From: Pseudomonas sp. SORT22 | Lineage (GTDB): Bacteria; Pseudomonadota; Gammaproteobacteria; Pseudomonadales; Pseudomonadaceae | Assembly: GCF_018417635.1 (NCBI RefSeq) | Contig: NZ_CP071007.1 | Location: 4,092,501 to 4,156,500 of the forward strand | Direction: 5' to 3' | Length of the DNA: 64,000 nt | Shown here: piece by piece, positions 1 through 64,000 of the stretch | How positions within the stretch are numbered: the stretch's first letter is position 1 | How the letters are laid out: each line of letters opens with the position of its first letter | The notes under the pieces: model-generated | What the model was told of the DNA's origin: nothing | Databases searched by the model: none | Seen by the model: the letters and a program-made list of their open reading frames with translations, nothing else | Translations under genes and position numbers: made by a program

Positions 1-691
1 CCACAGGCTTGGTGACGTTGGCCTTGATGTAGGCAGCTGCTTCTTCTTCAGCCGAACCGCCGATCTCGCCGATCATGACGATCGCTTCGGTCTTCGGGTC
101 TTCCTGGAACAGCTTCAGGATGTCGATGAAGTTGGAGCCCGGGATCGGGTCGCCACCGATACCGACGCAGGTGGACTGACCGAAACCGGCGTCAGTGGTC
201 TGCTTGACCGCTTCGTAGGTCAGGGTGCCGGAACGCGAAACGATACCGACCTTGCCTGGCAAGTGGATGTGACCTGGCATGATGCCGATCTTGCACTCGC
301 CCGGAGTGATGACGCCTGGGCAGTTAGGGCCGATCAGGGTAACACCCAGCTCGTCGCACTTGACCTTGGCATCGAGCATGTCCAGGGTAGGAATGCCTTC
401 GGTGATGCAGACGATCAGCTTGATGCCGCCGAAGGCAGCTTCCAGGATCGAGTCCTTGCAGAAAGGAGCTGGAACGTAGATGACCGACGCATCAGCGCCG
501 GTAGCTTCTACTGCTTCTTTCACAGTGTTGAACACTGGCAGGCCCAGGTGGGTGGAGCCACCCTTGCCTGGCGTCACGCCGCCGACCATCTTGGTGCCGT
601 AGGCGATGGCTTGCTCGGAGTGGAAAGTACCTTGCGAGCCGGTGAAGCCCTGGCAGATGACTTTGGTGTCTTTATTGATCAGGACGCTCAT
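1..691 (-). CDS. sucD: Succinyl-CoA synthetase alpha subunit, partial (C-terminus beyond left edge)
   Basis: This is the first 230 codons of the alpha subunit of succinyl-CoA synthetase, which makes succinate and ATP/GTP from succinyl-CoA in the cytosol. The N-terminus reads [20 protein letters not shown], the CoA-binding Rossmann start typical of SucD, and [20 protein letters not shown] follows. The family is about 290 residues long; the part with the phosphorylated histidine lies outside the window. The start codon overlaps the sucC stop by one base (TAATG), so the two subunits are translationally coupled. It is the last gene seen of the sdh-suc operon. Confidence 0.97.
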
Positions 692-1857
692 TACTTGCCC
701 TCCGCAGCTTTGACAACTTGTTGAGCAGCGTCGGTCAGGCTGGTTGCCGCAATGATGTTCAAACCGCTTTCTGCCAGTACTTTAGCACCCAGTTCAGCGT
801 TGTTGCCTTCCAGACGAACAACAACCGGTACCTTGACGCCGACTTCTTTCACAGCGCCGATGATGCCTTCGGCAATCATGTCGCAACGAACGATGCCGCC
901 GAAGATGTTGACCAGAACGGCCGCGACATTGCTGTCGGACAGAATGATCTTGAAGGCTTCGGTAACGCGCTCTTTGGTAGCACCACCACCTACGTCGAGG
1001 AAGTTGGCTGGCTTGCCGCCGTGCAGGTTGACGATGTCCATGGTACCCATGGCCAGGCCGGCACCGTTGACCATGCAGCCGATGTTGCCTTCCAGGGCCA
1101 CGTAGTTCAGCTCGAAGCTGGCAGCGTGGGCTTCACGAGGATCGTCTTGCGACGGGTCGTGGAAGGTTTTCAGCTTAGGCTGACGGTACATGGCGTTAGC
1201 GTCGATGTTGATCTTGGCATCGAGGCAGTGCAGGTCGCCGTCGGCCTTGATGACCAGCGGGTTTACTTCCAGCAGGGCCAGGTCGTGTTCTTTGAACAGC
1301 TTGGCCAGGCCTACGAAAATCTTGGCGAACTGAGCAACTTGCTTGCCTTCCAGACCCAGCTGGAACGCCAGTTCACGACCCTGGAATGGCTGAGCGCCAA
1401 CCAGTGGATCGATAGTAGCCTTGATGATCTTCTCAGGAGTCTCGTGAGCGACTTTCTCGATGTCCACGCCACCTTCGGTGGAAGCCATGAACACGATACG
1501 GCGGCTCGAACGGTCGACTACAGCGCCCAGGTACAGCTCTTTGGCGATGTCAGTGCAGGATTCGACCAGGATCTTGGTCACTGGCTGACCGTTGGCGTCG
1601 GTCTGGTAGGTTACCAGACGCTTGCCCAACCATTGCGCAGCGAACGCCTTGGCGTCTTCCTTGCTGCGAACCAGCTTGACGCCGCCCGCTTTACCGCGAC
1701 CACCGGCGTGGACCTGGGCTTTGACAACCCACTCGGTGCCACCGATCTTGTCGCAGGCTTCTGCGGCAGCTTCAGGGGTGTCGACTGCGAAACCCTTGGA
1801 AACTGGCAGGCCGTATTCAGCGAACAGCTGCTTACCCTGATACTCGTGAAGATTCAT
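691..1857 (-). CDS. sucC: Succinyl-CoA synthetase beta subunit
   Basis: The 388-residue beta subunit starts [20 protein letters not shown], the standard SucC start; upstream in-frame codons were rejected because they lack family similarity. It has an N-terminal ATP-grasp domain ([14 protein letters not shown] near residue 50, [10 protein letters not shown] near 200) and a C-terminal CoA-ligase domain ([13 protein letters not shown] near 320). It pairs with SucD to convert succinyl-CoA to succinate with nucleotide phosphorylation. The length matches the family. It follows lpd after a gap of about 175 bp that contains a hairpin, and overlaps sucD by one base. Confidence 0.98.
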
Positions 1858-1978
1858 GCTTTTTACCGTCTTCGTTAGGTACTGCGCTTCGGCGCTGCGC
1901 TCCATGGGAGTGCCGCGCCACCTGTGACCACTTGCCCCCGGTATGCTCCGGGAGTTCGAGTCCGGCGGACTTTCCGCG

Positions 1979-2002
1979 GTGAGTCATGCACGCAAGACTC
2001 AC
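1979..2002. other. Hairpin in the lpd-sucC gap
   Basis: A perfect 7-bp inverted repeat (GTGAGTC / GACTCAC) with a 10-base loop lies in the 175-bp gap between lpd and sucC. There is no T-run on the minus strand after it, so it does not look like a factor-independent terminator. It could be an mRNA processing or stability element within the long operon; this is inference. Confidence 0.4.
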
Positions 2003-2032
2003 GACGGGCCACCCGCCGTGGTTTCTTATTGT

Positions 2033-3469
<1,437 letters not shown>

Positions 3470-3487
3470 TCAGAAAATCCTCTTTAA

Positions 3488-3568
3488 AGCTGCAAGCGAT
3501 AAGCTGCAAGCCACACGCTCAAGCGCAAACCGTTCAGGCTTGCCGCTTGAAGCTTGCAGCTTGCAGCT
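3488..3568. repeat. Intergenic repeat built of AGCTGCAAGC-type units
   Basis: The sucB-lpd gap carries AGCTGCAAGC units twice in one direction and AGCTTGCAGC / GCTTGAAGC units in the other, so the RNA could fold into a long hairpin. The same word family (AAGCTTCAAGC, CGGCAAG) recurs at 55418-55471. This is a dispersed extragenic repeat rather than part of either gene; it may affect relative expression of sucB and lpd. Confidence 0.65.
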
Positions 3569-3574
3569 GCTCAA

Positions 3575-4795
3575 TCAGATATCCAGCAGCAGACGAGCCG
3601 GGTCTTCCAGCAGGTTCTTGATGGTCACCAGGAAGGTCACGGCTTCTTTACCGTCGATCAGACGGTGGTCGTAGGACAGTGCCAGGTACATCATCGGGCG
3701 GATCACGACCTGACCGTTAACGGCCATAGGACGCTGGATGATGTTGTGCATGCCCAGGATCGCAGCCTGCGGCGGGTTGACGATCGGGGTCGACATCATC
3801 GAACCAAAGGTACCACCGTTGGTGATGGTGAAGGTACCGCCGGTCATTTCGTCGATCGACAGTTTGCCGTCACGGGCTTTCTTGCCGAAGGTGGCGATGC
3901 CGTTCTCGATTTCAGCCAGGCTCATCTGCTCGGCGTTACGCAGTACCGGTACCACCAGGCCGCGGTCGCTGGAAACGGCAACGCCGATGTCCGCATAACC
4001 GTGGTAGACGATGTCGGAACCGTCGATCGAGGCGTTGACGGCCGGGAAGCGTTTCAGCGCTTCGGTGGCAGCCTTGACGAAGAACGACATGAAGCCCAGG
4101 CGTACGCCGTTGTGGGTCTTCTCGAACAGGTCCTTGTACTTCGAACGCAGGGCCATGACTTCGGTCATGTCGACTTCGTTGAAGGTGGTCAGCATGGCCA
4201 TGTTCGACTGAGCTTCGACCAGGCGCTTGGCAACGGTTGCACGTACGCGAGTCATCGGTACACGCTTCTCGGTGCGATCGCCAGTGGCGACGACCGGGGC
4301 AGCGGCAGCAGCGGCTGGCTTGGCGGCAGGTGCGGCAGCCGGAGCGGATTTCTTCGCTTCGATGGCAGCAACCACGTCTTCCTTGGTGATGCGACCGTCT
4401 TTGCCGGTGCCCTTGATGCTGTTCAGGGCGATGCCGTTTTCTTCGGCCAGCTTGCGGGCAGCCGGAGCGCCGATGGCGTCTTCGTCGCCAGCAGCAGCGG
4501 CAGCAGGAGCAGCGGCGGCAGGCGCGGCAGCAGCGGCAGGCGCCGCGGCAGCAACACCACCTGCTTCGATCGAACCCAGGACTTCGTCGGACAGGACTGT
4601 TTCGCCCTCGCCCTTGACGATAGCGCCCAGCACGCCGTCAGCGGTAGCCAGTACTTCCAGGACAACCTTGTCGGTTTCGATGTCGACGATCAGCTCGTCA
4701 CGCTTGACCGCTTCGCCCGGTTGCTTGTGCCAGGTGGCAACGGTGCCATCGGCAACCGATTCCGGGAAAGTAGGGGCTTTGATCTCGATAGCCAT
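3575..4795 (-). CDS. sucB: Dihydrolipoamide succinyltransferase (E2 of 2-oxoglutarate dehydrogenase)
   Basis: The 406-residue E2 core of the 2-oxoglutarate complex transfers succinyl groups from lipoamide to CoA. It has one N-terminal lipoyl domain (lipoylated lysine in ETDKVVLEV near residue 43), an Ala/Pro-rich linker (about 75-110), an E3-binding domain ([11 protein letters not shown] near 112), a second Ala-rich linker, and the acyltransferase domain ending in [13 protein letters not shown] with the catalytic His and Asp. Length and single lipoyl domain fit SucB rather than AceF. It follows sucA after about 42 bp; an AAGGA site precedes the ATG. Confidence 0.98.
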
Positions 4796-4837
4796 TATCA
4801 GTGGTTCCTTAAATTCGGTTTCTGGTGCGCGATGGCA

Positions 4838-7669
4838 TTAAACGGTGAAGGCATCTTGCAGCAGTTTTTCCTGCTGCTCGGCGTGCATCGAAGCGTAACC
4901 ACAAGCAGGTGCTGCCGAAGCATCGCGACCGGCGTACTCGAGGACCAGGTCCTTGTTGTGACGGGTCAGAATGCGACGCATGTGGTGTTGGCTGCTGTAC
5001 CAGGCGCCCTGGTTCATTGGCTCTTCCTGGCACCACACCACATCTTTGAGATTGGTGTACGGCGCGAGGATTTCGACCAGGTCGTCTTCAGGGAACGGAT
5101 ACAGCTGCTCGATACGCACGATGGCGATATCTTCGCGGCCTTCGGCACGGCGTTTTTCCAGCAGATCGTAGTAGACCTTGCCGCTGCACAGAACCAGGCG
5201 CGTGACGTTCTTCGGATCGAGGGTATCGATTTCCGGGATCACGGTCTGGAACGAGCCTTCGGCCAGTTCTTCCAGGGTCGAGATGGCCAGTTTGTGGCGC
5301 AGCAGCGACTTTGGCGTCAGCACGATCAGCGGCTTGCGCAGCGGACGGATGACCTGACGACGCAGCAGGTGGTAGATCTGAGCCGGCGTGGTCGGTACGC
5401 AAACCTGGACGTTGTGCTCGGCGCACAGCTGCAGGTAACGCTCCAGACGTGCCGAGGAGTGCTCAGGCCCCTGCCCTTCATAACCGTGTGGCAGCAGCAT
5501 GGTCAGACCGCACAGACGGCCCCACTTGTGCTCGCCGCTGGTGATGAACTGGTCGACAACCACCTGGGCACCGTTGGCGAAGTCGCCGAACTGGGCTTCC
5601 CAGATCACCAGCGCGTTCGGCGTGGTGGTGGAGTAGCCGTATTCGAAGGCCAGTACCGCTTCTTCCGAGAGGAAGGAGTCGTACAGGTCGAACTTAGGCT
5701 GACCGGCGTACAGGTTCTGCAGTGGCAGGTAGGTGCTGGCGTCTTTCTGGTTGTGCAGTACCGCGTGGCGGTGCGAGAAAGTGCCGCGACCGATATCCTG
5801 ACCCGTCATGCGGATCGGATGACCTTCAAACAGCAGGGTCGCGTAGGCCATGGTTTCGGCGTAGCCCCAGTTGATCGGCAAGCCACCGGCCTGCATCTTC
5901 TGGCGATCTTCGTAGATCTTCGAAACCTGACGCTGAACCACGAAACCTTCCGGCAGCTCCAGCAGCTTGGCCGACAGTTCCTGCAGGGTCTTCAGATCGA
6001 AGCGGGTGTCGTGACGCGCGGTCCAGGTGTGACCCAGGTACGGACGCCAGTCGACGAACAGCTCTTTGTTCGGCTCTTTAACCAGGCTTTTTACTACGTG
6101 CAGGCCGTTATCCAGCGCGTTGCGGTACTCGTCGACCTTGGCCTGGACGCGCTCGGCGTCAAGACGACCCGACTGGGTCAGGGCTTCGGCGTAGAGTTCG
6201 CGGGTGGTGCGCTGTTTGGCGATCTGCTGGTACATCAGCGGCTGGGTGCCGTTCGGCTCGTCGGCCTCGTTGTGGCCGCGACGACGGTAGCAGACCAGGT
6301 CGATGACCACGTCACGCTTGAACTGCATGCGGTAATCGACCGCCAGCTGGGTCACGAACAGCACCGCTTCCGGATCATCACCGTTGACGTGCAGGATCGG
6401 CGCCTGAATCATCTTGGCGACGTCGGTGGCGTACTCGGTGGAACGCGAGTCCAGCGGGTTGCTGATGGTGAAACCAACCTGGTTGTTGATCACGATGTGC
6501 ACGGTACCGCCGGTCTTGAAACCGCGGGTCTGCGACATCTGGAAGGTTTCCATGACCACGCCTTGACCGGCGAATGCCGCGTCACCGTGGATGGAAATCG
6601 GCAGTACCTTGTCGCCAACGGTGTCGTTGCGACGGTCCTGACGGGCACGTACCGAACCTTCAACCACTGGCGAGACGATCTCCAGGTGCGAAGGGTTGAA
6701 CGCCATGGCCAGGTGAACTTCGCCACCGGCGGTCATCACGTTGGACGAGAAGCCCTGGTGGTATTTGACGTCACCGGAGCCCAGCTCGACCTTCTTCTTG
6801 CCTTCGAACTCGTCGAACAGGTCGCGCGGGTTCTTGCCGAAGGTGTTGACCAGGACGTTCAGACGGCCACGGTGAGCCATGCCGATGACAACTTCCTTGG
6901 TGCCGTAGGAACCGGAGCGTTGAATCAGCTCGTCCAGCATCGGAATCAGGCTTTCGCCGCCTTCCAGGCCGAAACGCTTGGTGCCCGGGTATTTGGTACC
7001 CAGGTATTTTTCCAGACCCTCGGCGGCGGTGACGCGCTCGAGCAGGTGGCTCTGAATATCCGCGGAGAAGACTGGACGCCCACGCACGCTCTCCAGACGC
7101 TGCTGGAACCAGCTGCGCTGCTCGGAGTCGACGATGTGGGTGAATTCGGCGCCAATGGTGCGGCAATATGTCTGCTGCAAAGCGTCGAAGATTTCGCGTA
7201 GGCTCGCTTCCTCTTTGCCGATGAACAGGTCGCCGGCACGGAAGGTCGTATCAAGATCGGCATTGGTCAAGCCGTAATGATTGATCGACAGGTCTACTGG
7301 CGCAGGGCGCTGCCACAACCCCAGGGGGTCGAGCTTAGCGGCTTGGTGGCCGCGCATACGGTAGGCCTGGATCAGTCGCAGAACTTCAACCTGCTTCTTC
7401 TCGTGTTCACTGCTCACGCTCCCGGCGGAAACCGGTTGGGCGCGGCGCTGGTTCTTTGCCAGCAGTACGAAATGGTCGCGGATTGTAGAGTGCGATACAT
7501 CGGTAGCGGTGCTGCCTTCGGCGGGCAACTTCTGGAAGTAAGTGCGCCACTCTTCTGGCACAGCGTTAGGGTCGTGCAGGTAAAGCTCGTAGAGCTCTTC
7601 CACATATGCAGCGTTACCACCTGAAAGGTGGGCGCTATCCCACATGCGCTGCATCACGCTTTCTTGCAT
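4838..7669 (-). CDS. sucA: 2-oxoglutarate dehydrogenase E1 component
   Basis: The 943-residue thiamine-diphosphate enzyme decarboxylates 2-oxoglutarate and succinylates the lipoyl group of SucB. It starts MQESVMQRMWDSAHLSGGNA, the usual E1o N-terminus with an E2-binding segment. The ThDP region includes IHGDAAFAGQGVVMET near residue 370 and VGFTISNP near 410; GQDIGRGTFSHRHAVLHNQ near 620 belongs to the transketolase-like pyrimidine domain. Length fits the family. It lies about 250 bp after sdhB in the same direction, so it may be read from the sdh promoter, from its own, or from both. Confidence 0.98.
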   Translation of the reverse strand: MQESVMQRMWDSAHLSGGNAAYVEELYELYLHDPNAVPEEWRTYFQKLPAEGSTATDVSHSTIRDHFVLLAKNQRRAQPVSAGSVSSEHEKKQVEVLRLIQAYRMRGHQAAKLDPLGLWQRPAPVDLSINHYGLTNADLDTTFRAGDLFIGKEEASLREIFDALQQTYCRTIGAEFTHIVDSEQRSWFQQRLESVRGRPVFSADIQSHLLERVTAAEGLEKYLGTKYPGTKRFGLEGGESLIPMLDELIQRSGSYGTKEVVIGMAHRGRLNVLVNTFGKNPRDLFDEFEGKKKVELGSGDVKYHQGFSSNVMTAGGEVHLAMAFNPSHLEIVSPVVEGSVRARQDRRNDTVGDKVLPISIHGDAAFAGQGVVMETFQMSQTRGFKTGGTVHIVINNQVGFTISNPLDSRSTEYATDVAKMIQAPILHVNGDDPEAVLFVTQLAVDYRMQFKRDVVIDLVCYRRRGHNEADEPNGTQPLMYQQIAKQRTTRELYAEALTQSGRLDAERVQAKVDEYRNALDNGLHVVKSLVKEPNKELFVDWRPYLGHTWTARHDTRFDLKTLQELSAKLLELPEGFVVQRQVSKIYEDRQKMQAGGLPINWGYAETMAYATLLFEGHPIRMTGQDIGRGTFSHRHAVLHNQKDASTYLPLQNLYAGQPKFDLYDSFLSEEAVLAFEYGYSTTTPNALVIWEAQFGDFANGAQVVVDQFITSGEHKWGRLCGLTMLLPHGYEGQGPEHSSARLERYLQLCAEHNVQVCVPTTPAQIYHLLRRQVIRPLRKPLIVLTPKSLLRHKLAISTLEELAEGSFQTVIPEIDTLDPKNVTRLVLCSGKVYYDLLEKRRAEGREDIAIVRIEQLYPFPEDDLVEILAPYTNLKDVVWCQEEPMNQGAWYSSQHHMRRILTRHNKDLVLEYAGRDASAAPACGYASMHAEQQEKLLQDAFTV

Positions 7670-7862
7670 GCTTGGTCACCCTCGGTTAGGGGACGGATCG
7701 GCAAGAGCCACAGCACGCCTGGAAAAGTCCTAATGCAGCGACCCAACCAAGCCACCAAGGATCCTACAGATTTTCCGGGTACCAGCCCGGAAGCCCCTGC
7801 TGGTCTCATATCTTCATAGGTAAAAGCTTGGGCTTTGTGGGCCCTAGCTCGGGTTTCACCTT

Positions 7863-7884
7863 GGTGCGGGCAAGGGCCCGCACC
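7863..7884. other. Strong hairpin between sdhB and sucA
   Basis: A 9-bp perfect inverted repeat (GGTGCGGGC / GCCCGCACC) with a 4-base loop lies in the roughly 245-bp sdhB-sucA gap. No T-run follows on either strand. It could be an attenuator or RNA-stability hairpin between the sdh and suc parts of the operon, but the function is not shown by the sequence. Confidence 0.5.
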
Positions 7885-7915
7885 TTGGCGTACTACGGGT
7901 ACAACACTTTTAAAA

Positions 7916-8620
7916 TCAGGTACCGCTTTGCAGCAGCATGTTACGTACGTGACCGATGGCCTTGGTCGGGTTCAGACCTTTAGGGCAAACGTTTACGCAG
8001 TTCATGATGCCGCGGCAACGAAACACGCTGAACGGGTCATCCAGCGAAGCCAGACGCTCCTGGGTCTTGGTGTCACGGCTGTCGGCCAGGAAACGATAGG
8101 CCTGCAGCAGTGCAGCTGGACCGAGGAACTTGTCCGGGTTCCACCAGAACGACGGGCAGGAAGTCGAGCAGCAAGCGCACAGGATGCACTCGTACAGGCC
8201 GTCCAGCTTTTCGCGTTCTTCCGGCGACTGCAGACGCTCGATGGCCGGAGCCGGCGTATCGTTCTGCAGGAATGGCTTCACCTTCTCGTACTGTTTGTAG
8301 AAGATGCTCATATCGACGACCAGGTCACGAATGACCGGCAATCCAGGCAACGGGCGAACGATCAGCTTGTTGCGCTTGACCACGGCCGACAGCGGCGTGA
8401 TGCAGGCCAGGCCGTTCTTGCCGTTGATGTTCATGCCATCGGAACCGCAAACACCTTCACGGCAGGAACGACGATACGAGAAACCTTCGTCCTGTTCCTT
8501 GATCAGTGCCAAGACATCGAGAACCATCAGGTCCTTGCCGCCGGTATCGACCTGGAACACCTGCATCTTGGGTGCCGAGTCGGTATCGGGGTTGTAACGA
8601 TAAACTTCGACTTGCAACAT
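7916..8620 (-). CDS. sdhB: Succinate dehydrogenase iron-sulfur subunit
   Basis: This 234-residue subunit of respiratory complex II carries three Fe-S clusters from SdhA to ubiquinone. Cys motifs are SCREGVCGSDGMNINGKNGLAC (N-terminal 2Fe-2S domain, residues about 54-75) and CILCACCSTSCPSFWW plus CRGIMNCVNVCPKGLNPTKA in the C-terminal ferredoxin domain. I chose the ATG giving MLQVEVYRYNP: AAGG lies 9 bases upstream, whereas the in-frame GTG three codons earlier has no properly spaced ribosome site. It sits 11 bp after the sdhA stop. Confidence 0.97.
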   Translation of the reverse strand: MLQVEVYRYNPDTDSAPKMQVFQVDTGGKDLMVLDVLALIKEQDEGFSYRRSCREGVCGSDGMNINGKNGLACITPLSAVVKRNKLIVRPLPGLPVIRDLVVDMSIFYKQYEKVKPFLQNDTPAPAIERLQSPEEREKLDGLYECILCACCSTSCPSFWWNPDKFLGPAALLQAYRFLADSRDTKTQERLASLDDPFSVFRCRGIMNCVNVCPKGLNPTKAIGHVRNMLLQSGT

Positions 8621-8631
8621 TGTGGCCACCC

Positions 8632-10404
8632 TTAGTAAGTCCGGACTTTAGGCTCGAACGCCGGAACGGTTTTCGGCGCGAAGTTGACGGCGCGCTTGGC
8701 GACGCGCTTCTCACCCGGGAAGTACAGGGTGTGGCACAGCCAGTTTTCGTCGTCACGGTCTTCGAAGTCTTCACGGGCGTGAGCGCCGCGGGACTCTTTA
8801 CGGACTTCTGCAGCGATGGCAGTGGCTTCAGCGACTTCCAGCAGGTTCTGCAGCTCCAGCGCTTCGATACGCGCGGTGTTGAAGGCCTGGGACTTGTCGT
8901 TGATCTTGACGTTGGCGATACGCTCGCGCAGGCCAGCCAGTTGCTCGATACCCTTCTGCATGTATTCGCCGGTACGGAATACACCGAAGTAGTTCTGCAT
9001 GCAGCTTTGCAGTTCGCGACGCAGGGTAGCCACGTCTTCGCCGGTGTTGCGCTCGTTGAGCTTGTTCAGACGGCTCAGGGCAACATCGATGTCGGTGTCG
9101 CTGGCGTCGAGGTATTCGATACCGTCGCTCAGTGCTTTTTCCAGGTGCAGGCCGGCGGCGCGACCGAAGACCACCAGGTCGAGCAGCGAGTTGCCGCCCA
9201 GGCGGTTGGCACCGTGAACCGATACGCACGCCACTTCACCGACCGCGAACAGGCCCGGGATGATGTGGTCGACGCCATCGGCGTCCTGGGTCATGGCCTG
9301 GCCATGGATGTTGGTGGCAACGCCGCCCATCATGTAGTGGCAGGTTGGCACAACAGGAACCGGCGCGACCACAGGGTCAACGTGGGCAAAGGTCTTGGAC
9401 AGCTCGCAGATGCCTGGCAGGCGGCTGTGCAGTACTTCTTCACCCAGGTGGTCAAGCTTGAGCATCACGTGGTCGCCGTTAGGGCCACAGCCGTTGCCGG
9501 CGATGATCTCTTTAACCATGGAACGGGCCACAACGTCACGACCGGCGAGGTCTTTGGCGTTAGGCGCATAACGTTCCATGAAACGCTCGCCATGCTTGTT
9601 GATCAGGTAACCGCCTTCACCGCGGCAACCTTCGGTGACCAGTACACCAGCGCCGGCGATGCCGGTCGGGTGGAACTGCCACATCTCGATGTCCTGCACC
9701 GGAACGCCTGCACGCAGGGCCATGCCGATACCGTCACCGGTATTGATCAGGGCGTTGGTGGTGGAGGAGTAGATACGGCCTGCACCGCCGGTGGCCAGAA
9801 CAGTGGCCTTGGCTTTGATGTACAGGGTTTCGCCGGTTTCGATGCAGATGGCGATCACACCGACGAACGCACCTTCCTGGTTCTTCACCAGGTCAACGGC
9901 GTAGTACTCGTTGAGGAAGGTGGTGCCTGCTTTCAGGTTGCCCTGGTACAGGGTGTGCAGCAGCGCGTGACCGGTACGGTCGGAAGCGGCGCAGGTACGG
10001 GCGGCCTGGCCACCTTTACCGAAGTCCTTGGACTGACCGCCGAACGGGCGCTGGTAGATACGGCCTTGCTCGGTACGCGAGAACGGCAGACCCATGTGGT
10101 CCAGCTCGAACACGGCAGCAGGACCTTCCTGACACATGTATTCGATAGCGTCCTGGTCACCGATATAGTCGGAACCCTTGACGGTATCGTACATGTGCCA
10201 GCGCCAGTCATCGTTCGGGTCGGCCGAAGCGATGGCGCAGGTGATGCCACCCTGGGCCGATACAGTGTGCGAACGGGTCGGGAAGACCTTGGTGATCACG
10301 GCAGTCTTGTGACCGCCCTGAGCCAGCTGCAGCGCTGCGCGCATGCCGGCACCGCCGCCACCAATGATGATGGCGTCGAATGAAATCGTAGGAATGTTAG
10401 CCAT
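8632..10404 (-). CDS. sdhA: Succinate dehydrogenase flavoprotein subunit
   Basis: The 590-residue FAD subunit oxidises succinate to fumarate. It has the dinucleotide-binding [15 protein letters not shown] at residues 11-25, the covalent FAD histidine in [11 protein letters not shown] near 45, [20 protein letters not shown] near 245 and the catalytic arginine region [19 protein letters not shown] near 395. The C-terminal domain ends [17 protein letters not shown], typical of SdhA. It follows sdhD by 3 bp and precedes sdhB by 11 bp. Confidence 0.98.
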
Positions 10405-10407
10405 GAA

Positions 10408-10776
10408 TCAGATACCCCAGAGAATCTGCACACCCCAGACGAAGTACGCGAACATCGCGACACCACATACCGCCTGGAACAGGAAACGTACGGCAGTCGC
10501 CGACTTGCCCAGCGCCATCGGCGTCAGGTAGTCGGTGGCAATGGTCCACATGCCGACCCAGGCGTGAGCGCCCAGGGCCACAAGGGCCAGCAGACTGAAA
10601 ATACGCATCGCGTTGTTGGAGAACAGAGCGTGCCACTGGGCAAACTCGATGCCCGGGTGCGCGACCAGGTATCCGATCAGGAAAATGAAATAAGCCGCGA
10701 GAACGACCGCAGAAACGCGCTGCGCCATCCAGTCATAGAGGCCCGAACGCGAGAGGTTCGTGACGTTGGTTACCAT
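10408..10776 (-). CDS. sdhD: Succinate dehydrogenase membrane anchor subunit
   Basis: This 122-residue inner-membrane protein anchors SdhAB and helps bind heme b and ubiquinone. Three hydrophobic helices are visible: VSAVVLAAYFIFLIGYLVA, MRIFSLLALVALGAHAWVGM (with the likely heme His in LGAHAW), and FLFQAVCGVAMFAYFVWGV. The start MVTNVTNLSRSGLYDW matches the family; two further in-frame codons upstream were not used. It overlaps the 3' end of sdhC by a few bases, so the anchor subunits are probably coupled. Confidence 0.95.
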   Translation of the reverse strand: MVTNVTNLSRSGLYDWMAQRVSAVVLAAYFIFLIGYLVAHPGIEFAQWHALFSNNAMRIFSLLALVALGAHAWVGMWTIATDYLTPMALGKSATAVRFLFQAVCGVAMFAYFVWGVQILWGI

Positions 10777-11156
10777 ATCCAAACTCCTGCCAGCACAATC
10801 ACCACCACGGAAACGGCGATGATAATTTTCGAGCCCAGTCGGCCGCCTTCCAGCGTTTCACCGATGCCCATGTCCATGATCAAGTGGCGCACACCGGCTA
10901 CCAAGTGATACAGCAAGGCGGACAGGAGGCCCCATGCCACGAACTTGGCCAGCGGACTGGTCAAGCATGCCTTCACCTCGGCGAAACCTTCCTCCGAACC
11001 CAGGGATTTGCCCAATGCATAAAGCATGAAGCCAAGGCCGAGGAAGAGGATGATGCCGGAAACACGGTGAAGAAATGACGTAACGCCGGTAATGGGGAGT
11101 TTGATGGTCCTTAGGTCTAGGTTTACAGGTCGTTGGCTTTTCACGGCTTTTTTCAC
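10770..11156 (-). CDS. sdhC: Succinate dehydrogenase cytochrome b556 subunit
   Basis: First gene of the sdh-suc operon, a 128-residue membrane subunit of complex II. It has the SdhC motif RPVNLDLRTIKLPITGVTSF then LHRVSGIILFLGLGFMLYA (helix 1), AWGLLSALLYHLVAGVRHLIMD (helix 2, with the conserved heme-ligand His region) and a C-terminal helix IIIAVSVVVIVLAGVWIW. The start is a GTG, usual for Pseudomonas sdhC. The promoter is the TTGTCA-17-TATAAT element about 120 bp upstream. Confidence 0.95.
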   Translation of the reverse strand: MKKAVKSQRPVNLDLRTIKLPITGVTSFLHRVSGIILFLGLGFMLYALGKSLGSEEGFAEVKACLTSPLAKFVAWGLLSALLYHLVAGVRHLIMDMGIGETLEGGRLGSKIIIAVSVVVIVLAGVWIW

Positions 11157-11277
11157 ACTGAAGAGCCCCTAGCAAGCAGGGCAAAGTTGTTGGTAAGTGT
11201 ACTGGTCAGGTACCCACCACCCAGGGAGTGACGACCCCAGCAACACGGGCTTGCAAGCCCCTGGCGGTCGGGGGCCG

Positions 11278-11306
11278 ATTATAGACAGTTAGGCTACTAA
11301 TGACAA
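11278..11306 (-). promoter_or_regulatory. Sigma-70-type promoter for sdhC operon
   Basis: On the minus strand the sequence reads TTGTCA, 17 bases, TATAAT, a near-consensus vegetative promoter. Transcription would start near 11271 and give a leader of about 115 nt before the sdhC GTG. The GC-rich palindrome just downstream would be in the leader RNA. Confidence 0.7.
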
Positions 11307-11420
11307 CGCAGACACCTAGCCCAAATAGCGCATTGCCTTTAGCGAACAAAAGGCGTAAACGGGCGGTAATTTCGAGGAAAAACAGCGCCCAAAGCCCTTT
11401 ACAACCGTGCTTTAGGCAAA

Positions 11421-11448
11421 TTGACATTCGAATTTATCTCACTATAGT
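11421..11448 (+). promoter_or_regulatory. Sigma-70-type promoter for gltA
   Basis: TTGACA (perfect -35), 16 bases, TATAGT. Transcription would start near 11455, giving a leader of about 50 nt before the gltA ATG at 11507, which has a perfect AGGAGG at 11497-11502. Confidence 0.75.
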
Positions 11449-11506
11449 GGTGCGGGCCCTGCGTGGGGGGTCTGTCTGATGATTTCAAGCATTAATAGGA
11501 GGCCAC

Positions 11507-12796
11507 ATGGCTGACAAAAAAGCGCAGTTGGTCATCGAGGGCGCAGCCCCCGTCGAGCTGCCCATTTTAACCGGCACCGTTGGTCCCGATGTTATCGACG
11601 TTAGAGGGTTGGGGGCCACGGGTCACTTCACTTTCGACCCTGGTTTCATGGCGACCGCATCCTGCGAGTCGAAGATCACTTATATCGACGGCGACAAGGG
11701 TATCCTGCTGCACCGCGGCTATCCGATCGAGCAGTTGGCCGAAAAATCCGACTACCTCGAGACTTGCTACCTGCTGCTCAACGGCGAACTGCCGAATGCC
11801 GAGCAGAAGGCTCAGTTCGTCAGCACCGTGAAGAACCACACCATGGTTCACGAGCAGTTGAAGTCCTTCTTCAACGGCTTCCGCCGCGACGCCCACCCGA
11901 TGGCTGTCATGTGCGGCGTGGTTGGCGCCCTGTCGGCGTTCTACCATGACTCGCTGGACATCAATAACCCGCAGCACCGCGAAATCTCCGCGGTCCGCCT
12001 GGTCGCCAAGATGCCGACCCTGGCAGCGATGGTGTACAAGTACTCCATGGGCCAGCCCATGATGTATCCGCGCAATGACCTGTCGTACGCGGAAAACTTC
12101 CTGCACATGATGTTCAACACCCCGTGCGAGATCAAACCGATCAGCCCGGTGCTGGCCAAGGCAATGGACCGGATCTTCATCCTCCACGCCGACCACGAGC
12201 AGAACGCATCGACCTCCACCGTCCGTCTGGCCGGCTCTTCGGGTGCCAACCCGTTCGCCTGTATCGCTGCCGGCATCGCTGCACTGTGGGGCCCTGCCCA
12301 CGGCGGCGCCAACGAAGCGGTACTGACCATGCTCGATGAAATCGGCGATGTCTCGAACATCGACAAATTCATCGCCAAGGCCAAGGACAAGAACGATCCG
12401 TTCAAGCTGATGGGCTTCGGTCACCGCGTTTACAAAAACCGCGACCCGCGCGCCACCGTGATGAAACAGACCTGCGACGAAGTCCTGCGCGAGCTGGGCA
12501 TCAAGAACGACCCGCAGCTGGAACTGGCCATGCGCCTGGAAGAGATCGCCCTCACCGATCCTTACTTCATCGAGCGCTCGCTGTACCCGAACGTCGACTT
12601 CTACTCGGGGATCATCCTCAAGGCGATCGGCATTCCAACCAGCATGTTCACCGTGATCTTCGCCCTGGCGCGGACCGTCGGCTGGATCTCGCACTGGAAA
12701 GAAATGCTCTCCAGCCCGTACAAGATCGGCCGCCCTCGCCAGCTGTACACCGGCTACGAGTCGCGCGACATCGTCAAACTGGAAGACCGCAAGTAA
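11507..12796 (+). CDS. gltA: Citrate synthase (type II)
   Basis: The 429-residue enzyme condenses oxaloacetate and acetyl-CoA to citrate. It has the type II N-terminal beta domain (about 1-60), [16 protein letters not shown] near 62, [20 protein letters not shown] near 228 with a catalytic His, the second catalytic His in [16 protein letters not shown] near 305, and the active-site Asp in [18 protein letters not shown] near 365. Length fits the hexameric, NADH-sensitive Gram-negative form; NADH sensitivity is inferred from the family. It has its own promoter and terminator and diverges from the sdh operon. Confidence 0.98.
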
Positions 12797-12814
12797 GCCT
12801 TTGGGCCGAACACG

Positions 12815-12844
12815 AAAAAAGGCTGCCCTCGGGCAGCCTTTTTT
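12815..12844 (+). terminator. gltA terminator
   Basis: An A-run, GGCTGCCC, a two-base loop, GGGCAGCC and a T-run form a classic factor-independent terminator 18 bp after the gltA stop; the A/T flanks make it usable from either side. Confidence 0.9.
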
Positions 12845-12870
12845 ATTGCGCTCATCGCGGGCTGCAGTGC

Positions 12871-12897
12871 TGTGGGAGCGGGCTTGCCCCGCGATTG
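12871..12897. repeat. REP-type element
   Basis: TGTGGGAGCGGGCTTGCCCC followed by GCGATTG is the core of the repetitive extragenic palindrome common in P. putida-group genomes. It sits between the convergent gltA and START-domain genes. A paired copy is at 58431-58502. Confidence 0.75.
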
Positions 12898-12938
12898 CCC
12901 AACAGTTGCCTCAAGCCCGCCAACTGATGCAACTGTAC

Positions 12939-13544
12939 TTACGGCTTCTCGGCCAGCTCTTTCAACGCCTTCAAGGTATTGAACGGCGCATCGACCACAA
13001 ACTTGTTCGCCACCATCGACGGCACGCTGCCGCCCGGCTCGGTGTGCACCTGGTAAGTCACTTCGGTGCCGCCGTCTTTTGGCTGCAGCTTCCAGAACCC
13101 ATCAACCTTGGCCACCCGCACGAAGCCCTTCTCTTCCGGCAGGTACGTGGGCACGCCTTGAAGCTTGCGGATCAGGCTGCCATCAGCCGCTACGGTAGTG
13201 GTGACATGCATGACCGAATCACGCGCAGTGACCGGCCACGGGGTATTAAATTGAGTGTAGGTCCAGCTCTGGTCACCTTCGGTTTTCAGCAGCTTTTGCG
13301 TCTTGCACTCATGAATCCAGGCGCAGGCCCCGGCAACGTCTTCCTGCAGGGCCCTGACCTTGGCCAGTGGCGCCTTGATAAAGGTAACGCCGCGATAGGC
13401 CTTGTAGTCGGAACCGGCAACCTCACTGAGATCGATCTTGATTCCGTCTTCTTTCTTGGCCTGCTTCCAGTCCTCGGCATGCGCCAGGGGCACCAGCGCC
13501 GCTCCCAGACCCAACACCAGTGCCATGTGCTTAAACGATCCCAT
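12939..13544 (-). CDS. Secreted START-domain (SRPBCC) lipid-binding-type protein
   Basis: A 201-residue protein with a signal peptide (MGSFKHMALVLGLGAALVPL, cleavage after AHA) and a START/polyketide-cyclase-like domain over the rest. Visible elements are YRGVTFIKAPLAKVRALQED, WTYTQFNTPWPVTARDSVMH and GTEVTYQVHTEPGGSVPSMV, which match the helix-grip START pattern found in many gamma-proteobacterial periplasmic proteins. It probably binds a hydrophobic ligand; no ligand can be named. I chose the ATG at 13544, which has AAGGAA upstream and begins the signal peptide. It is 32 bp downstream of the YkgJ-like gene. Confidence 0.8.
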   Translation of the reverse strand: MGSFKHMALVLGLGAALVPLAHAEDWKQAKKEDGIKIDLSEVAGSDYKAYRGVTFIKAPLAKVRALQEDVAGACAWIHECKTQKLLKTEGDQSWTYTQFNTPWPVTARDSVMHVTTTVAADGSLIRKLQGVPTYLPEEKGFVRVAKVDGFWKLQPKDGGTEVTYQVHTEPGGSVPSMVANKFVVDAPFNTLKALKELAEKP

Positions 13545-13576
13545 GCTTTTGTTCCTTATTGTCGAAGATCCGCGTT

Positions 13577-13831
13577 TCAAGCTGCCGTCATTTGCTCCAG
13601 CCACCCCAGGATCCTGATCGCCTCGTCGCGGTCGTTGCCGCAGATCTCGGCCTCTGCCTTGAAACCACCACACACCGGCGGGCGCTCGGGCTTGCCGAAC
13701 AAGCCGCAGAGGTTGGCAACCGACAAGTGCAGGCAGCGCTCACCGGCGGGCTTGCCCTTGGGCATCCCCGGTATCGGCGAGCTGATGGAGGGCGCAATGC
13801 AGCAGGCGCCACAACCTTCACGGCAGTTCAT
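13577..13831 (-). CDS. YkgJ-family cysteine-cluster protein
   Basis: An 84-residue protein with eight cysteines: MNCREGCGACC at the N-terminus, then single cysteines in GERCLHLS, NLCGLFG, PPVCGGF and AEICGN. This spacing is that of the YkgJ family (PF03692), thought to bind zinc or an Fe-S cluster; the exact role is unknown. It precedes the START-domain gene on the same strand and may share its transcript. A GAGGA site is about 10 bases before the ATG. Confidence 0.85.
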   Translation of the reverse strand: MNCREGCGACCIAPSISSPIPGMPKGKPAGERCLHLSVANLCGLFGKPERPPVCGGFKAEAEICGNDRDEAIRILGWLEQMTAA

Positions 13832-13958
13832 GACAACAGAATCCTCGGAGTAACAAATGATGAATGAATCCGGATAGTAACCGCTTAAACAGGCGTTTGA
13901 AATTGCTCGCAGGATGAAATATCAACCCCAAAGGGGTGACTGGACAGTCAGTTTCGCC

Positions 13959-14432
13959 CTACTGCTTGAACTCGAACTCAATCGCCGCGCCTTCGACATC
14001 CTTGCGACTGTCGTTACGCAGTTGCAGCTGCATTTCGTTGCTGATCAGCCGGCCATTGAGCTGAAACGGGCTGTCGGAAGGCGGTTTCTCACCAAACAGG
14101 TAGGGCAGCAATGGCTTGGGCAAAGGTGCCTGCTCCTGGGTATCGGGCTTGAGCTCCTTGACCATGCCCGAGGGCAGGCTCAGGTCGAGCTTGGTCTTGG
14201 ACAATGGCGCGGGCGCCGCCTTGGCATTTTTGCGTACGCTGCGCTGGGTGGCTTTGGTGCTTGCCTTTTTACGCACCGGCGGCGCTTTTGCCTGCTTTGG
14301 CTTGGCTGCAGGCTTGGCGCTTTTGCTAGTGGAGGTTTTGCCGGCCGGTGCGGTTTCGGCCACTGCTGCCCAGGTGCAAGCCAAGCCACCGAGCAAACAC
14401 AGGGACAGCCCGATACAACGCAACGCTTTCAT
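13959..14432 (-). CDS. Basic secreted protein of unknown function
   Basis: I do not recognise a function. The 157-residue product starts MKALRCIGLSLCLLGGLACT, a signal peptide, with cleavage likely after AVA. Residues about 28-80 form a low-complexity Lys/Ala/Pro tract. The C-terminal third (LDLSLPSGMVKELKP, FQLNGRLISNEMQLQLRNDS) looks folded. Pseudomonas homologues have sometimes been labelled as a translation initiation factor because of the Ala/Lys-rich tract; nothing here supports that. It stands alone between the YkgJ-like and MocR-like genes. Confidence 0.7.
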   Translation of the reverse strand: MKALRCIGLSLCLLGGLACTWAAVAETAPAGKTSTSKSAKPAAKPKQAKAPPVRKKASTKATQRSVRKNAKAAPAPLSKTKLDLSLPSGMVKELKPDTQEQAPLPKPLLPYLFGEKPPSDSPFQLNGRLISNEMQLQLRNDSRKDVEGAAIEFEFKQ

Positions 14433-14493
14433 AGGCACCGACGATTATCCCTAAAAATGCTTATGCTCCCCGTTCCTGACACGACTGGCAAGT

Positions 14494-15939
14494 CTAGAAA
14501 AAAGCGCCCGAGGCCGATTCCTGGCACAACTGGCTGGCGAGCATGCCCAGGGTCATCACCGCCCGCTCCGCCTCACGATTCCACGGGATGCCGCAGTTCA
14601 GACGAATGCAGTGGTTGAATTGCTCGGTGTTACTGAAGATCAACCCTGGGGCGATACTGATGCCCTGCTGCAGCGCACGCACGTGCAATTCCTGGGTATT
14701 GACCCGGCCCGGCAGGCTCACCCAGAGAATGAAACCGCCGGTGGGCCGGGTCATCTGCGTACCTTCCGGGAAATGCTGTTGCACCGCCAGCTGGTAGGCG
14801 CTGAGATTTTTCCGATATTCCTGGCGGATGTAGCGCAAATGACGGTCGTAACCACCGTTCTCCAGATAGGAAGCCACCCCCATCTGCGTCACGCTGCAGG
14901 CCGAGTGGGTGGTAAAGGTCTGCAAGCGCTGGATTTCCGCCTGGTACTTGCCGGCAACCATCCAGCCGATACGCACACCGGGCGACAAGGTCTTGGAAAA
15001 GCTTGAGCAATAGATCACCCGCCCGAGCCGGTCGAAGGCCTTGAGCGCCTTGGTCTTGCCCTGCTCGAACATCAACTCGCCATAGATATCGTCTTCGATG
15101 ATCTGGATGTCGAAATCCGACGCCAGGCGCAACAGCTGCTTCTGGCGATCTTCCGGAATGGTGCCGCCCAGCGGATTGCTCAGGCGCGCGGTCAGCACCA
15201 GGGCCTTGATCGACCACTGGTTGGCCGCCAACTGCAACGCTTCGAGGCTGATGCCGGTGGATGGATCGCTGGGGATCTCGATGACTTTCAGGCCAAGCAG
15301 GTCGGCCAGTTGCAGCAAACCGTAGTAGGTCGGTGATTCGGCGGCGATCAGGTCGCCCGGCCGGGTCAGCACCCGCAACGACATCTGCAGGGCATCGACG
15401 CAGCCATGGGTGACCACCACTTCGCTGGGGTCGACCACCACGCCGGCATCGCGCATGCGAATGGCGATCTGCCGGCGCAACGGCTCGAAACCCGGGCTGA
15501 ACATGTAGCTGAACGCCCGCGGGCTATGAAAGCGGGTGACCTTGGCCAATTGCTGGTGCAACGCGCGCACCGGCAAATAGTCGACATGCGGCACCGCCGC
15601 GCCAAAGGGAAACACCCCGTCGCGCCGGGCTTCGGTCAATACCTGCTGAATGATACTGCTGCGCGTGACCAGCCCCGGGCGCTCGACCCGGGCGATATCC
15701 GGCGTCTGTGCGGTTAACGCAGGCGTCTGGTGCACGTAATAGCCGGACTGCGGCCGCGCGCGAATCAAGCCCTGGTCTTCGAGATTGGCATAGGCCTGCA
15801 GCACCGTGGCATGGCTGACATTGAGCTGCGAGCTCATCTTGCGCACCGACGGCACCCGCTCACCTGGCTGGTACACACCGCGGCGAATATCTTCGGCCAG
15901 TTGCTGGGCGATGCGCTGGTAGAGCAACAGGTTGGTCAT
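14494..15939 (-). CDS. MocR-type (GntR-aminotransferase fusion) transcriptional regulator
   Basis: The 481-residue protein has an N-terminal winged-helix GntR domain (MTNLLLYQRIAQQLAEDIRR; GERVPSVRKMSSQLNVSHAT near residue 30; LEDQGLIRARPQSGYYV) followed by a fold-type I aminotransferase-like domain (DVVVTHG-like segment VVVTHGCVDALQMS, AESPTYYG, the PLP-lysine region YCSSFSKTLSPGVRIGWMV near residue 310). Such proteins use pyridoxal phosphate as an effector and regulate amine, amino-acid or vitamin B6 genes. The target cannot be told from context. Upstream in-frame codons lack family similarity, so the ATG at 15939 was taken. Confidence 0.88.
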   Translation of the reverse strand: MTNLLLYQRIAQQLAEDIRRGVYQPGERVPSVRKMSSQLNVSHATVLQAYANLEDQGLIRARPQSGYYVHQTPALTAQTPDIARVERPGLVTRSSIIQQVLTEARRDGVFPFGAAVPHVDYLPVRALHQQLAKVTRFHSPRAFSYMFSPGFEPLRRQIAIRMRDAGVVVDPSEVVVTHGCVDALQMSLRVLTRPGDLIAAESPTYYGLLQLADLLGLKVIEIPSDPSTGISLEALQLAANQWSIKALVLTARLSNPLGGTIPEDRQKQLLRLASDFDIQIIEDDIYGELMFEQGKTKALKAFDRLGRVIYCSSFSKTLSPGVRIGWMVAGKYQAEIQRLQTFTTHSACSVTQMGVASYLENGGYDRHLRYIRQEYRKNLSAYQLAVQQHFPEGTQMTRPTGGFILWVSLPGRVNTQELHVRALQQGISIAPGLIFSNTEQFNHCIRLNCGIPWNREAERAVMTLGMLASQLCQESASGAFF

Positions 15940-16089
15940 GATCAGTTCTCGACACGCAGGCAATGTAGTTGTTTTTGTACGGCTGTTTTCGGCCAAGAAT
16001 ACCGGAACAGTTGCGAAGTGTACTGGGACAGATTGCAGAATAGTCGACAATACAGTTGTGTGACAGAGGCGGGGATGCGCCATTTGTCA

Positions 16090-16850
16090 CAACCAGGGTG
16101 GGGATGTTGAGGCTGCGAGCTTATCCATTCGGTGTGGCGCCGCTGCTGGCCCCTTCCGCCCTTACGGCGGGTCCCCGTTGTTCTTGGCAAAAGGAACCAA
16201 AACCGCTCGCTCCAGCATACGGCCCTACGCTGCGCTCCGGGTTCCTTCGCTACGGTGCCTTCCAGGGGCATCGCGGCCTACGACTTGCTTCGCCAAGTCT
16301 ACGTCTCGCGACTTCGGCCTGGGCCGAAGGGTGCTACGCACCAACCCCCTCCAGACACCTACGCTCAGCCTCCTGAAGTCGCGAAGTTACGGGCGGCGCC
16401 TGCACTGGCGTATCTGCGAAAGCAGATGTTGGCGCAGCCAGGCTGACCCAGGAGCGGGACAAGCCCGCTGGCAAAACGAGTACCAACTTGCTTGATCTTG
16501 ATCTTGATCTTGATGTTCATGCACGCATTTCCAGGCGCCGCGAAACGCGACTTCAGGAGGCTGAGCGTAGGTGCCTGTAGGGGCGGTGCGCAGCACCTTC
16601 GGCGTCAGCCGAAGACGCGAGATGTAGACTTGGCGAAGCAAGTCGTAGGCCGCGATGCCCCGGAAGGTGCCGTAGCGAGGGGACCCGAAGCGCAGCGTAG
16701 GGCCGTATGCAGGAGCAAGCGGTTTTGCCTACTTTTCCCAAGAGAAAAGTAGGCCGCCGTAAAGGCGGAAGGGGCCGGCAGCCGCACCGCACCGCACCGC
16801 ACCGCACCGCATGGATAAGCCCGCAGCTTCAAAAACCCAACCCAAGCCCC
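16090..16850. repeat. Long imperfect inverted-repeat element (about 760 bp)
   Basis: The left arm (about 16161-16383) and right arm (about 16549-16782) are imperfect reverse complements over more than 220 bp. Shared words include CATACGGCCCTACGCTGCGC, GCCTACGACTTGCTTCGCCA and ACCTACGCTCAGCCTCCTGA. The outer ends are also related: GCGAGCTTATCCATTC on the left and ATGGATAAGCCCGC on the right. The centre has a half REP (GGAGCGGGACAAGCCCGCT) and four tandem CTTGAT units at 16491-16514; the right end has six GCACC-like pentamers near 16783-16810. The ends recur without the arms at about 33784-33885. Confidence 0.8.
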
Positions 16851-16861
16851 TGAAGAGCCAT

Positions 16862-16895
16862 AAAAAAACCCGGAGAGGAACACTCACCGGGTTTC
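16862..16895 (-). terminator. Terminator of the OmpA-like operon
   Basis: On the minus strand AAACCCGG, a 13-base loop, CCGGGTTT and a T-run form a factor-independent terminator just after the OmpA-like gene. Confidence 0.85.
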
Positions 16896-16907
16896 TTCAT
16901 CCATTAC

Positions 16908-17717
16908 TCAGCGCGCCGCGCCAAGCTTGCCCTTGTCGTCGGAAAAGACGATCTCGACCCGACGGTTCTGCGCCCTGCCCCGCTCCGAGGCATTGGCCTC
17001 GACCGGATACTGGTCGCCATAGCCCTCGACCTCGATGCGCTTTTCATCGACACCCAGGTCGATCAGCATATCGGCTACCGCCTGAGCCCGATCCCGGGAC
17101 AATTTGAGGTTATCCTCAGGCGCGCCCGTGCTGTCGGTATAACCCTCGATACGGATAATGCGCTTGGGGTTGAGCTGGAGGAACTGCACCAGCTTGAGCA
17201 CCGTGCGGCTGGCCGAGTTTTTAAGCTCCGCATGCCCGGTGTCGAACAGCACGTCGCCCAGGGTCATCACCAAGCCACGGTCGCTCTGCTCGGTGGCCAG
17301 GCTGACGATCTGCGCTTCCAGCCATTTGCCCTGCTGCTGCACGCTGGCAAGCTTGGCCTCACGCAACGCCAGCTGCAGGCGCTGACGCTCAAGCTCAAGC
17401 TTGGCCAGGCGTTCCTGGTTGAGCACCAGATTGCTGTGCTCGCGGGCAATATCGCTGTAGCGCTGGCTCAGGTAGGCGTAATGGCGCACATCGGCGCCGG
17501 TCCCCAGATAACTGGACAGGCGCTCGGCACGGGCCAGCGATTCACCGGCACGAATCACGTCACGCGGCGCGCTGCGCAAAACGTTGGAATCGTCCTTGAC
17601 CGTCTGGAACTTGGCCGTGGCCTCGTCCAGCGCCGTCTCGCTGCGCTGGCTGGCGCAGCCCTGCAGGCCGACCACACCGACCAATAACAGTGCTGCCAAT
17701 GGTTTGATCGAACTCAC
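16908..17717 (-). CDS. OmpA-family lipoprotein with DUF4398-like N-terminal region
   Basis: A 269-residue lipoprotein: signal MSSIKPLAALLLVGVVGLQG with the lipidated Cys in LQGCAS at residue 21. Residues about 30-140 are helical, coiled-coil-like, resembling DUF4398. Residues about 150-260 are an OmpA C-terminal peptidoglycan-binding domain (GDVLFDTGHAELKNSA, RIEGYTDSTGAPEDNLKLSR, GYGDQYPVEANASERGRAQN, RRVEIVF). It probably tethers the outer membrane to peptidoglycan. The start overlaps the stop of the upstream DUF4398 lipoprotein gene by four bases. Confidence 0.9.
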   Translation of the reverse strand: MSSIKPLAALLLVGVVGLQGCASQRSETALDEATAKFQTVKDDSNVLRSAPRDVIRAGESLARAERLSSYLGTGADVRHYAYLSQRYSDIAREHSNLVLNQERLAKLELERQRLQLALREAKLASVQQQGKWLEAQIVSLATEQSDRGLVMTLGDVLFDTGHAELKNSASRTVLKLVQFLQLNPKRIIRIEGYTDSTGAPEDNLKLSRDRAQAVADMLIDLGVDEKRIEVEGYGDQYPVEANASERGRAQNRRVEIVFSDDKGKLGAAR

Positions 17718-18067
17718 CGCTGCTCCCCCAACTGTTTACGCAGGCGATTGACCCGCGATTGCAGCAAGTCCAGCTGCTCCTTGCTCTTGACCGTCAGCAC
17801 CCGCGCCTCGGCCAGGCGCGCGTCCAGCTCGGCCTGCTCGGCGCGCATGCGCGCGTCACGGTAGGATTCGCTGGTCATGTTGACTCGGGCCCGAGCCAGT
17901 TTTTCTTCGGCCTGCTTCAGCTCTGCCACTTCGTCGGTGGCACCCACCGCCTTGGCCTGCTCCAGTGCCTGCTCGGACAGGCGCAACTGTTCATTCGGGG
18001 CCGGGTCATTGGCACATCCGGCCAGGGCCAGCAGTGCCAGAGCGGCGAATAATGGATGAGTTCTCAC
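17714..18067 (-). CDS. DUF4398 lipoprotein
   Basis: A 117-residue lipoprotein (MRTHPLFAALALLALAGCAN; lipidated Cys at 18) whose remaining part is Ala/Glu/Arg-rich and helical (LRLSEQALEQAKAVGATDEV, AEQAELDARLAEARVLTVKS), the pattern of DUF4398. It overlaps the OmpA-like gene by four bases and probably works with it at the cell envelope. Function is otherwise unknown. Confidence 0.85.
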   Translation of the reverse strand: MRTHPLFAALALLALAGCANDPAPNEQLRLSEQALEQAKAVGATDEVAELKQAEEKLARARVNMTSESYRDARMRAEQAELDARLAEARVLTVKSKEQLDLLQSRVNRLRKQLGEQR

Positions 18068-18076
18068 GCAATCTTC

Positions 18077-18901
18077 CTACTGTTTAGGGGCATCCAGCGG
18101 CGCCTGCATCTGCGCTTTCCAGCGTTCGACATTACGTTGCAGCACCGCCTGGGACACGCCGGAGGCCGGCAATTCTGTCAGCTTTTTTGCCAGTTGTCCG
18201 CGCAACCAGGCGTCATTGCATGCCGAATTATGCGACAGCGCCAGGTACAGGCCCGGGCGATCCAGAGGCAAGCCGCGGGCAATCAGCTCGTTGTTCATGC
18301 CCAGGGCCTGAGCCATGGCCATCCCGGCGTAGCGCCCGGCCAGCACATAGTCGACCTGACCGAGCAGCAACTTCTGGAAGGCCTGGGTCAGATTCTGCGA
18401 AGGTGCCAGCTGCAACTGGCTCTTGGCGTAGGCAGTAAATTCCGGGGTCATGCGCGCTTTTTCCGAGACGCTGCCGCGATGCTCGTGCAAATCGGCCAGG
18501 GTGTTATAGACCAGCGGCGAATCGTGGCGAGTCCACACCACGTATTCGTTGCTCAGCAGCGAGGGATGGACGAAGTCGACCGTAGTCAGCTCGGCCACCG
18601 CGAAGGGTGAATCGATCAGCAAATCGACACGACCGCTGCGCACCTCTTCCAGTGCCTGGCTGCGGCTGCCGCTGTCGAGGACTTCAACCTTCAGGCCCAG
18701 CTCGCTGGCTACCTGCCTGAACAGGTCGACGTTGGCGCCCATCAGGTGCTTGGGGTCTTGCGGATCGCGCCACGAGTACGGCGGCGCATCGGGGCTGCCG
18801 GTGGCCACCAGCCGCTCGCACTTGCCCACCGCCCACGCTTGCAACGGCATCAGCACCGCAGCGAACACCAGCGCCGTATTTATCTGGCCACGCCATCCCA
18901 T
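18077..18901 (-). CDS. Periplasmic solute-binding protein, family 3 type
   Basis: A 274-residue protein with a signal peptide ending near PLQAWA and an SBP_bac_3 fold: LVATGSPDAPPYSWRDPQDP, MGANVDLFRQVASELGLKVE, VRSGRVDLLIDSPFAVAELT. It is the first gene of an operon with the two envelope lipoproteins (9-bp gap), with no ABC permease or ATPase nearby, so it may be a sensor or orphan binding protein rather than part of a transporter. No ligand can be inferred. Confidence 0.85.
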   Translation of the reverse strand: MGWRGQINTALVFAAVLMPLQAWAVGKCERLVATGSPDAPPYSWRDPQDPKHLMGANVDLFRQVASELGLKVEVLDSGSRSQALEEVRSGRVDLLIDSPFAVAELTTVDFVHPSLLSNEYVVWTRHDSPLVYNTLADLHEHRGSVSEKARMTPEFTAYAKSQLQLAPSQNLTQAFQKLLLGQVDYVLAGRYAGMAMAQALGMNNELIARGLPLDRPGLYLALSHNSACNDAWLRGQLAKKLTELPASGVSQAVLQRNVERWKAQMQAPLDAPKQ

Positions 18902-18931
18902 GCAACCACTCCCTACTTTCTAGCCAGAATG

Positions 18932-18995
18932 AAAAAGCCCGATCTGCCGGGCTGTGCAAGGCAGGCCTGCACAGCCCGAACGGACCGGGCTCTTT
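18932..18995 (-). terminator. Terminator region of etfBA
   Basis: Two adjacent hairpins share the word AGCCCG/CGGGCT. The distal one (18932-18953), read on the minus strand, is followed by TTTTT. The proximal one (18973-18995) is followed by CTTTT on the plus strand. Together they would end etfBA transcripts after 19015. Confidence 0.75.
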
Positions 18996-19014
18996 TATAA
19001 GTGAAGCGACTGGA

Positions 19015-19944
19015 TTAAACCAGCTTCTCCAGCTCAGGGATGGCTTCGAACAGGTCAGCCACCAGGCCGTAGTCGGCCACCTGGAAGATCGGCGCTTCTT
19101 CGTCCTTGTTGATCGCAACGATCACTTTGGAGTCTTTCATGCCGGCCAGATGCTGGATCGCGCCGGAAATACCGACGGCGATGTACAGCTGTGGTGCAAC
19201 GATCTTGCCGGTCTGACCGACCTGCATGTCGTTGGGTACGAAACCTGCGTCGACCGCAGCGCGCGAAGCACCGACGGCAGCGCCGAGCTTGTCGGCCAGG
19301 GCGTACAGGTGCTTGAAGTTGTCACCGTTCTGCATGCCACGACCGCCGGAAACGACAATCTTGGCAGCGGTCAGCTCAGGGCGGTCGGACTTGGCCAGCT
19401 CTTCGCCAACGAAGGCCGATTTGCCTGCGTCGTGGGCAGCAGCGACAGCTTCAACGGCAGCCGAACCACCTTCAGCGGCAACGGCGTCAAAGCCGGTGGC
19501 ACGGACGGTGATGACTTTGACGGCAGCGTTCGATTGCACGGTGGCAATGGCGTTACCGGCGTAGATCGGACGCTTGAAGGTGTCAGCCGATTCAACCGAG
19601 ATGATCTCGGAAATCTGGTCGACGTCCAGCAGCGCGGCAACGCGCGGCAGGATGTTCTTGCCGTTGGAGGTGGCAGGAGCCAGCACGTGGCTGTAGCCCT
19701 TGCCCAGCTCGGCTACCAGCGGCGCGACGTTTTCTGGCAGCTGGTGAGCGTAGGCGGCGTTGTCGGCAACCAGGACCTTGGCAACGCCAGCGATCTTGGC
19801 CGCGGCTTCAGCGACGCCACCGACGTTCTGGCCTGCGACCAGCACATGGATGTCGCCACCGATCTTGGCGGCAGCAGCAACAGTGTTCAGGGTGGCCGGG
19901 GCAACGGCACCGTTTTCGTGTTCAGCGATAACCAGGATAGTCAT
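19015..19944 (-). CDS. etfA: Electron transfer flavoprotein alpha subunit
   Basis: The 309-residue alpha subunit carries FAD and moves electrons from acyl-CoA and other dehydrogenases to ETF-ubiquinone oxidoreductase. It has [20 protein letters not shown] at the N-terminus and the FAD-binding C-terminal domain ([80 protein letters not shown]). It begins on the base after the etfB stop. Confidence 0.97.
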
Positions 19945-20694
19945 TTAGATTACCTTCGCCTCGTTCTTCAGTTTCTCGACCAGTTCAGCAACCGACTTGA
20001 CCTTGATACCGGCGCTGCGGGCAGCCGGCGCTTCGACTTTCAGGGTCTTGTTGGTAGAGGCGGTGGAAACGCCCAGCGCGTCTGGAGTAACGGTCTCCAG
20101 CGGCTTCTTCTTGGCCTTCATGATGTTCGGCAGCGACGCGTAGCGCGGCTCGTTCAGGCGCAGGTCGGTGGTGACGATGGCTGGCAGGTTCAGCGCAACG
20201 GTCTGCAGGCCGCCGTCGATTTCGCGGGTAACGTTGACCTTGTCGCCAGCAACCTCGACCTTGGAGGCGAAGGTGCCCTGGGCGTAACCGCTCAGTGCAG
20301 CCAGCATCTGGCCGGTCTGGTTGTTGTCGCTGTCGATGGCTTGCTTGCCAAGGATCACCAACTGCGGTTGTTCTTTGTCGACCACTGCCTTGAGCAGCTT
20401 GGCCACAGCCAGCGAAGTCAGCTCTTCAGCCGATTCGACCAGGATGGCGCGGTCGGCACCCAGTGCCAGGGCAGTACGCAGTTGCTCCTGGGCAGTGGCC
20501 GGGCCGACGGTAACGACGACGATCTCGCTCGCAACGCCCTTCTCTTTCAGGCGCACGGCTTCTTCTACGGCAATTTCGCAGAAGGGGTTCATGGACATCT
20601 TGACGTTAGCAAGGTCGACGCCGGAGTTGTCCGCCTTGACGCGAACCTTGACGTTATAGTCGACCACTCGTTTGACAGCTACAAGAACCTTCAT
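19945..20694 (-). CDS. etfB: Electron transfer flavoprotein beta subunit
   Basis: The 249-residue beta subunit, starting [20 protein letters not shown]; in-frame codons upstream of this ATG do not fit the family. It has [38 protein letters not shown] and the recognition-loop region [19 protein letters not shown], which docks partner dehydrogenases. It is the first gene of etfBA and diverges from the ETF-QO gene at 21239. Confidence 0.97.
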
Positions 20695-21070
20695 GGATTC
20701 CTCGTTACTCTCCGGTGAAAAGAATGTCGCCTGGGGCAAACCCGGCGATTGCGCGTGGGTACAAGGGCACCTCTAAAAACGATCACAGGTGGACGAATTT
20801 AACCCTGACCCAGCGGTCTCGTTTCGGCCTGTCAGTTGCAAAACCCGTGGGTCATTATTTGTCGTGGCGTGTAAACTCCACTACAAAGCGGGTTGTGGCG
20901 TAACTGCCCTGCTTTTCGCCTGGTTTTTAGGGGTGCTCCTGCATCCTGCGGTCAGCCTACGGCGAGCGCAAAACCGCTCGTATCTTGACCGTAACGCCCA
21001 ATCCGGTCAATACGGCAAACCGGTCAGCTTCAAGCCGCGCTTCTTTGATTTTACTGGCCTGCGGCAAATT

Positions 21071-21084
21071 CAAACAAACGTTTG
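21071..21084. promoter_or_regulatory. PsrA-like operator
   Basis: CAAAC-AAAC-GTTTG fits the (C/G)AAAC-N2-4-GTTT(G/C) motif described for PsrA, the fatty-acid-responsive TetR-type regulator of Pseudomonas, and ACAAACGTTTGT inside it is a perfect 12-bp palindrome. It lies three bases upstream of the -35 element of the ETF-QO promoter. Confidence 0.6.
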
Positions 21085-21086
21085 TA

Positions 21087-21115
21087 TTGGACCCCGCGAG
21101 TGGTGTAGATATAAT
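21087..21115 (+). promoter_or_regulatory. Sigma-70-type promoter for ETF-QO
   Basis: TTGGAC, 17 bases, TATAAT. Transcription would start near 21122, giving a leader of about 115 nt before the GTG start at 21239. Confidence 0.75.
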
Positions 21116-21238
21116 GCGCGGCCAAGAGAAAGCGGTGTAGTCCGTCATCGCTCGAGCTACAGCCCGAGCGTCTGAAAAATGACCGCCTGACACCCGCCAA
21201 CAAAGAAAAACCGATGAGCCTTGAGTAGGAGAGAACCT

Positions 21239-22903
21239 GTGGAACGCGAATACATGGAATTCGACGTGGTCATTGTCGGCGCTGGCCCGGCTGGCCTGTC
21301 CGCCGCCTGCCGACTGAAGCAGAAGGCCGCCGAAGCCGGTAACGAAATCAGCGTCTGCGTGGTCGAGAAAGGCTCGGAAGTCGGCGCCCACATCCTCTCC
21401 GGTGCGGTGTTCGAACCTCGCGCCCTGAACGAACTGTTCCCGGACTGGAAAGAGCTAGGCGCCCCGCTCAACACCGAAGTCAAACGCGACGACATCTATG
21501 TGCTCAAGGATGCCGGCAGCTCGATCAAGGTCCCTGACCTGTTCGTGCCCAAGACCATGCACAACGAAGGCAACTACATCATCTCTCTGGGTAACCTGTG
21601 CCGCTGGCTGGCCCAGCAGGCGGAGAACCTGGGCGTCGAGATCTACCCGGGCTTCGCCGCCCAGGAAGCCCTGTTCGACGAAAACGGCGTGGTCCGCGGG
21701 ATTATCACCGGCGACCTCGGCGTCGACCGTGAAGGCAACCCGAAAGAAGGCCTGTATACCCCAGGCATGGAGCTGCGCGGCAAGTACACGCTGTTCGCCG
21801 AAGGCTGCCGTGGCCACATCGGCAAACAGCTGATCAAGCGTTTCAACCTCGACAGCGAGTCCGACGTCCAGCATTACGGCATCGGCTTGAAAGAAATCTG
21901 GGAAATCGATCCGGCCAAGCACGAACAAGGCCTGGTTGTGCACACCGCAGGCTGGCCGCTGGATGTCATGGCCAAGGAAAACACCGGTGGATCGTTCCTC
22001 TATCACCTGGAAAACAACCAGGTAGTCGTAGGTTTGATCGTCGACCTGTCCTACTCCAACGCCTACCTGTCGCCGTTTGACGAATTCCAGCGCCTGAAAC
22101 ACCACCCGGTGATCAGCCAGTACCTCGAAGGCGGCAAGCGCATCAGCTACGGCGCCCGCGCCCTGGCCAAAGGTGGTTTGAACTCGCTGCCGAAAATGGT
22201 CTTCGCCGGCGGCGCCCTGATCGGTTGCGATCTGGGCACCATGAACGTGGCCAAAATCAAGGGCAGCCACACCGCCATGAAATCCGGCATGCTCGCCGCC
22301 GATGCGGTGGCCGAAGCCCTGCTGGCAGGTGGTGAAGGCGGCGATCAACTCAACAGCTACGTTACAGCGTTCAAAGCCAGCTGGCTGTATGACGAGCTGT
22401 TCTCCAGCCGTAACTTCGGCCCGGCCATGCACAAGTTCGGCCCGATGCTCGGCGCGGCGTTCAACTACCTCGACCAGAACTGGTTCGGTGGCAAACTGCC
22501 GTTCACCCTGCACGACACCAAGCCGGACTACGCCTGCCTGAAGCTGGCGGCCGACTCGAAAAAAATCGACTATCCAAAACCGGATGGCAAGCTGAGCTTC
22601 GACAAGCTGAGCTCGGTATTCCTCTCCAGCACCAACCATGAAGAAGAGCAGCCGTGCCACCTGAAACTGGCTGACGCGAGCATCCCGATCGGCACCAACC
22701 TGCCGCTGTACGACGAACCGGCCCAGCGCTACTGCCCGGCTGGCGTGTACGAAGTAGTCAGCCAGGAAGACGGCAGCAAGCGCTTCCAGATCAACGCCCA
22801 GAACTGCGTGCACTGCAAGACCTGTGACATCAAGGACCCTTCGCAGAACATTACCTGGGTCACCCCGGAAGGCGCCGGCGGCCCGACTTACCCGAACATG
22901 TAA
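21239..22903 (+). CDS. Electron transfer flavoprotein-ubiquinone oxidoreductase
   Basis: A 554-residue inner-membrane-associated flavoprotein that passes electrons from EtfAB to ubiquinone. It has FAD-binding VVIVGAGPAGLSAACRLKQK, EKGSEVGAHILSGAVFEPRA, and the C-terminal 4Fe-4S domain (cysteines in RYCPAGVYE and NAQNCVHCKTCDIKDP). I chose the GTG start giving MEREYMEFDVV because AGGAG lies 7 bases before it; an in-frame TTG six codons upstream overlaps that ribosome site. The divergent etfBA operon encodes its electron donor. Confidence 0.96.
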   Translation: MEREYMEFDVVIVGAGPAGLSAACRLKQKAAEAGNEISVCVVEKGSEVGAHILSGAVFEPRALNELFPDWKELGAPLNTEVKRDDIYVLKDAGSSIKVPDLFVPKTMHNEGNYIISLGNLCRWLAQQAENLGVEIYPGFAAQEALFDENGVVRGIITGDLGVDREGNPKEGLYTPGMELRGKYTLFAEGCRGHIGKQLIKRFNLDSESDVQHYGIGLKEIWEIDPAKHEQGLVVHTAGWPLDVMAKENTGGSFLYHLENNQVVVGLIVDLSYSNAYLSPFDEFQRLKHHPVISQYLEGGKRISYGARALAKGGLNSLPKMVFAGGALIGCDLGTMNVAKIKGSHTAMKSGMLAADAVAEALLAGGEGGDQLNSYVTAFKASWLYDELFSSRNFGPAMHKFGPMLGAAFNYLDQNWFGGKLPFTLHDTKPDYACLKLAADSKKIDYPKPDGKLSFDKLSSVFLSSTNHEEEQPCHLKLADASIPIGTNLPLYDEPAQRYCPAGVYEVVSQEDGSKRFQINAQNCVHCKTCDIKDPSQNITWVTPEGAGGPTYPNM

Positions 22904-22917
22904 GTCTGCCGGCAACT

Positions 22918-22957
22918 AAAAAAGCCCTCTCGCCGTTGTGGCCAGGGGGCTTTTTTA
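22918..22957. terminator. Bidirectional terminator, ETF-QO / mqsA
   Basis: AAAAAAGCCCTC, a central region, GGGGGCTTTTTT lies between the convergent ETF-QO and mqsA-like genes and has A/T tracts on both sides, so it can serve both. Confidence 0.8.
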
Positions 22958-22966
22958 TCGCCTGTG

Positions 22967-23368
22967 TCAGGCTGTTCTGACTTCTTCGAACAACTCAGGG
23001 TGGCGATCAAGTAGCTTGAGCAATTTGACCAGGGCCAAGGGAGGCTTGGTCTTGCCGTTTTCGTAACGGGAGAATGCATTGACCCCGCCGCCGAATATTT
23101 CCGCTGCTTCACGCTGATCAAGTGCCAGCTTCTTGCGTACGGCAGCAATAAATTGCGGGTCGACAGCCGCAGCATTGACCTGCCGATTGAAAGCGAGCAT
23201 CGCCGCACTGACACGCCGCGACTCTGTATCACTGAGCACCCTCTCAGCGCAGGCAGGGCAGTAATCCCCGGCAACATCAGTCACCCGGGTTGTCTCACCT
23301 TTGTAGGTGTACGGCAGATCGCGCCTGGCACTGACCAGCTCAGCCGCGCCACAGGCTGGACATTTCAT
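22967..23368 (-). CDS. mqsA: MqsA-type antitoxin (zinc-binding, HTH)
   Basis: A 133-residue protein with two Cys pairs at the N-terminus (MKCPACGAAEL and DYCPACAERVL), the zinc site of MqsA, and a C-terminal XRE helix-turn-helix (DQREAAEIFGGGVNAFSRYE then NGKTKPPLALVKLL). In E. coli MqsA neutralises the toxin MqsR and represses the operon by binding AACCT-N2-4-AGGTT. I chose the ATG at 23368; an upstream in-frame GTG overlaps the toxin-remnant stop. Its toxin partner is only a remnant (23371-23482), so this protein is probably a solitary repressor or anti-toxin. Confidence 0.88.
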   Translation of the reverse strand: MKCPACGAAELVSARRDLPYTYKGETTRVTDVAGDYCPACAERVLSDTESRRVSAAMLAFNRQVNAAAVDPQFIAAVRKKLALDQREAAEIFGGGVNAFSRYENGKTKPPLALVKLLKLLDRHPELFEEVRTA

Positions 23369-23370
23369 TT

Positions 23371-23482
23371 TCACAACTCCTTGAAGGACACGATGAGCAC
23401 ATCATCGATGACCGTCAGTTTCAGGTAGACCCGCCAGCGCCCTGACCGTCGAAAGCCTGCAATGAGGCGTGCCTTTCTCCAT
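23371..23482 (-). pseudogene. mqsR: mqsR toxin remnant with internal deletion and frame change
   Basis: The start translates as MEKGTPHCRLSTVRAL, close to the MqsR N-terminus (E. coli MEKRTPHTRLSQVKKL). In the +1-shifted frame the end reads WRVYLKLTVIDDVLIVSFKE-L-stop, matching the MqsR C-terminus (VYLKITVIHDVLIVSFKEK in E. coli). MqsR is about 98 residues, near 297 nt; only 112 nt remain, so some 185 nt of the middle, including the RNase core, are missing and the two ends are out of frame. The first frame stops after 26 codons. The stop of the C-terminal part lies two bases before the mqsA ATG, the usual operon spacing. Confidence 0.85.
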
Positions 23483-23491
23483 GAGCAAACT

Positions 23492-23504
23492 AACCTAATA
23501 GGTT
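23492..23504. promoter_or_regulatory. MqsA operator palindrome
   Basis: AACCT-AAT-AGGTT is a perfect match to the AACCT-N2-4-AGGTT operator known for E. coli MqsA. It lies 10 bp upstream of the mqsR remnant start. A further half-site (AACCTA read on the minus strand) follows near 23516-23523. Confidence 0.85.
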
Positions 23505-23597
23505 CAATTTGGCAAATAGGTTAATCCATTTGCCCCGCTCTAGAGTCTGCCCGATCAGCGCCCAGGCAGCAGGGAACCATTGTCACAGCAGATGAAC

Positions 23598-24908
23598 TCA
23601 GCAGCGCACCGCCTCATCTTCGAAGGGCACCGCTTCACGTGCGCCAAAGTACAGTGCCGTAAGCAAGCCAACCACACCCATGACCAGGCAAAAGCCCACG
23701 CACACCCATGGGCTCCACGGCATCAGGGCGATCAGCAGCAATGGCGTGGTGCTCGCCCACAGGGCGTAGGCAATGTTGTAGGTAAAGGAAATGCCCGAGA
23801 CGCGAATCTGCGCCGGGAACAAGCCGACCATCACCGATGGCACCACCCCCACCACGCCACAAGACAGGCCAGCAATGGCATAGGCCAGCCCGGTCCAGCC
23901 CCAGCCAGCCACCAGGCTGGCGTAAAGGCCGGCGATGCCCAAGGGCAGCAGCAGGCTGTAGATCATCAAGGCCCGCCAGGCGCCGATACGGTCCACCAGC
24001 AAGCCGGCCAGCACACAACCGATATTGAGAAAAACAATGCCCATGCTGCTCAAGGCGAAGGTGTGCCCGGCACTCATGCCGAAGCGCTGCTGCATCACCG
24101 TCGGGGTGATCACCACCAGCACCACCACCGCCGAGGTCAGCACGCAGGTGAGCAGCGCTGCCGGTATCAGCGCCCGGCGATGCTCACGCAACACGGTGCG
24201 CAAGGGGAAAGCCGGCGGCTGCTCACGGCGCTCGCGCAAGGCCAGGAACACTGGTGTCTCGCTCAACCAGCGGCGCAGCCAGACGCCGATCACGCCGAAT
24301 ACGCCGCCGAGCAGGAACGGGTAGCGCCAGGCGTAATCGAGGATTTCCTGGGGGCTGAACAGCTGTGCCAGCGCCGTGGCGGTCAGGGCGCCGAGCAGGT
24401 AACCGAAGGTCAGCCCTGCCTGCAAAAAACCCAGGGCGTAGCCGCGGCGCCCGGGCGGGGCGTGCTCGGCGACGAAGGTCCAGGCGCTCGGCACCTCGCC
24501 CCCTACCGCGGCACCCTGAAGGATGCGCAAGGCCAGCAGGATCAGCGGCGCTGCGTAGCCAATATCGGCATAGGTGGGCATCACCCCGATCAGCAGGCAC
24601 GGCAAGGCCATCATCAGGATGCTCAGGCTGAACACCCGTTTGCGCCCCAGGTGGTCGGCGAAATGGGCCATCAGGATGCCGCCCAGCGGCCGCGCCAGAT
24701 AACCGGTTACAAAAATCCCGAAGCTCTGCAGCAAACGCAGCCATTCGGGCATCTGCGGTGGGAAGAACAACTGGCTAAGGGTCAGGGCGAAGAACACGAA
24801 TATGATGAAGTCGTAGATCTCCAGCGCCCCGCCCAGGGCCGCCAGGCTCAGGGTCTTGTGGTCGCTGCGCGATAGCTGCAGCGGGCGCGCAGGGTCAGTG
24901 GCCGTCAT
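23598..24908 (-). CDS. MFS transporter, metabolite:H+ symporter type
   Basis: A 436-residue inner-membrane protein with about 12 hydrophobic segments. The MHS-type signature is visible: GALEIYDFIIFVFFALTLSQ in helix 1, GILMAHFADHLGRKRVFSLS in the loop 2-3 motif, and LRILQGAAVGGEVPSAWTFV in helix 4. This family imports organic acids or osmolytes with protons; the substrate cannot be told here. The ATG at 24908 is used; upstream codons lack family similarity. It stands alone with no catabolic neighbours. Confidence 0.88.
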   Translation of the reverse strand: MTATDPARPLQLSRSDHKTLSLAALGGALEIYDFIIFVFFALTLSQLFFPPQMPEWLRLLQSFGIFVTGYLARPLGGILMAHFADHLGRKRVFSLSILMMALPCLLIGVMPTYADIGYAAPLILLALRILQGAAVGGEVPSAWTFVAEHAPPGRRGYALGFLQAGLTFGYLLGALTATALAQLFSPQEILDYAWRYPFLLGGVFGVIGVWLRRWLSETPVFLALRERREQPPAFPLRTVLREHRRALIPAALLTCVLTSAVVVLVVITPTVMQQRFGMSAGHTFALSSMGIVFLNIGCVLAGLLVDRIGAWRALMIYSLLLPLGIAGLYASLVAGWGWTGLAYAIAGLSCGVVGVVPSVMVGLFPAQIRVSGISFTYNIAYALWASTTPLLLIALMPWSPWVCVGFCLVMGVVGLLTALYFGAREAVPFEDEAVRC

Positions 24909-25004
24909 AGGGGTATCCGCAAGTGATCGAGTGCCGGTACGACAGGCGCACCAAGGCAAACGCAAGAGGATAGCAAAAGCTACCCGGCCACACCCAGCGC
25001 GGCT

Positions 25005-25490
25005 TCAGGACTGGCGGCAAAACGCGGTTTGGGCCAGGTCCATTCGCCGTGGGTTGTACGCCGGCCTGGCGGTGCGCTCGGGGATGCCCGGCAAATGGCC
25101 GATCACCTGCGGCGAGTCAATGATATGCATGAAGGACTGGATGGTCTCGTTGTCCGGAACCTTGGACAGGCTGACATTCACCGCGCGGCGCTGGTTGTCG
25201 GGAATCGAGGGGATCTTCAAGTGTTGCGATTCGTACAGCAAGGCGTGCTGGATCAGCGGATTGACCCGGCAGAACCGTTCCAGATCAACGCCGGCATGGC
25301 TGGCCAGGTCGATGTTGCCCAGCAGCAGGTTGAACGGTTGCAGTGCGCTCTGCACCAGGCGTTGCAGATCCTCGAAGCTCTCGACCGGGGCTATGCGGTA
25401 ATAGCCCATGCCATTGAGCATCCGTTCCAGTTGCAGCAACTGCATCGGGTGTTCGTCGGCAATCAGGATCCGCAGCGATTTGTTCGGCAT
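25005..25490 (-). CDS. Response-regulator-receiver-like protein, degenerate
   Basis: A 161-residue protein with a CheY-like start (LRILIADEHPMQLLQLERML) and a possible conserved Lys (VNVSLSKVPDNETI). At the expected phospho-acceptor position the sequence is LLLGNIDLAS, with Asn where most receivers have Asp. No output domain follows; the last 30 residues are Arg/Pro-rich. It may be a phosphorylation-independent receiver or adaptor. The start MPNKSLRILI was preferred over a slightly longer one. Confidence 0.6.
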   Translation of the reverse strand: MPNKSLRILIADEHPMQLLQLERMLNGMGYYRIAPVESFEDLQRLVQSALQPFNLLLGNIDLASHAGVDLERFCRVNPLIQHALLYESQHLKIPSIPDNQRRAVNVSLSKVPDNETIQSFMHIIDSPQVIGHLPGIPERTARPAYNPRRMDLAQTAFCRQS

Positions 25491-25671
25491 CGTCATGACC
25501 AAGGCAGAGAGCGTTAGAGACGTTCCTTGACCATACTGCGCCAGATCATCAATTGCAGGCTATTGGCGGGCACTTCGCCAGAGAGAGGGTCTTTACTGAT
25601 AGTTGTCGGGAAATCGCCATAAATCAAGCAAGGCCATGACGGAATTTTCACATTTTTTCGACGTTGGCCGG

Positions 25672-26172
25672 TTACTGCGATTCCCACTGACGCATGCGCA
25701 GCCGGCAGTGTTTCATGGCGTTAACAATATGTTTCTCCACCACACTGCGCGAGATGCCCAGGCGCTCGGCGATCTGCGGGTGAGAAAGGCCGTCGAGCTT
25801 GCGCAGCAGAAAACTCTCGCGACAAGGCTGACTGAGTTCGGCCAGGGCGCGCTGCATCAGGTCCAGGCGCTGATTGAGGTCCATGCTTTGGGATGGCGCG
25901 GGGGTAAAGAAACGCTCATCGCTGTCGAGCACTTCAAGCGGCTCGGACTGGCGCAGCAAACCACGTCGATGCCCATCGATCACAAGATTCAGAGCGGTGC
26001 GATAGAGAAACGCCCGGGGATGCTCGATATCGTCTTCACCGCTGCGCTCGAGCACGCGGATATAGGCATCGTGGGCAACGTCTTCAGCCGCCTGCCGGTT
26101 ACCCAGGCGGGCACAGAGAAAACTCACCAGTTCGCGATAGTAGTTTTCCAACACAACACCTGGCCGCGACAT
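25672..26172 (-). CDS. FecI-like ECF sigma factor
   Basis: A 166-residue ECF sigma factor with region 2 (LENYYRELVSFLCARLGNRQ, AEDVAHDAYIRVLE, RAFLYRTALNLVIDGHRR) and region 4 (CRESFLLRKLDGLSHPQIAE, LGISRSVVEKHIVNAMKHC). These are the FecI/iron-starvation subgroup motifs. No FecR-like anti-sigma gene or TonB receptor is adjacent, which is unusual for the group. A Fur-box-like site at 26232-26250 is upstream, and the divergent gene is pvdR. The ATG at 26172 begins MSRPGVVLENYY. Confidence 0.88.
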   Translation of the reverse strand: MSRPGVVLENYYRELVSFLCARLGNRQAAEDVAHDAYIRVLERSGEDDIEHPRAFLYRTALNLVIDGHRRGLLRQSEPLEVLDSDERFFTPAPSQSMDLNQRLDLMQRALAELSQPCRESFLLRKLDGLSHPQIAERLGISRSVVEKHIVNAMKHCRLRMRQWESQ

Positions 26173-26231
26173 CTGCGGGGGTTCCCTGACTCGTGGTTGA
26201 GCGGATCTGAATGATGGCAGTATGCAATAAT

Positions 26232-26250
26232 ACAAATTATAATTATTCTC
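26232..26250 (-). promoter_or_regulatory. Fur-box-like site before the FecI-like sigma gene
   Basis: Read on the minus strand, GAGAATAATTATAATTTGT matches 12 of 19 positions of the Fur consensus GATAATGATAATCATTATC and lies in an unusually AT-rich stretch 60 bp before the sigma-factor ATG. Confidence 0.55.
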
Positions 26251-26274
26251 AGCAAGATCAGACCTTGATCCCGG

Positions 26275-26298
26275 TAAATTCCACGGCCCCCACCTCGT
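26275..26298 (+). promoter_or_regulatory. PvdS iron-starvation box for pvdRT-opmQ
   Basis: TAAAT, 16 bases, CGT is the iron-starvation box recognised by PvdS. It ends 80 bp before the pvdR ATG, so the efflux operon should be made under iron limitation. Confidence 0.8.
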
Positions 26299-26378
26299 TT
26301 ACCTGGGAGCCTCCCGTGTCTGCCGTGCCGCTTCGGCAGTGAGATGTCACGGGCCATTCCATCCGGCTGGAACCCTGC

Positions 26379-27557
26379 ATGAAACGCTCACCGAATACTC
26401 GTCGCCTGCTGTTGTGTGGCCTCGGCCTGCTCAGCCTGGGCGCCCTGCTCGCCTGGAAAACCCTGCCCGCCGGTGGCGACCCGTTGAGCACCGTTACCGT
26501 GACCCGTACCGACATCGAAAGCAGCGTCACGGCCCTGGGTACCTTGCAGCCGCGGCGTTATGTGGACGTGGGTGCCCAGGCCTCCGGGCAGATCCGCAAA
26601 CTGCACGTCGAGGTGGGAGATCAGGTCAAGGAAGGTCAGTTGCTGGTTGAGATCGACCCCTCCACGCAGCAGGCAAAGCTTGATGCCGGGCGTTTCTCGA
26701 TCGACAACCTCAAGGCCCAGCTGGATGAGCAGAAGGCTCAGTACCAACTGGCCGAGCAACAGTTCAAGCGCCAGCGCAACCTGGCCGCCGGCGGCGCCAC
26801 CCGCGAGGAAGACGTGCAAAGCGCCCAGGCCCAGCTGAAGGTCACCCAGGCGCGCATCGACATGTACCGCGCACAGATTCGCCAGGCCCAGGCGAGCCTG
26901 CGCAGCGACGAGGCTGAGCTGGGTTACACGCGCATATATGCACCGATGGCCGGCACCGTGGTCGCCGTCGATGCCCGCGAAGGCCAGACCCTTAACGCCC
27001 AACAGCAAACCCCGCTGATCCTGCGCATCGCCAAGTTGTCGCCAATGACCGTCTGGGCCCAGGTGTCCGAGGCCGATATCGGCCATGTCAAACCGGGCAT
27101 GAGCGCCTACTTCACCACCCTGGCCGGCGGCAAGCGCCGCTGGACCAGCAGTGTGCGGCAAATTCTGCCGGTGCCGCCCAAACCCCTCGATCAATCCAGC
27201 CAGGGCGGTGGCAGCCCGGCCAGCGCCAGTGGTAGCGGCGCCAGCAGCAAAGTGGTGCTCTATACCGTACTGCTGGATGTCGATAACCCGGACAACGCCC
27301 TGATGGCAGAGATGACCACCCAGGTGTTCTTCGTTGCCGGGCGTGCCAGCAAGGTGCTCACCGTACCGGTGGCAGCCCTGGATGATCATGCCGACGGCAA
27401 TGACCTGCGCATTGCCCAGGTGCTCGACAGCAAGGGCAAGGTCAACCAGCGCCAGGTCCGCACCGGCCTCAGCGACCGCTTGCGGGTGCAGGTGCTCGAC
27501 GGCCTTGCCGAGGGCGAGCGCCTGCTGATCGGCGCACCTGCCGCAAGCGGGGGTTGA
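26379..27557 (+). CDS. pvdR: Pyoverdine efflux periplasmic adaptor (MacA-like)
   Basis: A 392-residue HlyD/MacA-type membrane fusion protein: one N-terminal membrane segment (LLLCGLGLLSLGALLAW), a lipoyl-like half (VDVGAQASGQIRKLHVEVGD), a helical hairpin (about 95-170), a second lipoyl half (TRIYAPMAGTVVAVDAREGQ) and a beta-barrel domain. With PvdT and OpmQ it forms the tripartite pump that exports or recycles pyoverdine from the periplasm. An IS box precedes it. The stop is directly followed by the pvdT ATG. Confidence 0.93.
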   Translation: MKRSPNTRRLLLCGLGLLSLGALLAWKTLPAGGDPLSTVTVTRTDIESSVTALGTLQPRRYVDVGAQASGQIRKLHVEVGDQVKEGQLLVEIDPSTQQAKLDAGRFSIDNLKAQLDEQKAQYQLAEQQFKRQRNLAAGGATREEDVQSAQAQLKVTQARIDMYRAQIRQAQASLRSDEAELGYTRIYAPMAGTVVAVDAREGQTLNAQQQTPLILRIAKLSPMTVWAQVSEADIGHVKPGMSAYFTTLAGGKRRWTSSVRQILPVPPKPLDQSSQGGGSPASASGSGASSKVVLYTVLLDVDNPDNALMAEMTTQVFFVAGRASKVLTVPVAALDDHADGNDLRIAQVLDSKGKVNQRQVRTGLSDRLRVQVLDGLAEGERLLIGAPAASGG

Positions 27558-29525
27558 ATGTCCACGCCCCTGATCGAACTGCGCGACATCCGCAAATCCT
27601 ACGGTGGTGTCGATACGCCCAAGGTCGAGGTGGTCCGCGGCATCAGCCTGGCCATCCATCCCGGCGAGTTCGTCGCCATTGTCGGCGCCTCCGGCTCCGG
27701 CAAGTCGACGCTGATGAACATCCTCGGCTGCCTTGATCGTCCGACCTCAGGCAACTACTACTTCGCCGGCAAGGACGTCGCCGACCTCGACAGCGACGAG
27801 CTGGCCTGGTTGCGCCGTGAAGCCTTCGGCTTCGTGTTCCAGGGCTATCACCTGATCGCTTCGGGCTCGGCCCAGGAAAACGTCGAGATGCCGGCCATCT
27901 ATGCTGGCACCCCCGCCGCCGAACGCCATGCCCGCGCCGCCGCCTTGCTCGAACGCCTGGGCCTGGCCAGCCGCACCGGCAACCGCCCGCACCAGTTGTC
28001 TGGCGGCCAGCAACAGCGGGTGTCGATCGCCCGCGCCTTGATGAACGGCGGACACATCATCCTCGCCGACGAACCGACCGGGGCACTGGACAGCCAGAGC
28101 GGCGCCGAAGTCATGGCCCTGCTCGACGAACTGGCCAGCCAGGGCCACGTGGTGATCCTGATTACCCACGACCGCGAAGTCGCGGCGCGGGCCAAGCGGG
28201 TCATCGAGATTCGTGACGGCCTGGTGCTCAGTGATTCGGCAGAGCAATCTGCTGCTCCCGCCGCCAGCGCTCCCGGCCTGCAAGCCGAAGACCTGCGCCA
28301 GCGCCTGAACCTCGGCGCCACTGCCAGCGGCGCCTGGAAAGGCGAGCTGGTCGAAGCCCTGCAGGCGGCCTGGCGGATCATGTGGATCAACCGTTTCCGC
28401 ACCGCCCTGACCCTGCTCGGGATCGTCATCGGCGTGGCTTCGGTAGTGGTCATGCTGGCCGTCGGCGAAGGCAGCAAGCGCCAGGTCATGGCGCAGATGG
28501 CAGCCTTCGGCTCGAACATCCTGTACCTGAGCGGCAGCGCCCCGACACTGCGTGAACCGGCCGGGGTCATCACCCTCGACGATGTCGCCGCAGTATCCAG
28601 CCTGCCGCAGGTGAAGATGATCATGCCGGTGATCGGCAACTCGCTGATGGTGCGCTACGGCAACAATAACCAGCAGTTCTATGTGGGTGGCAACAACACC
28701 CACTTCAGCGAAATCTTCAATTGGCCGGTGGTCGAAGGCAGCTTCTTCACCGAGGCCGATGAACAGAGCGCGGCAGCCGTGGCGGTCATCGGCCAGAAGG
28801 TGCGGGAGAAACTATTTGGAGCCGGTAACGACCCCATCGGCCAGTACATCCTGGTCGAAAACGTGCCCTTCCAGGTGGTCGGCATTCTCGCCGGCAAAGG
28901 CGCAAGCTCGGGCGACCAGGACAGCGACGAGCGCATCGTGGTGCCCTACTCGGCCGCCGCCATCCGCCTGTTCGGCAGCCGCAACCCGGAGTACGTGACC
29001 ATCGCCGCCGCCGACTCACGGCGCGTGGCCGACACGGAAGCGGCCATCGACCACCTGATGCGCAAGCTTCACAACGGCAAGCACGACTATGAACTGACCA
29101 ACGACGCGGCGCTGATCCAGGCCGAAGCGCGCACGCAGAATACCCTGTCGCTGATGCTCGGCTCGATCGCCGCGATCTCGCTGCTGGTCGGCGGTATCGG
29201 GGTGATGAACATCATGCTGATGACGGTGCGCGAGCGTACCCGCGAGATCGGCATCCGCATGGCCACTGGCGCCCGCCAGCGCGACATCCTGCGCCAGTTT
29301 CTCAGCGAAGCGGTGCTGCTGTCGATGGTCGGCGGGGTCACCGGCATTGCCCTGGCCCTGTTGATTGGCGGCGTGTTGCTGCTGGCCGATATTGCCGTGG
29401 CCTTCTCCTTGCCTGCCGTGCTTGGCGCCTTTGCCTGCGCGGTGGTCACCGGCGTGGTGTTCGGCTTCATGCCCGCGCGCAAAGCCGCCCGCCTCGACCC
29501 GGTCAAAGCCCTTACCAGCGAATAA
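27558..29525 (+). CDS. pvdT: Pyoverdine efflux ABC transporter (MacB-like)
   Basis: A 655-residue MacB-type protein. N-terminal ATPase: Walker [16 protein letters not shown] near residue 43, signature [15 protein letters not shown] near 147, Walker [14 protein letters not shown] near 168. C-terminal part: one membrane helix near 290, a large periplasmic domain, and three more helices with the FtsX-type motif [20 protein letters not shown] near 565. It hydrolyses ATP to drive the PvdR-OpmQ channel. It directly follows pvdR and is 3 bp from opmQ. Confidence 0.94.
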
Positions 29526-29528
29526 TCC

Positions 29529-30929
29529 ATGAACCTGCCCAGCCGTCTCAGTGTCCTGTCGATCAGTTTGGTGCTTGCCGCCTGTACCTCAACCACCCCT
29601 GCACCTTCGAGTGGCCTGCAGGCGCCAGCGCAGTGGCAGGGCCAGGCAGCCAGCACCCCGCTGCCCCACGAGAACTGGTGGCAGCAGTTCTCCAGCCCCG
29701 CGCTCGATCAACTGATCGAACACGCCCGGCGCAACAGCTTCGATCTGGCCGCTGCCGCCGCGCGTATTCGCCAGGCTCAGGCCTCGGCGGTCATTGCCGG
29801 CGCGCCGTTGCTGCCTGAACTCAAGTTCGGCCTGGATGCCAGACGCCAACGCCTGCTGCATGGCAACGGCTTCGACCAACTCGATGCCAGCAGCCGCGAA
29901 CGCACCAGCACCTCGTTCGGCACCCGCTTGAGCGCCAGCTACGAAGTGGATTTCTGGGGCGGTAAAACGGCCGCACGCGACAGCGCCCTGTTCAACCTCG
30001 ATGCCAGCCGTTTCGATCGCCAGACCGTCGAGCTGACCTTGCTCAGCGGTGTTGCCAACAGCTACCTGCAGAGCCTGGCCCTGCGTGAGCAGGTGCGTAT
30101 CGCCCGCCTCAACCTGAGCAATGCCGAGGATGTCCTGCGCCTGGTCGAAACCCGCTATCAGTCTGGCTCGGCCACCGCCCTGGAACTGGCCCAGCAACGC
30201 AGCCTGGTCGCCGGCCAGCAGCGCCAGGTGCCGTTGTTCGAGCAGCAGTTGCAAGAGGCGCGCATCACCCTGGCAACCTTGCTCGGCGAGCCGGTGCAGG
30301 CGCTGCCCGCCCTTGAAGAATCAATTACCCGCCTGAACTGGCCGCAGATCGGCAGCGGCGTGCCCAGCGAGCTGCTCAGCCGCCGTCCCGACATTGCCAC
30401 CGCCGAAGCCAGCCTGGCCGCCGCCCAGGCAGACGTGCAGGTTGCCCGCGCAGCAATGCTGCCGAGCCTGACCCTGGGCGCCGACCTGGGCTCGGGTGCC
30501 GACACCTTTGCCCAGGTGCTGCGCAGCCCCTACTACACCCTGAGTGCCGGACTGGCTGCGCCGATCTTCAACAACGGCCGCCTGCGCGCCGAGCGCGACA
30601 AGGCCCGCGCCAAGCAGGACGAACTACTGGAGAATTACCGCAGCAGCATCATCAACGGCTTTGCCGATGTCGAGAAGGCGCTCAATGGCATCAGCGGTGT
30701 TGACCAGCAGCGCCAGTCGCAGGATGAGGAAGTGCAGCAGGCGCAGATCGCTTTCACCCTCTCCGAGCGCCGCTACCAGGCCGGCGCCGAGACCCTGCTG
30801 ACCGTACTGGAAACCCAGCGCACCCTGTACCAGGCGCAAGACCAGCAGGTGCAACTGCGCCTGGCCCGCCTGCAAGGCAGCGTGGCGCTGTACAAGGCAT
30901 TGGGCGGCGGATGGCAGGTGGTTCGCTAA
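29529..30929 (+). CDS. opmQ: Pyoverdine efflux outer-membrane channel (TolC/OprM family)
   Basis: A 466-residue outer-membrane factor lipoprotein: signal with lipobox LVLAAC at about residue 19, then two OEP repeats (LDQLIEHARRNSFDLAAAAA; LLSRRPDIATAEASLAAAQA near 280). It completes the PvdR-PvdT pump. The start is 3 bp after the pvdT stop, so all three are one operon. No terminator was seen; a REP-like palindrome follows. Confidence 0.92.
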   Translation: MNLPSRLSVLSISLVLAACTSTTPAPSSGLQAPAQWQGQAASTPLPHENWWQQFSSPALDQLIEHARRNSFDLAAAAARIRQAQASAVIAGAPLLPELKFGLDARRQRLLHGNGFDQLDASSRERTSTSFGTRLSASYEVDFWGGKTAARDSALFNLDASRFDRQTVELTLLSGVANSYLQSLALREQVRIARLNLSNAEDVLRLVETRYQSGSATALELAQQRSLVAGQQRQVPLFEQQLQEARITLATLLGEPVQALPALEESITRLNWPQIGSGVPSELLSRRPDIATAEASLAAAQADVQVARAAMLPSLTLGADLGSGADTFAQVLRSPYYTLSAGLAAPIFNNGRLRAERDKARAKQDELLENYRSSIINGFADVEKALNGISGVDQQRQSQDEEVQQAQIAFTLSERRYQAGAETLLTVLETQRTLYQAQDQQVQLRLARLQGSVALYKALGGGWQVVR

Positions 30930-30955
30930 ATCATTGACCTGCCTGCACAAAACCT

Positions 30956-30982
30956 GTGGGGGCCGGCCTTGCCGGCGATGGC
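30956..30982. repeat. REP-like palindrome between opmQ and pvdP
   Basis: GTGGGGGCCGGCCTTGCCGG followed by CGATGG is a divergent REP-type palindrome in the 79-bp gap between the convergent opmQ and pvdP genes. Confidence 0.55.
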
Positions 30983-31008
30983 CTGCACAGCAGGCCCAAT
31001 ACAGCCAA

Positions 31009-32631
31009 TCAGCTCACAATCCCGCGCAACGACAAATGCCGCGCATACCAGGGCCGCTGCGGCACCCGGCGCACCAGGTCGCCGATCTTGTCGTCTTCAC
31101 CAAAGGTAATGCGCAGAGCCAGCTTCATGATCTCGACATCCATTTCCACCGATTTGCCCGGGAACATCCCCGGCGTGGTGCTGCAGCCATGGGTCACCGG
31201 CCCCAGCCACGGGTCGTCGACCTCGACCCAGCGCCCCGGGGCGAACCACTGCACGCCATTGACCTCAAGACGCCGAACCTGCCCCGGGTTGTAGCGCTCA
31301 TGGGCGCGGTACCAATCCTCGATGCGATCATCGATCCAGCCATGGAACCCCCAGAATACCGGGTTGACATGGGACGAGAACGGATCGCCGAGAAAGTCGT
31401 TTTCCGCCTCGTACCAGCGCCCGGCAAAATCAGCCGGGTCCCGGGCAAACGGCACTGGCGCACCGTTGACCGGATCACGTGGCACCGAGGCCCAGCACAT
31501 GTGCAGCCAATCGTGCAGGTTCATTTCCAGCTCCGAACCGAATGCACCGAGGGTCAGCTTCGACAGGTACAGCGGGTCCTGGTACTGCGATTCCCAGACC
31601 TGGAAATTACTGCAGAAGGTCTCGCCGGCCTTGATCGCCGAGACCCATACGCCATAAGCCTCGTCGCCCGGTGCCCGCCAACCGGGAGGTACACAGTAAC
31701 CGTCATGGTTGTCGTAATAGCGGGCAAAACCCTGGCGGTCGTGTTCGACGCTGGGTTGCGGCAAGGGGAAATGCGGCCATGACGGCAGGTCCTGCATCGA
31801 CCGCGCCGTACCGAGCATATGCCGGTGCATGAACAGAAAGTCCACCCCCGAGCCATTGCGATGCTTGCGCGGGCCGCGGGCATCACGCTCCTTGTCACGC
31901 GGGCCGGGCTGCCAGCCCAGGCCACGCAAGGCACCGTGTTTTTCTTCAGACAGCCGATGCCATTTGTCACGGGTCGCGTGCCAGAGCTGATGGAACAAGC
32001 GGTGCTCGGCGCTGATCAGCCAGGCTTGCAACTGCGGAGTATAGGGCAGCCGCTCACGGGCTTCAGGAAACAGGCGCTTGACGGCAACGAAGTGACTGTC
32101 GGCCAAGGGCAAGACCATCGAGCGATCCAGCGGTTGCAAGCGGCCACTGAGGGTAGCGCTGCCAGCGTTGCCAAAACTGCCCCAGACTTCATCCAGGCTC
32201 GCGGTACATTCATAACCCGGCCCGCCCTGGGTGCTCATCAGCCGCCAGCGCACCGTGGCGGTGGACGCCCCGACCAGGTCGCCAAGCACTCGGTAGGCGG
32301 CCGGGGCGTCGCTGCGCAGAACCAGTTCGGTATCGACAAAACCACGCAGGCCACGGCCTTTGGCGGCGACGTCGAGGTACATCTGCAAGCCTTCCACAGG
32401 CAGCCCGGCGAGCTCGCCATCGGCACCGCTCAAACGCAAATCCCAGACGCCGCGCAATTGATCGGCCAGGTGCTGGCCAGCGGCATCCGCGAGCTCAACG
32501 CTGGCCTCGCCGGGGGTGACGATGTCGTCCTGTGGATCGTGGGTCAGTTGCTTGTGCGCGTAATAGGCGGCTGGCACGGTCGCGCCCGCCACCGCCAGGC
32601 CCGCTATGAATCCTCGTCGCGAAATCGTCAT
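31009..32631 (-). CDS. pvdP: Pyoverdine maturation tyrosinase
   Basis: A 540-residue exported enzyme. The N-terminus MTISRRGFIAGLAVAGATV is a twin-arginine signal. The C-terminal half carries the two copper-site histidine clusters of tyrosinases: DFLFMHRHMLG near residue 275 and HDWLHMCWASV, then SHVNPVFWGFHGWIDDRIED near 455. PvdP oxidises the D-Tyr of ferribactin in the periplasm to start chromophore formation. I chose the ATG that places the twin-Arg motif at the N-terminus; longer starts are possible. An IS box lies about 45 bp upstream. Confidence 0.9.
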   Translation of the reverse strand: MTISRRGFIAGLAVAGATVPAAYYAHKQLTHDPQDDIVTPGEASVELADAAGQHLADQLRGVWDLRLSGADGELAGLPVEGLQMYLDVAAKGRGLRGFVDTELVLRSDAPAAYRVLGDLVGASTATVRWRLMSTQGGPGYECTASLDEVWGSFGNAGSATLSGRLQPLDRSMVLPLADSHFVAVKRLFPEARERLPYTPQLQAWLISAEHRLFHQLWHATRDKWHRLSEEKHGALRGLGWQPGPRDKERDARGPRKHRNGSGVDFLFMHRHMLGTARSMQDLPSWPHFPLPQPSVEHDRQGFARYYDNHDGYCVPPGWRAPGDEAYGVWVSAIKAGETFCSNFQVWESQYQDPLYLSKLTLGAFGSELEMNLHDWLHMCWASVPRDPVNGAPVPFARDPADFAGRWYEAENDFLGDPFSSHVNPVFWGFHGWIDDRIEDWYRAHERYNPGQVRRLEVNGVQWFAPGRWVEVDDPWLGPVTHGCSTTPGMFPGKSVEMDVEIMKLALRITFGEDDKIGDLVRRVPQRPWYARHLSLRGIVS

Positions 32632-32676
32632 CGTCCTACCCGTATCAGCCATGAAGCAGGCTTTATCCAAGCTAGG

Positions 32677-32700
32677 ACGTTTCCTGGAGGGGGAAATTTA
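32677..32700 (-). promoter_or_regulatory. PvdS iron-starvation box for pvdP
   Basis: On the minus strand TAAAT, 16 bases, CGT. It ends 45 bp before the pvdP ATG and is back-to-back with the IS box of the divergent flavoprotein gene. Confidence 0.8.
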
Positions 32701-32718
32701 ACCACTGCCGCCCTGTGC

Positions 32719-32742
32719 TAATTCGATCGGCGGCTATTTCGT
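32719..32742 (+). promoter_or_regulatory. PvdS-type box for the siderophore-interacting flavoprotein
   Basis: TAATT, 16 bases, CGT, one mismatch from the TAAAT-N16-CGT consensus and the same variant seen before pvdL. It ends 34 bp before the ATG at 32777. Confidence 0.7.
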
Positions 32743-32776
32743 TTTCAAGGAACCTCCCTTGGAAAAGGTACCGCCC

Positions 32777-33748
32777 ATGTCAGCCTCCACCTCCCTGACC
32801 AACGCCCTGGGCAACGGTCTGCGCAAGCTGGTCGGCAAACCTGCCAGAACCAGTGCCTACGGAGTGTTCGATGTGCAGCTCAAAGCCATCATTGCCCTCA
32901 GCCCGTCCCTCAGCCGCTTCGTGTTCAGCGGTGAGGATGTCGGGCAGATGCGTACCCTGGCTGCCGACCAGCGCATCAAGATCTTCTTTCCCTCTGCCGA
33001 TGGCCAATACCCGAACCTGCCCAAGCAAGGTTCCTGGCAGCAAGCGCGTCGCGGCCTGAGCGCCGAGCAGAGCCCGCCGATGCGTACCTACACCATCCGC
33101 GACCTGCGCCGCGAGGCACTGGAAGTGGATGTCGACTTCGTCCTGCACGGCGTCAACGGCCCGGCATCGACCTGGGCGACCCAGGCACGCATCGGCGATC
33201 GCCTGCAGATGGTCGCCCCGAACCTGGCCTTCGACGCCGACCCCGGCGGCTACGAATGGCGCCCCCCGAAGAACCTGCGCAACCTGCTGCTGATCGGCGA
33301 TGAAACCGCCCTGCCGGCAATAGCCGGCATCCTTGAGCAGGTGGCCGCAGACCTGCCCGAAGTCCCGGTACAGGCGTTCATCGAAGTCCCCTGCGAAGCC
33401 GATTGCCTCGACCTGACCTGCAGCCGCGCCACCGAACTGAACTGGCTGCCGCGCGAAGTGCTGCACTGCACCCACGGCGAAGCGATGATCCATGCCATCC
33501 GCGAGCTGGCGCGCCTGCCGGCAGCCGCAGCGCGTACAGGTGCGAAGGTCGCCCTGGAGGAGGTCGATATCGACCGGCAGATCCTCTGGGAACTGGCTCA
33601 ACCCGGCAACGGCGACTTCTATGCCTGGATCGCCGGCGAGTCGGCAGCGGTGATGAATATCCGTCGCTACCTGATCACCGAGCGCGGGCTGGATCGCAGC
33701 GCCCTGACCCTGATGGGTTACTGGCGCGCGGGTCGCACGTTCGACTGA
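32777..33748 (+). CDS. Siderophore-interacting FAD-dependent reductase-like protein
   Basis: A 323-residue protein of the siderophore-interacting (ViuB/YqjH-like) family. It has an FAD-binding beta-barrel (SRFVFSGEDVGQMRTLA; the RxYTxR motif as MRTYTIRDLRREALEVDVDF near residue 103; HGVNGPASTWATQARIGDRL) and an NAD(P)H-like C-terminal domain (LLLIGDETALPAIAGILEQV; YAWIAGESAAVMNIRRYLI; LTLMGYWRAGRTFD). Relatives reduce ferric siderophores in the cytoplasm. The ATG at 32777 has AAGG upstream; an in-frame TTG six codons earlier is possible. The divergent pvdP gene and the IS-type box suggest a role in iron release or reduction with pyoverdine, which is inference. Confidence 0.85.
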   Translation: MSASTSLTNALGNGLRKLVGKPARTSAYGVFDVQLKAIIALSPSLSRFVFSGEDVGQMRTLAADQRIKIFFPSADGQYPNLPKQGSWQQARRGLSAEQSPPMRTYTIRDLRREALEVDVDFVLHGVNGPASTWATQARIGDRLQMVAPNLAFDADPGGYEWRPPKNLRNLLLIGDETALPAIAGILEQVAADLPEVPVQAFIEVPCEADCLDLTCSRATELNWLPREVLHCTHGEAMIHAIRELARLPAAAARTGAKVALEEVDIDRQILWELAQPGNGDFYAWIAGESAAVMNIRRYLITERGLDRSALTLMGYWRAGRTFD

Positions 33749-33783
33749 GGGCCATAAAAAGGGCTCTTCACTGAATCCTGGGT

Positions 33784-33885
33784 TGGGGGGCGCGAGCTTA
33801 TCCATTCGCTGTGGCGCGGCGCCACAGTGAATGGATAAGCTCGCAGCCTCAACATCCCAACCCAACCCAACCCAACCCAAGAATC
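33784..33885. repeat. Short version of the long inverted-repeat element
   Basis: GCGAGCTTATCCATTCGCTG and its reverse complement meet head to head (about 33792-33848), forming a near-perfect palindrome of about 28-bp arms. They are followed by GCAGCCTCAACATCCCAACC and five tandem CCCAA units. The same end words bound the 760-bp element at 16090-16850, so this looks like a copy without the internal arms. It lies downstream of the flavoprotein gene. Confidence 0.75.
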
Positions 33886-33914
33886 ATAGTCCCCAGGATA
33901 GCGTGAAGATCCAT

Positions 33915-33946
33915 AAAAAAGCCCGGTGCACTGCCCCGGGCTTTTA
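33915..33946. terminator. Bidirectional terminator between flavoprotein gene and pvdH
   Basis: AAAAGCCCGG, a 9-base loop, CCGGGCTTTT, with extra A residues on the left, lies between the two convergent genes. Confidence 0.85.
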
Positions 33947-33960
33947 CATGCCTGGGCCGT

Positions 33961-35373
33961 TTACAGTCTGGCCACCGCCGCAGCAACCGCCCGAGCAAAG
34001 CGCGCCGCCACCTCATCTACCTGCTCGGCAGTAATGATCAGCGGTGGCAGGAAACGCACCACGGCGCCCTGACGCCCACCCAGTTCCAGAATCAGCCCAC
34101 GCTTTAGGCATTCGCGCTGCACCAGCGGTGCCAGGCGCGGGCAGACCGGCGGATGCCCCTGGGCATCGAGCTGCCCTTGCGGATCAACCAGCTCGACCCC
34201 CAGCATCAGGCCACGGCCACGAATATCCCCCAACTGCGCGAAGTCCGCCTGCAAGCGGCGCAGATGACCGGCCAGGCGTTCGCCCATGGCCTGGGCATGG
34301 CTGCACAGGTCGTGTGACTTGAGGTAGTTGATCACCGCCGAGCCTGCGGCCATGGCCATCTGGTTGCCACGGAAAGTACCGGCGTGCGCCCCCGGCTGCC
34401 AGGTGTCCAGCCACTGGCGATAGACCACCACCGCCAACGGCAGGCTGCCGCCAATGGCCTTGGACAACACCACCACATCCGGAGTGATGCCTGCATGCTC
34501 GAAGGCAAACATTTTGCCGGTGCGGGCAAAACCACTCTGGATCTCGTCGACGATCAGCGCCACACCGGCCTTCTCGGTAATGCGCCGCACACCGCGCAGC
34601 CATTCGATGTCCGCCGGGATTACCCCGCCTTCACCCTGGACCACTTCGACGATCACCGCCGCCGGCAGTTGCACGCCGCTCTCCGGGTCGCTGAGCAGGT
34701 TTTCCAGGTAGTGCAGGTTGACCTTCACGCCCTCTTCGCCGCCCAGCCCGAAAGGGCAGCGATAGTCATAAGGGTACGGCAGGAACTGCACGCCATTGGC
34801 CAGCAAGGCGGCCAGCGGCTTCTTCGGCCCCAGGCTGCCCATCAGGCTCAGGGCGCCCTGAGACATGCCGTGGTAGCCGCCCTGGAACGACAGCACGGTG
34901 TTACGCCCGGTAGCGGTGCGCACCAGTTTCAACGCCGCTTCCACCGCGTCGGTGCCGGTCGGCCCGCAAAACTGGATCTTCGCTTCGCCGCGCAGTTGCT
35001 CGGGCAGCAGGCTGAACAGGTCCTGGACGAACTGGTCCTTGACCGGCGTGGTCAGGTCCAGGGTGTGCAGCGGCAGTTCATCGGCCAGCACCTGCTGGAT
35101 CGCTTCGATCACCAGCGGATGGTTATGCCCCAGCGCCAGGGTCCCGGCGCCGGCCAGACAGTCGATGAACTGACGCCCTTCTACGTCTTCGACATAGATG
35201 CCACGGGCGCGCTTGAGCGCCAGCGGAATGCGCCGCGGGTAACTGCGCGCATTGGATTCCTGCAGGCTCTGGCGGGCCAGCAACGGCGACTCATTGAATG
35301 CATAAAGTGTTTCAGCAGCGTCTGCGGTGGAAGACACCGGCAGCGCCTGGGCAAGGCTGATAGCGACTGACAT
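33961..35373 (-). CDS. pvdH: L-2,4-diaminobutyrate:2-oxoglutarate aminotransferase
   Basis: A 470-residue class-III PLP aminotransferase that makes L-2,4-diaminobutyrate, a precursor of the pyoverdine chromophore used by the last module of PvdL. It has DCLAGAGTLALGHNHPLVIE, CGPTGTDAVEAALKLVRTAT, the PLP Asp in LIVDEIQSGFARTGKMF and the PLP lysine in VVVLSKAIGGSLPLAVVVY. The ATG at 35373 (MSVAISLAQALPVSS) fits the family; the longer frame does not. An IS box is about 80 bp upstream. Confidence 0.94.
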   Translation of the reverse strand: MSVAISLAQALPVSSTADAAETLYAFNESPLLARQSLQESNARSYPRRIPLALKRARGIYVEDVEGRQFIDCLAGAGTLALGHNHPLVIEAIQQVLADELPLHTLDLTTPVKDQFVQDLFSLLPEQLRGEAKIQFCGPTGTDAVEAALKLVRTATGRNTVLSFQGGYHGMSQGALSLMGSLGPKKPLAALLANGVQFLPYPYDYRCPFGLGGEEGVKVNLHYLENLLSDPESGVQLPAAVIVEVVQGEGGVIPADIEWLRGVRRITEKAGVALIVDEIQSGFARTGKMFAFEHAGITPDVVVLSKAIGGSLPLAVVVYRQWLDTWQPGAHAGTFRGNQMAMAAGSAVINYLKSHDLCSHAQAMGERLAGHLRRLQADFAQLGDIRGRGLMLGVELVDPQGQLDAQGHPPVCPRLAPLVQRECLKRGLILELGGRQGAVVRFLPPLIITAEQVDEVAARFARAVAAAVARL

Positions 35374-35453
35374 CTGGGAAACCCTCGCAAGCAAGCGGAT
35401 GTGCCCGTCACGCGCCTGTTGCCAGAGGAGTGCGGGTTGTTATCGCTTGAAAA

Positions 35454-35477
35454 ACGCTTCAGCGCCCTGCGGATTTA
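35454..35477 (-). promoter_or_regulatory. PvdS iron-starvation box for pvdH
   Basis: On the minus strand TAAAT, 16 bases, CGT, ending about 80 bp before the pvdH ATG and within the gap between pvdH and the sensor kinase gene. Confidence 0.8.
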
Positions 35478-35531
35478 GCCGATGCCCATCAACGCTACGG
35501 ATTTTTTCAACTGCCGCTTTGCACTTACCGG

Positions 35532-36857
35532 TCACGACGGGTTTGCACGCAACGGAATGTGCAACAACACCCGCAAGCCATCGCTGCGGCTGTCAAAGCG
35601 CAAGCTGCCGGCACAGCGCTGGACGATCGCCTGGACAATCGCCAGGCCCAACCCGCATCCGCCGCTCTGGCTATGGCGCCAGAAGCGCTCGGTCAGGTGC
35701 TCGATGTCCTGTTCGGGAATACCGGGGCCGTGATCGCGCACCAAAAATGCCACCCGGTCCTGTTCCATCTGCACTGCCAGCTCCACCGGTTCGCTGCCAC
35801 GGGTATGACGCAGGGCGTTGTCGAGCAGGTTGCGCAGGGCCGTGACCGCCAGTGGCGTGGGCATCCCGAGGTAGAGCTGGGCGGCGCCGGGCGCCAACTG
35901 CAGATCGATACGCCGGGCGTTGTCGACCCCGGTGTCCAGGATTGCCTGGCGGGCGATCTGCTCGGCGTTGCATTGCAGGCCGTCTTCAAACGACAGTCGG
36001 CCTTCCACCCGGGCCAGCAGCAACAGTTGTTCAAGAGTCCGGTGCAGACGATCGGCGCCCTGCTCGGCGTGTTCAAGGGCCTGCTCGCGCACCTCGCCAT
36101 CGGTCATCCGTGCCACCTGCAGGTGGGTTTTGATCGCGGTCAGCGGGCTGCGCAGCTCATGGGCGGCATCATCGGTCAGGCGCCGTTCGCGCTCGATGGT
36201 CTGGCCAATGCGCAAAAACAGCTGGTTCTGGGTTTCCAGCAAAGGTTGCAGCTCACTGGGCAGGCCGCGCACCTGCAAGGGCTCAAGGGAGTCAGGGCTG
36301 CGCCGGCGCAAGGCATCGCGCATCCGGTTGAGCGGCGCCAGCCCCTTGCCAACACCCATCCACAGCAAGCCGAGGCTGCCGAGCAAGGCCATCAGCACCG
36401 GTGCCGAGGCCGCCAGCAGGATCGAACGGTTGAGGGCCTCGCGCTCCTGATGGCGGTCGGCGGTGGTAATGCGCACATCGCCATGGGCATAGGTGAAACT
36501 GCGCCAGCGGGCGCCGTCGATGGTCTGGTCGCGAAACCCGCTGCGCTGGTCGTCGAGGGGCTGCTCATTATTATGGCTGCGGGCAAGAATCTCGCCGCGC
36601 AGCGAGCTGACCTGGCAGGCCATGCCGTCGACGCTCAACTGGTCGGCGCTCAGGCGCGTGCCCTCGCCCTTGCTCGACAGCGGTTGCGGCAACTGGTCGA
36701 CCAGGCCGGCAACCATGCGTGCCGATGCCACCAGGCGCTGGTCGAGGGAGAACATCATCTGCATGCGCAGGTCGCGCAGCATCCACGCCGCGGCCAGCAC
36801 CCAGATGACGATGAAGGCGGTGCCCAGGATCAGGGTCAGGCGCAAACGCAAAGTCAT
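35532..36857 (-). CDS. Sensor histidine kinase (DsbS-like)
   Basis: A 441-residue kinase: membrane helix at 7-27, periplasmic domain (about 30-145), second helix at 147-168, HAMP-like linker, HisKA with the phospho-His in DDAAHELRSPLTAIKTHLQV near 244, and a HATPase domain (NLLDNALRHT, VRDHGPGIPEQ, SGGCGLGLAIVQAIV). It overlaps the response-regulator gene by four bases. The divergent dsbD-tlpA-dsbG block matches the P. aeruginosa DsbRS system (PA2479-PA2480), which responds to copper; orthology here is by gene order and not proven. Confidence 0.85.
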   Translation of the reverse strand: MTLRLRLTLILGTAFIVIWVLAAAWMLRDLRMQMMFSLDQRLVASARMVAGLVDQLPQPLSSKGEGTRLSADQLSVDGMACQVSSLRGEILARSHNNEQPLDDQRSGFRDQTIDGARWRSFTYAHGDVRITTADRHQEREALNRSILLAASAPVLMALLGSLGLLWMGVGKGLAPLNRMRDALRRRSPDSLEPLQVRGLPSELQPLLETQNQLFLRIGQTIERERRLTDDAAHELRSPLTAIKTHLQVARMTDGEVREQALEHAEQGADRLHRTLEQLLLLARVEGRLSFEDGLQCNAEQIARQAILDTGVDNARRIDLQLAPGAAQLYLGMPTPLAVTALRNLLDNALRHTRGSEPVELAVQMEQDRVAFLVRDHGPGIPEQDIEHLTERFWRHSQSGGCGLGLAIVQAIVQRCAGSLRFDSRSDGLRVLLHIPLRANPS

Positions 36858-37537
36858 GCTTGCGGCTCCTCCGGCAGTTGCGCCGGGCCCAGGCGATAAC
36901 CCAGGCCGCGCACGGTTTCGACGATACCGTTGCCCAGTTTGCGCCGCAGGTGGTGGATATGCACGTTCAGGGCGTTGCTCTCGACCTCGTCGCCAAAGCC
37001 ATAGACGCTGTCCTTGAGCTGTTCGCTGGAGAGCACCCGGCCACGGTTGTGCAGCAACGCCTGCAACAGCGCCTGCTCGCGCCGCGACAGGTCGACCGGG
37101 CGGCCACCCAGGCAGGTTTCGCGGCTGCTGGGGTCGTAGCTTAGCGGGCCATGCTCGATGATGTTCACCGCTCGCCCGGCGGCGCGGCGCAGCAAGGTGT
37201 GCAGACGTGCGGCCAGTTCACGCAGGTCGAACGGCTTGAGCAGGTAATCGTCGCCACCGGCCTGCAGGCCCTCGACCCGGTCAGTGACCGCATCGCGGGC
37301 GGTGAGGATCAGCACCGGCAGCTCATGGCCCTGCTGGCGCAGGCGCTGCAGCAGCTTGAGGCCGTCTTCGTCGGGCAGGCCGAGATCGAGCACCATGACG
37401 TCGAACGCCGCGGCCTGGAGCATGGCCTGGGCCGCGCCGGCGCTGGCCACCCGGTCGACGGTCATGCCCTGGGCGCCCAGGCCGGCGCTGATGCCGCTGG
37501 CGATCAGGTCATCATCCTCGCAGAGCAGTACGTGCAT
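36854..37537 (-). CDS. OmpR-family response regulator (DsbR-like)
   Basis: A 227-residue regulator: receiver with acidic CEDDDLIASGI, phospho-Asp in FDVMVLDLGLPDEDGLKLLQ near residue 51, Thr in VLILTARD and Lys in YLLKPFDLREL; then an OmpR-type winged helix (LSRREQALLQALLHNRGRVL, SNALNVHIHHLRRKLGNGIV). It is the first gene of the regulator-kinase pair and is divergent from dsbD, whose promoter region has a fitting 11-bp direct repeat at 37648-37664. Confidence 0.9.
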   Translation of the reverse strand: MHVLLCEDDDLIASGISAGLGAQGMTVDRVASAGAAQAMLQAAAFDVMVLDLGLPDEDGLKLLQRLRQQGHELPVLILTARDAVTDRVEGLQAGGDDYLLKPFDLRELAARLHTLLRRAAGRAVNIIEHGPLSYDPSSRETCLGGRPVDLSRREQALLQALLHNRGRVLSSEQLKDSVYGFGDEVESNALNVHIHHLRRKLGNGIVETVRGLGYRLGPAQLPEEPQA

Positions 37538-37647
37538 GGTCGGGTCTCGATCTTAAAAGGCTTATTCAAGCCCAGGCGGATTAACCCAGGATTATGCCGC
37601 GCCAGGCCACAACCGTCGCGGCCTTGGCGACAGCCGTCAGCCAACGG

Positions 37648-37664
37648 GTTAACTTTCGGTTAAT
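37648..37664. promoter_or_regulatory. Tandem GTTAA repeats in the regulator-dsbD gap
   Basis: GTTAA-CTTTCG-GTTAA places two half-sites 11 bp apart, the spacing typical of OmpR/PhoB-type regulators. It lies 48 bp before the dsbD ATG, so it may bind the adjacent response regulator. Confidence 0.55.
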
Positions 37665-37711
37665 CGGGCTGGGCCAAGCTGGGCCCTTCATCGCATTGCC
37701 AAGGCGTCGAC

Positions 37712-39415
37712 ATGCGCGTTTTTCTGTTTGCCCTGATGTTCCTGCTAAGCGGCCTGAGCCAGGCCAACCCGTTTGCCCAGAGCGATTTTTTGCCGGTCAA
37801 CAAGGCCTTCGTGTTCAGCAGCGAACGCCTGGAATCGGGGCAAATGCGCCTGCACTGGCAGATCACCGATGGTTACTACCTGTACCAGAAACGCCTGAAA
37901 TTCGACGGCCTGGCCCCCGAGCAGCAACCGCAACTGCCACCCGCCCTGCCCCACAGCGATGAGTACTTTGGTGAAACCCAGGTCTACCGTGGCGAGCTCG
38001 AGCTGATCCTGCCCGCCAGCGCCAGCGGCGAACTGCGCATGGGCTGGCAGGGCTGCGCCGACGCCGGGCTGTGCTACCCGCCACAAACCAGTGTGGTCAG
38101 CCTGGGTGGTACAAGCGCCGCCGCGCAGGCCAGCGACCAGGCCCTGGCCGGCGGCCTGCAACAGTCGACCCTGGCCTGGAACCTGCTGGCCTTCCTCGGC
38201 CTGGGCCTGCTGCTGGCCTTCACCCCGTGCTCGTTGCCGATGCTGCCGATTCTCGCCGGTCTGGTACTGGGCAGTGGTGCCAGTGCCCGCCGCGGCTGGT
38301 TGCTGGCCAGCGTCTATGTGCTGAGCATGGCCCTGGTCTACGCCGCCCTGGGCGTGGTTGCCGCATTGCTGGGCGCAAGCTTTCAGGCCTGGCTGCAGCA
38401 ACCCTGGCTGCTGGGCACCCTGGCCGGGCTGTTCGTGCTACTGGCCCTGCCGATGTTCGGCGCCTTCGAGCTGCAGCTACCTGTATGGATCCGCGACCGC
38501 CTGGAGCGTGCCGGGAATGGCACCCGCGGCGGCAACCTGTACGGCGCGGCCTTGCTCGGGGCCTTGTCGGGCCTGCTGATGGGCCCGTGCATGACCGCAC
38601 CGCTGGCCGGCGCCCTGCTGTACATCGCCCAGAGCGGCAATGCCGTGCATGGCGGCCTGGTACTGTTCACCCTCGGCCTGGGCATGGGCCTGCCGTTGCT
38701 GTTGCTGGTCACCCTCGGCAACCGCTACCTGCCGCGCCCGGGCGCCTGGATGAACCGGGTCAAGGGCCTGTTCGGCTTCGTCTTCCTGGCCATGGCCCTG
38801 TATACCCTGCGTGCGGTGCTGGAGCCTTCGCTGTGGCTAGGCCTGGCCGGTGCCTGGCTAATCGCCCTGGCCTGGGCTGCGTGGCCGGCCTTGCAAGCTA
38901 TGCGGGCGCTTCGGGCACTGTCGCTACTGCTGGGCTTGTGGGGCAGCCTGTTGATCGTCGGCGCGGCAGCCGGTGGCAACGACCCCTGGCAGCCGCTGCA
39001 GCCGTTCACCGCCGCCAGCGCGCCAATGGGCCTTGCCGTGCCGCATGATGCCTTCACCACCGTCAGTCAGCCGGCCGAACTGCAGCGCGAGCTGGAGGCG
39101 GCCAAGGCCCAGGGCCAGTGGGTGATGCTCGACTACTATGCTGACTGGTGCGTGTCGTGCAAGGTCATGGAGAAACAGGTGTTCGCCCGCGCCGACGTAC
39201 TGGCGGCGCTTGGCGGCGTGCGCCTGCTGCGCCTGGATGTGACCGCCGACGCACCGTCCAGTCGCGAGTTGCTGCAGCGCTACCAGGTCCCGGGCCCGCC
39301 CAGCCTGATCTGGATCGGCCCGGAGGGCAACGAGCGCCGGGCCCGGCGCATCACCGGTGAAATCGATGCGGCGAACTTCCTCCAACACTGGGCCGCTACC
39401 CGGAGCCAAGGATGA
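37712..39415 (+). CDS. dsbD: Thiol:disulfide interchange protein DsbD
   Basis: A 567-residue inner-membrane protein that passes reducing power from cytoplasmic thioredoxin to periplasmic thiol proteins. It has a signal peptide; an N-terminal periplasmic domain with the Cys pair in GCADAGLCYPPQTS near 113-118; eight membrane helices with redox cysteines in FTPCSLPMLPI and GPCMTAPLAGA; and a C-terminal thioredoxin domain with YADWCVSCKVMEKQVF near 480. It leads a dsbD-tlpA-dsbG-DUF417 operon and overlaps the next gene by four bases. Confidence 0.94.
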   Translation: MRVFLFALMFLLSGLSQANPFAQSDFLPVNKAFVFSSERLESGQMRLHWQITDGYYLYQKRLKFDGLAPEQQPQLPPALPHSDEYFGETQVYRGELELILPASASGELRMGWQGCADAGLCYPPQTSVVSLGGTSAAAQASDQALAGGLQQSTLAWNLLAFLGLGLLLAFTPCSLPMLPILAGLVLGSGASARRGWLLASVYVLSMALVYAALGVVAALLGASFQAWLQQPWLLGTLAGLFVLLALPMFGAFELQLPVWIRDRLERAGNGTRGGNLYGAALLGALSGLLMGPCMTAPLAGALLYIAQSGNAVHGGLVLFTLGLGMGLPLLLLVTLGNRYLPRPGAWMNRVKGLFGFVFLAMALYTLRAVLEPSLWLGLAGAWLIALAWAAWPALQAMRALRALSLLLGLWGSLLIVGAAAGGNDPWQPLQPFTAASAPMGLAVPHDAFTTVSQPAELQRELEAAKAQGQWVMLDYYADWCVSCKVMEKQVFARADVLAALGGVRLLRLDVTADAPSSRELLQRYQVPGPPSLIWIGPEGNERRARRITGEIDAANFLQHWAATRSQG

Positions 39416-40272
39416 TGCTGACCGTCGCACTCGGGCCACTGACCATGGCCCTGAACCACCTGCTGCTGATCTGCGCCCTGGCCCTGGCCAGCCTTGTTGG
39501 CTGGCGCGTCGCCAAGCGCGGCGGCGACAACCCCGAGTCGGTGCTGTTCGGCCTGTTCCTGCTCGGCCTGCTCAGTGCGCGCCTGGGCTTTGTCATCCAG
39601 TACTGGGCGATGTACCGCGAAGACCTGCTGCAGGTCATCGACCTGCGCGATGGCGGCTTTCTGCTCTGGCCAGGCCTGCTGGCGGTAGCCATCGGCGCCT
39701 TCTGCCTCGGCTATCGCCGCCCGGCCCTGCGCCGGCCGCTGGGCTGGGGCCTGCTCAGCGGTGGCCTGTTCTGGCTGCTCGGCAGCCTGGCCAGCCACCT
39801 GTATGACCAGGGCACTCAACTGCCGGAAATGAGCTTGCGCAAGGCCAGTGGCCAGTCCGTCGAGCTCACCGACTACCGCGGCAAGCCACTGGTGATCAAC
39901 CTCTGGGCTACCTGGTGCCCGCCGTGCCGGCGCGAGATGCCGGTGCTGCAACAGGCCCAGGGTGATTACCCGGACATCACCTTCCTGTTCGTCAATCAGG
40001 GCGAGGCGCCACAGACCGTGGTCACCTTCCTCGCCACCACCGGCCTTAATCTGTCCCACGTGCTGTTCGACAGCGGCGGCCAGCTGGCGCAGAAGGTCGG
40101 CTCCATGGCCTTGCCCACCACCTTGTTCTATAACGCCGAGGGTCGCCTGGTCGGCAGCCATCTTGGCGAGCTGTCGCGGGCCAGCCTCAGCCATGCCCTG
40201 CAATCTTTCGAGCACGCGCCCGCGCCTGCCGCCCCATCCCCCACAAGGAACGTCGCATGCGATCTCTGCTGA
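39412..40272 (+). CDS. TlpA-like thioredoxin fused to Lgt-like membrane region
   Basis: A 286-residue protein. The N-terminal 130 residues hold four hydrophobic segments (LLLICALALASLVGWRVA; LFGLFLLGLLSARLGFVIQY; WPGLLAVAIGAFCLGYR; LLSGGLFWLLGSLASHL) resembling part of a prolipoprotein diacylglyceryl transferase-like fold. The C-terminal part is a TlpA/ResA-type thioredoxin with the active pair in NLWATWCPPCRREMPVL near residue 170 and the cis-Pro in MALPTTLFYN. It probably receives electrons from DsbD. It overlaps dsbD by four bases and dsbG by 16 bases; P. aeruginosa PA2477 (DsbE-like) is the positional equivalent. Confidence 0.87.
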   Translation: MMLTVALGPLTMALNHLLLICALALASLVGWRVAKRGGDNPESVLFGLFLLGLLSARLGFVIQYWAMYREDLLQVIDLRDGGFLLWPGLLAVAIGAFCLGYRRPALRRPLGWGLLSGGLFWLLGSLASHLYDQGTQLPEMSLRKASGQSVELTDYRGKPLVINLWATWCPPCRREMPVLQQAQGDYPDITFLFVNQGEAPQTVVTFLATTGLNLSHVLFDSGGQLAQKVGSMALPTTLFYNAEGRLVGSHLGELSRASLSHALQSFEHAPAPAAPSPTRNVACDLC

Positions 40273-41021
40273 AACTGCCCCTCACCCTGGCCGTGGGCCT
40301 GATGACCAGCCAGCTGGCGCTGGCTGAAACACTCCCCAAGGCCATCCAGCAACTGGAGGCCAAAGGCGCAAAAATCAAAGGCAGCTTCGACGCCCCCGAT
40401 GGCCTGCGTGGCTACGCGGCCGAATACCAGAACCGCGGCCTGGCACTGTACCTGACCGCCGATGGCAAGCATGTGCTGGTGGGCAGCCTGTTCGACGAGC
40501 AAGGCAAGGACCTGAGCCAGGCGCCGCTGGAAAAACTGGTGTACGCCCCCATGGCCAAGGAGGTCTGGGCAAAGATGGAAAAAACCGCCTGGATCGCCGA
40601 CGGCAAGGCCGATGCACCACGCATCGTCTACCTGTTCAGCGACCCCAATTGCCCGTACTGCAACATGTTCTGGCAGCAGGCGCGGCCCTGGGTCGAATCG
40701 GGCAAGGTGCAGTTGCGGCACATCATGGTCGGTATCATCCGCGAAGACAGCCCGGGCAAATCGGCCGCCCTGCTGGCCAGCAAGGACCCGGCCAAGGCCC
40801 TGGCACAACATGAAAAGGCCGGAAAGGCCAGTACCCTCAAGGCCCTGGACAAGGTTCCCGAAGCGGTACAAGCCAAGCTCGACGCCAACCTCGCGGTCAT
40901 GGAAGAACTCGGTTTGTCAGCAACCCCGGCGATCTTCTACCTCGACGACCAGCAGCAACTGCAAACCCAACAGGGCGCTCCGCGTCCGGAGCTGCTGGGC
41001 AAGATCCTCGGCAAGCGTTGA
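40257..41021 (+). CDS. dsbG: Thiol:disulfide interchange protein DsbG
   Basis: A 254-residue periplasmic protein: signal MRSLLKLPLTLAVGLMTSQL-ALA, a dimerisation region (about 25-95), a linker helix and a thioredoxin domain with the CPYC active site in YLFSDPNCPYCNMFWQQARP near residue 132. CPYC is the DsbG-type pair. It protects single-cysteine proteins or isomerises disulfides, recharged by DsbD. The start lies inside the end of the TlpA-like gene. Confidence 0.93.
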   Translation: MRSLLKLPLTLAVGLMTSQLALAETLPKAIQQLEAKGAKIKGSFDAPDGLRGYAAEYQNRGLALYLTADGKHVLVGSLFDEQGKDLSQAPLEKLVYAPMAKEVWAKMEKTAWIADGKADAPRIVYLFSDPNCPYCNMFWQQARPWVESGKVQLRHIMVGIIREDSPGKSAALLASKDPAKALAQHEKAGKASTLKALDKVPEAVQAKLDANLAVMEELGLSATPAIFYLDDQQQLQTQQGAPRPELLGKILGKR

Positions 41022-41097
41022 GCACGCAATTGATGTAACAACAGGGCGGTCACGGCGTCTTGAGGATACCTGCCTCATCCCACCACAGGACCTCGCC

Positions 41098-41577
41098 ATG
41101 ACCCGCCCTGCCTACCTTGACCGCTTCATCCGCTCCTCCCTGGACATCCAGCTGCTGCGCTGGAGCCTGATCCTGATTTTCTTCGGCTTTGGCTATGCCA
41201 AGTGGTTCGATTACGAAGCCCAGGCCCTGATCCCGCTGATCGACAACAGCCCGTTGCTGTCCTGGCTGCACCTGGCCTTTGGCATCCACGGCGCCAGCTA
41301 TGCGCTGGGCGTGGCGGAATGGGCGATTGGCGCGGCGTTGCTGGCCGGCATCTGGCAACCACGGCTGGCGGTGATCGGCGCCCTGGGCTCGGTGCTCACC
41401 TACGCCACCACCCTGACCCTGATCGTTACCACTCCGGGCGGCTGGGAGAACAGTGCTGGCGGGTTCCCGGCCATGGGCGGGGCGACGTCCTTCCTGATCA
41501 AGGACGCCGTGCTGCTGGCCGCTTCAGTCGCCTTGCTCAAGCACGACCTGCAGCGCAACAGCCCCACCCCGGCCTGA
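41098..41577 (+). CDS. DUF417 (YkgB/RclC-type) inner-membrane protein
   Basis: A 159-residue protein with about four membrane helices. The DUF417 pattern is visible: LRWSLILIFFGFGYAKWFDY, EAQALIPLIDNSPLLSWLHL, AEWAIGAALLAGIWQPRLAV, GGFPAMGGATSFLIKDAVLL. E. coli RclC of this family is linked to reactive chlorine resistance; a role in oxidative or copper stress alongside the dsb genes is inference. AGGA lies 7 bases before the ATG. It stops four bases before the convergent pvdL stop. Confidence 0.85.
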   Translation: MTRPAYLDRFIRSSLDIQLLRWSLILIFFGFGYAKWFDYEAQALIPLIDNSPLLSWLHLAFGIHGASYALGVAEWAIGAALLAGIWQPRLAVIGALGSVLTYATTLTLIVTTPGGWENSAGGFPAMGGATSFLIKDAVLLAASVALLKHDLQRNSPTPA

Positions 41578-41581
41578 AGCC

Positions 41582-54544
<12,963 letters not shown>

Positions 54545-54652
54545 GAGGGGTTCCTGCCAGAGTCTGTACGTGAAATCAGGTCTCGGCCAGCGCAGGGCGG
54601 GCACACTGGCACCGCGTTGCGCCTTGCCGGAGCCGAGGATGTACAGAGAGGA

Positions 54653-54676
54653 ACGGATGGCCGGAGGAAATAATTA
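54653..54676 (-). promoter_or_regulatory. PvdS-type box for pvdL
   Basis: On the minus strand TAATT, 16 bases, CGT, one mismatch from TAAAT-N16-CGT. It ends about 110 bp before the pvdL ATG. Confidence 0.7.
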
Positions 54677-54784
54677 AGACGTGCGCAGCCGGTCGGGCCA
54701 GGTGAAAAAATCTGGAGTTTGAAGCCGGTCACAAAGTAAAAGCTTAGAACCAAAAAGCATAGAGACTTATTAACTTTCGCATTT

Positions 54785-54803
54785 GACAATAATTATCATT
54801 ACG
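54785..54803 (+). promoter_or_regulatory. Fur box before pvdS
   Basis: GACAATAATTATCATTACG matches most positions of the 19-bp Fur consensus and lies about 75 bp before the pvdS ATG, as expected for the iron-repressed master sigma factor gene of pyoverdine synthesis. Confidence 0.8.
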
Positions 54804-54879
54804 AATAGTTTGTCGCACGTCGTAGGAAGCCTCCGAAACTGGAGCGCTCCACTTCCCTCTTAGAGATAAGGTGATTTCC

Positions 54880-55410
54880 ATGGCGGAACAACTATCCACA
54901 AGTAAGTGCGATTCACCGTTACTCCAGGCGTTTGTCGACAACCGCAGCATCCTCGTGAAGATTGCCGCGCGCATTACCGGCTGTCGCTCCCGGGCCGAAG
55001 ACGTGGTCCAGGATGCCTTCTTCCGGCTCAGCGCAGCGCCGCAGATCACCTCCTCGTTCAAGGCCCAGCTCAGCTACCTGTTCCAGATCGTGCGCAACCT
55101 GGCCATCGACCACTACCGCAAGCAGGCCATGGAGCTCAAATACTCCGGCAGCGAAGAGGAAGGCCTGAACGTCGTTATCCAGGGGGCTTCGCCAGAAGCC
55201 ACGCATATCAACTTCGCCACCCTGGAACACATTGCCGAGGCGCTCAACGACCTGCCCCAGCGCACCCGCTACGCCTTCGAAATGTACCGCCTGCACGGCG
55301 TGCCACAAAAAGACATCGCCAAGGAACTGGGCGTCTCGCCGACCCTGGTCAACTTCATGATTCGCGATGCCCTGGTACATTGTCGGAAAGTCTCAAGCCA
55401 GAGGGCTTGA
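54880..55410 (+). CDS. pvdS: Iron-starvation ECF sigma factor PvdS
   Basis: A 176-residue ECF sigma factor that directs transcription from IS boxes in iron-poor cells. It begins MAEQLSTSKCDSPLLQAFVD; region 2 is ILVKIAARITGCRSRAEDVV-QDAFFRL and QLSYLFQIVRNLAIDHYRKQ, region 4 is LPQRTRYAFEMYRLHGVPQK, then DIAKELGVSPTLVNFMIRDA. The sequence and its place beside pvdL identify it as the PvdS/PfrI/PbrA type. The ATG at 54880 has AAGG 8 bases upstream; an in-frame GTG three codons earlier overlaps that site. A Fur box precedes it. Confidence 0.95.
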   Translation: MAEQLSTSKCDSPLLQAFVDNRSILVKIAARITGCRSRAEDVVQDAFFRLSAAPQITSSFKAQLSYLFQIVRNLAIDHYRKQAMELKYSGSEEEGLNVVIQGASPEATHINFATLEHIAEALNDLPQRTRYAFEMYRLHGVPQKDIAKELGVSPTLVNFMIRDALVHCRKVSSQRA

Positions 55411-55417
55411 GAGCGAC

Positions 55418-55471
55418 AAGCTTCAAGCTTCAAGCGGCAAGTGGGTGGTGATGCCGCTTGCCGCGCTTGAG
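55418..55471. repeat. Inverted repeat between pvdS and the acetyltransferase gene
   Basis: AAGCTTCAAGCTTCAAGC and CAAGCGGCAAG on the left face GCCGCTTGCCGCGCTTGAG on the right, so the RNA would fold into a long hairpin between two convergent genes. Words are shared with the sucB-lpd repeat at 3488-3568. Confidence 0.65.
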
Positions 55472-55473
55472 GG

Positions 55474-56487
55474 TCAAAGCAACCTGCAACCTTCGAAGAA
55501 CCGCTCCCGCCCCAGAATCATCAATGCCGCACGCTTGTGCGGAAAGTCGAACTCCTTCTCGCAATGAAAACACTGCTCGTGCATGTAGCCGATCATCTTG
55601 CCGTTGTCGGCACGTGGCTCGGCCACTACTCGCTGGGTGCGCGGATCGTCCAGGAACAGGTAATGGACCAGCGCTGACAACCAGCTGGCGACCTTGTGCG
55701 GGCCACGATGCTGCTCCTCCCCCACCAGCATGTGGATGCCGCGATCGTAGTCGTCCACCGCATAGAATGGCGCGATGCGGTCTTCCTTGGCCCAGTAGGC
55801 TTCGAAGTAGGCGAACGGCTGGTCGTCGAAGCTACCGATCAGGGTCAGGCTGTGCGGATCGGCTTCGAGCTTGCTCAGGTAGTCACGGTGCTGTTCGAGG
55901 CTGCCGCCCTCCTGCCAGAAGTTGAGCACCCGCGGGTTGTTCTGCCAGCGGTTGAAACGCTCCAGGTCCTGATCGATTTCCAGGGTACGTAACGAGATCC
56001 AGGCGCCGAGCCGGGCATCGAAGCGCCGATACACTTCGCCACGCGGTTTTGGTGCGCGGCGGGGATGGCGCTTGCCGTCACTGAGCTGCATCTGCTGCGG
56101 GTACACGCCTGCGAAGGGCTGGCCGAGCCAGGGTTGTGGCAATTGCCAGAACAGGCTGCGTTCGCACAGGTACTGGCCCGGGCTCGGTGTGCTGACCAGC
56201 AAGCCGCTGTTCAGGGCGTCCTGCGGCGCTTCATGCAGCTGCCAGGTCAGGCGCTGACAACCAGGGTCGCGTGCAAACAACCAGTAACAGACAGCCCACA
56301 GGGCTTGCTGCGCGCGGTCGCGCGCGTAGTCTTCAAGCTGCACCTGCAAGGTCTCGCCCCGCTGCAGGCGCACCCGCACCAACGGGCTGCCTTCAAGTAC
56401 CAGGCTCAGGTGGCAATCACCTTCATCGGCGCTGAGGCTGCGCCAGCGCGGCAAGGACAAAGTCGGCGAAGCGGAATCGAATGGCAT
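55474..56487 (-). CDS. Siderophore-type GNAT acetyltransferase
   Basis: A 337-residue protein whose C-terminal half is an IucB/AlcB-like GNAT acyltransferase domain of siderophore clusters (FNRWQNNPRVLNFWQEGGSL; YFEAYWAKEDRIAPFYAVDD; LVGEEQHRGPHKVASWLSAL; VVAEPRADNGKMIGYMHEQC). The N-terminal 150 residues are of the type found with such enzymes. The likely reaction is acylation of N5-hydroxyornithine for the pyoverdine peptide, which fits the nearby pvdS and the IS box upstream; the acyl group cannot be told from sequence. Pseudomonas relatives have been called PvdYII. Confidence 0.82.
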   Translation of the reverse strand: MPFDSASPTLSLPRWRSLSADEGDCHLSLVLEGSPLVRVRLQRGETLQVQLEDYARDRAQQALWAVCYWLFARDPGCQRLTWQLHEAPQDALNSGLLVSTPSPGQYLCERSLFWQLPQPWLGQPFAGVYPQQMQLSDGKRHPRRAPKPRGEVYRRFDARLGAWISLRTLEIDQDLERFNRWQNNPRVLNFWQEGGSLEQHRDYLSKLEADPHSLTLIGSFDDQPFAYFEAYWAKEDRIAPFYAVDDYDRGIHMLVGEEQHRGPHKVASWLSALVHYLFLDDPRTQRVVAEPRADNGKMIGYMHEQCFHCEKEFDFPHKRAALMILGRERFFEGCRLL

Positions 56488-56528
56488 GATCGAGGCTCAC
56501 GGAAGGAATGATCGGCTCACCCTGGTGA

Positions 56529-56552
56529 ACGTAGCCTGTGCAGGCAAATTTA
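56529..56552 (-). promoter_or_regulatory. PvdS iron-starvation box for the acetyltransferase
   Basis: On the minus strand TAAAT, 16 bases, CGT. It overlaps the last codons and stop of the upstream substrate-binding-protein gene (56550) and ends about 41 bp before the acetyltransferase ATG. Confidence 0.8.
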
Positions 56553-57338
56553 GTCGCCCTTGGGCGTGCTGACGCTGATGCGATAGGGCTGGAAGATTTT
56601 CAGCATCGCGCCGTTGTCGCGCAGCGACTGCAACAACCTGGCAAACGCCGGCGCGCTGATCGGCGCACCCGGACGCAGCAGTGCGTAGTGATGGTAGACC
56701 TGGTCGACCCGGTCGGAGGCCAATAGCTGGTCGGCGCTTTGCGGGTTACGTACGAGAAAATCGCTCAGGTAAGAACGGGTCACCAGGGCGATATCGGCGC
56801 GGCCACGCTGAACCATCAGCAGGTTGCTGTCATGGGAATAGGTCAGGGTCGCGTTGTAGGTGTCGGCCAGGTACTTGGGGTCGGGATTGAAACTGGCGAA
56901 GGCGTAGTGATAGCCGCTGTACAACGCCAGGCGCTTGCCCTTGAGGTCGTTGAAGTAGTGCTGATCGCGGCCGGACTGGCGATGGGTGACGAAGACTTCG
57001 GCGTCTTCCAGGCCCATGTCGACACTTTCATGGGGGATCTGCTGCCAGCCCCATTCAGGGTTCTCGAAGATCGCCATGTCGGTGCGCCCCTGCTGGAAGT
57101 CGCCAAAACGACGCGGGATCGAGGTCGGCACAAGGACGAAGCGATAACGTTGCTGGGTGTTGTTGAGCGCCTCGATCAATTGCGGCAACAGGCCGGTATC
57201 GGCGCCCTGCTCGGGCCGTACGGTATAGGGTGGAAAATGCGCTGCGCCGACCTTGACCTCGATTTCCTCTGCTGCCCAGGCTGAGGGCGACAGCCAGGTC
57301 GCGGCAAGCATGAACAGCAAGGGCACGGCCTGTGGCAT
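56550..57338 (-). CDS. Periplasmic solute-binding protein, family 3 type
   Basis: A 262-residue secreted protein: MPQAVPLLFMLAATWLSPSA with cleavage after AWA, then KVGAAHFPPYTVRPEQGADT, GLLPQLIEALNNTQQRYRFV, FGDFQQGRTDMAIFENPEWG, and LKGKRLALYSGYHYAFASFN. It has the SBP_bac_3 fold, with no permease or ATPase gene nearby. A ligand cannot be named. The ATG at 57338 was chosen; an in-frame TTG five codons earlier is possible. The gene is upstream of the acetyltransferase on the same strand, but the IS box at its end gives the latter its own promoter. Confidence 0.83.
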   Translation of the reverse strand: MPQAVPLLFMLAATWLSPSAWAAEEIEVKVGAAHFPPYTVRPEQGADTGLLPQLIEALNNTQQRYRFVLVPTSIPRRFGDFQQGRTDMAIFENPEWGWQQIPHESVDMGLEDAEVFVTHRQSGRDQHYFNDLKGKRLALYSGYHYAFASFNPDPKYLADTYNATLTYSHDSNLLMVQRGRADIALVTRSYLSDFLVRNPQSADQLLASDRVDQVYHHYALLRPGAPISAPAFARLLQSLRDNGAMLKIFQPYRISVSTPKGD

Positions 57339-57518
57339 GGGCGTCGAACTCAAAGCAACACACTCTTTGCGGATTTGAACCGGAATCCGCCTAAGCTAGG
57401 CGTTTTCCGGGCGTTGCACAACTGTCGGTTATGCCAAGCGCAGCAGGCAAAACGCCAGGGGATACCCGCCGCGCCCGAGTTTGGCTACGCTCTATCGAGT
57501 CTTGTATGGGAGCCTACT

Positions 57519-58070
57519 ATGGGCCATTGGCTGGTGATCGACCTTGAAGCAACCACAGACGATGGCGGCTGGCCGGTCACGGATATGGAAATCATCGAAA
57601 TCGGCGCGACCCTGGTGGATCGCCAGGGCCGTGAAGTCGGGCATTTCCAGCGTTTCGTGCGCCCGCGCCGGCGTCCGCAACTGACGCCGTTCTGCCGTGA
57701 ACTGACGCACATCAGCCAGGCCAACGTCGACACTGCGGCCACCTTCACCGAGGTCTGGGCGCAGTTCGAGCGCTGGCTCGGCCATCATGCCAAGCACCTG
57801 CAAGGCTGGGTCAGCTGGGGCGATTACGACCGCAAGCAACTGCTGCAGGAGTGGCAGCAGTACCAGCTCGCCAGCCTGCTGCAGACCCTGCCGCACATCA
57901 ACCTCAAGCAACGCTTCGCCAAGGCCCGCCAGTTGCAGCGCCCGCTGGGCCTCAATGGCGCGTTGCAACTGGCCGGCCTGCAGTTCAGCGGACAGCAGCA
58001 CCGCGCCCTGGAAGACGCGCGCAACACTGCCCGCCTGCTGCCCCTGACCCTGCCGGCCAATGGCACCTGA
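57519..58070 (+). CDS. DEDDh-type 3'-5' exonuclease (KapD-like)
   Basis: A 183-residue exonuclease of the RNase T/DNA polymerase III epsilon superfamily. The catalytic acids are visible in WLVIDLEATTDDGG (Exo I), the middle segment SWGDYDRKQLLQEW (Exo II) and the general-base His with Asp in QHRALEDARNTARLL (Exo III). Small stand-alone forms act on RNA ends or small DNA; the substrate is not known here. The ATG at 57519 starts the conserved MGHWLVIDLEA; the 48 upstream in-frame codons do not fit. Confidence 0.88.
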   Translation: MGHWLVIDLEATTDDGGWPVTDMEIIEIGATLVDRQGREVGHFQRFVRPRRRPQLTPFCRELTHISQANVDTAATFTEVWAQFERWLGHHAKHLQGWVSWGDYDRKQLLQEWQQYQLASLLQTLPHINLKQRFAKARQLQRPLGLNGALQLAGLQFSGQQHRALEDARNTARLLPLTLPANGT

Positions 58071-58140
58071 AAGCGGATGACGACGCTGCGGGCCTTGGGC
58101 ATACTGGCCTGCCTTTTTAGCCCCTGTTCAGGAGTCGCCC

Positions 58141-58425
58141 ATGTTTAAAGTCAACGAGTACTTTGATGGCACGGTCAAGTCGATCGCCTTCGGCACCGCT
58201 GAAGGTCCGGCCACGGTTGGCGTAATGGCCCCGGGTGAATACGAGTTCGGCACTGCCCAGCGCGAAATCATGCACGTGGTCTCGGGCGCGTTGACGGTCA
58301 AACTGCCAGACAGCGACAACTGGGAAACTTTCAGCGCCGGCAGCCAGTTCAATGTCCCGGCCAACAGCAAGTTCCAGCTCAAGGTGGCGGTTGATACGGC
58401 TTACCTGTGCGAGTATCGCGGTTAA
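58141..58425 (+). CDS. ppnP: Pyrimidine/purine nucleoside phosphorylase
   Basis: A 94-residue single-domain cupin of the DUF1255/PpnP family: [86 protein letters not shown]. PpnP phosphorolyses several nucleosides to base and ribose-1-phosphate. The length matches the family exactly. It is followed by a REP pair. Confidence 0.95.
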
Positions 58426-58430
58426 GCCGC

Positions 58431-58502
58431 TGTAGGAGCGGGCTTGCCCCGCGATCAGCGAGTGGCCACACCGCCGTAATCGCGGGCGAGCCCGCTCCTA
58501 CC
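58431..58502. repeat. Paired REP element
   Basis: TGTAGGAGCGGGCTTGCCCC-GCGAT and its reverse complement-like ATCGCGGGCGAGCCCGCTCC-TA face each other across about 25 bases, between the convergent ppnP and hydrolase genes. The pair could act as a transcription barrier. Confidence 0.8.
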
Positions 58503-58503
58503 A

Positions 58504-59193
58504 TCAGTGCAAAAAACCTGTGATCCTCTGCGCCGCCGTCGCCAGATGATCGGCATGGCTGAACCCCGAAGCCTTCAGCGGCTTCAGGTCATGATCCCCC
58601 GCCTGCAGCCAGCACAGCTCGATCGCTGACGACAGCGCATAACCTTCCACCGTCTGCCGGTTGCCCAGGGCATCGCGCTCGCCCTGAACAATCAGGGTCG
58701 GTGTCTGCAATCCGGCCAAATGCGCCACCCGTGGTTTTTCCGGCTTGCCCGCGGCATAGAACGGATAGCCCAGGCACACCAGCGCATCAGCGCCCAACTC
58801 ATCGGCCACGAGACTGGCCATGCGCCCGCCCATGGACTTGCCACCGATCGCGAGCGTCCCAGTGACCAATGGTCGCACCTGGCTGTACACCTCACGCCAG
58901 CATTCGAGCAGTTTGGCCTGGGGATTTGGCGGCCTTTTGCCACCATCGATGCGTCGCTGGGCCATGTAGGGGAACTCGAAGCGCAGCACCCCCAGGCCTT
59001 GCTCCGCCAGCCTTTGCGCGATTTCCTCCATGAACCCGCTGTCCATCGGCGCACCCGCGCCATGGGCCAGGATCAAGCACCCCGAATGCTGGCCATCCCC
59101 CTGATTTTGCGGGGCATTCCACAGCCAGCCGCGGCTTTTGACCAGCCGCGCCCATTGATCCCCGTCAATACCGGCCAGTTGCCCATTACTCAT
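58504..59193 (-). CDS. Alpha/beta hydrolase of KANL3/Tex30-like family
   Basis: A 229-residue cytosolic protein: [20 protein letters not shown] at the N-terminal strand, [20 protein letters not shown], nucleophile elbow [20 protein letters not shown] near residue 118, the acid region [15 protein letters not shown] near 175 and a late His in [12 protein letters not shown]. No substrate is known. The ATG at 59193 ([11 protein letters not shown]) was chosen. Codons 9-13 coincide with the ANR box of the divergent cco operon, whose ccoN starts 49 bp away. Confidence 0.85.
59155..59168. promoter_or_regulatory. ANR/FNR-like box for ccoNOQP
   Basis: TTGAT-CCCC-GTCAA matches the TTGAT-N4-ATCAA consensus at 9 of 10 positions. 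Its centre is 81 bp before the ccoN ATG. It lies inside the coding region of the divergent hydrolase gene. Confidence 0.6.
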
Positions 59194-59242
59194 GCTTGCC
59201 TCGCTGTTTAGTCTGCCTATAACCGTGGATGGGAACCCATAC

Positions 59243-60667
59243 ATGAACACAACCAGCAGTACCGCCTACAACTACAAGGTGGTCCGCCAATTCGCCATTA
59301 TGACGGTGGTGTGGGGAATCGTCGGGATGGGGCTCGGCGTTTTTCTCGCCGCGCAACTCGTCTGGCCTTCGCTCAACTTCGACCTCCCCTGGACCAGCTT
59401 CGGCCGCCTGCGACCCTTGCACACTAACGCGGTGATCTTCGCCTTCGGTGGTTGCGCACTGTTCGCCGCTTCCTACTATTCGGTCCAGCGTACCTGCCAG
59501 ACCACCCTGTTCTCGCCACGCCTGGCGGCTTTCACCTTCTGGGCCTGGCAATTGGTGATCCTGCTGGCTGCCATCAGCCTGCCGCTGGGTTTTACCAGCT
59601 CCAAGGAGTACGCCGAACTGGAATGGCCGATCGACATCCTGATCACCATTGTCTGGGTGGCCTACGCCGTGGTGTTCTTCGGCACCCTGATGAAGCGCAC
59701 CACCAAGCACATTTATGTGGGTAACTGGTTCTTCGGTGCGTTCATCATCACCGTGGCAATTCTGCACATCGTCAACAACCTGGAAATTCCGGTCAGCCTG
59801 ACCAAGTCCTACTCGCTGTACGGTGGCGCCACCGACGCCATGGTCCAGTGGTGGTACGGCCACAACGCCGTAGGCTTCTTCCTGACCGCAGGCTTCCTGG
59901 GCATGATGTATTACTTCGTGCCGAAACAGGCCGAGCGTCCGGTGTATTCCTATCGCCTGTCGATCGTGCACTTCTGGGCGCTGATCACCCTGTACATCTG
60001 GGCAGGTCCCCACCACCTGCACTACACCGCCCTGCCCGACTGGGCGCAGTCGCTGGGCATGATCATGTCGCTGATCCTCCTGGCGCCAAGCTGGGGCGGC
60101 ATGATCAACGGCATGATGACCCTCTCGGGTGCCTGGCATAAGCTGCGCAGCGACCCGATCCTGCGCTTCCTCGTGGTATCGCTGGCGTTCTACGGCATGT
60201 CGACCTTCGAAGGCCCGATGATGGCGATCAAGACCGTCAACGCCCTGTCGCACTACACCGACTGGACCATCGGCCACGTACACGCCGGCGCCCTTGGCTG
60301 GGTTGCGATGATCTCGATCGGCGCCCTGTACCACATGATCCCGAAAGTGTTTGGCCGCGAGCAGATGTACAGCCTCGGCCTGATCAACGCGCACTTCTGG
60401 CTGGCGACCATCGGCACCGTGCTCTACATCGCCTCGATGTGGGTCAACGGCATCGCCCAGGGCCTGATGTGGCGCGCAGTCAACGAAGACGGCACGCTGA
60501 CTTACTCCTTCGTCGAAACCCTGGTGGCCAGCCACCCAGGCTTCATCGTGCGCTTCGTCGGCGGGGCGATCTTCCTCACCGGCATGTTGCTGATGGCCTA
60601 CAACACCTGGCGCACCGTACGTGCCCCGGTGGCCGCGACCGCCCCTGCCGCTGCGCAGCTGGCCTGA
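59243..60667 (+). CDS. ccoN: cbb3-type cytochrome c oxidase subunit I (first copy)
   Basis: A 474-residue catalytic subunit with about 12 membrane helices that reduces O2 at the heme b3-CuB centre. Histidine ligands are visible in [50 protein letters not shown] and [17 protein letters not shown]. The ATG giving [17 protein letters not shown] is used; 17 upstream in-frame codons are not conserved. It is followed by ccoO, Q and P. An ANR-like box upstream suggests low-oxygen induction. Confidence 0.96.
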
Positions 60668-60677
60668 GGAGACCCTG

Positions 60678-61286
60678 ATGAAACACGAAGTAATCGAGAA
60701 GAACGTCTTCCTGCTGGTGCTGTTGATGGTGTTTGCCGTCAGCATCGGCGGCCTGACCCAGATCGTTCCGCTGTTCTTCCAGGACGTCACCAACAAGCCA
60801 GTGGAAGGCATGAAGCCCTACACCGCGCTGCAACTGGAAGGCCGCGACATCTACATCCGTGAAGGCTGCGTGCAGTGCCACTCGCAGATGATCCGTCCGT
60901 TCCGCGCCGAAACCGAACGCTATGGCCACTACTCGGTCGCCGGTGAAAGCGTCTGGGACCACCCGTTCCTCTGGGGTTCCAAGCGCACCGGCCCGGACCT
61001 GGCCCGCGTCGGTGGCCGCTACTCCGACGACTGGCACCGTGCGCACCTGTACAACCCGCGCAACGTCGTGCCCGAGTCGAAGATGCCGGCCTACCCATGG
61101 CTGGTCGCCAACCCGGTCGACAGCAGCCACACCGAGACCAAGTTGAGCACCATGCGCACCCTCGGCGTGCCGTACACCGATGCCGACATCAGCGGCGCGG
61201 TGGAATCGCTCAAGGGCAAGACCGAAATGGACGCGCTGGTTGCCTACCTGCAGGTGCTCGGCACCGCGATCAAGAACAAGAGGTAA
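60678..61286 (+). CDS. ccoO: cbb3-type cytochrome c oxidase subunit II
   Basis: A 202-residue monoheme cytochrome c with an N-terminal membrane anchor ([20 protein letters not shown]) and the heme-binding CVQCH in [17 protein letters not shown] near residue 72. It passes electrons from CcoP to CcoN. GAGGAG lies a few bases before the ATG, 10 bp after ccoN. Confidence 0.96.
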
Positions 61287-61291
61287 GGGCC

Positions 61292-61489
61292 ATGGACTTC
61301 ACACTGGATATCGGCCAATTGCGCGGCCTGGGCACCCTGCTGGTGGCCATCGCCTTCATTGGCCTGTCGCTGTGGGTGTTCAACGGCCGGCGTGACCGTG
61401 AATTCGCCGAAGCCAGCCTGCTGCCGTTTGCCGACGACCGCCTGGCACCTGCCGCCAACGAACCCGAACCGAGGAGTAACGGGCAATGA
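61292..61489 (+). CDS. ccoQ: cbb3-type oxidase small subunit CcoQ
   Basis: A 65-residue single-helix membrane protein ([20 protein letters not shown], then [20 protein letters not shown]) that stabilises the cbb3 complex. Length and place between ccoO and ccoP are diagnostic. It overlaps ccoP by four bases (ATGA). Confidence 0.93.
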
Positions 61490-62433
61490 CCACCTTCTGG
61501 AGTACGTACATCTGCGTACTGACCATCGGTAGCCTGATCGGCCTGACCTGGCTGCTGCTGGGCACCCGCAAGGGCGAAACCAAAGGCACCACCGACCAGA
61601 CCATGGGCCACAGCTTCGACGGCATCGAGGAGTACGACAACCCGCTGCCCAAGTGGTGGTTCTGGCTGTTCGTCGCCACCCTGGTGTTTTCGGTCGGCTA
61701 CCTGATCCTCTATCCAGGCCTGGGCAACTGGAAAGGCATCCTGCCGGGCTATGAGGACGGCTGGACGCAGACCAACGAATGGCAAAAGGAAATGAACAAG
61801 GCCGACGCCAAGTTCGGACCGATCTTCGCCAAGTTCGCCGCCATGCCGGTGGAAGAAGTGGCCAAGGATCCGCAGGCGCTGAAAATGGGCGGCCGTCTGT
61901 TCGCCTCCAACTGCGCTGTTTGCCACGGCTCCGACGCCAAGGGTGCCTACGGCTTCCCTAACCTCACCGACAAGGACTGGCGCTGGGGTGGCGAGCCGGA
62001 AACCATCAAGGCCTCCATCATGGGCGGCCGTCACGGGGTAATGCCGGCCTGGGCCGACGTGATTGGCGAACAAGGCGTTGCCGACGTTGCCGCCTTCGTG
62101 CTGACCAACCTCGATGGCCGCAGCCTGCCGCAGGAAGCCAAGGCGGATCCGGCCAACGGCGAGAAGCTGTTTGCCGCCAACTGCGTGGCCTGCCACGGCC
62201 CTGAAGGCAAGGGCACCCCGGCCATGGGCGCACCGGACCTGACCCACCCGACCGCGTTCATCTACGGCTCAAGCTTCGCCCAACTGCAGCAGACCATCCG
62301 CTACGGCCGCCAGGGCCAGATGCCTGCCCAGGAAGCGATCCAGGGCAACGACAAGGTCCACTTGCTGGCCGCCTATGTCTACAGCCTGTCCCAGGAGCAA
62401 CCTGCACAAGGCGAAAGCCTGTCTGCCAAGTAA
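61486..62433 (+). CDS. ccoP: cbb3-type oxidase diheme subunit CcoP
   Basis: A 315-residue diheme cytochrome c: two N-terminal membrane helices ([38 protein letters not shown]) and two heme sites, CAVCH in [18 protein letters not shown] near residue 143 and CVACH in [18 protein letters not shown] near 230, with Met ligands downstream. It takes electrons from cytochrome c4/c5. A stem-loop follows the gene. Confidence 0.96.
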
Positions 62434-62461
62434 AACGATTGAGTAACTGAGCCTTGACTCA

Positions 62462-62492
62462 AACCGCCGCATCGGCACCCGATGCGGCGGTT
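62462..62492 (+). terminator. Terminator-like stem-loop after ccoP
   Basis: AACCGCCGCATCGG, loop CAC, CCGATGCGGCGGTT is a perfect 14-bp stem. Only a short TTCCCTTC follows, so the T-run is weak, but position 28 bp after the ccoP stop supports a termination or barrier role. Confidence 0.65.
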
Positions 62493-62740
62493 CCCTTCGC
62501 CCCTTGCGACCAAGTGTCGCACCCCGCCCTACCCCCGCCTTGCACCCCCCTCGATCACAACTAAGCTTGTTGCCACAGCGACTGAAACAGCCGGTGTGTT
62601 TGCACCTTTTTGGGGCATTTTTCGCCAGCGGTTCTGCGCAAAGGCTGATGGGGCCGACTCAAGCGCCGATCGGCGAGTGATGAACGGTACTGCGCACGCG
62701 CTCATCGAAAGCCTTTGCCATAGACGAAAAATCAAATTTT

Positions 62741-64000
<1,260 letters not shown>

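What the first reader, a model, noticed from the sequence alone, without database searches (positions are those of the whole stretch)
22967..23504. Decayed mqsRA: solitary MqsA antitoxin beside an mqsR gene that lost its core
The upstream 112 bp keep both ends of MqsR (MEKGTPHCRLSTVRAL; VYLKLTVIDDVLIVSFKE) in different frames, with about 185 nt missing. The MqsA-like antitoxin and a perfect AACCT-AAT-AGGTT operator remain. This catches a toxin-antitoxin module after toxin loss and retention of the antitoxin, which may now work only as a regulator or protect against other MqsR copies.
Basis: partly seen in the sequence, partly recalled or inferred. Interest (0 to 1): 0.72.

Follow-up and report, generated by a model that had tools for sequence, protein, structure and literature searches.

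The report
Gutted toxin gene, intact antitoxin
A Pseudomonas genome has lost the middle of a self-poisoning gene but still keeps the matching antidote gene and its control site; it looks like a fresh case of a known kind of decay, and similar losses turn up in other bacteria.

Summary
Observation confirmed. Aligned with an intact mqsRA pair between the same two genes in a related genome (G096), this locus lacks exactly 185 nt inside mqsR. The first 47 and last 65 nt remain, in different frames. mqsA is full length, and a perfect 13-bp operator precedes the old mqsR start.

"Toxin lost, antitoxin kept" is supported. The proposed new jobs are not: no other MqsR was found in the genome, and of four perfect operators only this one lies outside a long reading frame. 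The remnant differs from G096 at 5 of 113 nt compared, mqsA at 65 of 399, so the deletion is probably recent.

Toxin-first loss recurs: 10 of 45 full-length mqsA loci examined in the genus sample lack a full mqsR ORF, while all 36 intact close-family mqsR genes in the capped list have a full mqsA. Sixteen distinct loci, from two phyla, have a gutted mqsR; 14 keep a ribosome-binding motif before mqsA.

This is a new member of a known kind: a degrading toxin-antitoxin locus with an orphan antitoxin.

The parts
22967..23368 (-). mqsA, 133-aa antitoxin (N-terminal zinc domain with Cys3, Cys6, Cys37, Cys40; C-terminal HTH)
   Evidence: Pfam PF15731 206.5 bits; PDB 3gn5/3o9x match E 8.7e-41; zinc cysteine positions from PMC2791442 (passages) matched by counting the translation
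23371..23435 (-). 3' end of mqsR (codons for RVYLKLTVIDDVLIVSFKEL and stop), carrying the mqsA ribosome-binding motif AAGGAG
   Evidence: 2 differences in 65 nt from intact G096; PF15723 positions 76-95, below cut-off
23435..23436 (-). deletion junction: 185 nt of mqsR absent relative to G096
   Evidence: pairwise alignment
23436..23482 (-). 5' end of mqsR (MEKGTPHCRLSTVRAL...)
   Evidence: 3 differences in 48 nt compared with intact G096
23402..23482 (-). 26-codon out-of-frame mini-ORF now starting at the old mqsR start codon
23492..23504 (.). MqsA operator palindrome AACCT-NNN-AGGTT
   Evidence: sequence; 1 of 4 such places in the genome and the only one outside a long ORF
23515..23522 (-). 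upstream half-site AACCTATT, a direct repeat of the operator's left half
   Evidence: sequence, by eye
22918..22958 (.). GC-rich imperfect hairpin with A and T tracts between ETF-QO and mqsA, possibly a shared terminator
   Evidence: by eye from the sequence; the consensus scan did not list it
21254..22903 (+). ETF-ubiquinone oxidoreductase, left flank of the site
   Evidence: Pfam PF05187, PF21162
23598..24965 (-). MFS transporter, right flank of the site
   Evidence: Pfam PF07690 119.6 bits

Best explanation
This is a type II toxin-antitoxin module (MqsRA, toxin gene first) in an early stage of decay. A single 185-nt internal deletion removed the core of the toxin gene (shown by alignment) and probably happened recently (inferred from low divergence). 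What remains is an autoregulated solitary antitoxin gene: operator, old mqsR start, mqsA ribosome-binding motif and mqsA are all in place. MqsA should still be made and should still repress its own promoter, now with no MqsR to take it off the DNA (inferred from work on P. putida). Losing the toxin first is the safer order, and because the mqsA ribosome-binding motif sits inside the last codons of mqsR, a deletion that kills the toxin and spares the antitoxin tends to core out mqsR and leave its 3' end (inferred). The locus is expected to go on to mqsA truncation and finally an empty site, states that are seen in relatives.
For: Precise gap against an intact copy between the same two flanking genes. 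No other MqsR found in the genome. Among 55 genomes in the ETF-QO tree the site holds an intact pair in 10, a broken mqsR with full mqsA in 5, a truncated mqsA without mqsR in 4 and no match in the stretch examined in 36. Remnant 5/113 differences from G096, mqsA 65/399; against outgroup BGr12 the window remnant and the intact G096 segments differ equally, 9/113 each. The separate deletions in G110 (9/176 against intact G104) and G259 (1/75 against intact G346), operator included, are also little changed (local alignments, which favour low counts). Direction: 10 of 45 loci with full mqsA lack a full mqsR ORF; 36 of 36 intact close-family mqsR matches in the capped list have a full MqsA beside them. 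E. coli: at least 80% of mqsA in 2290 of 5426 genomes, of mqsR in 2264. MqsA autorepression through such a palindrome is shown for P. putida KT2440 (PMC5422877, passages).
Against: mqsA shows no relaxed selection in broken loci: median nearest-neighbour dN/dS 0.076 (n=10) against 0.065 (n=32), p=0.80, pairs not independent; this fits recency but also selection to keep MqsA. The mqsR ends are fairly conserved in some intact pairs too (9/113 in G096-BGr12, 11/113 in G093-G319), so low divergence may partly be constraint. The toxin is mild in KT2440, where mqsA could be deleted (PMC7280312, passages), so loss of the antitoxin first is not strictly barred. The empty and intact states are scattered over the tree, so repeated gain is as possible as decay. 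The 16 gutted loci with full mqsA could mean that the solitary state is kept; but loci were found by their mqsA, which favours intact mqsA.
Confidence: 0.75

Rival explanations
1. Domesticated regulator: after toxin loss MqsA is retained because it controls other genes through ACCTNNNAGGT sites.
For: In P. putida KT2440 MqsA represses its own operon, and the paper has a section headed 'MqsA Negatively Regulates Other Genes' with reporters for algU and PP_3288 (PMC5422877, passages). HTH domain and operator intact here; dN/dS low.
Against: Four perfect 13-bp sites in the genome, three of them inside long ORFs. Of 84 relaxed sites, 22 others were examined and all lie in ORFs, though long chance ORFs are common in GC-rich DNA; seven were scanned with Pfam and four have a recognised gene over the site. 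Fraikin et al. report that E. [quoted passage not shown] mqsA is truncated in four relatives at this site.
Confidence: 0.1
2. Anti-addiction: the solitary MqsA protects the cell against MqsR carried by incoming plasmids or other elements.
For: MqsR relatives are in 49 of 72,556 plasmid records (27 covering at least 80% of the query), 2 of them Pseudomonas, 23 of 49 predicted conjugative. Orphan antitoxins are proposed as anti-addiction modules (PMC7354431, passages; PMC7192599, passages).
Against: Such plasmids are rare; none of 50,697 phage records matched at E 1e-5. The best full-length plasmid match is 71% identical, so cross-neutralisation is untested. Recency removes the need for a reason.
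Confidence: 0.1
3. Assembly or sequencing artefact: the deletion is not in the organism.
For: Reads were not available.
Against: Single-contig complete genome; a clean 185-nt gap with both ends conserved; deletions of other sizes at the same site in G259, G110 and P. reidholzensis.
Confidence: 0.03

Closest known systems
MqsRA of Pseudomonas putida KT2440 (PP_4205-PP_4204)
   Same: Toxin gene then antitoxin gene; palindrome ACCT-N3-AGGT at the mqsR ribosome-binding site; autorepression by MqsA (PMC5422877, passages). That KT2440 mqsRA lies beside ETF-QO is recalled from gene numbering, not from a call.
   Different: KT2440 mqsR is intact and toxic; here 185 nt of mqsR are gone. Operator spacer GGA there, ATT here.
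MqsRA of Escherichia coli K-12
   Same: MqsA alignable over its whole length; zinc cysteines at 3, 6, 37, 40
   Different: E. coli has two mqsA promoters inside mqsR (PMC6918082, section 6 read); whether equivalents existed in the core lost here is unknown.
Orphan antitoxins left by degrading TA loci (Klebsiella survey; Caulobacter ParD beside a parE pseudogene and Shigella YacB frameshift as cited in PMC7354431)
   Same: Full antitoxin, broken or missing toxin, often the same genomic context as the intact pair (PMC7192599, passages; PMC7354431, passages)
   Different: Here the deletion is mapped to the base and judged recent, and a cored-out toxin gene recurs within one TA family.

Membership tests
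MqsA antitoxin family (PF15731) | profile score over the curated cut-off along the full length | tested here: met
   206.5 bits, cut-off 30, profile positions 1-131 of 131
MqsA antitoxin family (PF15731) | four zinc-binding cysteines | tested here: met
   Cys3, 6, 37, 40 present by counting the translation; positions from PMC2791442 (passages)
MqsA antitoxin family (PF15731) | binds AACCT-N3-AGGTT in its own promoter | not testable with these tools
   operator present at 23492-23504; binding needs EMSA
MqsR toxin family (PF15723) | full-length toxin ORF above the curated cut-off | tested here: not met
   only positions 76-95, 16.6 bits, cut-off 26.2; 185 nt missing
Functional type II toxin-antitoxin system | toxin and antitoxin both encoded | tested here: not met
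   no other MqsR match in the genome at E 10
Degraded TA locus with orphan antitoxin | antitoxin intact, toxin broken, context shared with an intact pair | tested here: met
Domesticated transcription regulator | binding sites upstream of other genes | tested here: inconclusive
   no perfect site outside a long ORF but its own; 22 of 84 relaxed sites looked at, all in ORFs

The most novel reading that the evidence does not exclude
Coring of mqsR is a repeated end-product rather than a passing stage: in two phyla deletions leave the operator side, the mqsR start and the mqsR tail with the mqsA ribosome-binding motif, making an autorepressed solitary MqsA with a short leader peptide (in frame in G259, 14 aa, and in L112, 48 aa), kept because standing MqsA protects against mobile MqsR.
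Probability: 0.1. Interest if true: 0.5.

Novelty: new member of a known kind. Interest (0 to 1): 0.3.

Why it matters
It gives a base-precise example of how a chromosomal toxin-antitoxin module may die, with intact, gutted, truncated and empty states all found at one chromosomal site in related species. That series makes it possible to ask directly whether orphan antitoxins are kept for a purpose or are simply on their way out. The toxin-first order and the spared mqsA ribosome-binding motif follow from the gene order and can be tested.

Tried and rejected
Other MqsR copies as a reason to keep MqsA: none found. A regulon through perfect operators: three further sites, all inside long ORFs, one in the large ORF of this window at 41582-54604. 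The KT2440 algU-type site ACCTGCCAGGT: seven places, all inside ORFs; four of the seven covering ORFs had a Pfam family (cytochrome oxidase, urease, FMN oxidoreductase, permease), three had none. I did not locate algU itself. A sigma-70 promoter before the remnant: the consensus scan found none, 0 against 0.3 expected. Relaxed selection on mqsA in broken loci: not seen; the three-point branch estimates of that script were noisy, some negative, and are not used. A toxin loss shared by the sister genomes G259 and G025: each keeps a piece that the other lacks, so a shared loss is not shown. Microhomology at the junction: about one base, by eye. The same deletion in another genome: a DNA search of 115 relatives matched 10, G000 included, the other nine only in part; I saw no second copy of this junction among the loci aligned or printed.

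Limits of the counts. The built-in control genomes hold none over the MqsR cut-off, so they are no positive control; that the search works rests on 178 of 398 genus genomes over the cut-off. The 398 genomes were drawn from a larger group. The list was cut off at about E 2e-25, so weaker MqsR matches were not seen; 'close family' there means matches of 276-279 bases, 37 in the list, of which G126 has a stop. In the named set 2 of 80 were dropped for too little upstream DNA (L073, L075). Of the 19 flagged, L086, L101, L111, L119, L129 and L131 keep a near-complete MqsR match or ORF and were not counted as gutted; L089 and L093 are frameshifts already counted as G155 and G278. L136 passed the ORF filter but matches only MqsR residues 61-98 and was counted as gutted. 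G255 had no locus in hand and counts as intact from coordinates alone. L078 and L104 gave no MqsR match by program; their 3' remnants, the missing ends of several others and the ribosome-binding motif of L136 were read by eye. No chance rate was computed for that motif; 35 of 35 intact loci have it. The two E. coli counts come from separate near-identity searches, and I did not check that the genomes are the same. G371, G193, G189 and G308 were examined at the site and had no match but are not in the tree; G045 was not fetched.

That a cored mqsR is not in print rests only on the open-access searches. Recalled, from no call: MqsR catalytic residues, MqsA Asn97 and Arg101 as DNA contacts, a paper on MqsA in P. 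fluorescens 2P24 that one search did not return, and the phylum and class of named organisms.

Full report
What is there. On the minus strand, between an ETF-ubiquinone oxidoreductase gene (21254-22903) and an MFS transporter gene (23598-24965), lies a full mqsA (22967-23368, 133 aa). It scores 206.5 bits against Pfam MqsA_antitoxin and matches E. coli MqsA structures over residues 3-133. Directly upstream is a 112-nt remnant of mqsR, 23371-23482. Nine bases further up is the palindrome AACCTAATAGGTT, 23492-23504.

The deletion. G096, a genome of the same genus with 91% DNA identity in the ETF-QO gene, has an intact mqsR-mqsA pair between the same two genes. Aligned with it, the window lacks one stretch of exactly 185 nt; the first 47 and last 65 nt of mqsR remain. 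The old start codon now opens a 26-codon ORF that ends 33 nt before mqsA. The mqsA ribosome-binding motif AAGGAG lies in the retained last codons of mqsR. In the genome, one contig of 5.80 Mb, the MqsR profile finds only this scrap, below its cut-off. There is one true MqsA; four weaker matches are all below the cut-off.

How it most likely works. In P. putida KT2440 MqsA alone binds such a palindrome and represses the operon, and MqsR blocks that binding (PMC5422877, passages). With operator, zinc cysteines, HTH domain and ribosome-binding motif in place, MqsA here should still be made and repress itself, with nothing left to neutralise. These steps are inferred; only the parts are shown. The consensus scan found no sigma-70 promoter. 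In E. coli two promoters for mqsA lie inside mqsR (PMC6918082, section 6); if this lineage had such promoters in the lost core, expression would now depend on the operator-controlled promoter.

Age. Between window and G096 the mqsR ends differ at 5 of 113 nt compared and mqsA at 65 of 399. Pairwise dS is 0.94 for mqsA and 0.35 for ETF-QO. Had the remnant been free of coding constraint since the split, about 20 (ETF-QO rate) to 50 (mqsA rate) changes would be expected on the window side; this is my arithmetic from those rates. Against the outgroup BGr12 the window remnant and the intact G096 segments differ equally, 9 of 113. So the deletion is probably recent. Against this, the mqsR ends are fairly conserved in some intact pairs (9 of 113 in G096-BGr12, 11 of 113 in G093-G319) though not in others (29 of 113 in G170-G323), so part of the low divergence may be constraint. 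The deletions in G110 and G259 look young too, 9 of 176 and 1 of 75 differences from the nearest intact copies, operator included; these are local alignments, which favour low counts.

The same site in relatives. The 55 genomes in the ETF-QO tree are the 54 most similar to the window in that gene (window included) plus G323. Ten have an intact pair here, 5 a broken mqsR with full mqsA (G000, G110, G025, G259, G278), 4 a truncated mqsA without mqsR (G127, G174, G342, G200) and 36 no match in the stretch examined. The states are scattered over the tree, and the genomes closest to the window in this gene (G089, G007, G285, G357, G015, G271, 92-94%) have no match, so gain, loss or both are frequent at this site. 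Silent divergence of mqsA exceeds that of ETF-QO, which could mean exchange of the module between species or weaker codon bias; I did not separate these.

How general. In 398 genomes sampled from the genus, 46 loci encode a full-length MqsA of at least 56% identity; DNA was in hand for 45. Ten of 45 lack a full MqsR ORF: five gutted (G000, G259, G110, G025, G307), four frameshifted (G278, G155, G250, G113) and one with an in-frame stop (G126). Frameshifts in draft assemblies could be sequence errors. Conversely, the listed part holds 37 MqsR matches of the close-family length; 36 have no stop, and each of these lies beside a full MqsA match. Among the 80 named loci most like the window's MqsA, 78 had enough upstream DNA and 12 are gutted: L076, L078, L090, L104, L112, L121, L123, L133, L135, L136, L137, L143. 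L121 is the locus of G025, so there are 16 distinct gutted loci; by record title 15 are Pseudomonadota and one (L133) is Acidobacteriota. Fourteen of 16 keep an AGGA, GGAG or GAGG motif within 20 nt of mqsA (not L078, L143), and nine keep both ends of mqsR (G000, G259, G110, L090, L076, L112, L123, L133, L137), partly read by eye. Loci were found by their mqsA, which favours full mqsA. In E. coli 2290 of 5426 genomes have a place covering at least 80% of mqsA and 2264 one covering at least 80% of mqsR; strains may be clonal.

Is MqsA kept for a purpose? Nearest-neighbour dN/dS of mqsA has a median of 0.076 in 10 broken loci and 0.065 in 32 intact ones, p=0.80, with pairs that are not independent. 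This cannot separate selection from recency; with young deletions, recency suffices. A regulon is not supported: the perfect operator occurs at four places, three of them in long ORFs. The relaxed motif occurs at 84 places; 22 others were examined and all lie in ORFs, but long chance ORFs are common in this GC-rich DNA. Anti-addiction is possible: MqsR relatives occur in 49 of 72,556 plasmid records, two from Pseudomonas, and in none of 50,697 phage records at E 1e-5.

Compared with what is known. Orphan antitoxins, many from degrading TA loci, are described in surveys (PMC7192599, passages; PMC10790755, passages; PMC7354431, passages) with the same proposals: remnant, regulator or anti-addiction. 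In P. [quoted passage not shown] The tolerated removal of mqsA means that toxin-first loss is the safer order, not the only possible one. The window is a new member of a known kind. What may be new, within the open-access papers searched, is the repeated coring of mqsR with the antitoxin's ribosome-binding motif spared.

Verdict. Observation confirmed; toxin loss with antitoxin retention supported; a present function of the solitary MqsA beyond self-repression not shown. Most likely ordinary decay, caught early, with a useful series of relatives.

Noticed in passing
L112:1404-1550: In a gammaproteobacterial MAG the internal deletion of mqsR is in frame and leaves a 48-aa mini-MqsR ORF that keeps both ends; G259 (L191) has an in-frame 14-aa version.
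   Followed up: partly
G270:C3:40957-41178, G154:C14:976810-977022, G070:C34:397751-397960, G344:C2:3828232-3828438, G229:C4:275798-276013: Five genomes of the genus have matches to only the N-terminal zinc half of MqsA (51-60% identity over about 70 residues) in frames of 83-98 aa, one with a stop; possibly one-domain relatives or remnants.
   Followed up: no
21254-23504: Silent divergence of mqsA from G096 (dS 0.94) is much above that of the neighbouring ETF-QO gene (0.35); the module may be exchanged between species by recombination in the flanks.
   Followed up: no
41582-54604: A 4340-aa ORF on the minus strand that reads as a nonribosomal peptide synthetase (recognised by eye, no family search) and holds one of the three other AACCT-N3-AGGTT places of the genome.
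   Followed up: partly
25672-29525: An ECF-sigma-like ORF, then ORFs that read as an efflux fusion protein and an ABC exporter, perhaps part of a siderophore region with the peptide synthetase (recognised by eye).
   Followed up: no
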